Part shown: one piece after another, positions 1-64,000 of the stretch | Position numbering within the stretch: the first letter of the stretch is position 1 | Layout of the letters: each line of letters starts with the position of its first letter | Assembly (NCBI GenBank): GCA_026120185.1 | Contig: JANUWF010003380.1 | Coordinates: 379,501 to 443,500, forward strand | Length of the DNA: 64,000 nt | Origin: Voacanga thouarsii | Taxonomy: Eukaryota > Streptophyta > Magnoliopsida > Gentianales > Apocynaceae | Direction: 5' to 3' | Notes under the pieces: generated by a model | What the model was told of the DNA's origin: nothing | The model's database searches: none | Seen by the model: the letters and a program-made list of their open reading frames with translations, nothing else | Translations under genes and position numbers: made by a program

Positions 1-1081
1 CTTTTGGAAGAAACCCAATATCTTCATATGATGTGCTTGCAATCCCAAAATCCTCTTCTCTAGAAGAAGGTATTGCACTAGATATATTTTCATTGAGTGA
101 ACAATCAACATTTTGAAAGACTTCTCTCTCTTTCTGGATAATTCTTCCCCTACCAGCAACTTTCAGTTTTTCTGAAAATTTTGGACCAAGAGGAGAAGAA
201 GAAAGTGAAGCCGAGATATCACTCTTCGTGGATATTGGTATTGTCCAAGACTCTGTTCTCAGTTTACTGCATCCTCTTGAGAGATCAAGTCCAGCTCCAG
301 GCAAGCTATTAAATAGGGTTACTTCCTGCTCCTCCAGTAAAGGGCCATCAGTAAAACACATGGAGGCTGCTCTACTGTGATTATACAATATGCCCCTCTC
401 CTCAGAGAAATTAAATGAAGGCTGAACATGCGTCGTAATATGATTTTTCCTACCAATATTTGCTTTTTTACTATCTTGCACCATAGAAAAATAATAACCA
501 CCCTCTGCAGTATGAGAACTGGTCTGGAAATTGCTTCTACCAATGTTGATAGGATCACCAGCAAATTCTTCAGAGAAAAGCATGTTGTTCAGTGGTGACA
601 ACATACGTTTTCTGACAAAAGATCCACTGGACTCAGTGTCATTCAAGTTGGTGGCAGCCACACTAGCATGAACATGATCCACTGAAACATCATTTGTTCC
701 ATCAGAGAGGGTATCATTTTTAGCAGATTGAAAACCAACAATTCTAGAGGCAGGAGTCTGAATATCCCGCAGGGCAGTCGGAACTGGTATGTCGATTCTG
801 TCCTTGAAAGAAATTTTTGAAACATGAAAAGCATTTGTGCCTTCTTGCTTCAATGCATCAGCAGAAAAATGTGAGGTGTCCAGAGAGGTCTTTCGATGAA
901 AATCTCCTAAAGAAGAACATAGAGAATCCCCAAAGATTTGGCTTACACCATCGGTTTGCTTTCCATCCAAATCAGATGTGCTTACGCCAGACAATTGAGA
1001 TGGACTAGACAGAAATATACTCAAGGAGCCAGTATCAACCTCCTCAGATGTTTCATTGGATGAAACTTGTAGAAAACCCAT
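1..1081 (-). CDS. Unknown plant protein, N-terminal exon (runs off the left edge)
   Basis: A single open frame on the minus strand runs from an ATG at 1081 to the window edge, 360 codons without a stop. The protein starts MGFLQVSSNETSEE and is Ser/Thr/Asn-rich and low in hydrophobics, so probably soluble and partly disordered. No catalytic motif or membrane segment is visible. One more ordered patch, RKRMLSPLNNMLFSEEF near residue 165, looks like a conserved short linear motif of an uncharacterised plant family, but I cannot name it. The start was chosen because it is the first in-frame ATG and the sequence just upstream (1085-1140) looks non-coding. The 3' part, including any further exons, lies outside the window. 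Codon use and the long open frame make the coding call strong; the function is unknown. Confidence 0.75.
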   Translation of the reverse strand, partial: MGFLQVSSNETSEEVDTGSLSIFLSSPSQLSGVSTSDLDGKQTDGVSQIFGDSLCSSLGDFHRKTSLDTSHFSADALKQEGTNAFHVSKISFKDRIDIPVPTALRDIQTPASRIVGFQSAKNDTLSDGTNDVSVDHVHASVAATNLNDTESSGSFVRKRMLSPLNNMLFSEEFAGDPINIGRSNFQTSSHTAEGGYYFSMVQDSKKANIGRKNHITTHVQPSFNFSEERGILYNHSRAASMCFTDGPLLEEQEVTLFNSLPGAGLDLSRGCSKLRTESWTIPISTKSDISASLSSSPLGPKFSEKLKVAGRGRIIQKEREVFQNVDCSLNENISSAIPSSREEDFGIASTSYEDIGFLPK

Positions 1082-2520
1082 TAGTTAGGTCTTGAAAGGT
1101 TGACGCTTTTTGTTCTCACAGGAGCCTTATCAACCTGTTCCTGTGGCTAAGTGATTAGAAAGATGAAGGAAATCTGGCTAAATAAAAGACATTGCCAGGA
1201 AACTCATGGAAACCAGTCTGTGCAGCAAAATGATTGGCGAAAAAAGGGAAAAACCCAAACAACGGTTAAATTGTATATTTACAAAAAGCACCCGAATCTA
1301 ATCCACCGTTGCCTAGAGTTCACAAACTCAGAGACAGCTGCATACTTGACATGAGCTCCAAGAGAATTATGGACTCCACACCTGCAAAAGGAGACCCAAT
1401 TGCTTTTAGGAGAATTGATGCATAAATCTGAACTTACATGTGGTAGACGGGGTTTCCCAAAGTCCAAAACAATGTTTGAGAATCTTAAGCTTATTAAAAT
1501 CAACAAAATGAGGAATTCATCCGGAGAATAACAGAATCCTCACAGAATCTGTAAGAACAAATCTGCAGTAAAATGTGGGGAACTGCAACCCTGCTTTTCA
1601 GCTAAAAACATAAGAGATTGCAATGAAGCTAACCACGGCATAAAGCGAAATGCAAAAACAGCTACAGTTTTTTTCCCCCTTGGTTGAGTTTCCAATATAC
1701 TTATCATTCCATTAAAACAACTGTACTGAAGCGAACAGCAAACTCTAGAAGTTTCAAAACCAAGTCCCAGAAAGTCAGTAATCTAAGTTCGAAACAAAAA
1801 CCCAGACCGTAACCAACGTTCGGAAGCAACTCTTAGAACCGATTAACGAAGACGATAAAGCAGTCTGAAGAGCAAAGCAAACTTTTACTTGTACGGAACA
1901 CATTCACCGAACAGATAGCAGTCATGTAACCAAAATAAATTTTTTTTTTTTTTAAAAAAAAAATCCCTGATTTCCTAACAATGAATTGAAGAAGAAAATC
2001 AGAAACCATAGGCATAGATTCCAAAGGAAACATTTTCAGAGCTAATCAAAATGAAAAAACGATCGAAGGAAGCTCGATAATCGAGACGCACCGATCAGGA
2101 CGCAGTTAGAGAGAAAATTCATCAGTCCTATCCATCTGCAGCTAAAGAGAAAAAGGATCCTCGAAGGCGAGACAATGAATCAAGATTTTGATCATCCATG
2201 TCCATATACTGATTGATTTTGAATCAAAAGAAAAAACAAATTGGAATTGGGATAGAAAAAATGAAAGAATGTGGACAAAGTTGTCCTCTGGCCTGGAAAC
2301 TCTAGAGAAATGGAGGGTGTGGGTTGCCTTGTGTTTGCGGGTCTTAGGAAGCCCATTCTCTCTTTTCTTCTTTCTCTGCTGCGCAATTTTTTTTTTTTAA
2401 ATAATTATATCTCCAAATCACAAAGCATGCTCTCAGGCCTCCGCCGTAATAATGAAATCAAACACTGCATCATCATTTAAGAATTGAAATCCCCCCTTCG
2501 ACAACAATAGAGATTTTTTC
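1082..2520 (-). other. Probable 5' leader, leader intron(s) and promoter of the left-edge gene
   Basis: No convincing coding frame is present in this stretch. It is moderately AT-rich, with A/T homopolymers near 1940-1970 and 2390-2400. The minus-strand sequence at 2340-2390 and 2510-2560 is purine-rich (GA-type), typical of plant transcript leaders. An intron-containing 5' UTR feeding the ATG at 1081 is the likeliest reading, but exact splice sites and the transcription start cannot be fixed from sequence. Confidence 0.35.
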
Positions 2521-4382
2521 TTCTCTCTCTCCTCTTATTTTTACCTGTTTATCTCTCTCTGTTTTTTTATAATTACATTATCAATAATTATAAGAATATA
2601 AATATACAATTAAATTTTAGAATTTTAAAAAGATTAAAATAATATTTAACTTATATATAAAAATAGACGTAATCCATATTTACTCCGAATTTACTAACAT
2701 TGCATTTGGAATAAATTTTATATATAATGTCTTTTTCCCTTGGGTACCCGATTTTTATAAAATATTAGGTAAATTAATACCATTATTGGAGACTTTTTTC
2801 TAGCAAAATTCAACAATTACGTTTATATTAATAATTAATTTTTAAAATAACATATCTTTCTTTAAAATATTTATAATAATTTATTTGATTCAGAGAGATA
2901 TCTATTAATTTAGAGGGTCTGTATTATTAATTTTGCTAATTAATAAAAAATAATGTGATTAAGGGTTTAAAATGAAACATTCCGCTGCAAACCGGGGTAA
3001 CTTTTTAAAGCAGTAAAAACAGAAAGAGAAGGGGTTCATATTTTTTTAGCTTGTGGTTGTGGAAAGAAGACAACCGCCACAGCAATCGCAGTCTATAGAG
3101 AAAAACAACACACACACACACACGTTACGAGGAAGCAAACCAGACTGCCTCCTAACGCCATGGCCCAGCACTCCAGCTCCACACATTGCATGCCAGAGCT
3201 TCCAAGTACGTGGAACCAATTCCAGAACCAAAGAGGGGCCTAAACACATTCTTACTATTATCCATTTCTATTTTTTTTTTTCTTTTCCTCGTTTTGAGAT
3301 CGAATAAATTTGTGTTTTTTAATGAATTCAATGGATGTTCAGAGAACGTTTCCCTCGAGTCGACAACGAGAGGCACACGCAAAATTAAAAAAAAAAAAAA
3401 AGTGTGTGCCTAACTGATGGTGATCTTTTTGATAAATTTACGCTGCGAATCAATATTTAAAAGTTTAAATTCTATTATTATCTGTCTTCTTAATTAAAAT
3501 CATATCAAATTTGACTAAAGTAAGGCACACATTCAGACATCTGAATTATTAAAAAGGAAAAAAAAAAGTGCTTGTTACTACCTACCACTTTGTTAAACAC
3601 ACACTCCAGCATTAATAAATGCAAACAGGCTGCGTCAACCAAAGCCTCTGCGCCTACAGTTCCTTTCGTGTCTCTCCATTCCCTAGAACCCCTTCCCCTT
3701 GTTCCAGATCCTGCCATTCTTCCTGCCCCTCAATTTTCCATTCTCTCCCTTTAGTAACTAGTTGACGATTTGTAGTCATGCCATGTGTTCACTCTAGTAG
3801 GATCGATATGGAGTGGGATTTGATCCGATTCTTATTTAACCGGAAATGGGCTCATTCTTGACTCTCCCTCCCCTACATGGTCGGTTGCTGTCTCTGTCAC
3901 CGGCGGGACCAAAGCAGAAAACAGCAGCCGTGATTAGCATTCTCACCTTTCTTACCTTCATCTCCCCAGATTTCATCTTTGCCAGTTGCCACCACAAAAC
4001 AAGCCAGAACTTGACCCTCTCTCTTTGCGCCCCCCCATAAGACACTTCTATTCGGGTCTAATTGGCTCCCCCCTGACTGGGGAAAAGGGAAATCTAAATC
4101 TGCCAGGACTAGTACAATGTATACTATCCAATTACCAATAACCTAGGTCACTTCTTTGAAGCAGACTGTTCTTCAAGTGAGTTCTAGTGTCGATGCACAA
4201 CATCTTTTCCAAATCTCCATCTCCTTAATTCCTTGTATGCCTGTTGAAAACTAGATTCAAAAGTAAAAATTTCATCTCAAGCAAATTATCTCCAGTTGAA
4301 ATAGCAACTTGATTCTTTTGTACAATACACCACCTTACAATGGACTAACATGGTGGTAACAAAACTAAAGGACTCTTGGAGA
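2521..4382. other. Intergenic stretch, no gene seen
   Basis: 2521-3000 is very AT-rich. 3050-4080 is more mixed and contains a CA microsatellite near 3110-3122 and homopyrimidine-rich patches. Short open frames overlap one another on both strands without splice context or recognisable protein features, so none is called. 4090-4382 is probably the 3' UTR of the shikimate kinase-like gene. Confidence 0.5.
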
Positions 4383-6474
4383 CTAAAATGGTCTAGCAGC
4401 TTCCTCCATCATTTTCTTTAATCTTGTCAGCTTCTCTATCTCCTTAAGAACCTAAAACAATAGAAAAATAAGTGAAATATTTTATCTTAACATTGCCCTC
4501 TTTCGCTGGGGCTTATAAAGCTGTTTATTTGGCATCCTAGAATCCAACATATTAACCTATGGATATACCTCCAAGGCTATGTCTTCCACAGTGACTGCAT
4601 CCAAGTCCTCGTAACCTAATGTAGTTGCTATATCTGCCAAGGACGTTCTGCTGTTAAAACCAAGAGAGAGTTCTTAGCAAAACAAACTAAAATCATACGA
4701 ATTGTATATTTACTCTGGACTGAAACAGTTGAATCAGCTGTAGCATATCCACTTCGACTTTCTTCGTATTTTTTAGTTAGCTGAGTTAAAACCTGCCATG
4801 ACAACCATAAAACTTAGCCAAAAATCTAGATATCTTGATAACACCAAGTATGTTGATGCTTACTGCATTATGATGTTGTGATATGAGTTCTATTCCAAGG
4901 AAATTAAATCAGTTTATTCAAGACTAAGCAGAATTCAAGAACCTCAAAGTATGACCCGGAAATTTTGAATTCAGAGGCAGGAAGTTGAATTTTATCATCC
5001 ACAACCTCCCTGGCTACCATATCTAGGGGTACATCAATCCAAATTGAAATCCCATGTCTCAAAAGTGCCCTATAAGCGTCAAATAACCAAATGAAAAAAA
5101 AAAACCCGACTACAACAACAACAAAATTATCATGATGAAGAGTGATGATTTAAGAAGACAGTAACTTCAATGCTCTTACAGATTGGCTGCACATTGAACA
5201 GTGCCATTTCCAGCACAAACAACCAGACGCCCCATGGATGACAACTGCTTTAGGACCTCCGTCTGTGGTTGGACTCAAGAGTTTGGTCAATCATATGCTT
5301 CATATTTTCAAGCAACAACATCCATTACAATAGTCAACTAATAGGAAGGCAGGACAAACTAAACATCCTATCTCTTGTATCAACAAAAACAAAAGTAGAT
5401 GCAACAGTCACCTCTGAGTCACGAAATCCTTTGTCATCCGACTCTATTAGTAATTTGGCACTGGATTTTCCGCCAGCAGCTTCTTCAACCAATGCATCAC
5501 TGTAAACATTGCATTTAGAGACACCCATTTGTCAATGGAGGCATCCTAACTAGTTTCTAAACAATACAGTGGCATTTTACTTTTCCTTTTTTTTTTTTGG
5601 TGGGGGTGTGCGTGCGTGCATGTGTTATCACAAGAGAGATACCTGTCAAAGTAATAATATCTCAGTGCCTCAGCAAGTACTTTCCCCAGGTTGGATTTGA
5701 TGGAGCTATTTATTCCTTATGATCAAATTGGAGTGAAAAATGAAAAATATTGTAAGATCCATAGAGAGATGATAGCATTATCAATGACCAGTAATTAGCA
5801 CTAACCAACAAGGAAGACACAAGTTCCTTTTAATGCTGGGGATATTTCAGCTGCCCTCTTCTGAATTGCAACCCAAGAGTTAATAATATATCGTAAAATC
5901 CAGAGTTATTTATCACTGTTGCTCTTCTTTTAGCAGTTATCACAAAGGTTTATTTTGAAAATATTGAATTGAGTAACAGAAAACGAATGGACAATTTCCC
6001 AAAATCAAGAGAAGCAATACCCGCCTTTCAAAAAATACATGCATACTGAATCCAACCTAAACAGAAAAACAAAACCCCACCTTTACTATTAAGGAACGAT
6101 CAACTTGAGGATCCTCCGTTGCCGCTAAATCTTCAGAGCAACGAAAAAAGAAAAAGAGAAGAAAGATATGCAGTGATAGAATTTATTTGACAGACAACTA
6201 ACATCAAACACTAAGTGGGCAGTAAACAAATCTCAGGTAGTGATTCTCAGTTGCAGGCCTTACCGGAAGCAGTATCATCGAGGAGAGAGTGGGAGCGAAT
6301 GACGGCAGTGCGGGAGTTGGAATAGGCAATAGATAAAGCCGAAGTGGGAAGAGCTCCGGAGAGAGGATACTTGCAGTCGAAAGCGCGATTATGGAGGAGT
6401 AAACGAGATGAGAATACAGGAAAACGAAAATGGAGCATCCTACGAAGGCAGCTTGCTTGGATAATCTCCGTCAT
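4383..6474 (-). CDS. SKL2: Shikimate kinase-like 2 (SKL2), plastid-targeted, probably inactive as a kinase
   Basis: Ten exons join in frame to 312 aa: 6474-6264, 6130-6081, 5860-5806, 5715-5643, 5499-5412, 5262-5180, 5069-4943, 4792-4714, 4672-4569, 4451-4383. The Ser/Arg/Leu-rich N-terminus (about residues 1-60) looks like a chloroplast transit peptide. The body matches plant SKL2: KGTCVFLVGINSSIKSNLG, the DALVEEAAGGKS patch, GNGTVQCAANL, and the end KKMMEEAARPF. True shikimate kinases carry a GxxGxGKS/T P-loop; here that site reads GINSSIKS, so ATP binding and phosphorylation of shikimate are unlikely. Known SKL proteins are described as having lost kinase activity and SKL1 is linked to chloroplast development; the role of SKL2 is poorly defined. 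An upstream in-frame extension begins with GTG, so MTEIIQ at 6474 is chosen. The acceptor of exon 9 (4672) was picked because it alone keeps the frame. Confidence 0.9.
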
Positions 6475-6576
6475 ATCCGACTTTTTCCTTTCCCTTGGAT
6501 CAGACACACCGGAGGTAGAGCTCACGCCTCCTTATCTCATCCTGCTGTTACCGTCTCGTTCTGGAGGACTTTCACA

Positions 6577-6975
6577 GCCTGGTTGGGTTTACAGTTCAAT
6601 TTTAAATATTTTAATTAATTTTTATAATGGCAATAAAAAGAATTAGAAGAGAATAGAAAGATTAAATTAAGTATAAAAATTTTAATTTTTTAAATGGAAA
6701 ATAGAGAAAAGAAAATTCTTTTAATAAATAAATTAAAATATTTAATATTATTACATCAAATTAATACTTAAAAATATAACCTTAAATAATATCATTTTCT
6801 TTCCTTTCTTCTCCAAATGTTATATTTAATAATATTTTTCTTTTTTCTCTTTCAATATCTAACCAAACACTATAAATAATTATTAATCTTCTCTCTTTTA
6901 TATTTTTTTTCCTTTCTATCCTACTTTTCTCTTCTCATTTCCTTACTTTGTTTTATCAATCTAAACAGACTCTTA
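6577..6975. repeat. AT-rich foldback element (MITE-like)
   Basis: The left part is purine-rich (runs of GAAAAG/AGAGAA at 6640-6715) and the right part is the complementary pyrimidine-rich stretch (6885-6955). The whole could fold back on itself. The ends, GGTTGGGTTTACAG near 6580 and the complement of CAATCTAAACAGACTCTTA ending near 6975, are only loosely inverted. It sits just upstream of SKL2. Class (hAT- or Mutator-like) and exact ends are not certain. Confidence 0.4.
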
Positions 6976-7994
6976 ATATGAAAAAACAAATTAAATTCTC
7001 ACCTGCTAGTAGTAATAAACTAGCAATTTTTTAAAAAATAAAATAAAAATTCGTAAAAGAATATACTGTATTTTAATTTTTTTTTCAGTTCTTATCATGT
7101 AAAACTTACAACCTTTAAATTTTCACTATGTTTACATTTATAAGGATATATTTTTTAGTATAATTATATTGATCATGAAAATAGCTTGTAAAAATTTATT
7201 TGTATATTGTATCATCTGATTGTAATCCGCATAGGGGCGCCATTCGCTTTCCCATAGTAGAATGGTTCAGGAATTCTTGGCTTTGCCTCAAAGGGAAGAG
7301 AATTCCTTTCATTGGTTTCTCATTTCCCTTCTCTCTGTGGGTTGGGGTTGGGATTGCGGATTCCTTGAAAATGAGTCGAGCAGCTGCATGTTTCTCTCCA
7401 ACCTTAAAATGCTTTGTAGTTCACCAACATTCAACACCAAGAAAGGTACGTCCAGAGTGTTTTTTTTTTTTCCCCCCACACACAGCCAACCCCAGCCCCA
7501 CTCTCTTTGGGGGAGAATAGTGCGTACAGTAGAAGAACAGTACAGTATTTTAGAGATTCGCCAATCAAAACCTATATAATAATGTCTTAAACTCCTCCTG
7601 TTGGGGGACTTACTGAACACATTCCCAAAGAGGTGCGATTTATATAGTGCAAAGAAGATGAGAAAGGTGCGAATCCAATCCAAAAGCTACCAGAAAGAAT
7701 AGATTATTTAAAAAAAAAAAAAAAGAATTCAAGACGCTGAAAAAATTTTCCCCGTCTGCAACTAGGTGCATGAGCATGATGCACTGCATTAGTCAAAATT
7801 TTGACGGTGAGCCCTCGCTTATGAAACACAAAGTGGGGAAAAAACAAGGAAATAATCGGATAAAATGCATCAATCAATCATATTTACACGACTATTAATA
7901 AATCATATTTGCTATGGCAAGCAAAGCAGGCCAGGAGCAGGGTCTTCCCGGTGAGCACCAACAGATACAAGTGTTTGTTAACAATTGTCAGACA
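6976..7994. other. Intergenic, SKL2 upstream and BAR-protein gene downstream region
   Basis: AT-rich to about 7200, then mixed. Overlapping open frames of about 105-124 codons at 7200-7683 occur on both strands, but they mirror one another, have no recognisable domain and include low-complexity poly-Phe/Pro encoded by T and C runs. They are not called as genes. Confidence 0.4.
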
Positions 7995-10900
7995 TCAGCT
8001 CCTACCTGCATTTTTGTGCACCAGGAACAACTTCCACATTATGTCAAGAAGGATGAGCACAAGATGCAATACGAAATTATGGTGAACAAGCACGCAGATG
8101 AAGGGGATCTTAACGCTCTGGATTCATCACATATGAAGTTGCAGGAAATGTTAGAACCAGTTCACAAATTTTATAAAAGTAGAACCAAGTAATATTACCT
8201 CTGATCTGCCTAGAATTTGAGGTTAGTTCCGAAACAACAGCAGTTGGACTCATGCTTGACAGAGAAATTGGTGTTAGTGGAGGAGACGGTACTCCTTCAG
8301 CCTTGTCTTTCATATCTGATTCCAGTAGCTTAGCCACATGCATCACTGCTGCCCTATGACCGCTTGATGGTATGGAGAAGCTTCTAGCAACAGCCAAAGG
8401 AGGTGGTGGAAGTGGAGATCCTGCATTTGATGCAGGCAACGGACTCCTATTTGTGGGAGACACTTCCTGATTCCTATTGCTTAAGGGTCCAGAGTGCCCA
8501 GTTATACCAGAAGAAGTTGCCAGCTTGACGGGAGGAAGAGGGAGCTGATGAAGTTCACTTATTCTGGGTGAAGATACAAGGGGAGGTGAAACACTTTGGG
8601 GCACATTAAGTGTCGAAGGCGTTTGGAATGCAGTTGTTTGGGAAGGTGATCCAGCAACAATTTGGGATACTTCGGACAGGCCAATTGGCCCACTGGCAGA
8701 TAATAAAGGTTTGCTAGTTGATGGTTTACCCAATAGAGGACCAGAAAAAGCTTGCCTTTTGACATTTCTGGCGTCATACCCGTTGTGAGAATCAAATCGG
8801 GGAGGTGATATTCCTTCAACCAATGGAGAGGGAAGTGGAACAGAAGGTTTGTTACTATCACTGTCTTTGGCCACAGATTGTGCTTTGGAGACTGTACTTG
8901 CTGCCAAGTTATCATCCAAAAATTTCTTGGGCTTTTCCATGTCAAGAGGTGATGAATGCCACAGATTATTGGTACTTCCACTAACACTAGTTGCAGCAAA
9001 GTGGACGGAAGAAGTGCTTGATCTTGATGTTGAACTCCTAGCATCAGCCGGAGTTGGCAGTGCATATGCATGAAATTTTGGTACTGGTGTCTGCATTTCT
9101 TTTGTCTTTTCAGATGGATCAAGTTTATCTGGATATATTGGAGCAGAATAGCTGCTTACTCGAGGCTTCTGACTAAGAATTTGCTCTCCCCTTTTTTTCC
9201 CAAAATTTATCTGCAGCATAACATTGAAACAAGGTAAATAACAAGCAACGTTCACAGAGAAGACTAAATGAATTGATAATTGAGATAATATGGACAGATA
9301 GAAGAGCATGACTTCTATGATGATCATCAGCCACCCCTAATTAACTGATGCACCAGATCTTGATAATCCAATTGACATAGCTTAGCAGCAAGAGTGGAGT
9401 TGATGTAATTATCAGAATTTCCTTAAGGTGTTTCAATGTGATTTGAGACTTGTGCAGAAAAGATCCTTTACCTCAACATCTTCCAAACCTGAAGCTTGTG
9501 TACTTGAAGGGTCTATCTGATCCAACTGCAAAATCAACACCATGTTGAGAAATAACCAACAACAGTAATCTATCCCGTGCAATAAATTATCAGGCCTTTA
9601 AAAAGAAATCCTGAAAACAAACAATTAAATTTACAACAGAGGATACCCAATATACAGGGTAGCGGGGTCAGATCAGACCCTCAAAAAGTTCTGAGGTGTA
9701 ATTTTTACTTTACCAAAACAACCAGCCCCCACACAAAAACAAAAACTTAAAAAAAAAAAAAAGACCTAGTCCACAGAGATAGCCATGTTGCAGCAATAAG
9801 TAACCACTTGTGCTTTTTCCGCCCCAATTTCAAGCACACAGCAGGATATAAGTTTTTGCTCTACAAGTGTCTATAAACAATTGTTAGCTAAAAAGAGCTC
9901 CTTGGCAAACAAAAGTTTCTCTTTCATAGAAATGAAAGGTAGCCAGTAGACATGCCATTCATAGAAATGAAAGGTAGCCAGTAGACATGCCATGAAATGT
10001 CATTTTTTTGTTACCATAGATGTGCCTCGAAATAAAAAAAACCCAACTATTATGTAAATAAACTTAGAGCAACCCACCTCCATTGAGTTCCTTGATGTGC
10101 TAGCATTTTCTTGGTCCAGCTTACTATCTCTGTTGTCAAAACTCAATTCTCCAATATCGTCAGTATCATAATTGTTCCCTCCAACCTCCCCATCTTCTGC
10201 ATCATCTAATTCACTGAGTTGGGAATCAATGTGTTGCTTTTCGGTGACAATTCTTATGTATGGCTCAACAGCTTCAAGAGATTTAAGTCCTTTACGAAAG
10301 AATATTAACTACTCCCAGGAAGTATGTGGCAGAAGAAAGAGAGAACCAAAAATAGAATGACAAACAGATAGTTAGAGGATTCAAAAGAAGAGCAGAGTTC
10401 ACATAAATTTCAAAACAACACTGGGAACCTGTGCTGCATGGTGCCGAGCAGCTTGTGTTAAAAGACTCCGACACTGTCCTTGCTTCAAAGATTCTACACG
10501 AAAAACACATAGCCTTGCCACTTCATCATACTCTTCACGAGCTGCTAGTAATTGCTGTGAGGTAAAACTCTCCCCTTTTCCACTTTTTGTCCTTCCTTTC
10601 TCTCTATGTTGAGTCACAATGTGCTCAAACATCTCCCTGATAATGATGCATCAAAACAATTGAATGATAAAGCAATCAGTTATGAAAATATCAGAATTCA
10701 AATATATTTCAAAAAGATTTACCTTTTTTCATCGCACTGCAATTTCATTTCCTGCACATGCAACAGAATTAATGGACTAAGAAAGTATGACATGAAAATT
10801 AGAAACAATCTCATCGATATACCATTGAAGTTCAAGGAATCCCAAAGAAATGACTCAGAAAAGAAGAGAATAGGGGGGTGGGGGCATAAACCTTACTCAG

Positions 10901-13900
10901 AATGCCGACTGAACCTTACTCAAATATACTGGGCAAACAATCTTCTACTTTAACAACAACCTTAATAGTGCAGGAAAAGAAATCAATTCAAAACTATCTC
11001 CTAAGGGATAGTTCATATCTTTCTCGTTTCTTCTTTCGCTCCTCTTCTCCCAGCAGTACTTGGCTGCAACATTATTTCACCATGTACAGACCTAAAACCA
11101 TCCGCTTTCTTCCATCACTCACATTTAAAACCAGCCTAATAAGATCCTGCTCTTACCCCAGTAGTCTTTACACAATATTTAGAAGAGCAACAAAAAGTTA
11201 CGGTAGTTTTTTACCCTTTTTTTTAAAAAAAAAAACTAGAACCACATACATGCAGTTACTTGAGACTAAGGCTTAGTTTGTTGTTGTTGTTGTAGAACCA
11301 CATACATGCACTTGAGATGACACAGCCACTGAAATTCACGGATTAAGTAGAGTTGCAAGTATTAGAGAGATCCTAGAACACACCTCCACTTTCCGAAGCT
11401 CAGATAGAAGAGACTCCGAAGGGTTAGTGATAGTCTGGATAACATGAGATCGCTGAAATACAGAGAGCAATGTCACCACATTAATGTTCATAGTTCAGAG
11501 ATGATAATGAATGTAAACCTCTTATTCTTTTTACTGCAACCCCTCCCCCACAAAAAAGAAAGTACCCACATAACCATCAACAAGTTTCTGCAGTTCCAGC
11601 TGTACTTTCCCCAGCATTGACAATGCTTTACCTGCATACATATTGTAAATCAACTATTCTGCACAAAACTACACCTTCAGAATTTATAGCACCTATTCTG
11701 ACCCAGAAACACAATATGAATAACAACGAATTCAGAGCCTTTATGGAAGTCCATATTCAAAATTTTCTTTTGGGCCTGATATTTAAGTTGCTAGTGCTAG
11801 CATTACAAAATTTGAAGATAACTGATCCAGAAACAAAAATATTAAAAAAAAAAAAAAAGGAAAGAAGGAATCACCATAATCACGTGAACCGTCTAAAATC
11901 CGGATAATCTATGCAGATGCAAACACAGCCAGCAGATATAACATACGATGACAGCAGTCAGCATATTCCAAGATTATCAAGTTTGACATGAATATGCTTT
12001 CCGTGCATGCAACACAACAGTCAAGTACAACAGAGACACTTAAGTGTAAAACTTACCACATTCTCCACCATTATCTAACGTTGTTCTCTCCAACAGACAG
12101 TTACCCATTTCCAGCAGTGACTCCGAAAATTCTGAAAGTGAACAAGTTAAACTTCTGAGGAATTTCATGTGTTGCGAAACTATATTTAGACAATATAAGT
12201 AGCAAGTAATTTGTAAAAACAGAACTACAGCATTGTACTCAATTGTTGAATATGACGCTTAAGCTAATGAAAATGACTACTCTAACTGACCTGATTTAAT
12301 ATACGCAAAACTACATTATATCTCTATACGTCTATGTATTCGATTTTGTTAGTTATATGTGAAAATTGTAAAAATATTTTGTTCACATGTTTCCAGTTCA
12401 TGTGAAAAGGTGGTACATAGATCTAAGCAAAGCACATTTCAGCTATAGCCCAGTCCTTTCCTCAACTAGTCAACAAGATTATGCAAGGATGCATAGTGAT
12501 CACCCTCATTCATAATCTAGTAGCTTACTTCATAACAGTTAGAAAAACTTAAAGAACAAAGGATTTGTTCCATGAAGTAAATCAAGCTAATACCATAAGC
12601 ACTATTTGTTGTTGCAGCAGCTGCAGAAAGTAAGCCATCACAGCAATTTCGCATGTCTTTCATATCCTGTAAAAATTGTAATCAGATGAATCAGTAATAC
12701 TAAAGCAAGATATTAACTTCAGAGAGGGAAATTCTAGCATCTCTGCCTGAATTTTGCATTTCATCCCTGCTTTCAGTTAAGTTACTCAAATTCAAACTAC
12801 AAGGATTTCCATACGTTTTTGTTCCACAGAAACCTATGATTTCCGTATGTTTTTGCTCACAGCCCTCCTGTTCAGATCCAAAAAAAAAAAAAAATTCTTT
12901 TGGCATAAGAACGCAACGTATTATCTGGTACAACTCTTCAAGTCACAGTAACTAAAGCATTTGTATCAAAAGTCCAAGAGCTAATGACAATAGGACTGGT
13001 TGATTCTATGAATGTAAGTCATGACACTAAGAGGAAAAAAAACAAGCAACACCATCTCCTTTAGCTTCCACAGAGAAAGACGCTTATCCCTGAAAGAATT
13101 TGCATCAAATTTTTCTAACATTGAATCATTTCAAAAAGAAAGATGAGGTTTCAAGTGGTTACAGAAAGCAGGTGGGAACCTTCTTATTAAAATAAAGACC
13201 CAGAGCTTTAATCAAACAAAGGTCCGCCTTTTACACAATCATCTTTTTGTTTGATTTTTTTACCTTTCTTTTATACCTTAATATAGTTCCAACCACCTCA
13301 TGTAAGTTAATTATCCCTAAATTTCTTCATCTTAAAGGTTGATATGGCCACAAATCCTTGCGTGGTGTCAACACTCTTTGTACTGTCGCTTAGATAGTAT
13401 CAACCTTCTTTGAAATGTTGGCATAACTGTGAACTTCCTTAAGATTCAAGCATCTCTTTTAGAAAGACATTGAAGTCATGGCACGTATGGAATTTAATAG
13501 ATATGATCCAATGCCTAACAATCACAAAGTAAACAATTTTCAAGGCACATGGAATTGTGGCTTTGAAATTGGTAAATTATGAATTAATTCTAACGTTTTC
13601 ATCTTGGATGCCTGAAACTGCATAGTGCATCCTATATCAACTAGCAAGACTGAAGCATCACAGCGACGACTAACATTTCTAGATGCAATCATCAGAGAAC
13701 TCCATATCTATCTCAAAGTACATAGAATCTAGCCCTTTGGTGCTAAAGATTAAGTGCAACCCTAAGTCCCAAAAAAAAGGGTCAGAAATAGATAGGCAAC
13801 AGTGCCTCAAGAGCCAGGTTACAGTTAAAGAACTTGGGGGAAAAAGTAACTTTGTCCTTAGTTTCTCAGTTATGAAACAGTAACGACATATGTGAATATC

Positions 13901-14115
13901 TAGCAACTAAATCCAAAAAAAAAAAAAAATGCTAAACCCTAATCCAGTAAAGACATAATTGAGAAGAAGGATGTGGAACTAAAGAGAAGAACATCCACCT
14001 GGGAAGCCTGCTCGAGCGCATCTAAATGGGCCAAAGCTTGATGATCCTTCTTCTCCTTGGCATCAGACTTGGGTAGAGCAAATCTTTTCAGCTGCCTCCC
14101 CAGCGATGACTTCAT
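7995..14115 (-). CDS. At2g33490-like BAR-domain, Ser/Pro-rich protein
   Basis: Eleven exons sum to 646 aa: 14115-13999, 12666-12594, 12131-12057, 11631-11570, 11452-11384, 10751-10723, 10636-10429, 10308-10078, 9525-9472, 9210-8199, 8005-7995. The start MKSSLGRQLKRF and residues 40-290 (DMKDMRNCCDGLLSAAA, LLTQAARHHAAQ, FFRKGLKSLEAVEPYI) match the predicted BAR/AH helical region of plant proteins annotated as hydroxyproline-rich glycoprotein family. That domain would bind and curve membranes. Residues 300-646, mostly the 1-kb exon 10, are Ser/Pro-rich and disordered, with the family's RQAFSGPLLGKPS, ISELHQLPLPP and PSPPLTPISLS patches. Length is close to the roughly 620 aa usual for the family. 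Role is inferred to be membrane traffic or cytoskeleton linkage. The last coding exon is only 11 nt and is the least certain piece; the model otherwise ends at the splice donor at 8198. Confidence 0.88.
9923..9992. repeat. Perfect 35-bp tandem duplication in an intron
   Basis: Two back-to-back copies of a 35-bp unit beginning TTCATAGAAATGAAAGG lie in intron 8 of the BAR-protein gene, without mismatch. It looks like a recent slippage or unequal-exchange duplication. Confidence 0.9.
11237..11310 (+). mobile_element. Tiny non-LTR retroelement tail insertion with 18-bp target duplication
   Basis: The 18-mer TAGAACCACATACATGCA occurs at 11237-11254 and again at 11293-11310. Between them lie 38 bp ending in GGCTTAGTTTG followed by GTT/TTG repeats. 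A TTG-repeat tail is what RTE-type LINEs and their SINE partners leave in plants, and long direct target duplications fit target-primed reverse transcription. The insert would be an extremely 5'-truncated copy. It is intronic in the BAR-protein gene. Confidence 0.6.
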
Positions 14116-15295
14116 CCTAGACAATCTACAAATTAAGCAGCAAAACAAATACACCTATACCTATATACAAACAGGGAACAAAATAACCAAAAAAAGAAAC
14201 TCTCCCGGAGAGGAGAAAGACGAATGAAAGAGCGAGGGAGAGAATCAAAGCAAAAGAGCTATGGATTCTGGCTTACTCCGATTAAAAAAAAAAAAAAAAT
14301 ACTGCTACTCAAGAAAATGAGAATCGAGTCGTAGAGAGAGAGAAAGTGAGAGAGAGGGAAGGGGGTAAGGAAAATTCTAACGTAATGCGCCGAAGTGAAA
14401 AAGGAAATTGCTCTGGTGGTGACACCTGTCCATAATACGACCCATTTGGTAATTTCGAGGGTCAAAGAAAACGTTTCTTCGTCTCCGTGATTTGTTTGTG
14501 TGGTATAATAATAGTATAATAGTAGGAGTCGTACTTATTTTTGACTGATTTTTTTTATTTAGGGATAGACTGCGGCGTGTAGACTCCTATTATACAACTC
14601 CTTACGTCTTATTAAAATTGCTAGTAATATTTTATATAAAAATATAAATATAAATAAAAAATATATAATATTTTATATTAAATTTATATATAAATAATAT
14701 ATATAATTTATTAATTATTTTATAATAAAAAATTTTAAAAAATATTAAATTTTTTAAAATAATTCACGATAATAAGTAAATCAATTTTGTTATAACAAAA
14801 GAGTAATATTCTTTCAATTATTTCATTTTCTTTTTATTTTATTATTGTGCAAAGATAGTAAAAACTATTTAACAATAAAGTATTTTATTTAAATATAAAT
14901 TAAAATATATTTTTAATTGAGTATGATTACTTCAATATTTCTTGGTCTGTAATTTTATTTTACAAAAATTACTTTATACATGAATAGTACGTGGTAGCTA
15001 TTTTTTTCATTAAATTATATTTTAAAATTTTGCATTTTTATAATCCTTTTCATTCTAACATGATTTGTTTGAGGGTGGGAGACAAGGGCTAGGAAGAATT
15101 TTTATTTATTTATTTATTTTGTTGACTTATCATTATTATAATTAAATGTAAAAAAAAAAATCATACAAGTTGGGATATATAATTCTTCTTTTATTTTGTT
15201 CATTCTATTAGAATTTTCGTGTGGAATCCTCATAAGTATTATGCTAATTTTAAATATTTTTTTAATTATATAAGTATTTTTCTTAAAAAATGAGC

Positions 15296-15299
<4 letters not shown>
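14116..15299. other. Promoter of the BAR-protein gene and AT-rich spacer
   Basis: 14116-14420 is the likely leader and core promoter of the minus-strand BAR-protein gene: GA/CT-rich at 14200-14370 with an A-run at 14284-14300. 14580-15290 is over 80% A+T with no gene visible. Confidence 0.45.

Positions 15300-15329
<30 letters not shown>
15300..15329. repeat. TA dinucleotide microsatellite
   Basis: About 15 uninterrupted AT/TA units at the presumed left end of the Helitron. A second TA tract of about 31 bp lies at 15544-15574, just before the plastid DNA. Such tracts are assembly- and length-variable. Confidence 0.9.
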
Positions 15330-15333
<4 letters not shown>

Positions 15334-15539
15334 TCGAAGATGAAGTATATTATTACGACACGTGAAATTATCATAAGGTGATACGTGGTTAAATAATTTT
15401 TTTAAAAAGAAAAATAAAAATTATATAAAAATTCATAATTAATTAATAAAATATATATGTATTTAATATTAATACATTAAAATATGTGATTCTTTGAATA
15501 CTATCTAAATTAATACATTAAAATGTGTGATTCTTTAAA

Positions 15540-15576
<37 letters not shown>

Positions 15577-15589
15577 GATAACTAGTCAA

Positions 15590-16790
15590 TTTTTATCTTG
15601 TTTTGCTACTTTGAGTATCCCAATATCTTTCCCTCAATTATTCTATTCCTGGCTGTGGGCAATCGGTGAATTTTCTTTTTCGAAATATTGGATATTGTGA
15701 TAGAAAAGGGATTTTTTCGTCTCAAAATTGGACTAATATTCATTACTTAAAACTTAAACTTAAAGGGGTTCTTTCGGTCATTCATCGAAAGGGGACAGTT
15801 GTTTCGAATTTGCCCAATTGAGATATTGGGAAACTCTATTTTTTTAGTATTTCTTCATTCGAAATGGATTATTAGTCGATTTTTCGAGTCTTTCGAGATT
15901 CAAAGACTAACCACAAAATCACAAATAAAATAGATTCATAGGTTCCATACCTTGTATAGAACTCATGCGTGAAAGAAACATAGAGTCGACGAATGAGGTG
16001 GGTTGATTAACAATTCACAGATGAAAAAATGACAAAAAAGAAAGCATTTACTCCTCTTGTATCTATAGTATTTTTGCCTTGGTGGCTTTCTCTCTCATTT
16101 AAAAAAAGTCTGGAATCTTGGGTTACTAATTGGTGGAATGCTGGGCAATCCGAAATTTTTTTGAATGATATTCAAGAAAGGGGTATTCTAGAAAAATTTA
16201 TAGACTTAGAGGAACTCCTCGCCTTGGACGAAATGATCGAAGAATACTCGGAGACACGTCTACATAAGCTTCGTATAGGAATCCAAAAAGAAACGATCCA
16301 ATTAATCAAGATACACAACGAGGATCGTATCCATACGATTCTTCACTTATCAATAAATATACTCTGTTTTGTTATTTTAAGTGGCTATTCTATTTTGAGT
16401 AATGAAGAACTTGTTATTCTTAACTCTTGGGCCCAAGAATTCCTATATAACCTAAGCGACACAGTCAAAGCTTTTTCTATTCTTTTATTAACCGATTTAT
16501 GTATTGGATTCCATTCACCCCACGACTGGGAATTAATGATTGGCTCTGTCTACAAAGATTTTGGATTTGTTCAGAATGATCAAATTATATCAGGTCTTGT
16601 TTCTACCTTTCCAGTAATTCTTGATACAGTTTTTAAATATTGAATTTTCCGTTATTTAAATCGTGTATCTTCGTCACTTGTAGTTATTTATTATTCAATG
16701 AATGATTGATAAAAGATCTACTCATATTAATCTAATCCAATTAGAAGGTTTGTTACTTTTTAGTTGTACATAAACAAAGCGTTGAAAATT
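15590..16790 (+). other. Nuclear plastid DNA insertion (NUPT): ycf4-cemA spacer, cemA and downstream spacer
   Basis: The sequence changes abruptly from AT-repeat to an evenly composed stretch that reads as the plastid ycf4-cemA spacer, the whole cemA frame, and part of the cemA-petA spacer. Gene order and spacing are as in the chloroplast large single-copy region. Boundaries are approximate (within about 20 bp left, 30 bp right). Its very high similarity to a working plastid gene suggests a recent transfer. Confidence 0.85.
16029..16709 (+). pseudogene. cemA: cemA (ycf10), nuclear copy of plastid inner-envelope protein gene, nonsense-interrupted
   Basis: The frame begins MTKKKAFTP and encodes the CemA body, including [17 protein letters not shown] and [18 protein letters not shown]. 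In the chloroplast this is a multi-pass inner-envelope protein linked to proton flux and inorganic carbon uptake. The frame stays open for 204 codons. It then meets TGA at 16641-16643, where plastid cemA has TGG (Trp) after FKY. Beyond it the remaining 21 codons (IFRYLNRV to SMND) stay in frame to the natural stop at 16707-16709. It has a plastid-type context with no nuclear promoter or added transit peptide, so expression as a protein is not expected. It is called a pseudogene because of location and the premature stop. Confidence 0.92.
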
Positions 16791-16982
16791 TATGCTTTCT
16801 ATTATATATTTATATAATATTAATATATTAAAATGTATAATTCTTTAAATATTATTTAAATTTATTTTAAATTCTTAACTAATTAAATTATTAATTAAGT
16901 TAATTAATAATATATATTTAATATTAATACATTAAATCTTAATAACATAACAACCCGTGTAACGCACGGGATATCAATCTAG

Positions 16983-18648
16983 TAATATATGTAAAGAGAA
17001 AAGGTCCGATTTTGTTTATGCGTAAAAAAGTAAGAGGGGAAAAGAGAGAGAGAAGTCCTTATGAACACTCTTTTTTGTGAATTTTGATCAGCATGAAATT
17101 TTGATTTTGATTTTTTTTTGAAAAAATTATGATTGCTTGTACAATTTGATAAGAGTGTACTATAGGACATTAGTTTTTTTTTTTTCTTTTTTTCTTTATT
17201 ATTATTTTTACATAAGTTAAGTAGACATTTTTACTCTGTTCAACCTCTCTATTCTCCTCCTTTTTCTTTTTTCCTGTCTTGAAGAATTATCTCAAATAAT
17301 AAAACCTATCTCATCGTTTTTTATTATTGTCCCATTCCATTCAAACTTAGGAATAGCAATTGGGGCAGGCAGGATTGGAATTAGAAATCCTAGGCTCGCC
17401 TCCACATTCCCTTATTTCCATTTATCTTCATCATGAAAAATGCACGATCCTCCCTAAGTATATCGAAAACAAAATAATTTTCAATCTTGACCCAATTGGA
17501 AAGTAGGAGCCCAATGTATTAATTGGATATAAAATCCTCTAATTGGCTTAAAGTTAAAATAAAACCAAAAAAAAATAATTAAAAAACAAGAGAAAGTTAT
17601 CATTACCGTTTCAATACAATTTACTCACAAAATAATAATAAAATACTATTAAATGCTCACACATTAAATTTACATTCGCAATGAAAATAAGATAACTCTA
17701 TCAATATATTATTTTGATTGTGATATATTTAAATAGTATTTATTTCCTGTTGTATATCGAAGTTTCTATAATTCTTGACACTAGCAATTGAATTTTTATC
17801 ATTTTTCTTAATACATGTATAATACATAATTTTTTTTTATATTAAGAATGTGGATGTTATATGTATTTATAATATAGATAAAAGTAAGTATTTTTATATT
17901 TTACTTACTTATATATACATACTTATCTACTTATATATTAATTATATATTTATGTATTCTTACATAATTAAATTTTAACATATTTTATTATTATACATAT
18001 GTATAAATATACAAATATGTTAAATACACTATATATATATATATTAATTACAAGTCAGAAATGATGTAATCTCCACATTCCGCTGGCAAGTCGAGGAATG
18101 AAGTTCAATCTTGTCTCATTTCTTGCTTAAATCGAAAAATTTATAATCTTATAAGACCGGATTAGGCTCAAAAATTCTTAGGATTATATGTGTCTGAATA
18201 TTCCTATGTTAACATGCAACTTCGAGGAAATTGTTTTGAACATGAATCTAAAGAAAGGGAAATCATAAAACAAGCCATTTAGAGATCATTCTTTCAAACT
18301 CCGAGAATTCTTTCCTTCTCCACAACTACATCTAATTCCTTCCGTTCAAACACATCGATAGAGTTATCCTTTGGTTAAGATGCGAATACAGGAAAATGTT
18401 TTTGAACATGAAATCAAGAAAAAAACTCATTTGAAGTTGTGAGAACCTTTGCTTTGCAACATCTTTTTAAATTGTGTGATTCTTTCAATATCCCCAAAAA
18501 AATTCATGAGTTGAGTGATCGATCTCCTCAATTATGAAAATCAAAATTTGGAAAAGCACAATTTCATGAAACAACTGCCCACATATTTTTCTCTACACCA
18601 TCATACTAACAAATAAGGAGAAGGAACTCCAAATACAAAGAAAATTGA
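16983..18648. other. Intergenic, no gene seen
   Basis: 16983-18060 is AT-rich with T-runs near 17175-17205 and TA tracts near 18030-18045. 18060-18640 is of more mixed composition and may include the 3' UTR of the next minus-strand gene. No frame with splice support or family features was found. Confidence 0.45.
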
Positions 18649-19624
18649 TCAAACTGTTCTTCTATGTGATTTTCTTGGGCCATTATTTGGCGATGGAACT
18701 AAGGGATTGTAGCAAGTTGTAACGCTGAACAAGTTTCTAACCGCAGCCGGTCGATGCATGGTAAGCACCTTCCTCAAATTTCTTCTTCTTCTCACTGATT
18801 TGCCCCGAGACTCATCCTGCTTAATAGGATTATCATCCTGTGTAACCTGAGCATATGAAACATCCACCATCAATTAAGCAAGCAAATTCCCTTTACAAAA
18901 CTGTTTAATGCGTCTCCGTGAGATCAAGGAAGTAAATTTCACCTCTGCATCGCGTGCAATATTTTGATCTTGCCTATCGAGTCTGTTCTCTGGGTCCTTG
19001 TTCCCTGCAGAAATAGTTTGCTTTCACCTTCGAGATTCGTTGGTTATTGGAAAAAGGAAACAGAGATTGTGACTAAAACAACTCACCCTTGGCTATGGCT
19101 GCAATACCCTTGACGCCATCATCCTCAGAGTCGCAATCAACCGCGCAATACACCCGGAAGCTTGGCGATGCTATCCATAACGGCCCATCAAAATTTGGAA
19201 TTACTGCTCCTCCTTGGTCCAAATCTTCACCATTCTCCTCATGATTTGTGCTTTTGGTCTGTTTTACCTCCACCTCTCTGATCTCTGTTTTCCCGGGATC
19301 TAAAATATTTGTTGCGCCAATTCCATGGATTAGTGCGGGCTTTCTATGGTCTTTTGGTGCATGGTACGAAGGTTCTCTTAGGCTTTCTTGTTGCGGTATG
19401 CGCAACTCTTTTGGGCCGCCTAAGACAGCATCCTTCTCTTCTCCTGCAACACTATTTCGGCCTACACTATCCTTGACGAGCAATTTCTCAGAATCGGAGT
19501 AGTGGTTGGTTAATATTGCACGTTCGCTTCTTGATACATCGTCCTCGATCTTGTGCCTGAGGGAACGCATACCAGGGTGCATACCACATCCTCGCAGCTC
19601 CAATCTAGAAATGCTGCAACCCAT
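18649..19624 (-). CDS. Unknown small plant protein with predicted N-myristoylation signal
   Basis: Three exons join in frame to 265 aa: 19624-19087, 19004-18943, 18846-18649. The N-terminus MGCSISRLELRGCG fits the myristoylation rule (Gly2, Ser6), and Cys3 could be S-acylated, which would put the protein at a membrane face. The middle (residues 30-175) is hydrophilic and Glu/Lys/Asp-rich and looks disordered. More ordered patches are FDGPLWIASPSFRVYCAVDCDSEDD (around residues 145-170, cited here as its first part FDGPLWIASPSFRVY) and the basic C-terminal VRRRRNLRKVL followed by MHRPAAVRNLFSVTTCYNP. These look like conserved motifs of a plant-specific family, but I do not recognise a name. It lies tail-to-head with the NAC gene about 850 bp upstream on the same strand; no functional link is implied. 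Confidence 0.75.
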
Positions 19625-20476
19625 GATATCAGGAACATCGATGAGAGGAGGCGGAGGTAATAGAGAGGATCGGAATGATTTTACCAGTTAACAAATGTAA
19701 TGAACAAAGGAGGATAAGGATCACGATTTTCCGGTTAAAGTAGTTACCATGCAAAGGTCCTAAAGTGGGGTCTTTAAACTGTTCTATTAACAAAGACAAA
19801 TCCATCGTGGACCAACCAATAGTATTTTTTCTCTTGGGATACATTGCATTTGCATCAGAGAATTTCAGGGATTGAATACAACCTATCAAACAATGGTTAA
19901 TATCTTTTTTACCAGAAAAATAACTTATGCAGAACCAATTTTTTGTATCGCAAAAATATGATTAGTTGTCCGTACAAGTTTTAATATGTGCTGAGTAACT
20001 AATGCGATAAGTTCAAGAATATGGTAGAGGCAAGGAGGATCTCTTTTGCTCAAAATTCTAATCAGAGAGATAACTATTACAAATATGATTCTGTCTTCTT
20101 TCTTTGTATTTGGATGCTTCAATTTCTTTCTTCTTTGCATCATCTTTTGAGTCTCTAAAAGTTGGTTTGCTTTTTCATTAGAAAAGCTTCGGATGCTGCT
20201 TCATAAATACTCACTAGCTACCGCCTTTTCTTCCCCTTTCACTATGATTATCCCTCATGGACTACCCGCATAGTTCTGCTGCCTTTTTAAGCAATATGGA
20301 GAATTTGTGCATCAGGGGAACGATTAAAGACTTGAAGAACAAATTAACAAGAGAAAAAAAAAATGAAAAAGAAAATACTCATTTCTTTCCCCTAGGAACA
20401 ACTTGCAACAGAAATCTCATACTCGAACATGTTATTGACGTTATGAAATGCTCTTTCCAAAAAGAGCTTAATTTGA

Positions 20477-21420
20477 TCAATTGTAGTCACTGTTAGCTTC
20501 CTGATCAAACTCATTACAAGAAACATGGGTGATCCCACTTGAACACGAAGAAGAAGAAGGTTGGGGAGGGCGCAAATGATCGGTAAGGTCTTCCTTGGCG
20601 AAATCCCAGATACCGGGCCTAATTAGCCTTCTTCCCCTTGTTTCATCCGTTCTGCAAGAACGATATTTGGCTTTGCTTTGCTTCCTATACAGGCTACACA
20701 CAAACCAGTCTCCCACTTGCAGCACATCCTGGAAAATAAGTTAAAAAGCAAGAATTAGTGACATAATCAGCACTGCACGGTTAGTTGTTAATAAACTTGA
20801 GATTTCTTTGCTTGATATTGCCAATATTCCATTTGTACCCGTAGGTTTGGGTTGAGGTTAGTTACACAGGCCACAAGAGAGTATTCAACCATAACCCAGG
20901 CAGTCCTTAAACCATGGGGACGCTTCCCCTGGTAGAATGCTAGGGTTCTTTTTATCCCTAGTGCTTGGTTGCTTCCGTCGGAGGATATAATTTGGCTATG
21001 CCGGCCGATGGCTTTCCAGTACCCAGAACCATCCCTGACACTAGCACTGTTGAAATATCTGTACTTTTCAGTTCCTTCCTCCTTATTGCGGAAGAAATAC
21101 CTCTTTTCCCTCAGGTCACCTTAACGACGGTAGTGAAGAAAGAATTAGTTTAAATGAAAAGGAGATATTTGAAGGCATCACTAATCAGGAAAGCTAATAC
21201 AAGAGCAAGAGCTGGAAACTTGAAATGGGAGCTAACCTGGCAAGTCCCAGGGACTAGTCCGGAAAACATCCAGCTCAGGAATGACCGATGCAGGCAGAGG
21301 CAAAGAACAAACCTTTCTCTTCAAGTAGTGAACTACGAGTTCTTCATCCGTAGGACGGAACCTGAACCCAATAGGAAATCTTATTAAACCCGTGTTTCTA
21401 GAAGGATTTGGCTTCTCCAT
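20477..21420 (-). CDS. NAC-domain transcription factor, short form
   Basis: Three exons (21420-21237, 21119-20839, 20728-20477) join to 238 aa. Residues about 13-165 form a NAC domain: [19 protein letters not shown] (A), [13 protein letters not shown] and [12 protein letters not shown] (B/C), [50 protein letters not shown] (D) and [13 protein letters not shown] (E). The domain binds DNA through its twisted beta sheet in the nucleus. The N-terminal half is closest in look to the NAC083/VNI2-type group. Odd points: SGYWKAIG instead of the usual SGYWKATG, WVMVEY instead of WVMHEY, and a C-terminal region of only about 70 residues (Ser-rich, ending EANSDYN) that would hold any activation function. 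The intron-2 donor at 20838 was fixed by frame with the acceptor at 20729. An in-frame upstream Met at 21462 is possible but would add a non-NAC leader. Confidence 0.88.
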
Positions 21421-22364
21421 ATCTAAAGGGGTAGAAAAGCAGAGCTTGAACACCGTCTTCAACTGCTGAATACTCTTGCAGCAGAAGAGCTGAACATCTG
21501 GCTAATCTCTCAGTATTCAGGAAGCAAAGACACCCATTTTCGGAAGATGAGTATTTTGCATCCAAGTCAGCTTCTTATAAGAATCTAAAGGAGTAGATTT
21601 GCAGCCAAAGAATCAAAAGGAGTACTGAACATGTGGTAGGCTGTATATCTCTTGGAAGCGGCAGTGATAGGTGTTGGCCTATATATTGTGGGAAACGGCA
21701 TAGGACTGCGTCCAAGGGAGAGAAACCTTTTTCTGACTGCACCATCTTTGCTTCCTTGACCCGCGCGGCTCGACTGCAATTGCCTCTTTTTTGGAAAACG
21801 TCTTAGACGGACGTGTAAGTAAGAGACAGAGGGACAGTAAGACCGAAACTGTGTGTTGCGTCGTAAGAAGCGTACGGGAAATACGAAATTTACCACGTGA
21901 CAATCTCTATATCATTATCGCTTCCTCCTCTTTTCAAACGGAGATTCTTTCATTGCAGGGGTTGGCTGATAACAAAACCACCCGTCTTTTTCCCCAACAT
22001 ATCATATCATTGTCCCAGTTGATGATTTTACTTATTCTACAAGACTTTTTAAGGTAGAGATGATAGAAACGATCCTCTGTAAATCTTCGAAGTAACAATG
22101 GAAAAAAAATACTCGCATCACGTTATATTGACTCGGAGAATAATAATAGGAACGTGATAATTAAGGCAAGCATACAAAACGCGCTAGTAACAAACACTAT
22201 ATAAACGCGCAAATAAATTTGAACACCTACATTACAAGTTGACCGCGGAACGGCGGCTGACTACGCCGACTCCCAAATCCACACGTAAAGTATCGCAATG
22301 CCAATAGGGTATTACCTAGTTTTATTTGACGACTTTTTACTTTTACAGACGGTGTTTTTGAGTT

Positions 22365-22815
22365 AACTTTTAGGGTTAGATTGGTTGGAGGGAGAAACGG
22401 GAGAGGGAGAGGAGGAAAGTAAAATAGGAAGTAAATATGTAATTTACTTAATTTAGTTAGAGTGATTGAAGAGGTGAAAATATATGTGGAAGGAAATTAG
22501 ATTCCTTACGCTTCCAATTTTTCTTCCCCTCTATTTGGGAGGGTTTGGAAAGTAAATAGGGTGAAAAACTCTCTTATTGTAGGGTATTTATTTTATTACA
22601 ATTCTACTCTACTTTGTAATTTTTTATGAATTAGCTTTAAGAGTATAATAGTAATTTAATAATTATTTTCTCCCTATATACTTTACAACCAAACAAAATT
22701 ATATTTACTCCTCTTCCACGCTAACTAAACATGATGCCTGATAGAAGTAAAATATTCCACCCTCCCTCTCATCTCCCCTTCCCCTCCCCTTTCCCTTCAT
22801 GAACCAAACTCACCC
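22365..22815. repeat. Foldback MITE upstream of the NAC gene
   Basis: The left end (TTAGGGTTAGATTGGTTGG, near 22370) and the reverse complement of the right end (TAAGGGTGAGTTTGGTT, near 22815) match at most positions. Inside, a GGGAGAGGGAGAGG-type arm pairs with a CCCCTCCCCTTTCCC-type arm at 22760-22795. That is a roughly 450-bp non-coding foldback element of hAT-like appearance. It lies about 950 bp upstream of the NAC start codon. Confidence 0.6.
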
Positions 22816-24237
22816 TTAGATACGTAACCAAATAACTGTTTTATAACGTCTTTGACGAAGAGATTTAAACTCGAAAAGTCAATTTTCTCAAATCTTAAAT
22901 TCTTTTATCTTTGTCACTCACTTCAAAACTTAAATTCCTATCTTATGCTCTGGAGGGCGCCACAAAGGGTATTTCTATTCTATATGCATGAATTCACGTT
23001 TGTCATTTCAATTTTATTTTGCAAATTACCATCCAAATACGTCTGACCATTCATTTAAATTGGCCAACACGATTGAATAAATAAAAAATAGTGTAAATTT
23101 CTCATCTAATTAATTTAAAGAATTAAAATAGCTAAATTACTCATAAATTTAAATTTTTAAAAATAAAAAATACAATATGATTAAACTAACTTAACTTAAT
23201 ATAAAATTTAACAGTGCTTGGTAGTAAATTTCAGAAAGAAAAATCATAATTCATATGATAATTACATTCAAAATAAAGTTAGAATGACAATATAAAATTT
23301 TAATTATATTTGAAATAACAAAATAAAATTTTCTCATTTATTTTTATAGCCTTATCAATACAATTTGTCACTTTTACTGAGCATTGAATACACACGCCCA
23401 CCAACCCGTCCATCCTCAAGTTTGCAACAAACACACACGGTTTTATTTGTATTAAAATTTTCTAATCTAATCCCAAACTAAATTGTATTTTAATTCAAAT
23501 ACATTATTACTAGCAGGATGCTCCTGCGTTATACGGAATATCCATATTTTATACTATATGCTATTTTTTTATGTATTATATGAATTTTCAAAAATGAATT
23601 TTTTGATGAATTGAATACAAAATAATATGTAAATTACACATGTAATTTATGTATGTATTTTTTTTTTTTAATTTTTTATATCATATGTAATTTACGCATA
23701 TGAAATTTTGTGTACATTTTGTCCATTTTATATATTAATCGCCTGTAGATTAATATGTCGATAATAACATTTAAAAGAGTTACTATAATGATCTCTAACT
23801 CTATAATCGATAATGATTTGTATATAATATAAAAGTTACAATCTCTTATCAATCAGAAAATACACAATCAATTATGAAATAATACACATAGTTAGAAGGC
23901 ACATGCCCTAAAACTTTGTGTGTATATATATAAATATTCCCAATTTCAGAACAACCGAAATATATGATGAACTAAGAATATTTTCTTTCTCTGCATATGG
24001 CTAAAGATCATTATTTGGTCGATGAACAATCGTATTTATTTCTTGAAGAAGCTTATAATCATCTTTATCAAGAACATCACTCTTCTCCGTTTCTCTATAA
24101 TTAAAAGGCAAAAAGATGAAGAATGTCATACTAATTTCCCTCTTTTTTTTTTTTTTTTTTGGGCAATGGCATCCAATTCAGCTAACCACTGAATAATGTT
24201 CTTTCCACAAAGAGGCGTAGTCTTAGACATCCCACTC
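22816..24237. other. AT-rich spacer, no gene seen
   Basis: Low-complexity AT-rich DNA with a CA-rich short stretch near 23390-23440 and a T-run near 24150. No supported gene. Confidence 0.45.
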
Positions 24238-24357
24238 TTAGAGCACAGATGCTAATGAAGTTTCTCTCCTTTCGTTATGGAGTGACTGCAGATCAATCTC
24301 CCTGCTGGAAGCCATAAATGCCTCATCTTTAATACCAACATAAAACAAAGCCGACAT
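24238..24357 (-). pseudogene. Possible exon relic of an unidentified gene
   Basis: A short minus-strand frame of 39 codons starting MSALFYVGIKDEAF and ending SLASVL reads like real protein. Another protein-like piece lies at 24642-24706 (TLEISFQYKDKDISLAK before a GT donor) and a third at 27478-27540 (SAVKDTDEWPSKYSSFF). They may be exons of one gene split by the LTR-like block between them. I could not join them into a continuous model or name the family, so this is a weak call. Confidence 0.25.
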
Positions 24358-24706
24358 GAATTTGAGACAAAAAATGTCACACAACAACACCAAACACATC
24401 ACTAAAACATAGATAGTAAGATATAAAACAAAAAGCTCTCAAACCCCTATTATATTAGGACCAGATTATATGCTAGGCCTATGAGAAACGATATGCTACA
24501 AACACCACTCATGCCAGCCAAATAAGTAATAGGACATTCCAAAACTATATCATCAGAAACAAACATACTAAGCAGATCAGTAAGGAATATCATTAAATAT
24601 ATTAAGAGCTAAACAAAGTGCAAGAAGAAAAAAATAATTACCTTTGCAAGGGAGATGTCTTTGTCCTTGTACTGAAAAGATATCTCTAAGGTAAACTTTA
24701 TTGGAT

Positions 24707-26751
24707 TGTATGCCCTCTTAGACTAGGTTTCGATGTAAAATCGAATATTTTAATAAAATAATTTATTTTCAAAAATTGTTTGTGAATTTACTTTTTGTTT
24801 GTGCACGATTTTCGTTTGGAACCAGACCATTGTGTTTAAATAAGTGATCCATGTGAATGGTGGTCTTTCACAGTAAGGTATGGATCACGGGTTATTTAAC
24901 ACATAAATTTTTGTTCTTAGCCTATTGATGAGATTGGGAATCTCATCATGTTTATATTATTATGTTATGAATTACAAATGGGGAATGGCTTACCTTTAGC
25001 CAGTGGGTAGTCCACTCACTTCACGACATAAGCGTATTTCGAATACGTAGAACAGGACCTGTAGTAGTGGTTTATCAAAGTACTATATGGTAGAAACCTA
25101 GACTACTACCGCTACAGCGTGGACTAGTACTCTACGACTTGAGTATGAGTTGGTGGTCTGGCGAAGTTGGGAGCATATACTTTGATTTGCTATAGTTGAG
25201 GTTCTATCGTAGGGCTAATATACTTGCATGTTGGGTATGTGTAACTAGTTAGTTAAGACAGACTTATACAAGATAGTTTCTGCACTATATCGCCCCTTGT
25301 GGTTGTCCGAATGGTCTAAAATGTCCAGGGCCCTGGGAAACATGACTTGGATGTTTGCTTTAGAGTAGCTCCCTTGGAAAGCAAGAACACTCCAGGAAGT
25401 TGTGGATCATTGGACTAGAAGCCTAAGGATGGTGGATGTCATTTAGAGGGGTGTTAGTACACTTCTTCCTCTCTAAATGTACGGCGATGTGTAGAGGGAT
25501 ATTTTAGTCATTTCACCTGTAGGTCGGAGCCTTTGCGAATGTAGCATTGTCCTTAGGGTCAATATTTCCTTATGGTGATATTAGAAAATAGTTAAAATGC
25601 AAAATACAACTATTTATATAGTAGGGGTATTTTGATCATTTTAGCAGCCAAGGTGATGTGTCTTTTTGGTCCTCGGAATAGCCTGTAAGTCCTAACTACT
25701 TTTGGGTTGAGGAATTGGTCTCAATTGAAGAGGATTTTATTTTATTTTATTTTATTCAGAAAGTCTAATTTATTATTGGACTAGAATAAAATAAATAAAT
25801 AGATTAAAATAGGAGTTGAGATGAATTAATTATCTAGTTTATTCGGTTAATTAATTATTCAGGGCCTAGGTCCAGTATGAATAATTAAGAAATTAACCTG
25901 GGCTTAAACTAGGGAAAATAATTAATGTTTAATTATTTATTGGGTTATTTATATAGGCCCAAGAAATAAATAATTAAAGATTAATTATTTTGGTTCATTT
26001 GGGCTCATTAATTATTTATTGGGTTATTTATATAAGCTCAGGAAATAAATAATTATTGTTTATTATTTTGGGCCTTTTGGGTCCAAAAAAAATAATAAAT
26101 ATTTTTCTGGCCCAATAGCTTGGACCTTAGGGTTTTTTCCAGATACGGTTAAGAAGAGTTTAGGGTTAGGCAAAACTTATTCTCAGGATAACATTCGGGT
26201 GTTTTGAAATCTCGGAGATATTTTTATCAGATAATGAGAGACTCAGTTTTGACTAACTAATAAACAAGTATCTGGGAAAAGAAAACCCTAATCCTCCTAA
26301 GCAAAAGAAAGACTCACGTCTCCTTTCTCTCTGCTCTCTCACGTCTCCATCTTCTGGTTTTCTCCTTGGGACTTTGCTAACCAATAGCAAGAGAACCAAA
26401 GAGATTTGAGACCATTCTTCTTCTCTGTTGTGTTAACCGACTAGAGGTTAGGTAGAGGAATATTCCGACAGCTGGAAAGTTTAGTGTTGATGCAAACAAG
26501 GCGAAGTAGAAGGCTAGCGGGTGTTCAACCAGAAGCTTCTTCAAGTGGACAAAGCGAGGCGATTCTAGTCGTTCAATCCGCTCCTACTCAACCTAGAAGG
26601 GTTAAGAAGTGCAAATGTATGATCTTCATGCTTCCGTGTGGCCTCTAAGGCTTGGTTTTATTTTTCTCTAAATTTTTTTTCCCGTGATTGCACATGCTCT
26701 CTGTTTTTCGGTTCCCTCAAACTTATCCCTTGCAGCCTTGAGGATCTGACA
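24707..26751. mobile_element. Probable large solo LTR or non-coding LTR-element remnant
   Basis: About 2 kb with no long frame. It begins TGTATGCCCTCTTAG, has repeated TTAATTATTTATTGGGTTATTTATA-like promoter-style units at 25930-26060, then a TATA-to-leader-like transition (AAACCCTAA and TCTCTCTGCTCTC, 26280-26340), and ends near GATCTGACA. This U3-R-U5-like organisation, TG/CA-type limits and absence of coding sequence suggest a solo LTR. A clean 5-bp target duplication was not found, so the ends are provisional. Confidence 0.4.
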
Positions 26752-28105
26752 ATATTACCATTCATCAATAATTAATCATGAATCTAAGCCTTGGAAAATA
26801 TTCCCAATTTTTAATTTCGCCCCAACAAAATTCAGTAAGAATACACAAATGGCTCAAATTACTTAAATATATCATAATATTCAACTACTCATACTTACCA
26901 AAATCACTTACATGCAAATAGCAACATCTAGCAAGAGCCAACCACTTTAGTAGATTAACTTGGACCTTGGCATGGATCAAATGTAACAAATAGGCAGTCA
27001 TAAAATCAAAGGAGCATATTTATTTTAAAGGTTATCAGTGAAAGACAGCTCCAAACCATCATGTAACTGCACATGAGAAGCGGAATAGTCCAATATGTAT
27101 CAAAGCATTGAACAGAAATAAATGAACATTGTCTTGCACACTATTCAGTCTTAGACTCACTGCTCCATAAACTAAAGAAGAAGGAAAGATTAAGAAGACG
27201 ATGACGAAGAGAAGTTGTAAGGTTGTTGGATGAATATGCCATCACTCATAAAAAGTAACTATTTCACGATCCTAGAAATGGACAGAAATACATATAGTCT
27301 TCAACTTCCTGCATTGTTATCTAGCTAATATAGTTCAAATCAGATTTCCATACAAATAGCTAATAATGAGCAAATTTCTTAAACAAACCTATGATGGTAA
27401 AAATTAAGTGCAGTCAACTTATTACATTTTCAAAGCAAGAAGAAAGGACCATTTAAAGAGTGGAGATTTCTTACTTCTATAAAAAAACTGGAATACTTGG
27501 AAGGCCACTCATCAGTATCTTTGACAGCAGATCTGTAAGTAACAATAAATTCATTATTATCATTGGCAATATGATATTATGATCTGTAAGTAAGGGGCAA
27601 AAAAGTCACATATTACAACACACCCCATAAAGCATCAATAGCAGTAGACCATTAAAATTTCAAACTTTGATCAGTCAAAGTCCTTTTAACATCAGTAGCA
27701 ACATCAAAGACACACCCTTTGTTCAGTCTAAATTCACAATCAAAGCAACTTTCTCATCAAATTATCAAGCTGCTTGATTAGAACAGATCTGTGAAGGTTT
27801 TACCCAAATGTTTCTACACAAATAAACCCAAAAATATAGAGCATATGCTGCATCTTTCTCATATGTTTAAAAATCATTCTCAGAAATCAGAAAACTGAAT
27901 TTCAAGTATGGATTCCAAGAAAGGCCTAAATAATTACTGGAGTTTGTATCTTGGATAAGAGGGTGGGAAGATATTCTTATAGTGACATGGGTTTTGATCT
28001 TTTAAACACACAATTTCAACACCAAAATATACAAATACAATAAGAAGGAAGAGGTAGAGTGCTTGCCCCCTTTTATTAATGGAATACATATGTGATACTA
28101 ATGCC
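26752..28105. other. Spacer with scattered exon-like fragments, no supported gene
   Basis: Mixed-composition DNA. The minus strand has a short exon-like piece at 27478-27540 flanked by AG and GT signals, but no continuous model could be built. The open frame at 27934-28125 has no recognisable features. Confidence 0.35.
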
Positions 28106-28297
28106 TTAATTTGAAGAATACACATTCTTAGCCAACCAAGGTTTGGCCAGTGCTAGTAGAGGTTTCTCAAGGAACATGTCGGATTCGGACTCTGCTATGT
28201 CAATCTTCGATTCGTCACCTGGAATATTCCAAGTGAATCCTTGGAGAATCCGAGCAAACAGCATTGTAGTAATTGAAGAACCCAGTGATTCATTCAT
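28106..28297 (-). pseudogene. CYP79-like cytochrome P450, C-terminal fragment
   Basis: About 63 codons read as the very C-terminal part of a CYP79-type P450: TTMLFARILQGFTWNIP, then IDIAESESDMFLEKPLLA and LAKPWLAKNVY before a stop. CYP79 enzymes turn amino acids into aldoximes in the ER. The haem-binding FxxGxxxCxG segment, the ExxR helix and all upstream exons are missing, so the piece cannot make an enzyme. The upstream in-frame sequence to 28411 is not P450-like and its first codon is not ATG. It is a decayed duplicate or transduplicated fragment. Confidence 0.7.
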
Positions 28298-29796
28298 ATC
28301 AATATTAACGGCTAAAAAAGCATCAAACAAAAATTCAACATAATTGAAGAATAAAAATACGATCTTACCGAAAAGCACTATCCTTTCAGGCCTCAGTGCC
28401 ATACCTGGCAACCAATTAGATAGTAGTGGGTTTGATTTGGGTCGTGAAAGTGGTTTCCTTGGGAATTAGGCCTCGAGTGCTTTCGATAGAGGAGGTGTTG
28501 GGGTTTTGGGTGGAGGCCAGTCCAGAATCAGATGGCCAGTCCCAATTTGGGTTCAGCTCCTCAGTTTTCAAGTGCCCATCTGCTCCAAATGCCCCAAAAC
28601 AATAGTAGCTTTGGAACATTTGGCTTTGCGGAGGGTTCTGGGAATGTAAATTCCTTGTTTCTGGACTTGCCTTAACTACTCCCACGTTCCCTCGCCTCGC
28701 CACAATCATTTGTCCTCTTTTTCTTTGTGGAGTAGTAGTAAGTACTACTTATTAATATTATTATGGGACTTGCCATCACTGCCTCTTGGGATGGGATTAC
28801 GTGTTATGGATTATTCCCATCTGAACTCTTTTTGTCAGTCTTCGTCCCGTTGACGGAAATAACAACGGCCAAGAGCACCTCCTCGTCCGGCGGGAGGTGC
28901 ACCAACAGACGGTGGAAACGCCTGCTACTATCATAGACACACCGCCTAGCACCATTATTCACACCGCTAAGACTTTGTGCTCTCTTCCCAATAGCAGACT
29001 CTCACTCCTTTAGGGCGGACAGTGGCCAAGCAAACGCCAGTGCAGATGGAGCGGGAGACAAAGTAAAAGAGGCTATTGTGAATAGCCTCGACAAGCCTAT
29101 ACGAAGAAGGAAGCCGGTGAGATGAGTGCACTCAACAGGAAGAATAGTATTGGAGAAGATTTCGAAAATGTGAGCATCGATGGAGGATAAAGATTTCGAA
29201 GACACTCTGTTGAAGATGCGGCTCACGCCTTTAATGGAGGATGGTCCATCTTCCACTTCGAGATCTCCAATGCAATCTCGTGTGGAAGACCAACAAAACA
29301 AACAAAGTTCAGCGATGAATCCCAAAAAATGTAAGGAATTCGAATCACCTGCTATAAATATAGTACTAAATCTGAAGAAATCAAATCGATGAACAATCTT
29401 ATAAATATCCTATTTCATTCTCATAAAAAAACTCCTCTAAGGACAATAACAATCAAACGAAACCTACGAAGTAAACCCAAAATCCTAAGACCAATATCCA
29501 TACCTAGTTAATATACCTGAGAAAAAACCTAAAGGAATACTAAAAAATACCTCATAGATACTTTTTTGGTAAAGTCATCAAGAGGTCAAAAAAAAAAACC
29601 AATTAACCTAAATTTACTGAGGTGTCAAACTCACATGAGTTTACCCCTCAACTTTACACATTATTAATTTTATATTATTTTTATTTTTTACAAGTTATTA
29701 TTTACTTACAACACATTATACTATTTATTTTTTAAATATAATATAACTCCACATATTTAATAAGTTGCTTACACCCAATATACATAACTTCACATA

Positions 29797-29849
<53 letters not shown>

Positions 29850-29914
29850 CAAAACTTATCTCAAACTAAACTAATTAGAATATAAGTAGATTGTATTTCT
29901 TTTAAATTTAAAAT
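28298..29914. other. Spacer with a few protein-like scraps, no supported gene
   Basis: A plus-strand frame at about 28510-28675 (reading QNQMASPNLGSAPQFSS, then GTFGFAEGSG, stop at 28673-28675) has the look of the last exon of a Ser/Asn-rich nuclear protein. It has an upstream stop and no start or splice partner. Frames at 29000-29392 mirror each other on the two strands and are not called. 29640-29880 is AT-rich with a TA microsatellite at 29801-29846. Confidence 0.35.
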
Positions 29915-30281
29915 TGTTATGAATTATTGGAATCTCCATTAATTAGTGGAGGTTCCACTAATTATGAATTTATGTGAATTATTAGAAGATTTTTATGGAT
30001 GTCCACCATTTAGTGGAGACACCACTAATTGAGATTAGTTGAAGATGATGTATGCCATGATGTATTCCACTAATTAGAGCTCTATAAATAGAGCTATGCT
30101 CTAAGCTTGTAATACACCATCATTTTGTGGAAGAAAGATTAGTGAAAGAAAGATTAGAGAAAGAATTGTGAGAGAAAGAAAGAGAGAAGTTTGAAGAGAA
30201 ATTCTTGTGCAAAGAATAGTTAGAATTTTCTTAGTGTGTAGTGTGTAGATTTTATTCTAACACTACCCTAATTTTATAACA
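29915..30281 (+). mobile_element. Ty1/copia 5' LTR
   Basis: 367 bp bounded by TGTTAT and ATAACA, a 6-bp inverted terminal pair. It contains a TATA-like TATAAATAGAGC at about 30083 and a GA-rich leader (30120-30215). It is followed directly by CGTTATCAGCACGAG, the primer-binding-type sequence seen after LTRs of plant copia elements. Repeated motifs ATTAGTGGAGGTTCC and GGAGACACCACTAATTG recur in the degraded 3' LTR copies. Confidence 0.85.
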
Positions 30282-30296
30282 CGTTATCAGCACGAG

Positions 30297-30905
30297 TCTC
30301 TGTCGTTATTAAAGCCAGAAGACAGGTACGCATTTATTGATCTCGCTAAATTCGAAATTGTAGCCCTTGATATTTCTAAAAAAAAAAATTTATATGTCAT
30401 ACAGAAATGCATCTAAATGCTAAAAAAATGAGATCCATATGTCATGTGGATAAAAAGAAAAATTTGACCACCTGAAGATGGTCGTACTACCCACTGCACG
30501 GTATGAATGGTTGCACATGAAGTTGCAAGATTGTAAAACCGTGAACTCCATGATGTATAAAACTACATCTTAGTTAAAAATTTTACGGAGAAAAAGTTAC
30601 TGATGAAGTTATATTGGAGAAGACATTCTCCACTTTTCATGTCCTACAGTAACAATATCGAGAAAAAGGGTATCCAAAATTGACAGCTTTAACATGAGTT
30701 ATTATTGAGAAATCATGAAGCCAGATGAACTGGCTCAACAGCACTCCCAGAAGTGAATGCTGTTGGCTCCAGCAGAAGCCATCGTTATAGTCGTAGTTGT
30801 GGCAGTGGTCGTGGTTATGGTCATGGACACACTCGATATTTCCCTTATCACAGAGAAATACTGACCACCTGAAGTGGAACAGAAAAGATAATAAGGGAAA
30901 AAGAT
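30297..30905 (+). pseudogene. copia gag remnant
   Basis: Frameshifted and stop-interrupted fragments resemble plant copia Gag: an IVALDISKKNY-type N-terminal segment at 30345, VILEKTFSTFHV at about 30610, and a Gly/Arg-rich SRSRGSGRGRGYGHG region at about 30790. The last lies just before where the zinc knuckle would stand. The homology stops near 30900, where the DNA changes to the 3' side of the RKD gene. Confidence 0.7.
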
Positions 30906-31117
30906 ATTTCCATTAATAATAAGCATCATATCTTTTATTCATATCACTAGTGTTCATATGAACTTGAGGATACATGCTTATAGTTGTTCTTTTGTAATTG
31001 AGCTGACAAATATAAGATGAAGGTTTGTAATTGTTCTTTTTCAATATTTACATTAGAGGAAGATAAACAATTAGTAATTATGGACTTCAGCTCCTCTTTT
31101 TCGATATCCTCCTCCTT

Positions 31118-32346
31118 TTATTTCCCCTTTGAGCCAGCATCGAGACTAGCAGCAGAATTAGCCGTAAAATTACTGCGAAATGAGTCTTGAAATTTTATGA
31201 TCTTCTTAAGTTTATTATAATTAAATTTCTTATTATATTTGGCCTTGAAGCATGCTTGTCTCAATTTCTGTGTTTGGTCCTGTAACTGCGTATTAGGACT
31301 TTCTTCCACCAACTGTTTTTCACATTCCAGTATCGCAATGGCTTCTTTCAACTTCTTCTCAGCCATATGTCCTCCTTCTTCTTTATTTTGCATCTCCTGT
31401 AAATCGAAGTGATATTATCGGTTATTTACTTATAAATCTTTCATAGTTTCATACTTGCAAATTATAAGTATGTATGAGAGAGAACCTGAACATTCTTGAT
31501 TATGGTCTCCAAGCTCACCAATTTCATGTGAGGCCATCGACGAATTCCTAACTCCCTACATCTTTTCTTGAGACGGGTTATGCCAATATTCAGTTCTTTG
31601 GCTGCGCTCTTGATTGGTAGGTAAAAGTACTGCGAAATTGTTTCTCTTGATAGTGTATGGGAGTTATTGCACTTCTTCTCTCTCTGTCTCTTAATCATCT
31701 TCTTCTCCCCAGGAATTTTGTCTGCAATAATATCTTGAACTTCGATATTATGCATTTCATGAGTACTTACTCTGACTTCGTTGCCAAGACCACTCATTAT
31801 TTCTCCTAGAAAAAGAAAATAATATCAGTAAAGGTAATACCATTCAAAATCCATGTTTAAATGTATAATAACCTGAAAACATATTCTGGCTTTGTTCAAA
31901 ATCCATTAGAGAGTAGAAAGGATCATGCACAAGCATATCCTCATTCAAAGGAATAGTATCAAGAGGAATAATATCAAAAGCAGTCTCTTGTAGGGGCAGA
32001 TCAACTTGGTCCAAAGCAGTATGTTCAAAACTTCCACTGATTTACATAAAAAACAAACTAAAAGAGAGTTTAATTTCATTATCAAGTATACTAAAAACAA
32101 ATGAAAGCCCTCAAAGGTATCTCACCTGAAATTAGGAGGAAGCGGTTGGTTTGGAAAGGAAAATATATCAAAATCTTCTGCGTTCGAATTAGGCAGAAGC
32201 GGTTGGTTTGGAAAGGAAAACATATCAAAATCTTCTGCGTTCGAATTAGGCAGAAGCGGTTGATTTGGAAAGAAAAATACATCAACATCTGCTGCAGAAA
32301 CCGAGTCAAAATTTGACCATGTCTCAAATGAATTACGAGTCTCCAT
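31118..32346 (-). CDS. RKD-type RWP-RK transcription factor
   Basis: Four exons (32346-32126, 32036-31873, 31805-31486, 31396-31118) join in frame to 327 aa with GT-AG borders. Residues 181-235 form an RWP-RK domain: SRETISQYFYLPIKSAAKEL, GITRLKKRCRELGIRRWP, then SLETIIKNVQ. There is no PB1 domain and the length fits the short RKD subfamily rather than NIN-like proteins. RKD factors act in the nucleus in egg-cell identity and, in some plants, asexual embryo formation. Residues 20-75 hold 2.5 copies of a 19-residue repeat (FPNQPLLPNSNAEDFD core). Residues 236-270 are Glu/Lys-rich and may form a coiled coil. The core motif reads RWPHMK (218-223) rather than RWPxRK. The gene lies antisense inside a copia element, with only about 260 bp between its ATG and the element's integrase remnant. 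Introns argue against a processed retrocopy; the frame is intact. Confidence 0.88.
32140..32316 (-). repeat. 57-bp coding minisatellite in RKD exon 1
   Basis: A 57-bp unit repeats about 2.5 times. On the plus strand each unit contains GCAGAAGCGGTTGGTTTGG and CTTCTGCGTTCGAATTAG. It keeps frame and encodes an acidic 19-residue unit with Pro/Asn/Asp and Phe. Copies differ by very few bases, pointing to recent expansion or homogenisation. Confidence 0.9.
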
Positions 32347-32403
32347 ATCTGCTTTGTGATTTTTATTTTTGATGTTTACTAATGACTGATAACTGAGATA
32401 TAT

Positions 32404-32441
<38 letters not shown>

Positions 32442-32611
32442 ATATGAGGAAGAAGAAGAGGTAGATGATAGGTAGAGGGTCGGAGGAGAAGAAAAGACAA
32501 GAGAGGAAGAGGAAAAGTCGGTACCGGGAAGAGTGAAAAAAAAAAGAGATATTTTTCTTGGCATTTTCTGCTTGTCATCATTTTCTTATATTTCTTTTCT
32601 TATTCTCTTGT
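32347..32611 (-). promoter_or_regulatory. Short upstream region of the RKD gene
   Basis: This is the whole space between the RKD start and the copia integrase remnant. It has a TA repeat at 32409-32439 (about 65 bp upstream of the ATG, possibly leader or TATA region). On the minus strand a pyrimidine-rich block (CTTCCTCTTCTTC type, 32440-32520) follows, then an A/T-rich end. A complete native promoter may not have survived, so copia DNA may contribute. Confidence 0.45.
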
Positions 32612-34715
32612 GAAATCATTATTCCCTAAATTAGAGGGAGAACAGAAACAGTACAAGAAAGATCGTGATTGGACAACATCATTAAATTATCTTGATCCGC
32701 ATACAAGCGCGTGTGAACTTGAAGTTCAAAAGATAATTCATTTGTAAAGCATTGCAAATCAAATGTCAGATGCTTTTGTTGACTCTAGAAGAGTAACAAA
32801 ATCGCATATACCAGCTATAAATGCTCCTATTCTAATTGAAGTTCCAATAGAACAAAAGATTTTACATATAGCTGCTGAGCCAAAAGCATGCCAGAAGCAT
32901 GGCCGACCTCTTGGTTCTAAAGATAAAAATCCTCGAAAGAAGAGAGGATTAATGGTCCAAATGATCATATTAAAGCAAAGAATGATAAAGACCAAGAGAA
33001 AACTTATGACAAAGAACCAGACATAAATGAACGTAACACTGAAATTTCTATCCATTATACCACTTCCGATAGAAGTTGGAATCAGATAGAAACAATTATT
33101 GATCATATGTTTGCATATAATATCTCTTGATATTATACAGGATAGTGATGATCCTGAACCAATATCAGTTGATGAATGTCGGCATAGAAAAGATTGGCTG
33201 CAATGGAAAGATGCGATTCAATCGGAGTTAAATGCACTGACACAACGTGAAGTCTTCAGACCTGCAGTCCGAACACCAGAAGGTGTAAAACCTGTTGGCT
33301 ACAAATGGATATTTGTGCGAAAGCGCAATGAAAAGAGTGAAATCGTTCGGTATAAACCGCGATTAGTAGCCCAAGGTTTTTCACAAAGACCAAGTATTGA
33401 TTATGATAAAACTTATTCTCCTATTGTTGATGCTATTACACTCCGATATCTTATCAGTTTGGCAGTACATGAAAAAATAGATATGCGCTTATTAGATGTT
33501 GTCACTGCTTACTTGTATGGAAATTTAGAAAATGATGTTTACATGAAAATCCCCGAAGGATTTCATATGCCTGAAGCATATAAACATTATCCTCGTGAAA
33601 ATTACTCCATCGAGTTACAGAAATCATTACATGGCCTGAAGCTATCTGGGCGCATGTGGTTCAATTATCTTAGTGAATATTGATTGAAAGCGAGATTTAA
33701 AATGACCAGGTATGTCCATGCATTTTTATTAAGAAATCTGGTTCTAAATTTGTGATATTAGCTATATATGTTGATGATATTAATCTTATTGGAACTCTTG
33801 AAGAGCCCCAAGAAACAATTGATTATTCGACATCAAGGATGGTCGTAAAAGTATACTTTGCCTTGGTTTACAAATTGAACATTTGGCAAGTAGAACATTT
33901 ATTCAACATATACAACAAAAGTTCTAAAAAGATTTGACATGGACAAAGCACATCCATTGAGTATTCCAATGATCGTCCGATCATTAAATGTGGATAAAGA
34001 TCCTTTCAGACCTCAAGAAAATGATGAAGAACTCCTTGGTCCTGAAGTACCATATCTCAGTGCAATTGGTGCATTGATGTATCTTGCTAATAATACACGA
34101 CTCGATATTGCTTTTCTTGTCAATTTATTAGCAAGATTTAGTTCTTCACCAACACGACGACATTGGAATGGAATTAAACAAGTCATTCGATATCTCCAAG
34201 GTACAATTGATCTCGGATTATTTTATTCAAATAAAACCAGTCCAACATTGATAGGTTATGCAGATGCTGATTATTTATCTGATCCACATAAAGCACGTTC
34301 TCAAACGGGCTATCTATTTACATGTGGAAATACTGCTATATCATGGCGTTCTACGAAACAATCTATAGCACATACTTCTTCAAATCATGCTGAAATTATA
34401 GTCATTCATGAAGTAAGTCGAGAATGTGTATGGATAAGATCCATGATTCATTATATCTGAGAAAGTTGTGGATTATCATCAATCAAAGATATTCCAACTC
34501 CTCTTTATGAAGATAATGCAGCTTGCATAACTCAATTACGAGGAGGATATATTAAAGGGGATCGGACAAAACATATTTCACCAAAATTCTTCTTTACTCA
34601 TGAACTCCAGATGAAAGAAAGGTGAAATTGATGTGCTACAAATTCGGTCATGTGATAACCTCGCAGATATTTTCACAAAGACTTTACCGACTGCTAACAT
34701 TTGAGAAGTTGAGAT
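32612..34715 (+). pseudogene. copia integrase tail, reverse transcriptase and RNase H remnants
   Basis: Pieces in order: the integrase C-terminal region (ACELEVQKIIHL, then a TAA at 32745, then KSHIPAINAP and HGRPLGSKDKNPRK); reverse transcriptase from about 33160 (WKDAIQSELNAL, YKWIFVRKRN, LVAQGFSQRPSIDYDKTYSP, LLDVVTAYLYG), interrupted by TGA at 33681; the YVDD catalytic box at about 33765; and the RNase H domain (GYADADYLSDPHKARSQTGY, with HAEIIV) to 34460, then DNLADIFTKTLP. Several frameshifts and stops separate these blocks, so no polyprotein can be made. Confidence 0.88.
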
Positions 34716-34852
34716 ATAAAATCGGTATGCGTCGGTTTAAAGATTTAAAGGAATCATCTCATCAGGGGGAGTAATAAACAGACATATAGAATAGTGTACT
34801 CTTTTTCTTTCACTAGATTTTTTTTCCCACTGAATTTTTATCTAGTAAGGTT

Positions 34853-35310
34853 TTAACGAGACATATTCTTTATGTATGGATGGACATCCAAGGGGGAGTG
34901 TTATGAATTATTGTAATCTCCATTAATTAGTAGAGGTTCCACTAATTATGAATATTTTTTTTCCCAACGAGCCATATTCTTTATGTATGGATGGACATCC
35001 AAGGGGGGGTGTTATGAATTATTGTAATCTCCATTAATTAGTAGAGGTTCCACTAATTATGAATTTATGTGAAGGAGACACCACTAATTGAGATTAGTTG
35101 AAGATGAATTATTGTAATCTCCATTAGTATGAGGCATATTCTTTATGTATGGATGGACATCCAAGGGGGAGTGTTATGAATTATTGTAATCTCCATTAAT
35201 TAGTAGAGTTTCCACTAATTATGAATTTATGTGAAGGAGACACCACTAATTAAGATTAGTTGAAGATGAATTATTGTAATCTCCATTAGTATTGGAAGAA
35301 TATCGTAATA
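34853..35310 (+). repeat. Three tandem polypurine-tract/LTR-start units
   Basis: The motif ATTCTTTATGTATGGATGG, then a CCAAGGGGG tract, then TGTTATGAATTATTGTAATC occurs three times, with LTR starts at 34899, 35010 and 35172. Units differ in how much LTR follows. The last two include a GTGAAGGAGACACCACTAATT stretch where internal LTR sequence has been deleted in the same way. No copy reaches an LTR end. Confidence 0.85.
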
Positions 35311-35358
35311 TTGTACAACATTAACGGAAAATTAAGCCGCCATCCGTTTCTTTTCTAA

Positions 35359-37667
35359 TTATTGTATCAACTCCGGGATTAGCTTTAGCAAAAATGACAA
35401 TTCCCTCTGAGAAAATTGAGGTTTGGTTGACGACGCAATTTGTTCCTCCCCTTCCACCACCGTCTCCTCCGATGGCCTCATCAAATTTGAGACAGCCTCT
35501 GTAATTTCTTTAACTAAATCAACGATTACACCTTCCACGCCCATCAATTGTTGCATGTACACTGCCTCCGCCACATTACTGCAACATTTAACAAAGATCC
35601 CAGCATCAGTATCCCTGAATGCTTCCTCAAAACGAAACCAACAAGATAAAAATACTCACTTCAATTTGCCATATGTTAGAAGAGAAAGCTTTGCCTCTTT
35701 GATTTTGTTTACTGCCCCTGGATTTCTAAAGATGCCTCTCACTTCAGAAACTATCCCTTGCAAATCACCTTCCAAGCACACCTTGATGGCCTCCTCCAGG
35801 GAGTTCCTCCTCACATCGTAGTAAATATCGTTGCCACCATTTGTAAGGAAAAAGACCTGCAGTTTGGTTCCACAAGGAGCACCGTCCACACCTCAATAAA
35901 GCAAGTACATGCACAGACATCAAACTATTGAGCAAGATGGGAGCTGGAACTTACAGGATAGCGGCTCTGCAGTTTCCTCACGAGAAGAGCAGCATCGGGT
36001 AGGAAAGAAGAAAACACAATGGGCCTGTCCCCGGCAAATTCAAACACCACCCGCAAGATGGATTGAAGAACATTGACGAGACATTCTTCTCGATAAACGA
36101 TGTGATCGTCGAACTTTAATTCGATGTTGAAACCCAAAGAAGGGCGGACTTTCTGGAATGCTTCTTGTAGAGTACACGTAGATTCATCAGTTTCTACGCT
36201 CCAGCTAACTATCTTGCCGTCTTTTGTTTTCCTTAATAATGATTTTCCCACTTTCCCATCTTCCCTCTGGGGACCATAGCTAAGGAATTCAGCCAAAGTC
36301 AATTCTGTTACTCTCCTCTCATAAACCATTCCCTGAAAAAAATAACAAATCCAAGATGAGACCCAAATGTTGAAAACAATCAAGACTAAGATCCCAAAAT
36401 GGAAAAACTGAAGAAGAAAGAGATTACATGTTCTTCCGAGAAGATGAAGTTGTCGTGGAAAATGATAGGGCAGCCATCTCTTGTGACCTACAAAAATCAC
36501 ATCCATCTTTTTTTCACTTTTCCGTCTAATGCTCTCGTATCCAAGTACAATAGTAGTACTTTCCAAGTAAGAGGGAGCAACAACTATACAGATAAAATCC
36601 GAAAAGAAGAAGGAAAAAAGAAAAGAAGAAGAAAAAGACTCATCAGTAACCCTCTTAGCAGGAAATCCGTCATGAACGGCGGAAACACAATTCTAAAGTA
36701 AATTGATCAATACTGGATTTGCATATACCATGCCGCACTAATTCGATATCAAGAACAAATTTCCATTTTTAAATTTTCTTTCTTTAAAAGAAATATTGCA
36801 GTCCTCAAACTAAAAAACTCCTCATCGCCGGGGCACAATCCCCCCCCCCCCCCCCCTCCCTCTCTCTCTCTATGGAGAAGGATCGCAGGTTTCAGGTGAG
36901 CTAGCATTTCTCCGGATCAATCCGGCCCTTTTTTGTTTTTTCTGTATTTGTTGGAAAGAAGATTTTTAAAATCCCCGAATTTTACAAAACCTTAATTGGG
37001 CAGATAAGTAATTACTCCTCTGATCAGAAGAAAAACCGACGGAATATTTACTCTACTACTCGAAACCGAGGACAAGACTAGTAAAGTGGGGGTAAAAATA
37101 TAACGCGACGCATGCGGAGAGGGAATAACACACAGACAGCGTCACGTGTCTCAAGTTCAAAACAAAACACCGCCGCGAGCAATTTTCCGGACAAAAGACG
37201 CCGGCAACGAAGAAGAAAGTATATATATATATATTATACTCTAAATACAAAAGAAGTTATGTTATAGAGAAATCGCAACAAGTACCTGAACGTCAAATTC
37301 GACATAATCGACGGGGTACTTGGCTGCAGTATTGAATGAGAGAATGGAATTCTCTTTAATTGCCTTCATTCTCCGATCCGGCGATTGCAATAGATTCATT
37401 CCACTCCCTCTGTGTCCGATCACGAGAAATTTGGGTGCCTTAAACACCGCTTTCCCAACTTCGACACCTAAAAAAAACCCATATTGTACGGGAGCTAAGC
37501 GAACCGTCGCCACCGACAGAGATACAAATGACAAAAATCAAAGAAAAAGAAAATAATAATAAAAAAAAACCTGTGGCGAAGCGCGAGGAATAGAGAGCCA
37601 GGGAAGCGGTTTCCGGGATATGGTCGAGACTGGGGACGTCAGAGACATGAACGGCCTTGAGAGCCAT
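35359..37667 (-). CDS. Glycerophosphodiester phosphodiesterase (GDPD1-3 type)
   Basis: Six exons (37667-37571, 37467-37286, 36487-36428, 36332-35955, 35856-35660, 35578-35359) join to 377 aa. The protein hydrolyses glycerophosphodiesters to glycerol-3-phosphate plus an alcohol, linking phospholipid turnover to phosphate recovery. The GDPD domain runs from about residue 46 to 340. FLVIGHRGSG supplies His51 and Arg52, KENSILSFN supplies Glu71, VEFDVQ supplies Glu89/Asp91, and IIFHDNF supplies His104: all catalytic or metal positions are kept. Length is close to plant GDPD1-3 (about 360-380 aa). The N-terminus before the domain is short and not clearly a transit peptide. MALKAVHVSD at 37667 is the natural start. 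The 3' UTR must run into or end beside the copia LTR units that begin 50 bp past the stop. Confidence 0.92.
36840..36857. repeat. Poly-C tract followed by CT repeat inside GDPD intron 2
   Basis: About 17 consecutive C on the plus strand (poly-G on the transcribed sense of GDPD), then CCCTCTCTCTCTC. On the minus strand this is G-rich RNA. It lies in the longest GDPD intron. Tract length is likely polymorphic or error-prone. Confidence 0.85.
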
Positions 37668-40624
37668 CGATTTGATGTTGAATGGGGGAAGAGAAGACGA
37701 TGAATGAGGGGATTTACACAAGGGTTTGGGAAATCAAAAGGGTATTTAAAGAGAGGATCGAGGAGGAAGGAAAGAAACAGGGTGGAGAATATTCTCGGGT
37801 GGCATTGAGTTTTATGCTTTTGGATATTCTCCCTGTCTTTTCTCACCCCATTCTTCCTAACAGGAACGCTGTTTTTTGTTTCTAGACTACATAATATTCC
37901 GTTTCTTTTCACAAACGGACTACCTTCTTCTGTTTTCCCCCTCTTGGACTCTTGGTTCCGTTTCCTGGTCCGTGGCACATTCCAAAGTTTTCTCCTTTTT
38001 TTTCCCCATACTATAAGATAAGGTGATAATATATTTTAAAAAACAAACATTAAATATTTCTTTTTCTTTAAATTATACAAATGCATTACTCCTTTTTTTT
38101 TTTCATTTATTTGATAGTTGTAGAATTTGATAAGATGACTAGCATATAGGAAGGCGACAGAAAATCAATCACTCCCAAACAGATAGATGGCATAGGGGGA
38201 AGAGGGAGAGGAATGGAGATTTGACCAAAGGGCATCATTTTGTCAGCTAATTTATCTGCCACGCATAGGTTATGTATTCATTTTTTTTGAATGAATTATA
38301 ATTACCAAGAGTCCAAGACAAGAAAACTTTGTTTCTGCCTTATCTACCACGAGTTGATGATGTGTCTCCACGGCGATATTGCCGGTGAACTCCCCCTCCC
38401 TCCCACCAACAATTGCACAAACTAATAATACTAGCCTATCGCTGGTTTGGCAGTGGGGAAAGCCCTAATTCAATCAACTAAATACTTATTTATTGTCCAC
38501 CTAAAATATTTTAGATTCAGATTCCAACTCCCACTTGCATACAAAATATATACTACCAGAGAATGGAGACAGAAAGAGGACAGGTTGGGTTTCACTTTCA
38601 TGCACCGGTACCTTTTTTTTTTTATTTAACTCATGCACCGGTACCTTAGACGACGATGAAGACGCCACAAGTGGTTGGCTCCAACACCAAAACTATGGAA
38701 TTGGAATGGGCCCTTTCGTTTTTTTAATCTCTCCTTTGCTCGGTGTTTCTGTTTCCAAATGTATGGGCATCCTGTGTCCAAGCCAACGCTCCACAAATAC
38801 CACATTTCATGATACTTCCCCGGTGGGCTAATGGGACGCCTCCTTTCCTTCCTCCTTTGTCCGCTATCAATTAGTATCATTTTTTTTTCTTTCTTTCAAA
38901 TATTGCACCAATAGATGTTGGTCTTTATACCAAATACCTATGTATATCATTTCTCAAGACATTAATAGTATAAACAAAAAGTTTGCACTCTTTTGTAGGG
39001 TTGTAAAAAGGGCCAGATCGGATTTGGATAAAATTAATTAAACATCAATACATATTAGAGCTAGAATGGTAGATTTAAGGGACTGACAAATTGTTTCATT
39101 CCTAGAGCATTACAAGAGTGTTTCAATTCAAATAATTCAAGATAAAAAATTATCTTGTCCCTACAACATACCATATTCTTTATCTTGACCATTCCTTGCG
39201 GCCCATCCACAACTTGACGATGAAATTACCAATTAGACACGAGCCCTTTTACTGAACCCCAGTTGGATTAAAGATGGGCCAATACTCCTAGGTCCTAGCC
39301 CAATAAAGTTTGGACTTCGCCGGCTTTCTCTCTCTCGAATGATTGAGGCTGACGATTTGATGTCTTCTTGAATTGGATTTGATATTCCATACGCTACTGC
39401 CCGCACCTATCACCTATCCTACCTCCTTGGAAAAAGGCATTTGCTACTCCCTATTACTCCCCCCAACCCAAAAGAAAAGTCGAAATTAAAGACAAACCAA
39501 AGAATTCGACCATGAGCAGAAGAAATGGAGAGGCATAAAATGTGATTTGCTGCATAGAGCATAGACTTTGGACTATTCAATCATTTTCACAACACAAAAT
39601 AAGGCAAATGCGTATTTTGGAAAAGAAAAAAAAAATGTAATACTGCTCCCCCCACCCCACATACATATCTATAAACATACAACCATATCCTATTCCATGT
39701 GCCGCATTTATAATCAAATCTGGTTCCAGAATCATGAGAATCAAAGACGTATCAAGCTCAAACGTCCAAAGTCCAATATCACTTACTCCTATTAGATATG
39801 TTCAGTCCCCACCTCCAACACCACAAAAACCATTCCTTGATACAACCCTCCTCTTTGCCCTGAAATGAGATCCTCTGCTCTAGTAATAAGAAGTTTTCTC
39901 AGTCTTGTCTCTTGGCTTGGGGTTTCCCTCTAGCCAGGCATCGGCCATTGCATTTTGCAGTATCTTAGTCTTTAACGGCTAGTTCTGGGCTTCAGTGCTT
40001 TTTCAATACTACCCCATTAGCAAAAGAACACTCAACAAGTAGAGGAAAAGGAAATGCAGAGAAGAATTAAAGAGGGTAGAGAAGGGGCTCTTTCTTTAGT
40101 CATTATAGACGGAAGAGTGGGCATTAAATGGTGAAGACAGAACCCATTAATTTCTTCTGACGGGTAAATTAAATGGGCTTGCGTTTACCGCTGCAATTGT
40201 CTGCTTTCTCCCTCCATCAGCACAGACTCCCTTCAATGCTACTCTCTTTCTGCAACAAGCAACCTCCACCTTCTCCACGGATCCTCATTAATGCTTTCCT
40301 CTTTCTTTCCCTCTCAGCGATGCACAATAATAATGCTAGTAATAAGAAGCCCATGTGCAAAATATTTAAAACTCTAGTCATTTCATTTATGTACCCCAAA
40401 ACTTCCCCCAAGTGACAAACAAACCGGCCACAACACAAAGCCCAGATATCAATCCACGGCCAAAAAGCTCGGTTTTGTTTTTCTAAAAAGACTGTTCCAT
40501 TCTACCAACTTACTTCTAACTTCTAAGGGTCAAAATGTTGTTTAAGTAGTAAAAATCTACTACTGAACCTTACAAAAGCTGATGCTTAATTAAGTTGCTA
40601 AGATTATCCATGTGCTGCATTAAG
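37668..40624. other. Intergenic, GDPD upstream and DRB downstream regions
   Basis: 37668-37990 is the GDPD leader and promoter area (pyrimidine-rich on the minus strand). 38000-40100 has mixed and AT-rich spacer with poly-T runs and no frame with domain or splice support. 40100-40624 probably includes the 3' UTR of the DRB gene. Confidence 0.45.
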
Positions 40625-42285
40625 TCATGATAGCCGTAGCTTGCTGAATGTAGAGCTGAGCTCCGTCGTACGCGACTGCAAACCAGTTAATGAGGCCTCT
40701 GGTCCTGTTTGTTGGGGCAATGACGTTGGGGCTCTTTTCAAAATGACTTCCTTTACCGCTGAATCAGGATCCAATGATGATGAGGGTCTCATTGTTGGTG
40801 GTGGTGCTGCACACACTGGGATCACTGACCTAATCTGAACTGCGGGTGCAATCCTCTGAGGAGTATGGTAAGGGTAACCACCATTGTATGAGGGCATTCC
40901 TAACCCCACCTGACTACATCTAGGGCCTACTTTGATTGGCGGTAATGTCATTTGAGGCGGAGCTCTGGGTACATTCACCCTGGTTCTGTTTTCCGCAGTG
41001 CGATCAAGAGTCGGAATGTTAAGCTTCCCAGGAGTGGCCTGCGTGATTGGCTTGTTGTAGACAGGGCTTGTCTTATCAATTGCACTTGAACTTGATTTGC
41101 TAGGGCCATTCTTTTCCTGGTTGAACGTCCATTCCTCTAGACGCTTTTGATGTTCATCCAGGGGTGGTTTCATCTCTTGAATTTGCCCATGTGAGCTACC
41201 CATGGTCTCCAATGCAATGGGCTTTGTTTTTGAGAGGTCTGGTGAAGACGGACAAGCGGATGGCAAGATCTTTGACGTTGTTCTGGGCGGAGGTGGAGGA
41301 AGTAGGGATGCAAACCAGTTCTGCTTTTGTGTTGAAAAACCTTCTTTTGTAAAATCCACAAATAGGTCCATAAGCCTCCCCTGCTGTTGCACTGTATCTT
41401 TGTTGGAGGAACCATTATCTCGACAACTCCGCACTAATCTTCGTCTTGATTGATTCTGATACCTTTTCCTGATTACCCTGCTTTCATCTTTAGGCCCAGT
41501 AGAGATTGTCTTAGCAACTGTCATTTGTTCACGACCTTCGCGACTGTCCGATTCTTTGCTTGATTGGGACAACGAATTCATGTTTGGCACTGCCCAAAAG
41601 AAGTGCAAGTTCGTCACGCAAGCTCATACGAATGGTAATAATAATCTAAAAAAACTAGTGCAACAATAATAAGGGAAGAAAAATTTACTTGTTTTCAAAG
41701 CAGACCACGCTGCTATAGCTGCATTTTTCTCAGCTTGCTTCTTTGTCTTTGCGGACTCTCCGACAAAACTCATGCCTGCAAGCTCAACGGTGCTGGTAAA
41801 AACAGGGAGATGACCCGGACCTGATCTCACAGTGGTGTATACAGGAAGATTGAGACCAGCTCTATGGGCCGTCTCCTGAAGGAGGTTCTTGTATACTCCT
41901 GTCTCATCCTACGAACAAATTTACACAAGAAAAGGAGAAAAAGGAAAACAATCAGACTAGCGTGTTTAAACCAAGAACAATTGTTGTATGCAAGTAAAAC
42001 TTGTTGTAGTTGTTGCTTTCAAAATGGAAAGAAACTCACCAGAACCCTGGCTGTAAGGGACCTTGAAGGACCACTGGTGGAGAGAGCATTGAGAGCAACT
42101 TCGGCAGCGGCATGCTCCGCCTGCCTCAAGGTGGTGCAGTAAGTGGGGCTATCAAATATTTCCCCATTGAAATTCACGGACGCCTTGAACCTAGGAGCAT
42201 GATCAGGCCCTTCTCTGATACAAGTATACGAAGGAAGATTGAAACAACTTCTCTGAGCGAGCTCCTGCAATTGGTTCTTGAACAT
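40625..42285 (-). CDS. DRB2: Double-stranded RNA-binding protein, DRB2-like
   Basis: Three exons (42285-42040, 41908-41689, 41589-40625) join to 476 aa. Two dsRNA-binding motifs fill the first 155 residues. dsRBM1 is MFKNQLQELAQRSCFNLPSY with the AEHAAAEVALNAL helix. dsRBM2 begins DETGVYKNLLQETAHRAG and ends KKQAEKNAAIAAWSALK. Both keep the alpha-1 Glu and the Lys/Ala-rich alpha-2 face needed to grip dsRNA. The sequence is closest to the DRB2/3/5 group, where DRB2 tunes microRNA production and acts with or against DRB1. The third exon encodes about 320 residues that are Ser/Pro-rich and disordered, ending SSTFSKLRLS. No nuclease domain is present. Exon 1 ends exactly between the two motifs, as is common in DRB genes. 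Assignment to DRB2 rather than DRB3/5 is inferred. Confidence 0.9.
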
Positions 42286-43582
42286 ATCTGCTTAAGAAAC
42301 TACAAGCATGACAAACTCATTTGAGAAGAAAGACCTGAAAAAAAGCCAGTAAACTCGTGAGGAAAACAGAACTCCAAATATATAGAGGGAAATTCCACCA
42401 TCCCAAAGGGTTGAGATTAGCGCATAATAACTGCGGGGATCAGAAGATGTCGGTTACACACAACATCTTGAAAAAACAAAGACTAGAAGATACGCTCACC
42501 TACTTCTACTTCCACTCATTTACCTCTTCGCTATTGGCATGAATTTCCTTTCCTCCTCAGGTCTTCTTGTCCTCCTAGGCCACACCACCAAGGAGCCAAG
42601 GAGATATAGAGAGCAGGTAATAACTTGGTAGAGCTAGGCCAAATGAAAATGTCATATGTTGGGTACAAGCAACTTTTTCTCCCTGCTAAAATTAAATTGC
42701 CTAGGATGGGGGCCTTCATATTAAATGCAAAATAAAGACTTCGGAAAGGAGAAAAGTTTTGACCGCTCTACTTTTGAGATAAAGAAACAGATAGTATAAG
42801 GGGGAAATTTTATATTTGCAGTCCCTAATGTTTATAGTTCATTTTGAATCTACACCAGACCTCCAACCTCCTTAAAGTTGGGGTAAAAATGCAGAGGCAT
42901 TATTGTGCAAGAGGTTACATGAGAATATAAGCTGCTAATTGCAGATTGATCATATTGATAATTTCGACGTATTTCTCATTTAATACCAAAACGCAACTTT
43001 TTGCTTTGATAATTATCCGCTCCTTACTAAATGTATAGTAAATGTCCAATATACTGTGGACGGTGCTATTACACCATCATGACTCTTACATCGGGCCTTC
43101 AAAACTAGCATAATTATTTTATTGGACTTTTGCACAGCCGATAAAATTAACAGAACTATTTTTTTAAAAAAAAACCTTATATACTGGGCCCATGCATATC
43201 CAATCCAAGTCTTCGGCTAAGTACTCTCCCACGGGAAGCGGGGTAATGCGTGAAACCAGAAAATTCAAACGTATATTCGCTCCCATATCACAAGCATAAA
43301 CACAGAAACCGAGCGAGCGAGAGGGGGGAGAGATTGAACCATTACACATCAACAGATTCCACATACAAATACAACACTAGAATTAGCAAAGAAAAAGCAC
43401 CCCTCGCAGAAAACCAAAGCAATTCTTTCCAAACCTCAGCGGCCACACAAACACTCCCTAATCCCCAATAATGCAGTACAACTCGTGTAAGTTCAATGAC
43501 CACAAACCAGACCTCAAATAACCCTTGAGCACACCGGATATGAGCGATGGAAATCCAAATGTTTGTTAATTATACACTTTCG
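42286..43582. other. Intergenic, no gene seen
   Basis: DRB leader and upstream region (42286-42720), then spacer; 43250-43582 is probably the 3' UTR of the DHHC gene. No supported frame. Confidence 0.45.
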
Positions 43583-46500
43583 CTACGTTGGTCGGGAAGT
43601 GGGCAAGCTGCTGCTGCTACCATTGCCAGCTCGATTTGGTTCTCCCATTCTAGATGCCAGAGCAAGGACTTCTGGCGACATCTCCCAGCTTCCACTTTTC
43701 CTACCCCAACTGGAGCGTCTGGGATGAATTCCAGCACGATCACCCTCATCCACAGTAGTCCTTATCTCCGGTGACATTCCACTAAGTGCCCCATCCTTGG
43801 CATTCAGGCCATCGTTGTCACTTAATTGACCCTCATGATGATCCGTCAGTGGACCTACTTCCCCCCATACTGCTTTCCTTCCCATTTCAATGTCTTCCAC
43901 AGCCTTACCCATGTTTGGACTTACAAAACCCCCACCAACCGACCTAGCTGGTAAAGCAGGTTCTCGAGGAACCTTTGCCCTAAAATTGTTCTTAGATGGA
44001 GGGATAGATGAGCAAAATATCTCCTCGAAGTTCTGCACCACTCCTTTGTTGTAGGGGTTGGCACGGCGATCATACCGATATCTAAAATTCTCATAAGTCG
44101 TCTGGCAAGTGCAAATAGAAAACAACACCAAATTACTCGTATTATCAAACATAAGAACTAGTTAATAGTACACAGTATTAAGTATGGTTCAGACCCTTAC
44201 CTGATTTGTACCAATGAGATATAAATGGAATGCAGTAAGACCACCAACAAACCACACTGATATGAAAGTGTAAACTATCAGGACAATGGAGGCAGGAGTC
44301 TTGATCATTGCTTTCCATACGGTTGTATCCTCAGATCTCATTATCTTCGTGATGTAGACCCAGCAGAAACTAAAAACGTATATACAAAGTAGAGTCGTTG
44401 AGAAGACAAACATGAAGAAGAATCTGTAATTCCGCTGCACCCAAAGTTGTCAACAAAGTTTCAGGACAGCATATCCATGTATATTAAGCAAAGCACAATT
44501 CAGTAAAGCATATAGCGATCTAGATTACACCGTGTCCAAGCTCTTATAGCCACACCAACAAAGTTATTCCAGTCATGAGACTTAAACTAATATGCAATGC
44601 CAAGAACATTAAGTCCCAATAAATTAAGCAGAAACAAATGCAATGCTTAGAAACCCTCCGATAAAATGATGTCATCAGAGCATGAAATTAAACAAGCTGC
44701 AGTCTAAATCTCAGCAAAATAGAAATTAAAGCTCATGACCAAAGAAACTCCCTGTTCATTCATACTTACCCAGAATATTCTGTATCAGATATGTCTGACA
44801 AGGGAAGGGGCAAGGACAATCATTTCTGTGGTAAAATGATTGGCTCAATAGGTTTCAACAGGTGGGAAAGCAAATTTGCCAACTCGATTCACAAAAGCAG
44901 TTGATTAGAAGCTTTAGAAGCTAAGACAGATATGTATTTGATGATATATCAATTCATTCAAGTCATGAAGATCAAATAATATCATTAGCTTAAAACAAAC
45001 TGTAGCTCACTCAACCTCACACAGGCAAACTCACTAGAATATGTAAACCTAGGAGCAAACGCAAGAAACATGTGCCAATAAGAACCCACCCCCACAAAAA
45101 ATCACCAAAAAAAAAAAGGGTTATATCATCACTGACAACCAAGGAAGACATAAATTACTGTATACAAGCAATCCAGGTATGTTAAAGTTGTTGCTCTTTC
45201 AGATTATTGCACTACAAATTCGCTTTTCATTGTTCTAAGGTGGATGCCATATGATTAAACTATTATCTTAGTCATTCATGGGATAGGTTCGGAAAGATAA
45301 AACAGTTTATATTTTATCAGATGGACAACAGGATATGGCATTTCGATAGAGTTGAGACGCCTGACTTTTCCCTATAAAATGCAATTCATGAGACAAAAAG
45401 CATTAGAGCTTCAAATCCAAGCAGTGTGCTTCTGTTTCCAACATATTTAAACAAATATAATGCCTCGCTAGTGCTTGGATGCCCAGAAACTACTCATGTT
45501 CGAGAATTAAAGATGGTATCTGCTCACCAGCCCAATGCACTGCCCGACCCAAGGGCAGTGGTGGTCAAATCGTTCAACGCAATTGTTGCATATTGAACAA
45601 TGAGAGCAACGGGGAGGTCTGTAGAGCATGCAGGTGTCACAATACTTGATCTTCACTGTAATTCCATTAACCTCGACTTCCTTGATTCGAGGCAGTCTCG
45701 ACTGTGGGGTTTGTCCACCACCTTCAGCATTCCCATCATAGCCTTCTGGTTCTGGAGGGTGTGCATTACGAGGAATTATACCAGGATCTCTTCCAGAGGT
45801 TAGAAGCAGAAGAACTAAAACCTGCAGGATTGAAAATACCCCAAATTTAGAACTCTTACATACCAGCAATACAGATAGATTCAACAGCTTCATGTATGTG
45901 TTGTGAAGATTGTTGACAGATATTTGTTTCTTCAACTAAGTCATATTGTGCACCATTTGCTTTAAACCAACAAGTAAATCCCCCTTCTCACAAACGCAGA
46001 CAAATAAGAGAGATACCTTGGAGAGTACCAGACTTGGTGCCAACTTATATGTATAAAGCTGAATTTTTCTCCAAAATGCCAATTTCATATGTATGTGATA
46101 TGAGCTAGCAATAGTTACTTCTACAAACAGAGTATTAATGTCAAAGACTGAATAATTATAAAACTCACTTTTCCCAATATAGAGTGGCCATAGTACTAGT
46201 TTCAGGATATAGAATGCTTTCAGAAACAACCATCCACAATCTGCTAAGTATTATATGTTACAAGATTTCCATTGTATTACAAACTGAGTAATAGGAGTAA
46301 CACTCAAATCTGGGAAGATAGAGTGCAAAGACTAGCGAGACAACAAAGAGTGTACTCTAAGACCTGGCACACACAGAGTGAGCAAGGGGGAGCAAGAGCT
46401 TACATATAATGTAAAGACAACAGCGACAACCATTATTGATACTCCCAGGTGGTTTGAAAAATCATCCATCAGCTTTCTAGCAACAAAAACACAGAAAATT

Positions 46501-48199
46501 GCGACAGGAGCAACAATAAGGAATATGGTCAGCGCCAGTGATCTTACGTCAGGCCCAAAAATAAACCTGCCCTGTAGAAAAAATATCTGCACAGGAAAAG
46601 GAACAAGTATTATAATTGGCTAACAGATTCTCCAAATAGACCTCAAAACAGTTTCAAGGTATAAACAGCAAAAGGACTAGTGAGGATTTTATTTGTTGCT
46701 GGAAAAGGGCAGCAAAAGTGTAGCATGTCTTCTTTCTTTTCCTTAGGCAGAGGGGAAGGAGGTAATAACCATATAGCATGTTCCAAGAATATCAGTTCTA
46801 ATTCTACTAAGCTACACAATGAAACCTCAAGTATGTAGGATAATTTGCAGTCAGTCACATAGCAAACTTAATACGCTTTTCAATAGATCAGCTAGAAACC
46901 AACCATTTTACAATCTGGTGGTCTCAACTTTTTAAATTGCCATGATTCACGAGTGCAACATGGTAACATAAGATAGCCAATGCCATTTGTCAATTTCAAA
47001 CTATGGAAACATGTAAAATGGGAAAACAGAAACATAATGTTCCAAGGAATCTATGTCTTTTAAGTGACGCCATGGAACTTATAACGGAATACTAGCGTGC
47101 CAGTTAAGGAGGAAAAAAACAAAATACAAATAGAATAATGTCAAGCTTGTAATGGATAAATTAATTCCACAGGGATAATGTTAGTCTGCGGAAAAACAAT
47201 AGGTTGTAGTTTTACTTCAAATATGATATGACTTTTCTAAACTGCATTTCCAAAATCCTCATTCTACACACAAAAGCATAGAGAAAAAGCTTTACCAGCC
47301 AAGGAAAAAAGGTCACAAAATGACAGCTGTTGACCTTTGCACTAAAGGATTTTGCAAAATATTACCTAAAGATTGCTAACATTTTGGTATTGTTTATACA
47401 AAGGGCCAAAAAAAAAAAAGCAATGAATATTGTAGCCTGGCGGCTAGACGCCTGCTCCATACAGCAGCAGGAGGTTTAAAGGTAGAAAACATGATTGTCA
47501 GCAATAAAATTGAACAAAGAATAGCTAAAATTAAGTTAAAATTTAACTAAATACACAGCTGGTTTGGCTCATGTAAGTCATTCTAAATTCACTTAGTAGG
47601 CATAATAAATTATTAGTGACATGTAGCAGCGGACTTCCTAATGATTCGGATCAAATCAATTAGCTCAAACGCAGCAAATGTATTGACTGGTCGGAGCAAC
47701 TACTTGGACCATAAACCAGATGCCTGGCATCAAGAGTCAATAAACTGTAGAGACTAAGAAATACAAACTCAAGCCCAAAATTTTCACCAATTTAATATCA
47801 ACTAAGTAAGCCTAAAGCCAATTAACATTCCAAATGAGCTGGGGAGTGATTAATAACAACTTCTATAGCAAATAACTGAACTAATCTCAAATATGTAGTA
47901 CAAAAGCAGCAGCAGAATGAAAATCAAACCACAAATTTCAGCTTTTCCTTTCAGAAATTTACGTATAAACAAAAGACAAATCGGAGAAGAAACGAGAAGC
48001 AAATATCTGCTCTCAGGTTCAAAGTAGTCAAATTTGGAACATTAGCTAATCCAATTGAGAATGATCAAGTAAAAGTCAAAACCCTTAACAAAAGACTCAC
48101 GTTGCTGCCTTTCCATGTCTGGTAAATCCGTAAACCATCCGAACCGTTAGTGGATCCGGAAAGCGGATCGGTCCGCTTGGGTGGAGGAGCCACATACAT
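43583..48199 (-). CDS. DHHC-type protein S-acyltransferase (PAT)
   Basis: Five exons (48199-48101, 46586-46404, 45821-45528, 44434-44201, 44101-43583) join to 442 aa, every intron in phase 0. The enzyme transfers palmitate to cysteines of target proteins at Golgi or plasma membrane. Four membrane segments are visible: about residues 48-68 and 76-103 before, and 200-222 and 240-262 after, the cytosolic cysteine-rich domain. That domain reads [20 protein letters not shown] and then the catalytic DHHC at 180-183 in [25 protein letters not shown] (the DPG motif) and the TTYE-type TTxE motif (TTYENFRYR) are both kept. The tail is long and hydrophilic, with the [13 protein letters not shown] patch typical of Arabidopsis PAT05-PAT09. 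The closest group is PAT08-like, by eye. Intron 1 is about 1.5 kb. Confidence 0.93.
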
Positions 48200-50827
48200 C
48201 TCTTTTCCCCTCTCTCTCTCCCTAAAGTCTCAACTCAAAATCTCCAGCACAACACCAACTATACAGAGCCAATAGCAAATATAAAATTTCACATAAACCA
48301 AGAGAAAGCAAAGAAGACGGCACTAGCGCCTTAAAAGTCCGGCCATAAAATTAGAAGCAAATGCATCCGATTCCGGCGACTTCCGATAGGGCTTCGCAGT
48401 GGACTTTTAAGGCCGACAAGCCATGAGAGCAAAGGATGTGTTTGGGCGGAAACCAGGAAGAAAAAAAAAAATTTAAGGCAAAGGAAAGCAAAGGGTTTGT
48501 TGAGCGTGCGCTGCAAAGCAAATGACATTTTTTTTTTTTTTTTGAATTTCCTTTGGGGTTTTTGGAAGGCCAGGGAGATTCGCTGGGAGGGTTTACTTTA
48601 CAGGATGTCAAAGTGACGTGGCGTGATATTATTGGACAGGTCAGTAACGGCGGACCCCCTATTCTGATTGTGGGGTGCGCGTCGGCCTTTCTTGCGGCTT
48701 ATCTCCAAATACTGAAAGCGACATTGAACCCTTTGCTGGCTGCGTCATTTGGCCATGTCAATGTTTTTAACCAATCAACTTCTATTATTTTATTTTAGTC
48801 AAAAGAAGTAGTAGAAACTATTAAAGAAAAAAAAATTAATAAGTATAAAAACTGAAAAAAAGACTAGGTATTTGAATATTAGTGCATTATTGCTTTTTTT
48901 AAGGGTTAAAATCACTTTCTTATTGCTTATAATACATAATGTAAACAGATATTAGTAAGATAGAACCTGTAAGAGTCCAACACCAAAAGGCATCCGTATC
49001 CGTTGACTGATGTAAATTGTGGAAAAGTGGAAGATGCCTTACATTAGTAAAAGTAGTAGAAAATTTTATTCACGGAAGGAAAGTGTGTGCTCAAGGAAAG
49101 GAAAGGTTGGTTAGCCTCTCTGTTTGTTTCTACTTAAGGGTCAAAGAGGGAAGGGAACCAGTATTAGAACACACACTACTTGAGGGGATCAAACAAAAAA
49201 AGGCATTGGTAGTGATTCCTATAGAGAGAGATGCCACACTTGGCACTCAATTCTCAAAATATTTGCTTTTCAATACACTATGTTGCACCTCTTTCTTTTT
49301 ATCCTTTTTTGCACTCCTTTTGATACCCAAAGATCAAATGGGGATATTCGTTTAAAACAGTCACATCGTTACTACTATAAGTTTTGCCTTCTCCAACACT
49401 TCGATGCTGGAATTTAAAACCTGCAACTTGGGTTCGACTCCTGATGGGATCTTCACTTGATTTCTTCATTTTATTTTCCAGCAAAGCTACAACTACTTTT
49501 TGAATCAATAGCTCCAAAGGAAAAACTGCAACGGTCATATAACACACGAATAAAGGTCAAACTGTATTCCCAACCCAAGTTTAACACGTGTTTCCTGTTT
49601 ACCGTCTCCAAGAAAATTGCTGCTATTATCAAGAAACTAAGGTGAAATTTATTTTATATGTCTATTTTAATTAAGATAGAATTTTATCTTAATTAATCTG
49701 TTTTATTAAATAAATTAAAACGATATTAATTACTATTGTTTTATAAATATTTTTTTAATATAATAAGTATTGTACATTTATAGTGAAAAATAAAAATAGA
49801 TTAAATATACTTACTACATATAAAATTTTAAATTTTAATTACTTCTCAATAAAGTGAGAAGTTATTTGAAAGTAAAATAAAAAATATTAATTAATTAATC
49901 GAAAATTTTTATTTTTTTTAAATTTTGTAAATCGATTAAAATGAACAGATAAAAATAGACGAAGAAAGTATAAAATAATACGATATTTATTTTTTATAAT
50001 ATATATTAAAATTTTTTAGATAAATTAATCTATTTGATCTCTAAAGTTTAAAATTTATAATGTGTTTATCCTTAATATTTTTTTTTACTATTATAGTCTC
50101 TAATGAAACTATAACCTCTTAAGTAGACTTCAACTATATTTTTTAATACAAACTTTAACCAGGCCCATTGCACATGATGTCTTAATTTTGAAAAAAATCA
50201 ATTGATATGACCCTTAAAAAATCATGTATAATGAATCTATATCTACAAACTAAAATTTAAATAAGAAATAAATTACAAATAAATTTGAGAGAGAAGCAAG
50301 GACGAATCCAACCCCCCTCCACCTGGCTCTCCAAAATTTTTTAAAATTTTTAAGGAACAAAATGTCATCATCCTTTTTCAGAAAGAATAAGAATCAACCA
50401 TCAAAATGCCAGCAACAGTTACAGTATGTATCCTCAGAACGTTACATTTCAGGCTGAGAGGTCTGATATTGCATTCGTGCTGCCAATAAACCTCAAAACG
50501 GTACAATGCTCTTTAGGGTTATGCCCTTATGCTGCAACGACAACCAGCCGCTGAGCAAAAGTGGCAGGGTACAACAACTCGAATATGGAATGAAACCAGA
50601 AAAAGCTCCTGTTATTGCTGCAAAAATGTTGCAATTTTCCATAAACTTGGCTCTTGGTGACCAAACATGCTACTACCACCATATGGCATTTTTCTGTGGC
50701 CTTCCTAGGTCTGGGAAAATCTTTCTACACTATGAGGATTACTACATGTAATCAATCAAATTATCTACAGTGACAGACAAGAGGACGGGCTTGGCAATCT
50801 TGCAATATGTAAGGTAGAACTTCAACC
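48200..50827. other. Intergenic between PAT and glycosyltransferase-like genes
   Basis: 48200-48620 is the PAT leader and promoter, with T-runs near 48527-48543. An open frame of 112 codons at 49017-49355 (plus) has no recognisable features. 49640-50290 is very AT-rich. 50400-50827 is probably the 3' UTR of the next minus-strand gene. No supported gene. Confidence 0.4.
49360..49520 (+). repeat. Possible tRNA-derived SINE fragment
   Basis: GGTTCGACTCC at 49431-49441 is a perfect Pol III B box (GGTTCGANTCC), in a context (ACTTGGGTTCGACTCCTGATG) like a T-arm. No complete cloverleaf or clear A box was found at the right spacing, and no tail or target duplication is evident. It is offered as a weak SINE hint, not a tRNA gene. 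Confidence 0.25.
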
Positions 50828-53800
50828 TCAGATCAACACAACAGTCGATACTGCTGCATTCTTCCGTGAGGTACAGTAGGAATGTAGGTGATCATCATCA
50901 ACTGTTCCCAAACCAGAAAGTCGTACACCATAAGCTTCCATTCTGCGAACATCCCGTGGAATGGGGGATTGCCAAAGTCCATCCCACCAGGCAGGAGCAA
51001 GTAGTGGCGTAAAAGCACATTGATTTGACTGCTTGCCACAACTCAGTGGCCCAGCAAATCTGTTCCATACATGGCCCCATCCAATTTGATTCTTCAAACC
51101 ATCTGAAAGCAAATTACCCTGGAAGCTGCTAAGGTAAGTAAAGCTTGAACCAGCAGAGGACATGTCTTCTGGGGGAAAAAGCAATAACAATAATAAGTCA
51201 CTAAATGTACTTATAACAATAATGACATTATCAATAAAAAGTAACAACTATAAATCTTGAACTAACAAAGAATACATCTCTTTTGAGAGGAAGGAACATG
51301 GAATAGTGCTAAAATTACTACCAAGACTATGTGCTGCGGCCAATGCTGCAATCAGTTGCGCATATGTTGTCCCAACGCGTCTGTGCGCACCCGAAATGAC
51401 TGCATGTTTTGCACGTGATGCAAGGAAGAAATCAACAAAGGCAACCCATCTGGGAGCTGGGCCCCAATCCCTCACTCTAAATTTCAAAGTATTCACTCTG
51501 TTCTTTTCATCTGATATGTTGCCCTCAAAGCGTCCATAATTGAAGTACAGAACCTGGGCAAAACCAATTACAAGTGCTTAATCCATTTTATGCTTCAATT
51601 TGAAGCTAAATGGATATTCCTGCTTCCCATTTGAAATTAAGAATGTTTAGAATCATAAAACGAGGTTGAAATTCACGAGAATCTCACACCATTATAAAGG
51701 GGGGTTGGGCATGCACCCCATGATCATGAAGTCCATGGCCTATTAGTTTAATAAAGAGAGCTTTACCAAGATACTCATAGCTCATGAAATACTGTTTTAA
51801 TCATTATGTAGAGAGCTTACCTCTGCAAATTCCTCCAACTCTGGTCGAATATCTCTCACCAGTGAAGGGGTGTCAGAAATTACTGCTATTTTGGGTTTGG
51901 AAGGAAGTTCAAAACTATGAAGAGCTTTTCTAATACAAGCCAAAACAGCCCGAACAGCTCTGACAGACCTGAATCAAGGACAAAGGCCAGCATCATAAAT
52001 ATACTAAGAATGAGAGACAAGGATCATATAATTCATTCTAACATTAGGCAACATAAGTAAATAAACGTTTAGTGAATGCATATCCTCAAATTTGGAAGTT
52101 ACGGTGATTGGTGACAAGAAATACAATGGCGATTGCTTGGAATCAAGAGCAGGTTTCTGAGCTGATGCCAAACTACTTACTTCTTGCTTTTAATACGAGA
52201 AAACTTTATGAATTTGTTGTACCTCCCTTTATTTTATTTAGTATGATATATTTGTCTATCAAGTGACGTACCCTGCCAGTAACGGTGATCAAAGAAGTCA
52301 TAATACCATAGTTATAGTTGTTTTCATATATAGAAGAGAAGTAATGAACTGATATATTTCCAAGAAAAATTAAATGCTATTTTTCTTTTTGATAACTACT
52401 TGTTACCTTTCAGAGAAAAGAACTTTTTCCTTGTTCTCCACAGAAAAATGAAAGATATTGCCACACAGGGATAGAATTAAGTTTTATTATACTATAGTAA
52501 ATAATTTCTTCAATGCACCCAAGTAAGCTGCCTTATATGTTAATTGTTTTAGATGCACAACCTATTCATGAGCATACGCATATGCAATGCAATATCAGGA
52601 TCATCTCCACCACTAAGAGCCCAGTTGACAGCATGCTCAACATTTTCTGAAGGAGATATGAGAACTCTCATCAGCTCGCCGAACACATTAGGCCTGTGTT
52701 GCAAATTTTCAGGCCTTCCAAATAGATTGGAGGCAGTATCCCTCATATCAACATGTATGTTCTTCAGGAAAAACTGAGCAGCTACAGCATCTGTTGTATT
52801 TTGGAACCTGAAGTGCAAAACAATATAATCATTTCAAGATTTCTTGATAGGAATTGGAAGTGTATATTTTATGGACCCATCTCACCATATGATAGGTTGT
52901 TTCCATTTCTTCCAGTTGCTACATAGAACATTTGTGCGTGCTGGCTTTTGGAAATCATCAATCCTCATAACCAGATGTCTTCCGTATTTTTGCACACAAC
53001 CATTCTGTCTCCAAAGATGCTTAACTTCCTTCAAGGTGAAGGAAACATTTGAGTAGGAAATGTAATCCCCAAAAGGATATTGCCCCCTGAAACGACAACC
53101 ACAGAAGACAGCAATTAGATTTTTTATATATGGCAGTATTACAACTTCATGATTAAGCAAATGGGATGCCTAGTTGAATTAAAAGGTGCCATCAGTATGC
53201 ATACTGATTAGAGAAAATAAATGAGACATTTGCTGCTTCAGCACCAGTTATATATTCTCAATGTGCTACAGAAGATGTTATCGCAAAGGCTGCTGGAGAA
53301 TATGACTTTCAATAAACAATATATTTCGGGAAGAAAAAGTAGATCCCCTCTTCACAGTAACAGTTTTTTTTAGCAAGATGGTAACAACCAGAAAACAGAT
53401 AAATAGAGTAATCCAAATCAAATACAAATAGCAAGGCATGAGAGAGAACCAAATGCCTGGTTTGCCCAATAATCAACGACCGATTCAGCATAACACTTAG
53501 TGCGGCAGCAGTCAAGATCTTGTACATTTCATTGCCAAACCCAGCTTCAGATGCTTTTCCTAGAACAAAACCATGCTTACAAAAAATCTCTGGAGGCAGT
53601 GCTCGGACTCTTGACGCACCTGAAATTGGAATTATTTGTGTAAATATCAGAGGATTAACAGGTTCTTTTTCAGAACAACTCAGAGGGGGTATAAATGCAT
53701 GGAGAATGAAATTACTAAATATTCCCTGAGTACTTATAACATCTACTAAGCATTCTTGGCACAGAATCACAGATAGAGGAACTCTAATTAATAGAAAACT

Positions 53801-54752
53801 GAAACATCTTTCCCAGTTCATTTGAAACTAGGGATTTACACAATAACCTAAAATCTACCTCAATGGTTATCATTTGAAATCCATCAGCATTCTTGACTAA
53901 TTTTAAAAGAAAAGATCTTTAATCTTCCTCCCATTGTTTAGTACCAAAACAGCTTAATTGAAAAATGAATTGTTCCAATCCAAGCATTTTGTGTCTTCAA
54001 AGAAAGTCACAAAATTAGCTTTAGACCAGAAAGCAAATTACTTTACCTATTCCCGGATAAAAATTTTGATTTTCTTTTCATCGTTAATAACCCAACACAA
54101 AAGATTGAGCATCAACTCTCTCCCCTCTGTTTGCTTCATTCATTTCTGGTGGCATGTCTCAGAGGAGTAACGAGGCCTTCATTCCATGCAAACAATGAAG
54201 TACGAAAATCTTCCCGCTCAATATAGCAAGATTGTCCTAACTACATTTCACTTCAGTACTATTAATAGACTTGCGACATGTTAACCAAACGTTATCAATA
54301 TATCCTAAACAAACAATTCACCGAATATTAATAAATTTTGGAAACGAAATGAAATTTGTCAACAAAATATATTGCAAAAAGCAGCTGAAGTGAGGTTCCG
54401 GTGCACTACCATTGAGAATAAAATGATCCCGGATAATTTTCCTGGCTCGAAGGCTCTCCTCCCGGAAACCTCTGCTAAAGATCTTCCCCATCTCCTCAAC
54501 TGTGGCGCATCCTTTAGATTTAGCGTTGCCTTGTTGGAGAACCGCATCATCGCCCTGAACCGCATCGTTTTCTTCGTCTAATTCGTGTTGTTGTTCTAGC
54601 AGCTCGCCATCGAGGTTCGTCAAGACGTCGGCAGATGGTTCAAGGGATCTGAGTGTGAGGATTAATAAGCCAATGGCGGTCAAAGCTGCACTTGCCATCA
54701 GAAACCAGTGCACCAAAGTCAGTCGCCTCCGTCTCACTCCCACCGCCCTCAT
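50828..54752 (-). CDS. Type II membrane protein, At4g12700/At2g04280-like (glycosyltransferase-like, unknown function)
   Basis: Seven exons (54752-54410, 53619-53457, 53086-52886, 52807-52562, 51968-51821, 51553-51322, 51168-50828) sum to 557 aa. A basic N-terminus (VRRRRLT) precedes one membrane segment at about residues 12-35, then an acidic stem, then a lumenal domain from about 115. The pattern fits a Golgi type II glycosyltransferase. Recognisable stretches are EAGFGNEMYKILTAAALSVM, LNRSLIIGQTRG, YPFGDYISYSN, PNVFGELMRVLISPS and WALSGGDDPDIALHMRMLMN, ending with KHAVISGAHRRVGTTYAQL. The last recalls fucosyltransferase-like GT-B folds. The Arabidopsis relatives have been labelled calcium ion-binding without clear biochemistry. 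The apparent upstream extension begins with GTG, so MRAVGV is used. Intron 2 keeps frame only if it begins with GC rather than GT. Confidence 0.82.
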
Positions 54753-56367
54753 TCTCCGGTCACCTTTCCAATCAACTGCTATCTCTGACTCTGAGCTTCC
54801 GCTCCCCACTGTATCTGTGAACCAGAAGAGCTCCAGCTCGGAATCTATTAGCACTATGATATGATATGCTTTAATTTTTGAAATAAGATTTTTCTTTTAT
54901 CTTTTTATTTGTCGGTGTCATCCCCAAAGGTACACGTCTATCTCATATTTGTAAAACTATTAGATCCATAAAAAATAAATATATATTATACACACTAATA
55001 AAATTAGTAATGAAAAAAAATCGTATGATGTGATTTTTTTTTTTTTTCTTTCTAGGACTTGTTTGTTTAGCTAGAAATAAAGAATAATTCTTTTCTTTAA
55101 ACCCTCCCCGGAATAAAATAGTTCTTCTCCCTGAATTTAAGTGAGGACATTTAAATTGTGGTAGGGGAATAGTCTCTTGAAGCCATTAAATTTAGGGCCA
55201 AGGAACGAGAATATGGGGTAAAGAGGGAATTTTTGCATATATGACGATAATGGGAATTAATTCAAATAAATTAAGAAATATTTAAATTGAAACTTTTTCT
55301 AATGAGTTTATTTTTTTTAATTACTATCCAAATACATCTCACTTTTCTGTCCAAAATAACACTTAAGTATTGAAAATATTTTTATATAAAATAAAGCATT
55401 AATAATAAAAATTAATTATTATGTATTTAAGAGGGAAAAAGGCTATTCTGATTGAGAATCTAAAATGTAAACATAAAACGTATTGATCAATTTGTTGCAC
55501 AAGTTGTATTTTAAAAATTGTTATATATGCATAGAATAATTTAATAATGAAAGAATAAGCAGACTAAATGCATCCAAATCCACTATATAAATAAAAAAAA
55601 CATTATTATTTATTAAAAAAAACATTTTTTCGTCTTCAATCACTTTTGAGATATTCATCATGCGATCCAATCTTTGATCACGGCACCATTCTAATTAATA
55701 TAATTTGGATAACAAATTAAAGATTTCATACAATGCTTATTATGATATTGAATACAGTCTTGTATAGTAAATATAGAGAGAGAGAGAGAGATTTAAAATA
55801 AAGCTTGATATATAAATTGCTAAAGCAATAATTCAGTAATAGAAATATTTAACTTATACTTAATACTTTAATATACAGCAAATATTTTTTTATAAAGCAT
55901 GTACTAATGCTTGGCTTCGTATATGCCTTATTTGAATTTAAATTTATTATTTAAATTCATATTTGAATATAAATATGAATATAGAAATTCAAATAAATAG
56001 AGTAAAAAAAAACTTTATTTCAAGGAGGATTAATAAAATAAAAACATCCAATACGGTATAGTTTAAAATATACAAAATGTACATATTTGATTAGAAAAGA
56101 GAAGGATTCAATATGATACTCCTACATCATATTATAATTTTAATTGTAAAGTTATAAAGAATAATTGCATGCTAAAAAAATAAACAAAAACAAATTTCAT
56201 AATATGATTTTTACGGTCATATAATTTTCAATGATTTAGTAAGTAATTGAGGACCAACTGCAGTCTTGAAAAATAATATTTTAATTAGTAAAAATGTTTT
56301 CTCACAAAATGAGAATTAGATCTAACATTATTTGTAGTTTTTTCCATTCTTCCCTTTAATTCTATTA
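54753..56367. other. AT-rich spacer, no gene seen
   Basis: 54753-54900 is the leader of the preceding gene. 55060-55370 resembles another AT-rich MITE (starts GACTTGTTTGTTTAGC, ends AATAACACTTAAG) but its inverted ends are poor. A GA microsatellite lies at about 55772-55788. No coding signal. Confidence 0.4.
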
Positions 56368-56821
56368 TTAGGTTGATACTTGTGCGTTGCACGAATGGAC
56401 ACAAAGCTAAACGCATCAAATATAATACTTTCGTTTTACAATATAAGTCGTTTTAGATTTGAATTTTTTTTTTTTCACAATGTAAGTCATTTACAAAATT
56501 CTGTAAGTATTTATTGTATTACCCAATTCTTTCTAATTACCAAAACAAACAATGATTTAATTATGAGTATTTTTAAAAGTTTAGTTTTAAAATTGTCTAA
56601 AATTTAAGGTATTTAATTCGTATGTATGAGTCTAAAACGATTTATATTGTGAAACGGAGGTAATATAATTTTTATTTATGACTTCACAATTTTTTAAAAA
56701 CTATTAAGTATTTATAAATTTCAATAATATATTTATTATTATTTTCTTCATTTAAATTCAAAATTAATGTGTTAAGAACGAATGCCGTCACATGTCACAA
56801 CGGGAGCATTTCACAACTCTT

Positions 56822-56855
<34 letters not shown>

Positions 56856-57109
56856 ATAATTATTCAATTTTTGTTATATTTATAAAAGCATAAAAATTAA
56901 AAATATATATTATTAATCTTTTGATTCGTTTGTTTTAAAAATAAGAGTTATAATAATATTTTCAATCCATTAATTATAATTATAACGTTCAAAATTAATT
57001 TAGATAAGATGACATTTCATTTTTTTTAATAAAAATATTCATTTGAATTCAAAGCGCCAAGTGTTAACGAAAGACACATGACCTACAACTCCTATTATAT
57101 ATATACGGA
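56368..57109 (-). mobile_element. Second Helitron-like element, minus strand
   Basis: Read on the minus strand, the 3' end has the hairpin TCGTGCAACGCAC followed by AAGTATCAACCTAA and then T, closely like the 3' end at 16982. The candidate 5' end near 57109 is TCCGTATATATATA, followed by GGAGTTG and GGTCATGTG. A second, internal, similar 5'-type segment (TA tract, GAGTTGTG, GACATGTGACGG at 56770-56850) suggests tandem or nested truncated copies. No Rep/helicase is encoded. A Stowaway-type MITE lies inside it. Confidence 0.5.
56426..56662. mobile_element. Stowaway-type MITE nested in the Helitron
   Basis: About 237 bp with inverted ends: left TACTTTCGTTTTACAATATA and, as reverse complement of the right, TACCTCCGTTTCACAATATA, both continuing into an AGTCG/AATCG-TTTTAGA stretch. 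This is the well-known CTCCGT..CAATATAAGTCG end of Tc1/mariner-derived Stowaway elements. Flanking TA dinucleotides are present at both sides. No coding capacity. Confidence 0.75.
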
Positions 57110-57119
57110 ATGATTTAGA

Positions 57120-58947
57120 TTTTAACATAATTGCGAGCCCACGGACCTCCTATCCTTTTGGGCTTTTTAGGCTTTGGGGTTGTATTTAATTAGTGGCTTA
57201 GAATCCATGTAATATAAGAGCTTAAGAGTTAGAATTTTAAGTTAAGGGGTTAAATAACAATTATTTTATTAAAGAGTTTTAATTAATTACTTATGAAAGG
57301 CTAAGTCATAACCTTAGTTTTTTCAGTGTTAGTGCCAGAAGAGAAGAGAGGAGAGGGGGTAAAGAATCTGAGAAGGGGTTTAAGCCTTCGACGTCAAATT
57401 GTGATAAGTTAACCTTCCTCTTGTGATTTATGATATTTCTAGCCTAGGATTGAGGTAGATGGTTCTTGGATTGAAGTTAGGGGTTAGGGCTTTGAATTGG
57501 AGAAAATCGATTAGAGGATTAATTGTATTATTTGTGTTTCAATTGAAGGTGAATAAGCGTTTGGTGCTTGAGGTGAAGCTTTGGAAGGTATCCAGGTTTT
57601 TGAATACCTAGGTAAGGAAATTTGGGTTTCCTGCATTTTAGTTTCTGGTTACTGTTTCTTCCAAATCAAAGGTGTTCTTGAATTCTTTATAAAAAGTATT
57701 ATTTTGAATACATGGAAAATGGTATTGGGTATGATATGTTTACTTGTTAAATTATGTTTTGATGTTGTAAATGGAATTTATGAGTTTAAGTTGTATTCTA
57801 TGTTTATGTTCTGATTTTAATTCATGAGAATGTCAAATTGCTTATGGGATTTGATTTGGTAGGAAATTCCCAAAACTCTATAAGCTAAGACCCTTATTAA
57901 AGGGTTATAATACATAGCATAAGTTAAGGCTATTCTCCTAGTGATATAAAATAATTAGGAGACTGATCAATTAAGCCAAACCAAGCTCCCAAGCATGAAT
58001 CATCTTCATGAATAAACTATGTTTAAGTATGTATTATATGGTTTTTGTACACAAAATGGTGTTTTTCCTTGATAAAATGGATGGTTGGGTTGGTTCTTAG
58101 GGTTGAAATGTTGCAGGTTGGCTTTTGTGCTTTGAAAATCGCATTCTGGCAGACTCCAGACATAGCCAGCACCAGCTTCCTCTTCCATAACCGGCGCCGG
58201 CTGCCCCTTGTTTGGCACCGATTTCACCTATGCGATAACTAGCGCCGACCGTAACTCCCACAGCCGGCGCTGACTCTTATTTGCTTTGATTCTAGCACCT
58301 ATTTTCTTCCATTCAGGCGTTGGTCTTATTCCCCTTGATTTATTTATCATCATTTTCATTGAACAAACAGTATCGGTTCAGTATTCAGGTGTCAGTTATA
58401 TCTCATTCGATTCAGTATTGAGTAAAATTAAGAAATTTATTGTTCCTCTTTTTCTCCCTCTTATTTCTTTGTGTGATATTTTGAAATCTTCATATAGTGT
58501 AATCAACCCACTAAGAAGATATTTCGAAACCCCATGAGTTGTGTACTATAATAATTTAAAAGTTATTTTGAACAATCGTTTTATAAATGTATATGTAGCA
58601 TATTCAATCCAAAGTAAGCCAGATTTCTTTATTGAGCTAGTGAGCTCACTCCTTATCTACCATTTTGCAGGTTCTCAATTAGATGAGGATGAGTTGGAGG
58701 AGTGATTCGATGATGACATAGAGTGATGAGTTGTTATTACAGGTTTAGCACGTTATTTTGGAAATTGTTTATCGACATGGATTCAATTTTATGCTTGGTT
58801 TTTAATTTGTAATTTAAGATTATGTATTGTGATCTCTTCAGTTATGAATGAATGATATGTCTTGATTAATGACTATTTATGGATGTAAGAGTTCGATATT
58901 TGCTTTTCGAGATATTGTCATGTCATCCTCAAATTTAAGGCGTGACA
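57120..58947 (+). mobile_element. Gypsy-type LTR remnant (Tekay/Del-like)
   Basis: No sustained frame. The right end, TTTAAGGCGTGACA at 58934-58947, is the usual terminus of Tekay/Del-class chromovirus LTRs. Upstream it has their typical CACTCC..TTTTGCAGGTTC segment (58650-58677) followed by a GATGAGGATGAG-like acidic-codon stretch. The matching left terminus TGTCACGCC is not found, so the LTR is truncated on the left, next to the Helitron. No internal gypsy domains occur nearby. Confidence 0.5.
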
Positions 58948-59093
58948 ATAGGAAAATTATAAACAAAAAGCCAAAACTTATAATATAATAAAATGTATTT
59001 TTTAAACACTCAGAAAGACTATATTATTACTCTCTGAAAAGTTTTTGTTCAAGGAGGCCAACTCTTTCCACTCCATGAGGTATATGCATTTAC

Positions 59094-59400
59094 CATAGGC
59101 TTGGTTCACAAAAGAGGAGGAAGAGAGGGAGGAGGAGGAAGAGGGGGAAGGAAACTTTTATTTCTATTAAAAGAAATAAATATAATTTATTTTTATTTTA
59201 TTTCATTAGAGTAGAAGGAAAATAAATTATAAGTATTATTTTATTTTACGTCCAATTCATCTAAATTTAGATAGATTATTTTTTTGACGTGATTTTTTTT
59301 TCTCTCATAATTTACTTTCCCTCAATCTTTATTTCTTAATCAAATAATATAAATAATATTTTTACAATTTTTTTTAACTCTAACCAAACATACTTGCAAA
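59094..59400. repeat. AT-rich foldback MITE
   Basis: Left end GGCTTGGTTCACAAAAGAGG followed by a GAGGAGGAAGAGGGGG arm; right end, complement of CTAACCAAACATACTTGC, preceded by a pyrimidine-rich arm (59295-59325). Same general design as the element upstream of the NAC gene. Lies 580 bp upstream of the EXO70 start. Confidence 0.45.
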
Positions 59401-59980
59401 AAAGCTAAAAAAAAAAAAGAAATAGTCATGCGCTGCAATTTAGTGGCGAACAGCAAATCTCTCCTAAATTAAAAAACAAAAAAATCAACAACAAATACGT
59501 AGGCGGAATCCTCTCTGAATCTCAAATCTGAGTCAAAAGAAACGATTCAGTGCACGTCGGCCTCCGTATAGCAGAAATTAGATCTTCAGATGGATTCAAG
59601 TTAGTTGGAAAAACCGTCCTCCCAACGACCTGACCATTTCAATCTCCCTCTCTCTCAAAATAATCAGAAACTTCTTTTTTTTTTTTTTGAGAAAAAATAA
59701 TCAGAAACTTCAACCAAACTAAAAATAGTGGACTACTACTTACCATTATTGTTATTATTTTATTATTATTATTATTATCGAAAATTAGAAAATAATTAAC
59801 GGATAATGCTGCCTCACTTTTGTTGTACATGGGTTAGCCTCATTCCTTCCATTCTCTCTTTCTCACTCTCTCTCTCCACTACCTCTTCCCCTTCACCGTC
59901 ATCTCAGGCTTACTCCTTCATCTTCTATCTATTTTTTTTTTCTGAAATACCAAGATTAAGAGATCCCGATATCTCCAACA

Positions 59981-62116
59981 ATGTCCTCTTCCGTTGATAC
60001 AGAGAAAGAGAAACCGGCCCCTGAAAAATCTAATAGCTTTGCCACCAGAGAAGATTCTGCCAACAATAACAACAGGAATGATACTCATCCCGATCAAGAC
60101 ACTTCCGAGGGACACCATACTGACAACAATGTTCCGTCACCTGAGTCTAATGAGGTGGCCGAAGGTGCAAATCCGGATAAAGAGAATGTTCAAGTATCAG
60201 AGGCGGCTGATCAGGTTAAAGGGAAGGAAGCAGAGTCCGAGGAAATGGTGCCTTCCCCTATGCCTCCTGATCTGGGTAAGGTCTCTGAAGAGATCGATCA
60301 CTACATCTCTTCTCTGTCCAGTACAAAGGACGATGAATCCCTATATCCGCATGTGCCCATATATGTGGAACAATTTGCTGTGCTTGTTGAAGCAAAGATC
60401 GAAGATTACGATGGTGAAACTCCTGGGAAATGGACTCAGCTCAAAGATGAGGAATCTGCATCTTTTTTGGATGCTATACATCGGGTTTCGAAGCTATCGG
60501 CTTCTCTAAGTAAATTTTCGTCTGATTTCAAGTATGCCTATTCTATCAACCGCATTGGTGGTGTTCTTCAGCGCGGAATGTCATACTTGGAGGAGGAATT
60601 CAAATTACTTCTTGAGGATCGCAGAGTTGTTGATTCAGAGCCTGTTAGCCATGATTCAAAGCACGAGCAGTCTGGTTCTTTGGGCTTGCATCAAGATGGA
60701 GAAAAAAGTTCTGCTCCAGAATCTGACCCCCTTCAAGAAAACAATTTTCCCCATTACCCGGAAGATATTTTGTCAAATTTGAATAGATTAGCTAAATGTA
60801 TGATAGTGGGAGGTTATGAGACGGAATGTTGTCAGGTTTATTTCGTGGCACGCCAAAATGCCATGGGAGAATGTCTACAAAAGCTCGGGTTGGAGCAGCA
60901 CAGCATTGATGACGTGCAAAGAATGCACTGGGAATCACTAGAGAGAGAGATCATCTCCTGGATCGCGGCATTCAAGCAATGCGTGAACGTCGAGTTCCCC
61001 AGCGAACGCAAGCTCTCAGACGCTGTGTTTCCTGACTATCCATCAATCTCCGAGAGCCTATTCAGCAGCCTGTCCAGAGGTGTGATGATGCAACTACTTA
61101 ATTTTTCTGAAGCTGTGGCTATGACGAAGCGCGCTGCAGAGAAACTATTCAAGTTTCTTGACGTCTATGAGACTCTAAGAGATTCCTTTCCAACCATTGA
61201 CAAGTTGTTCCTTCCCCAAAGCGGGGATGAGATCAAATCAGAGACCTCACTCATAAAGAGTCGATTTGGCGATGCCATGGTTAGCATATTTTGCGAGCTC
61301 GAGAACTCGATCAAGGCTGATGCGGCGAAGACCCCAGTTCCAGGCGGTGCAGTCCATCCATTAACTCGCTATACCATGAATTACCTAAAGTATGCTTGCG
61401 AGTACAAGGACACGTTAGAGCAAGTTTTCAGAGAACATAAAAAGATAGAAAGAGCTGAATCGGGCACCGGATCAGATTTTGATTACGCTGCACAAGTCCA
61501 GGAACAGAGCATAGAGAAGACAGATTCCCCATTCCAAGTGCAGCTAACAAAGGTGATGGATTTACTTGACGCGAATCTTGAAGCAAAATCAAAGCTTTAT
61601 AAAGATCCTTCCCTAAACTCAATTTTCATGATGAACAATGGGAGGTACATTTTGAAAAAGGTGAGGGGTTCCCCGGAGATCAACAGCTTGATGGGCGACC
61701 AGTGGTGCCGGAAGAGATCATCAGGACTGAGGCAATATCACAAAAACTACCAGCGGGAGACTTGGGGCAAGCCTCTGAATTGTTTGATGAACCACGATGG
61801 GTTGACCGTGAATGGGAAGGTGGTGAAGCCAGTTTTGAAGGATAGGTTCAAGAATTTCAACGCCATGTTCGATGAAATACACAAGACACAAAGTGGATGG
61901 GTGGTGGCTGATGACCAACTTCAGTCAGAGCTCAGGGTTTCAATATCCAATATGGTGATACCTGCGTATAGAGCATTCTTAGCTAGGTACGGCCAGGTGT
62001 TGACTCCGGGAAGGCAGTCGGAGAAGTATATTAAATACCAACCTGAAGACATAGAGACATACGTGGATGAATTGTTTGACGGGAATGCTTCCCCCGCCGG
62101 AAGAAGAAAGTTATAG
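59981..62116 (+). CDS. EXO70B1: EXO70B1-type exocyst subunit
   Basis: A single exon encodes 711 aa, and lack of introns is typical of plant EXO70B genes. EXO70 binds membrane phosphoinositides and tethers secretory vesicles as part of the eight-subunit exocyst; EXO70B1 also acts in autophagy-related transport and immunity in Arabidopsis. Residues 1-95 are acidic, Ser/Asn-rich and disordered. Residues about 100-320 are helical (ISSLSSTKDDESLY, RIGGVLQRGMSYLEEEFKLL). The Exo70 domain spans about 330-700, with FSEAVAMTKRAAEKLFKFLD, VHPLTRYTMNYLKYACEYKD, IFMMNNGRYILKKVRGSPE and the C-terminal SNMVIPAYRAFLARYGQVL and KYIKYQPEDIE. The protein is longer than the roughly 620-630 aa of Arabidopsis EXO70B1, mainly through the N-terminus. 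An ATG preceded by a CT-rich leader (59840-59940) supports the start. B1 rather than B2 is inferred. Confidence 0.93.
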   Translation: MSSSVDTEKEKPAPEKSNSFATREDSANNNNRNDTHPDQDTSEGHHTDNNVPSPESNEVAEGANPDKENVQVSEAADQVKGKEAESEEMVPSPMPPDLGKVSEEIDHYISSLSSTKDDESLYPHVPIYVEQFAVLVEAKIEDYDGETPGKWTQLKDEESASFLDAIHRVSKLSASLSKFSSDFKYAYSINRIGGVLQRGMSYLEEEFKLLLEDRRVVDSEPVSHDSKHEQSGSLGLHQDGEKSSAPESDPLQENNFPHYPEDILSNLNRLAKCMIVGGYETECCQVYFVARQNAMGECLQKLGLEQHSIDDVQRMHWESLEREIISWIAAFKQCVNVEFPSERKLSDAVFPDYPSISESLFSSLSRGVMMQLLNFSEAVAMTKRAAEKLFKFLDVYETLRDSFPTIDKLFLPQSGDEIKSETSLIKSRFGDAMVSIFCELENSIKADAAKTPVPGGAVHPLTRYTMNYLKYACEYKDTLEQVFREHKKIERAESGTGSDFDYAAQVQEQSIEKTDSPFQVQLTKVMDLLDANLEAKSKLYKDPSLNSIFMMNNGRYILKKVRGSPEINSLMGDQWCRKRSSGLRQYHKNYQRETWGKPLNCLMNHDGLTVNGKVVKPVLKDRFKNFNAMFDEIHKTQSGWVVADDQLQSELRVSISNMVIPAYRAFLARYGQVLTPGRQSEKYIKYQPEDIETYVDELFDGNASPAGRRKL

Positions 62117-63400
62117 CCATGAAAAAGGAAAAATCCAGAGTCCAGAAAAGAGAGAGTTTGAAGTTGCAAACGATGTATCTGCTTGCTTGGATCATGGAAA
62201 TGTCCGTCCATTTTTGATAGACCAAAGTTCATTGCATTGATTCATGAACTTGGCTTTTCTTCACTAGAAAATTGACGGAGAAAATGGCTGCTGGAGCCAT
62301 TCATTTTTTCTTTCTTTTTGCCAATGGAGATTTTCATTTTGAAATTTGATTAGTGAAAGTGCTACGTTGGCAATGCATAATCTTTTGTTTATTCTTGTCT
62401 CGTAAACTCGTGCCGGCAAATTTTTTCTCTTGCTTATGTCCTCTACTTTTTCGTCATCTGCTTATGCTTGTTTTAACACGTGCGTTCAGCTTCAAATAAA
62501 ATTTTAAAATGCATTTGGATTGAGATTCTCACTCCAATTCAAAATCATCTTAATTTAAAAAATTATTTTATATAATTTTATTTCTCGAGAATTATTATAG
62601 TTCATGTCATTTTATATATATATATTTTTAACTTCACTTTTAACCCATTTAATTTTATATATTTAATAATTTTTTATTATATTCTTAAAAATTTAATTCA
62701 ATCTATTTGCTATTTACTTACGGTATGTTTAGTTGGTGTAGAAAGAGAGATAAAAAGTGAAATGGATATAAATCTACACATAAATAAATAATTTACGTCT
62801 AATTTTAAACAGATTAAGACATAAATCATTATTTACTTCTGTTTTATCCGAACCAAACAAAATGGAAGCAAATTGTATTTTTTCTTGATGGAAGTAAAAG
62901 TTTTCCTTTCCCTCCCCCGCCCTTTTCTACTGTTTAAACTAATTATAATGTGTGATTGCGTATCAATTTTGTTTAAAATAAATATTATTTAATTACAAAT
63001 TTTAAACTATAATAAACTATTTTCGAATAAGTTTAAAATTTATGCATGCTTGCAACGTTTCGGACGAGTGCCTTTGCCACCAAGGGATCATACTAGCCAA
63101 AGCTGTAGAATCTATTCAAGCACTACTTTTATTTTATTTATTGTTACACATGATTAATATATTTATTTATTATATATGAGACAATATGATTTTTTTTCTT
63201 TTTTGTGTTCGGAAATAAGAGCAGTTATGACAAAATTGATAATTTATTTTATTAAAAATACATTTAACTTATATATTCTTTCTCGACATTAAAAAATAAA
63301 GACTATAAATTTTCACATTAAAACAAAAAAAAAAAGCGATCAACAAAAAAAATATCATATGAACGTACGCAGAAAAAAAAAAAAAAAGAATAGGAAAAAA
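62117..63400. other. EXO70 3' UTR and AT-rich spacer
   Basis: The first 300 bp after the stop are probably 3' UTR. From 62500 the DNA is AT-rich, with a TTTAGTTGGTG...ACCAAACAAAA foldback-like segment at 62725-62860. A-runs occur near 63325-63390. No gene seen. Confidence 0.4.
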
Positions 63401-64000
63401 TGACAACCGCAACGCAATCAGCAATTCATCATCGCAGGTCGCAAAACGCCCCCCCGCCCTCGGCCCTTTTTCCATTGCTTGTGTCAAGTGGTGCGCTCTC
63501 TCTCGGCCTCTTTCCTTCAAGGCTGCTACTGCGAAAAATCACTCCGAAGAACGCCTCCGATTAATTGGACGGGGGTTTCGTTAACTGCAAATTCTGAAGA
63601 AAACGGACAAAAAAATTTCTCTAGTCTTCAAACAAATAAGAAAGCAACAATGAACAGAACCCACAGTTCCCCATGAGGATTCGAGCTGCACCTGTTGGCT
63701 GACATTCGGCATTGCTCTTAATCTCTAGCTGGTTCGTCTCTCTCCCTATGGGTCTCATCTATTCAAACTGTTTAAGCATTGTCTTATTTTTTTCTTTTCC
63801 TTCCCAAATCAGTTTGTTTCCCTGCTACTGTAATATTCTAGGGTTTTTCTGCCATAACTTGTTTGTTTCCTTGAAAAGATTCCCGCTTGGGGGAATGGTT
63901 GCGGGGAGAGGTGGGTATAGAGTTCGAAAGCTGAGAGTTTGGAATTTTTAATCTGTTTACGACTAGCTGCTTAATTTGATTGTCACCCTATCTTTCTTTC
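63401..64000 (+). other. Possible 5' leader or first exon of a gene leaving the right edge
   Basis: Composition rises from AT-rich to balanced at 63400. There are promoter/leader-like CT-rich stretches (63490-63520, 63730-63755) and a CTAGGGTTTTTCT motif near 63838. A short upstream ORF starts at 63650 and stops at 63674-63676. A strong coding frame is not visible before the edge, so this is suggestive only. Confidence 0.3.

Follow-up and report, generated by a model that had tools for sequence, protein, structure and literature searches.

Host genes inside plant LTR retrotransposons

In plant LTR elements, transduced genes are described as usually lying in sense orientation and in one or few copies (PMC7264820), and none of the segments captured by maize Bs1 is reported to have a full-length frame (PMC13317346). 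The antisense additional open reading frames of Grande (gene23), RIRE2 and Retand are described as lying between pol and the 3' LTR, without clear protein similarity and of unknown origin (PMC7264820). Extra domains have been reported as well, such as the AlkB domain of orchid Gypsy elements, and a screen of 121 angiosperm genomes, filtered for a minimum of five consensus sequences in each species, is reported to have recovered 15 such domains, every one of them in Gypsy elements and not one in Copia (PMC9289625); the term "RWP" is absent from the main text of that screen. In pearl millet, RWP-RK genes have been described that lie within intact LTR elements or overlap them (PMC10011142), and a MITE insertion has been described for Citrus CitRKD1 (PMC6090715).

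The window analyzed here, a stretch of 64,000 nucleotides from Voacanga thouarsii, contains a copia element with an RKD gene in antisense orientation. We class this arrangement with the host genes captured by non-autonomous LTR retrotransposons. Very probably, the window holds one damaged member of a non-autonomous Ty1/copia subfamily that is present in high copy number and carries a nearly complete antisense host RKD, captured once. As in maize Bs1 and tomato Rider/SUN, sequence of a host gene is carried within an LTR element and copied along with it; unlike those cases as described, the gene is antisense, nearly complete, retains its three introns and is present in many copies (12 of 15 copies chosen by their reverse transcriptase, RT), in contrast to the usual sense orientation and low copy number. 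With maize Grande gene23, rice RIRE2 and Silene Retand it shares an antisense coding unit that recurs across many copies and may have a promoter of its own. However, compared with the published descriptions, which place such frames after pol and ahead of the 3' LTR, the unit here sits inside pol, before RT, and derives from a recognizable host gene. Pearl millet offers an RWP-RK expansion tied to LTR elements, a likeness by description only, as orientation and a shared copia capture are not given in that account. The orchid AlkB case is also a host-type domain fixed in an LTR family, although in Gypsy there and copia here. Citrus CitRKD1 again links RKD with a mobile element, but as reported the element lies at a host gene there, whereas here the gene lies in the element.

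Structure of the window copy and its RKD gene

The window copy of the element is damaged, with an incomplete 3' LTR (Table 1). The earlier note had read a copia LTR and gag up to about 30900, resuming at about 32612, with protease and integrase core missing. This layout was borne out by the Pfam RT match and by alignment with an RKD-free relative (L022/L029), which is 80% identical, contains frame breaks and aligns on both outer sides of the junctions at ~30904 and 32595-32614. Between the junctions, the window lacks the protease and the integrase core, and the relative keeps both, plus a zinc knuckle. In the relative, gag_pre-integrs (E 1.4e-5) and rve (E 3.1e-7) fell slightly short of the curated Pfam cut-offs; the zinc knuckle and protease motif were recognized by eye, and the zinc-knuckle piece gave no Pfam match. 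Its order of protease motif (by eye), then pre-integrase, integrase and RT (Pfam), is the copia PR-IN-RT order. Since both halves of the window element align with this same relative, and RT is near-identical in copies with and without RKD, the reading of a single element is supported and an origin of the halves in two different copia families, a check raised earlier, is rejected.

Table 1. Features of the copia element and its RKD gene in the window
Feature	Position	Strand	Basis or remark
5' LTR, TGTTAT...ATAACA, 367 bp	29915..30281	+	Repeat-family analysis; LTRs of fetched copies match over 1-367
Palindrome-like LTR boxes, ATTAGTGGAGNTTCCACTAATT type, at 29922, 29942 and 30009	29922..30030	+	Also in 3' LTR remnants
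Decayed gag remnant, ending at left junction	30300..30904	+	Alignment with RKD-free relative L022
Captured segment holding the RKD gene	30905..32594	-	In the relative, this place is taken by zinc knuckle, protease, pre-integrase and integrase core
Remainder of RKD C-terminal tail, beyond the window's stop	30947..31117	-	Sibling-copy comparison
RKD exon 4, up to the window's stop codon (31118-31120)	31118..31396	-	Premature relative to five sibling copies
RKD exon 3, RWP-RK DNA-binding domain	31486..31805	-	Gene model, Pfam; repeated in genome
RKD exon 2	31873..32036	-	Gene model
RKD exon 1, ATG at 32346, 57-bp tandem repeats 32130-32295	32126..32346	-	Gene model; repeat analysis
Captured DNA 5' of RKD start codon, AT microsatellite 32398-32445	32347..32594	-	
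Integrase C-terminal remnant, past right junction	32614..32750	+	Alignment with RKD-free relative
Reverse transcriptase segment, then stop and frame break	33090..33680	+	Pfam RVT_2 (PF07727), E 1.2e-33
RT end and RNase H region, split into three reading frames	33894..34774	+	By-eye similarity to frames of relative L029
Damaged 3' LTR: first 55 bp (34899-34953), then tandem fragments to about 35292	34899..35292	+	Repeat analysis

A Pfam search of 33894-34457, in the RT end and RNase H region, returned no match, and neither did Rfam and tRNA scans. The ATTAGTGGAGNTTCCACTAATT-type boxes number 14 in the window against 0 expected by shuffles (both strands, up to three mismatches), and those in the LTR are possible transcription-factor sites.

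The RKD frame of the window encodes 327 amino acids in four exons, antisense to the element, with introns of 89, 67 and 89 bp that are all GT-AG and an RWP-RK domain (Pfam PF02042, E 9.9e-21, 73.8 bits against a cut-off of 29.3). The gene had been called intact, which overstates its condition: relative to five sibling copies, whose frames reach 365 to 384 amino acids, the window's stop removes 55 to 57 residues. The C-terminal acidic tail, a feature of the RKD subfamily, is absent in the window copy, and a look-alike tail was recognized by eye in the five siblings. Upstream of the start codon, all 20 of the long copies fetched have the stretch 32450-32594, and the captured DNA there may hold the RKD promoter and 5' untranslated region.

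The ten best database matches to the RKD protein are 44 to 52% identical, several of them named RKD1 or RKD2. Among 5.8 billion proteins no near-identical one was found, the best-scoring match having 52% identity across 71% of the query, and a PDB sequence search gave no match. A tree of 46 proteins, built without an outgroup of other RWP-RK proteins, placed the protein as sister to Catharanthus RKD (support 99/97). This position, together with the Apocynaceae host, suggests that the donor was probably an RKD gene of the host lineage. No clear single-copy native RKD locus was seen among the matches listed (126 and 123 candidates scored); no listed RWP-RK exon match exceeded 71% to Olea or 72% to Catharanthus, and some exon-4 pieces reached 73 to 75%. 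A link to apomixis, proposed earlier by way of fruit trees, is unsupported: the host is, by its plastid cemA insert, an Apocynaceae, close to Tabernaemontana, and none of the results bear on apomixis.

A mobile family with and without RKD

Other copia copies carrying RKD, a check proposed in the earlier note, were found. A 29-mer from RKD exon 3 (RWP-RK) occurs at 2381 sites in the 1.35-Gb genome (reversed control, 0), a figure that cannot be taken as the number of copia-borne copies alone, as it includes probable members of a second RKD family, of which 4 of 8 match the 29-mer within two mismatches. At least 40 RKD matches at 98 to 100% identity were scored, on many contigs. In all 20 long copies fetched, which were selected through exon-3 similarity, copia DNA flanks RKD on both sides and both junction 29-mers are present within two mismatches. 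The identity of the junctions, another of the proposed checks, points to one capture event behind all 20. Of the 20 copies, 18 are LTR pairs bounded by 5-bp target-site duplications, perfect in 16 and with a single mismatch in 2; the other two copies are composite or mis-paired. In the 18 copies with target-site duplications the LTR pairs diverge by 0 to 0.039 (median, 0.0124), two pairs being mismatch-free. Thus, the arrangement is a recently active mobile family, of which the window gene is one member.

Among the copies chosen by RT, 15 of 39 were read at the RKD position; 12 contain RKD exon 3 and 3 an open pre-integrase frame, and RT is 96 to 98% identical to the window in both groups. In the three RKD-free sisters (491-bp pieces read), RT is 96 to 97% identical and the pre-integrase frames match Pfam gag_pre-integrs at E 6e-11 to 9e-10. 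A 29-mer from the RKD-free stretch occurs at 3229 genomic sites (control, 0). These sisters are likely to act as helpers in trans for the RKD-bearing copies.

Capture of the gene by the element, one of the routes named earlier, is favored over a gene that was hit by an insertion, since shared junctions and target-site duplications show the RKD segment to be mobile together with the element. The three retained introns rule out a processed copy, as had been stated; however, they do not prove capture at the DNA level. Because the gene is antisense, splicing of the element's genomic RNA would leave its introns in place, so they would survive an RNA passage too, and template switching onto unspliced antisense RNA could also have kept them.

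Overall, we propose that a single capture replaced the zinc knuckle, protease and integrase core with RKD, changing the element's length little, and that the captured gene was then copied along with the element. The 5' LTR would drive a genomic RNA in which RKD reads backwards, allowing its introns to escape splicing, and the RKD-free sisters, with protease, integrase and an almost identical RT, would provide the missing proteins in trans. RKD itself would be mostly passenger cargo; some copies keep the whole frame, but it is gone from the majority of those read.

Possible selection on the RKD frame and possible roles of the captured gene

Whole RKD frames of 365 to 384 amino acids are present in 5 of the 20 fetched long copies. 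Changes common to at least 4 of 40 copies are 17 nonsynonymous to 13 synonymous against an expected 2.7:1 (p 0.042, uncorrected), a synonymous lean that is at odds with a pure passenger. For exon 3 in the RT-chosen sample the counts are 23:18 against 2.25:1 (p 0.053, uncorrected). Private changes are 17:13 in 7 open-frame copies (the 5 with whole frames and 2 open over the fetched length) versus 64:21 in the other 32 (p 0.065 by Fisher's test, uncorrected), and dN/dS among the 7 copies and the window is 0.36. For the other classes, the ratio of nonsynonymous to synonymous changes is 0.87 of the neutral expectation for single-copy changes, 0.93 for those in two or three copies, 0.72 (p 0.12) for those in two or more, and 0.97 for all exon-2 changes. 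Introns have changed less (16 changes in 1583 bases) than exon 3 in the RT-chosen sample (58 changes in 12 copies of ~318 coding bases each), AT-rich introns being expected to mutate less under the inferred mutation spectrum. Stops in exon 3 are not depleted in this sample (4 distinct). Exon-3 diversity in the first 20 copies is low (median pairwise 0.0125 versus 0.028 to 0.053 in seven other regions), which is not counted as evidence of selection because those copies were picked by exon-3 similarity. With best p values of 0.04 to 0.07 among several classes examined without correction, the data weakly suggest selection on the RKD frame inside the element.

Such selection would be expected if RKD served the element. 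With the captured promoter driving RKD in the egg or early embryo, the protein would trans-activate the LTRs of the family, so that germline copies are inherited and broken copies use the protein of intact ones. The whole frames, the synonymous lean of the shared and exon-3 changes, the contrast in private changes, the dN/dS value and the palindrome-like LTR boxes are in keeping with this proposal. However, the remaining change classes are near neutral (likewise uncorrected), introns have changed less than exon 3, stops are not depleted, the protein database holds no near-identical protein, and the very young copy L026, whose LTR pair has no mismatch, has a broken RKD frame. We regard this explanation as doubtful, and it seems rather unlikely that the family carries its own germline transcription factor, with RKD from intact copies activating LTRs in egg cells and embryos and helping to drive amplification. 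The antisense RKD might instead act as RNA, either pairing with the genomic RNA to tune silencing or serving as camouflage, since any small RNAs directed at it would also target the host RKD gene. For plant LTR elements, antisense transcription and effects of siRNAs have been discussed (PMC7264820), as has donor-gene conflict for captured genes (PMC13317346), but this mechanism predicts no synonymous bias, and we hold it to be improbable.

Two further explanations were considered. RKD may have been mobile before it met copia, with a second dispersed family as the source through recombination or insertion into the element. Eight loci (L049-L056) have RKD related to the copia-borne gene in shared repeated DNA with none of this copia; introns 1 and 2 are apparently kept. 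They lack intron 3, however, which the copia-borne RKD has, so they could have been the direct source only if this intron persists in some members, and no unit termini were found at the loci examined; a prior mobile stage has accordingly a small chance in our estimate. The window viewed alone is compatible with copia DNA disrupting or flanking one host RKD locus, with consequences confined to that gene. This reading has next to no chance in view of the many contigs and 29-mer sites, and it is refuted by the dispersed near-identical copies with shared junctions and target-site duplications.

The very probable reading remains that of a once-captured RKD spread by a copia subfamily. A high-copy copia family has acquired a recognizable host gene as an antisense gene of its own, and this offers a datable and testable case for the antisense extra genes described as being of unknown origin. 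Because RKD is a reproductive regulator, its many copies could affect the host, through dosage or small RNAs, or the element, through germline expression. Where annotations show an expanded RKD family, the additional genes may be transposon cargo.

The window element and its neighbourhood

The RKD gene of the window copy lies in the opposite direction to copia and consists of four exons and three GT-AG introns, with a frame of 327 aa in which Pfam finds a clear RWP-RK domain. When the element was aligned with an RKD-free relative, homology ended at about 30904 and restarted between 32595 and 32614, placing the junctions proposed by the earlier note (30900 and 32610) within about 20 bases. Between these positions, the relative carries a zinc knuckle and a protease motif, both recognized by eye, followed by pre-integrase and integrase domains (Pfam, 1.4e-5 and 3.1e-7, both slightly below the curated cut-offs). 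Its SH3_retrovirus domain is over the Pfam cut-off, and its zinc-knuckle piece gave no match in a Pfam search. The protease (by eye) and integrase core (by Pfam) are therefore what the window element lacks at that stretch, as the earlier note had held.

The GDPD frames start about 70 bp past the 3' remnants of the element, so the window copy sits just beyond the 3' end of GDPD. Elsewhere in the window, a plastid cemA copy is 98% identical to that of Tabernaemontana and 97% to that of Ambelania (matched over 16029-16640), and is probably a recent plastid insertion. This similarity places the host in Apocynaceae, in or close to the tribe of Tabernaemontana.

Features of the window and related loci (window positions unless a contig is named)
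Feature	Position	Strand	Remarks
Ty1/copia element	29915-35292		order: 5' LTR, gag, RKD, integrase tail, RT, RNase H region
5' LTR			367 bp, then decayed gag
RT			Pfam RVT_2 match, downstream of integrase tail, upstream of RNase H region
57-bp tandem repeat	32130-32295		RKD exon 1; 19 residues per unit; unit number differs among copies
GDPD (glycerophosphodiester phosphodiesterase) gene frames	35362-37537	minus	Pfam match in 35928-36692, rest by eye
Plastid cemA copy	16011-16640		in nuclear contig; open frame of 210 codons
Tandem array of RKD-gene piece	G000:C198:1601247-1604357		six exact exon-3 29-mers on one strand, spaced 616-617 bp
Second RKD family, eight loci examined (L049-L056)	G000 contigs C958, C817, C784, C956, C730, C759, C940, C694

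Dispersal of the RKD-bearing copia family

Transposable elements are reported to make up 75.16% of the Voacanga thouarsii genome, and the 968.6-Mb genome of a relative is described in the same paper as the second largest known in Apocynaceae (PMC10963385). The assembly searched here comprises 1.3457 Gb in 1848 contigs. With exon 3 as the query, the best 40 of 1758 first-look candidates matched at 98-100%, the window among them. An exon-3 29-mer was found at 2381 genomic sites with at most two mismatches (control, 0); four of the eight members of a second RKD family match it too, and the sites need not all be copia-borne. Besides the window, 39 exon-3 places were taken, 20 as 9.9-kb stretches (long copies) and 19 as 1.46-kb gene stretches. 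The earlier note had suggested looking for other copia copies carrying RKD and comparing their junctions: in all 20 long copies the gene is flanked by copia DNA on either side, and the left and right junction 29-mers, the left with just 5 bases on the copia side, each fit 20 of 20 within two mismatches. These common junctions point to one capture by which RKD would have entered copia.

The description of the RKD gene as intact was not upheld. The window frame ends early, at a stop at 31118-31120, whereas in 5 of the 20 long copies it reads through to 365-384 aa and ends in a tail resembling other RKD C-termini by eye. Among the 19 shorter stretches, two (L031 and L046) are open over their whole fetched length. 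Only 55 bp of the window's 3' LTR are left, plus tandem fragments, and the window copy is therefore damaged in gene and element alike.

The family is recently moved. Target-site duplications of 5 bp are perfect in 16 long copies and carry one mismatch in 2, the remaining two (L016 and L018) being composite or having wrongly paired LTRs. LTR-pair divergence in the 18 copies is K 0-0.039 (median 0.0124; two pairs without mismatch), which gives insertion ages between 0 and 1.5 million years with a median near 0.5 million, at a rate of 1.3e-8 borrowed from a pearl millet study (PMC10011142).

When a piece of RT served as the query, a choice that does not depend on RKD, the best 40 of 2876 first-look candidates matched at 96-100%. 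RKD exon 3 was at the expected place in 12 of the 15 RT-chosen copies read (of 39 besides the window); the other three (L068, L069 and L070) have 161-163 codons of open frame in place of RKD, in which Pfam finds a pre-integrase domain (E 6e-11 to 9e-10), and their RT is nearly identical to that of RKD-bearing copies. A 29-mer of this RKD-free stretch has 3229 genomic sites (control, 0), and such sisters are thus numerous. The RKD-bearing copies are without protease and integrase core, and the RKD-free sisters are putative helpers that would move them.

Origin of the captured gene

The earlier note rightly reported that the introns are kept, and reasoned from this to an event at the DNA level. 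That second step does not necessarily follow. Because RKD is antisense, its splice sites would be reversed in LTR-driven RNA and its introns should survive reverse transcription unchanged; kept introns are therefore no proof of a DNA-level first capture.

In a tree of 46 proteins, seven copia-borne RKDs group together (100/100) with Catharanthus RKD as their sister (99/97); the branches are long. The donor likely came from the host lineage. The ancestral locus envisaged by the earlier note did not emerge: no clear native RKD gene was present among the matches listed for the Olea and Catharanthus RKD queries (126 + 123 candidates scored), the best RWP-RK exon reaching 71% and 72%, respectively. 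The best Olea matches were at least 58 loci with a single match crossing the exon 3/exon 4 border. The eight examined lack intron 3 and apparently keep introns 1 and 2 wherever readable; up to about 2.5 kb of repeated DNA around RKD is common to them. Most top matches of this second family contain stops. Neither half of the window copia had a match in the DNA examined around these loci; different copia-like frames lie about 1.5 kb from RKD in L056.

No report of RKD captured by a copia element was present among the literature matches listed, at the level of titles and abstracts, and sections 4, 8 and 12 of a 2026 gene-capture review do not mention it (PMC13317346). Closest among those matches is an LTR-associated RWP-RK expansion described in the pearl millet paper (PMC10011142). 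As far as the consulted portions go, a screen of 121 angiosperm genomes with a five-consensus filter reported extra domains in Gypsy elements only (PMC9289625); according to a review, LTR elements usually carry transduced genes in sense and in few copies, and no known protein is similar to their antisense extra ORFs (PMC7264820).

Possible selection on RKD inside the element

Evidence for selection on RKD inside the element is mixed. After exclusion of the repeat zone in exon 1 and of bases close to gaps, single-copy changes in 40 copies (83 N : 35 S) are near neutral, at 0.87 of expectation, and those in 2-3 copies are at 0.93. Changes in at least two copies are at 0.72 (p 0.12) and those in at least four at 0.48 (17 N : 13 S, p 0.042), both uncorrected with several classes examined. 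By exon, all changes stand at 0.97 in exon 2 and 0.64 in exon 4. In exon 3 of the RT-chosen sample, 23 N and 18 S changes and 4 stops were counted (synonymous excess, p 0.053), and private changes are 17:13 in open-frame copies versus 64:21 in the others (Fisher p 0.065), again uncorrected over several classes.

Counting against selection, the RT-chosen copies show less change in their introns than in exon 3; because introns are AT-rich, a lower rate is expected of them. Stop codons in the RKD frame are not rare, and the frame is broken in L026, whose LTR pair shows no mismatch. An early frameshift ending in ...ARC at residue 21 looks the same in 7 of 40 copies (L012, L018, L026, L035, L042, L045 and L048). 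One of these is the very young L026, and it seems that a lineage with a broken RKD was copied also. Median dN/dS is 0.36 for the set of open-frame copia copies and the window, 0.40 for the second family, and 0.53 when the two sets are compared, with neutrality near 0.66 by our own estimate from the mutation spectrum. The reading preferred here is that RKD is cargo that may once have been used.
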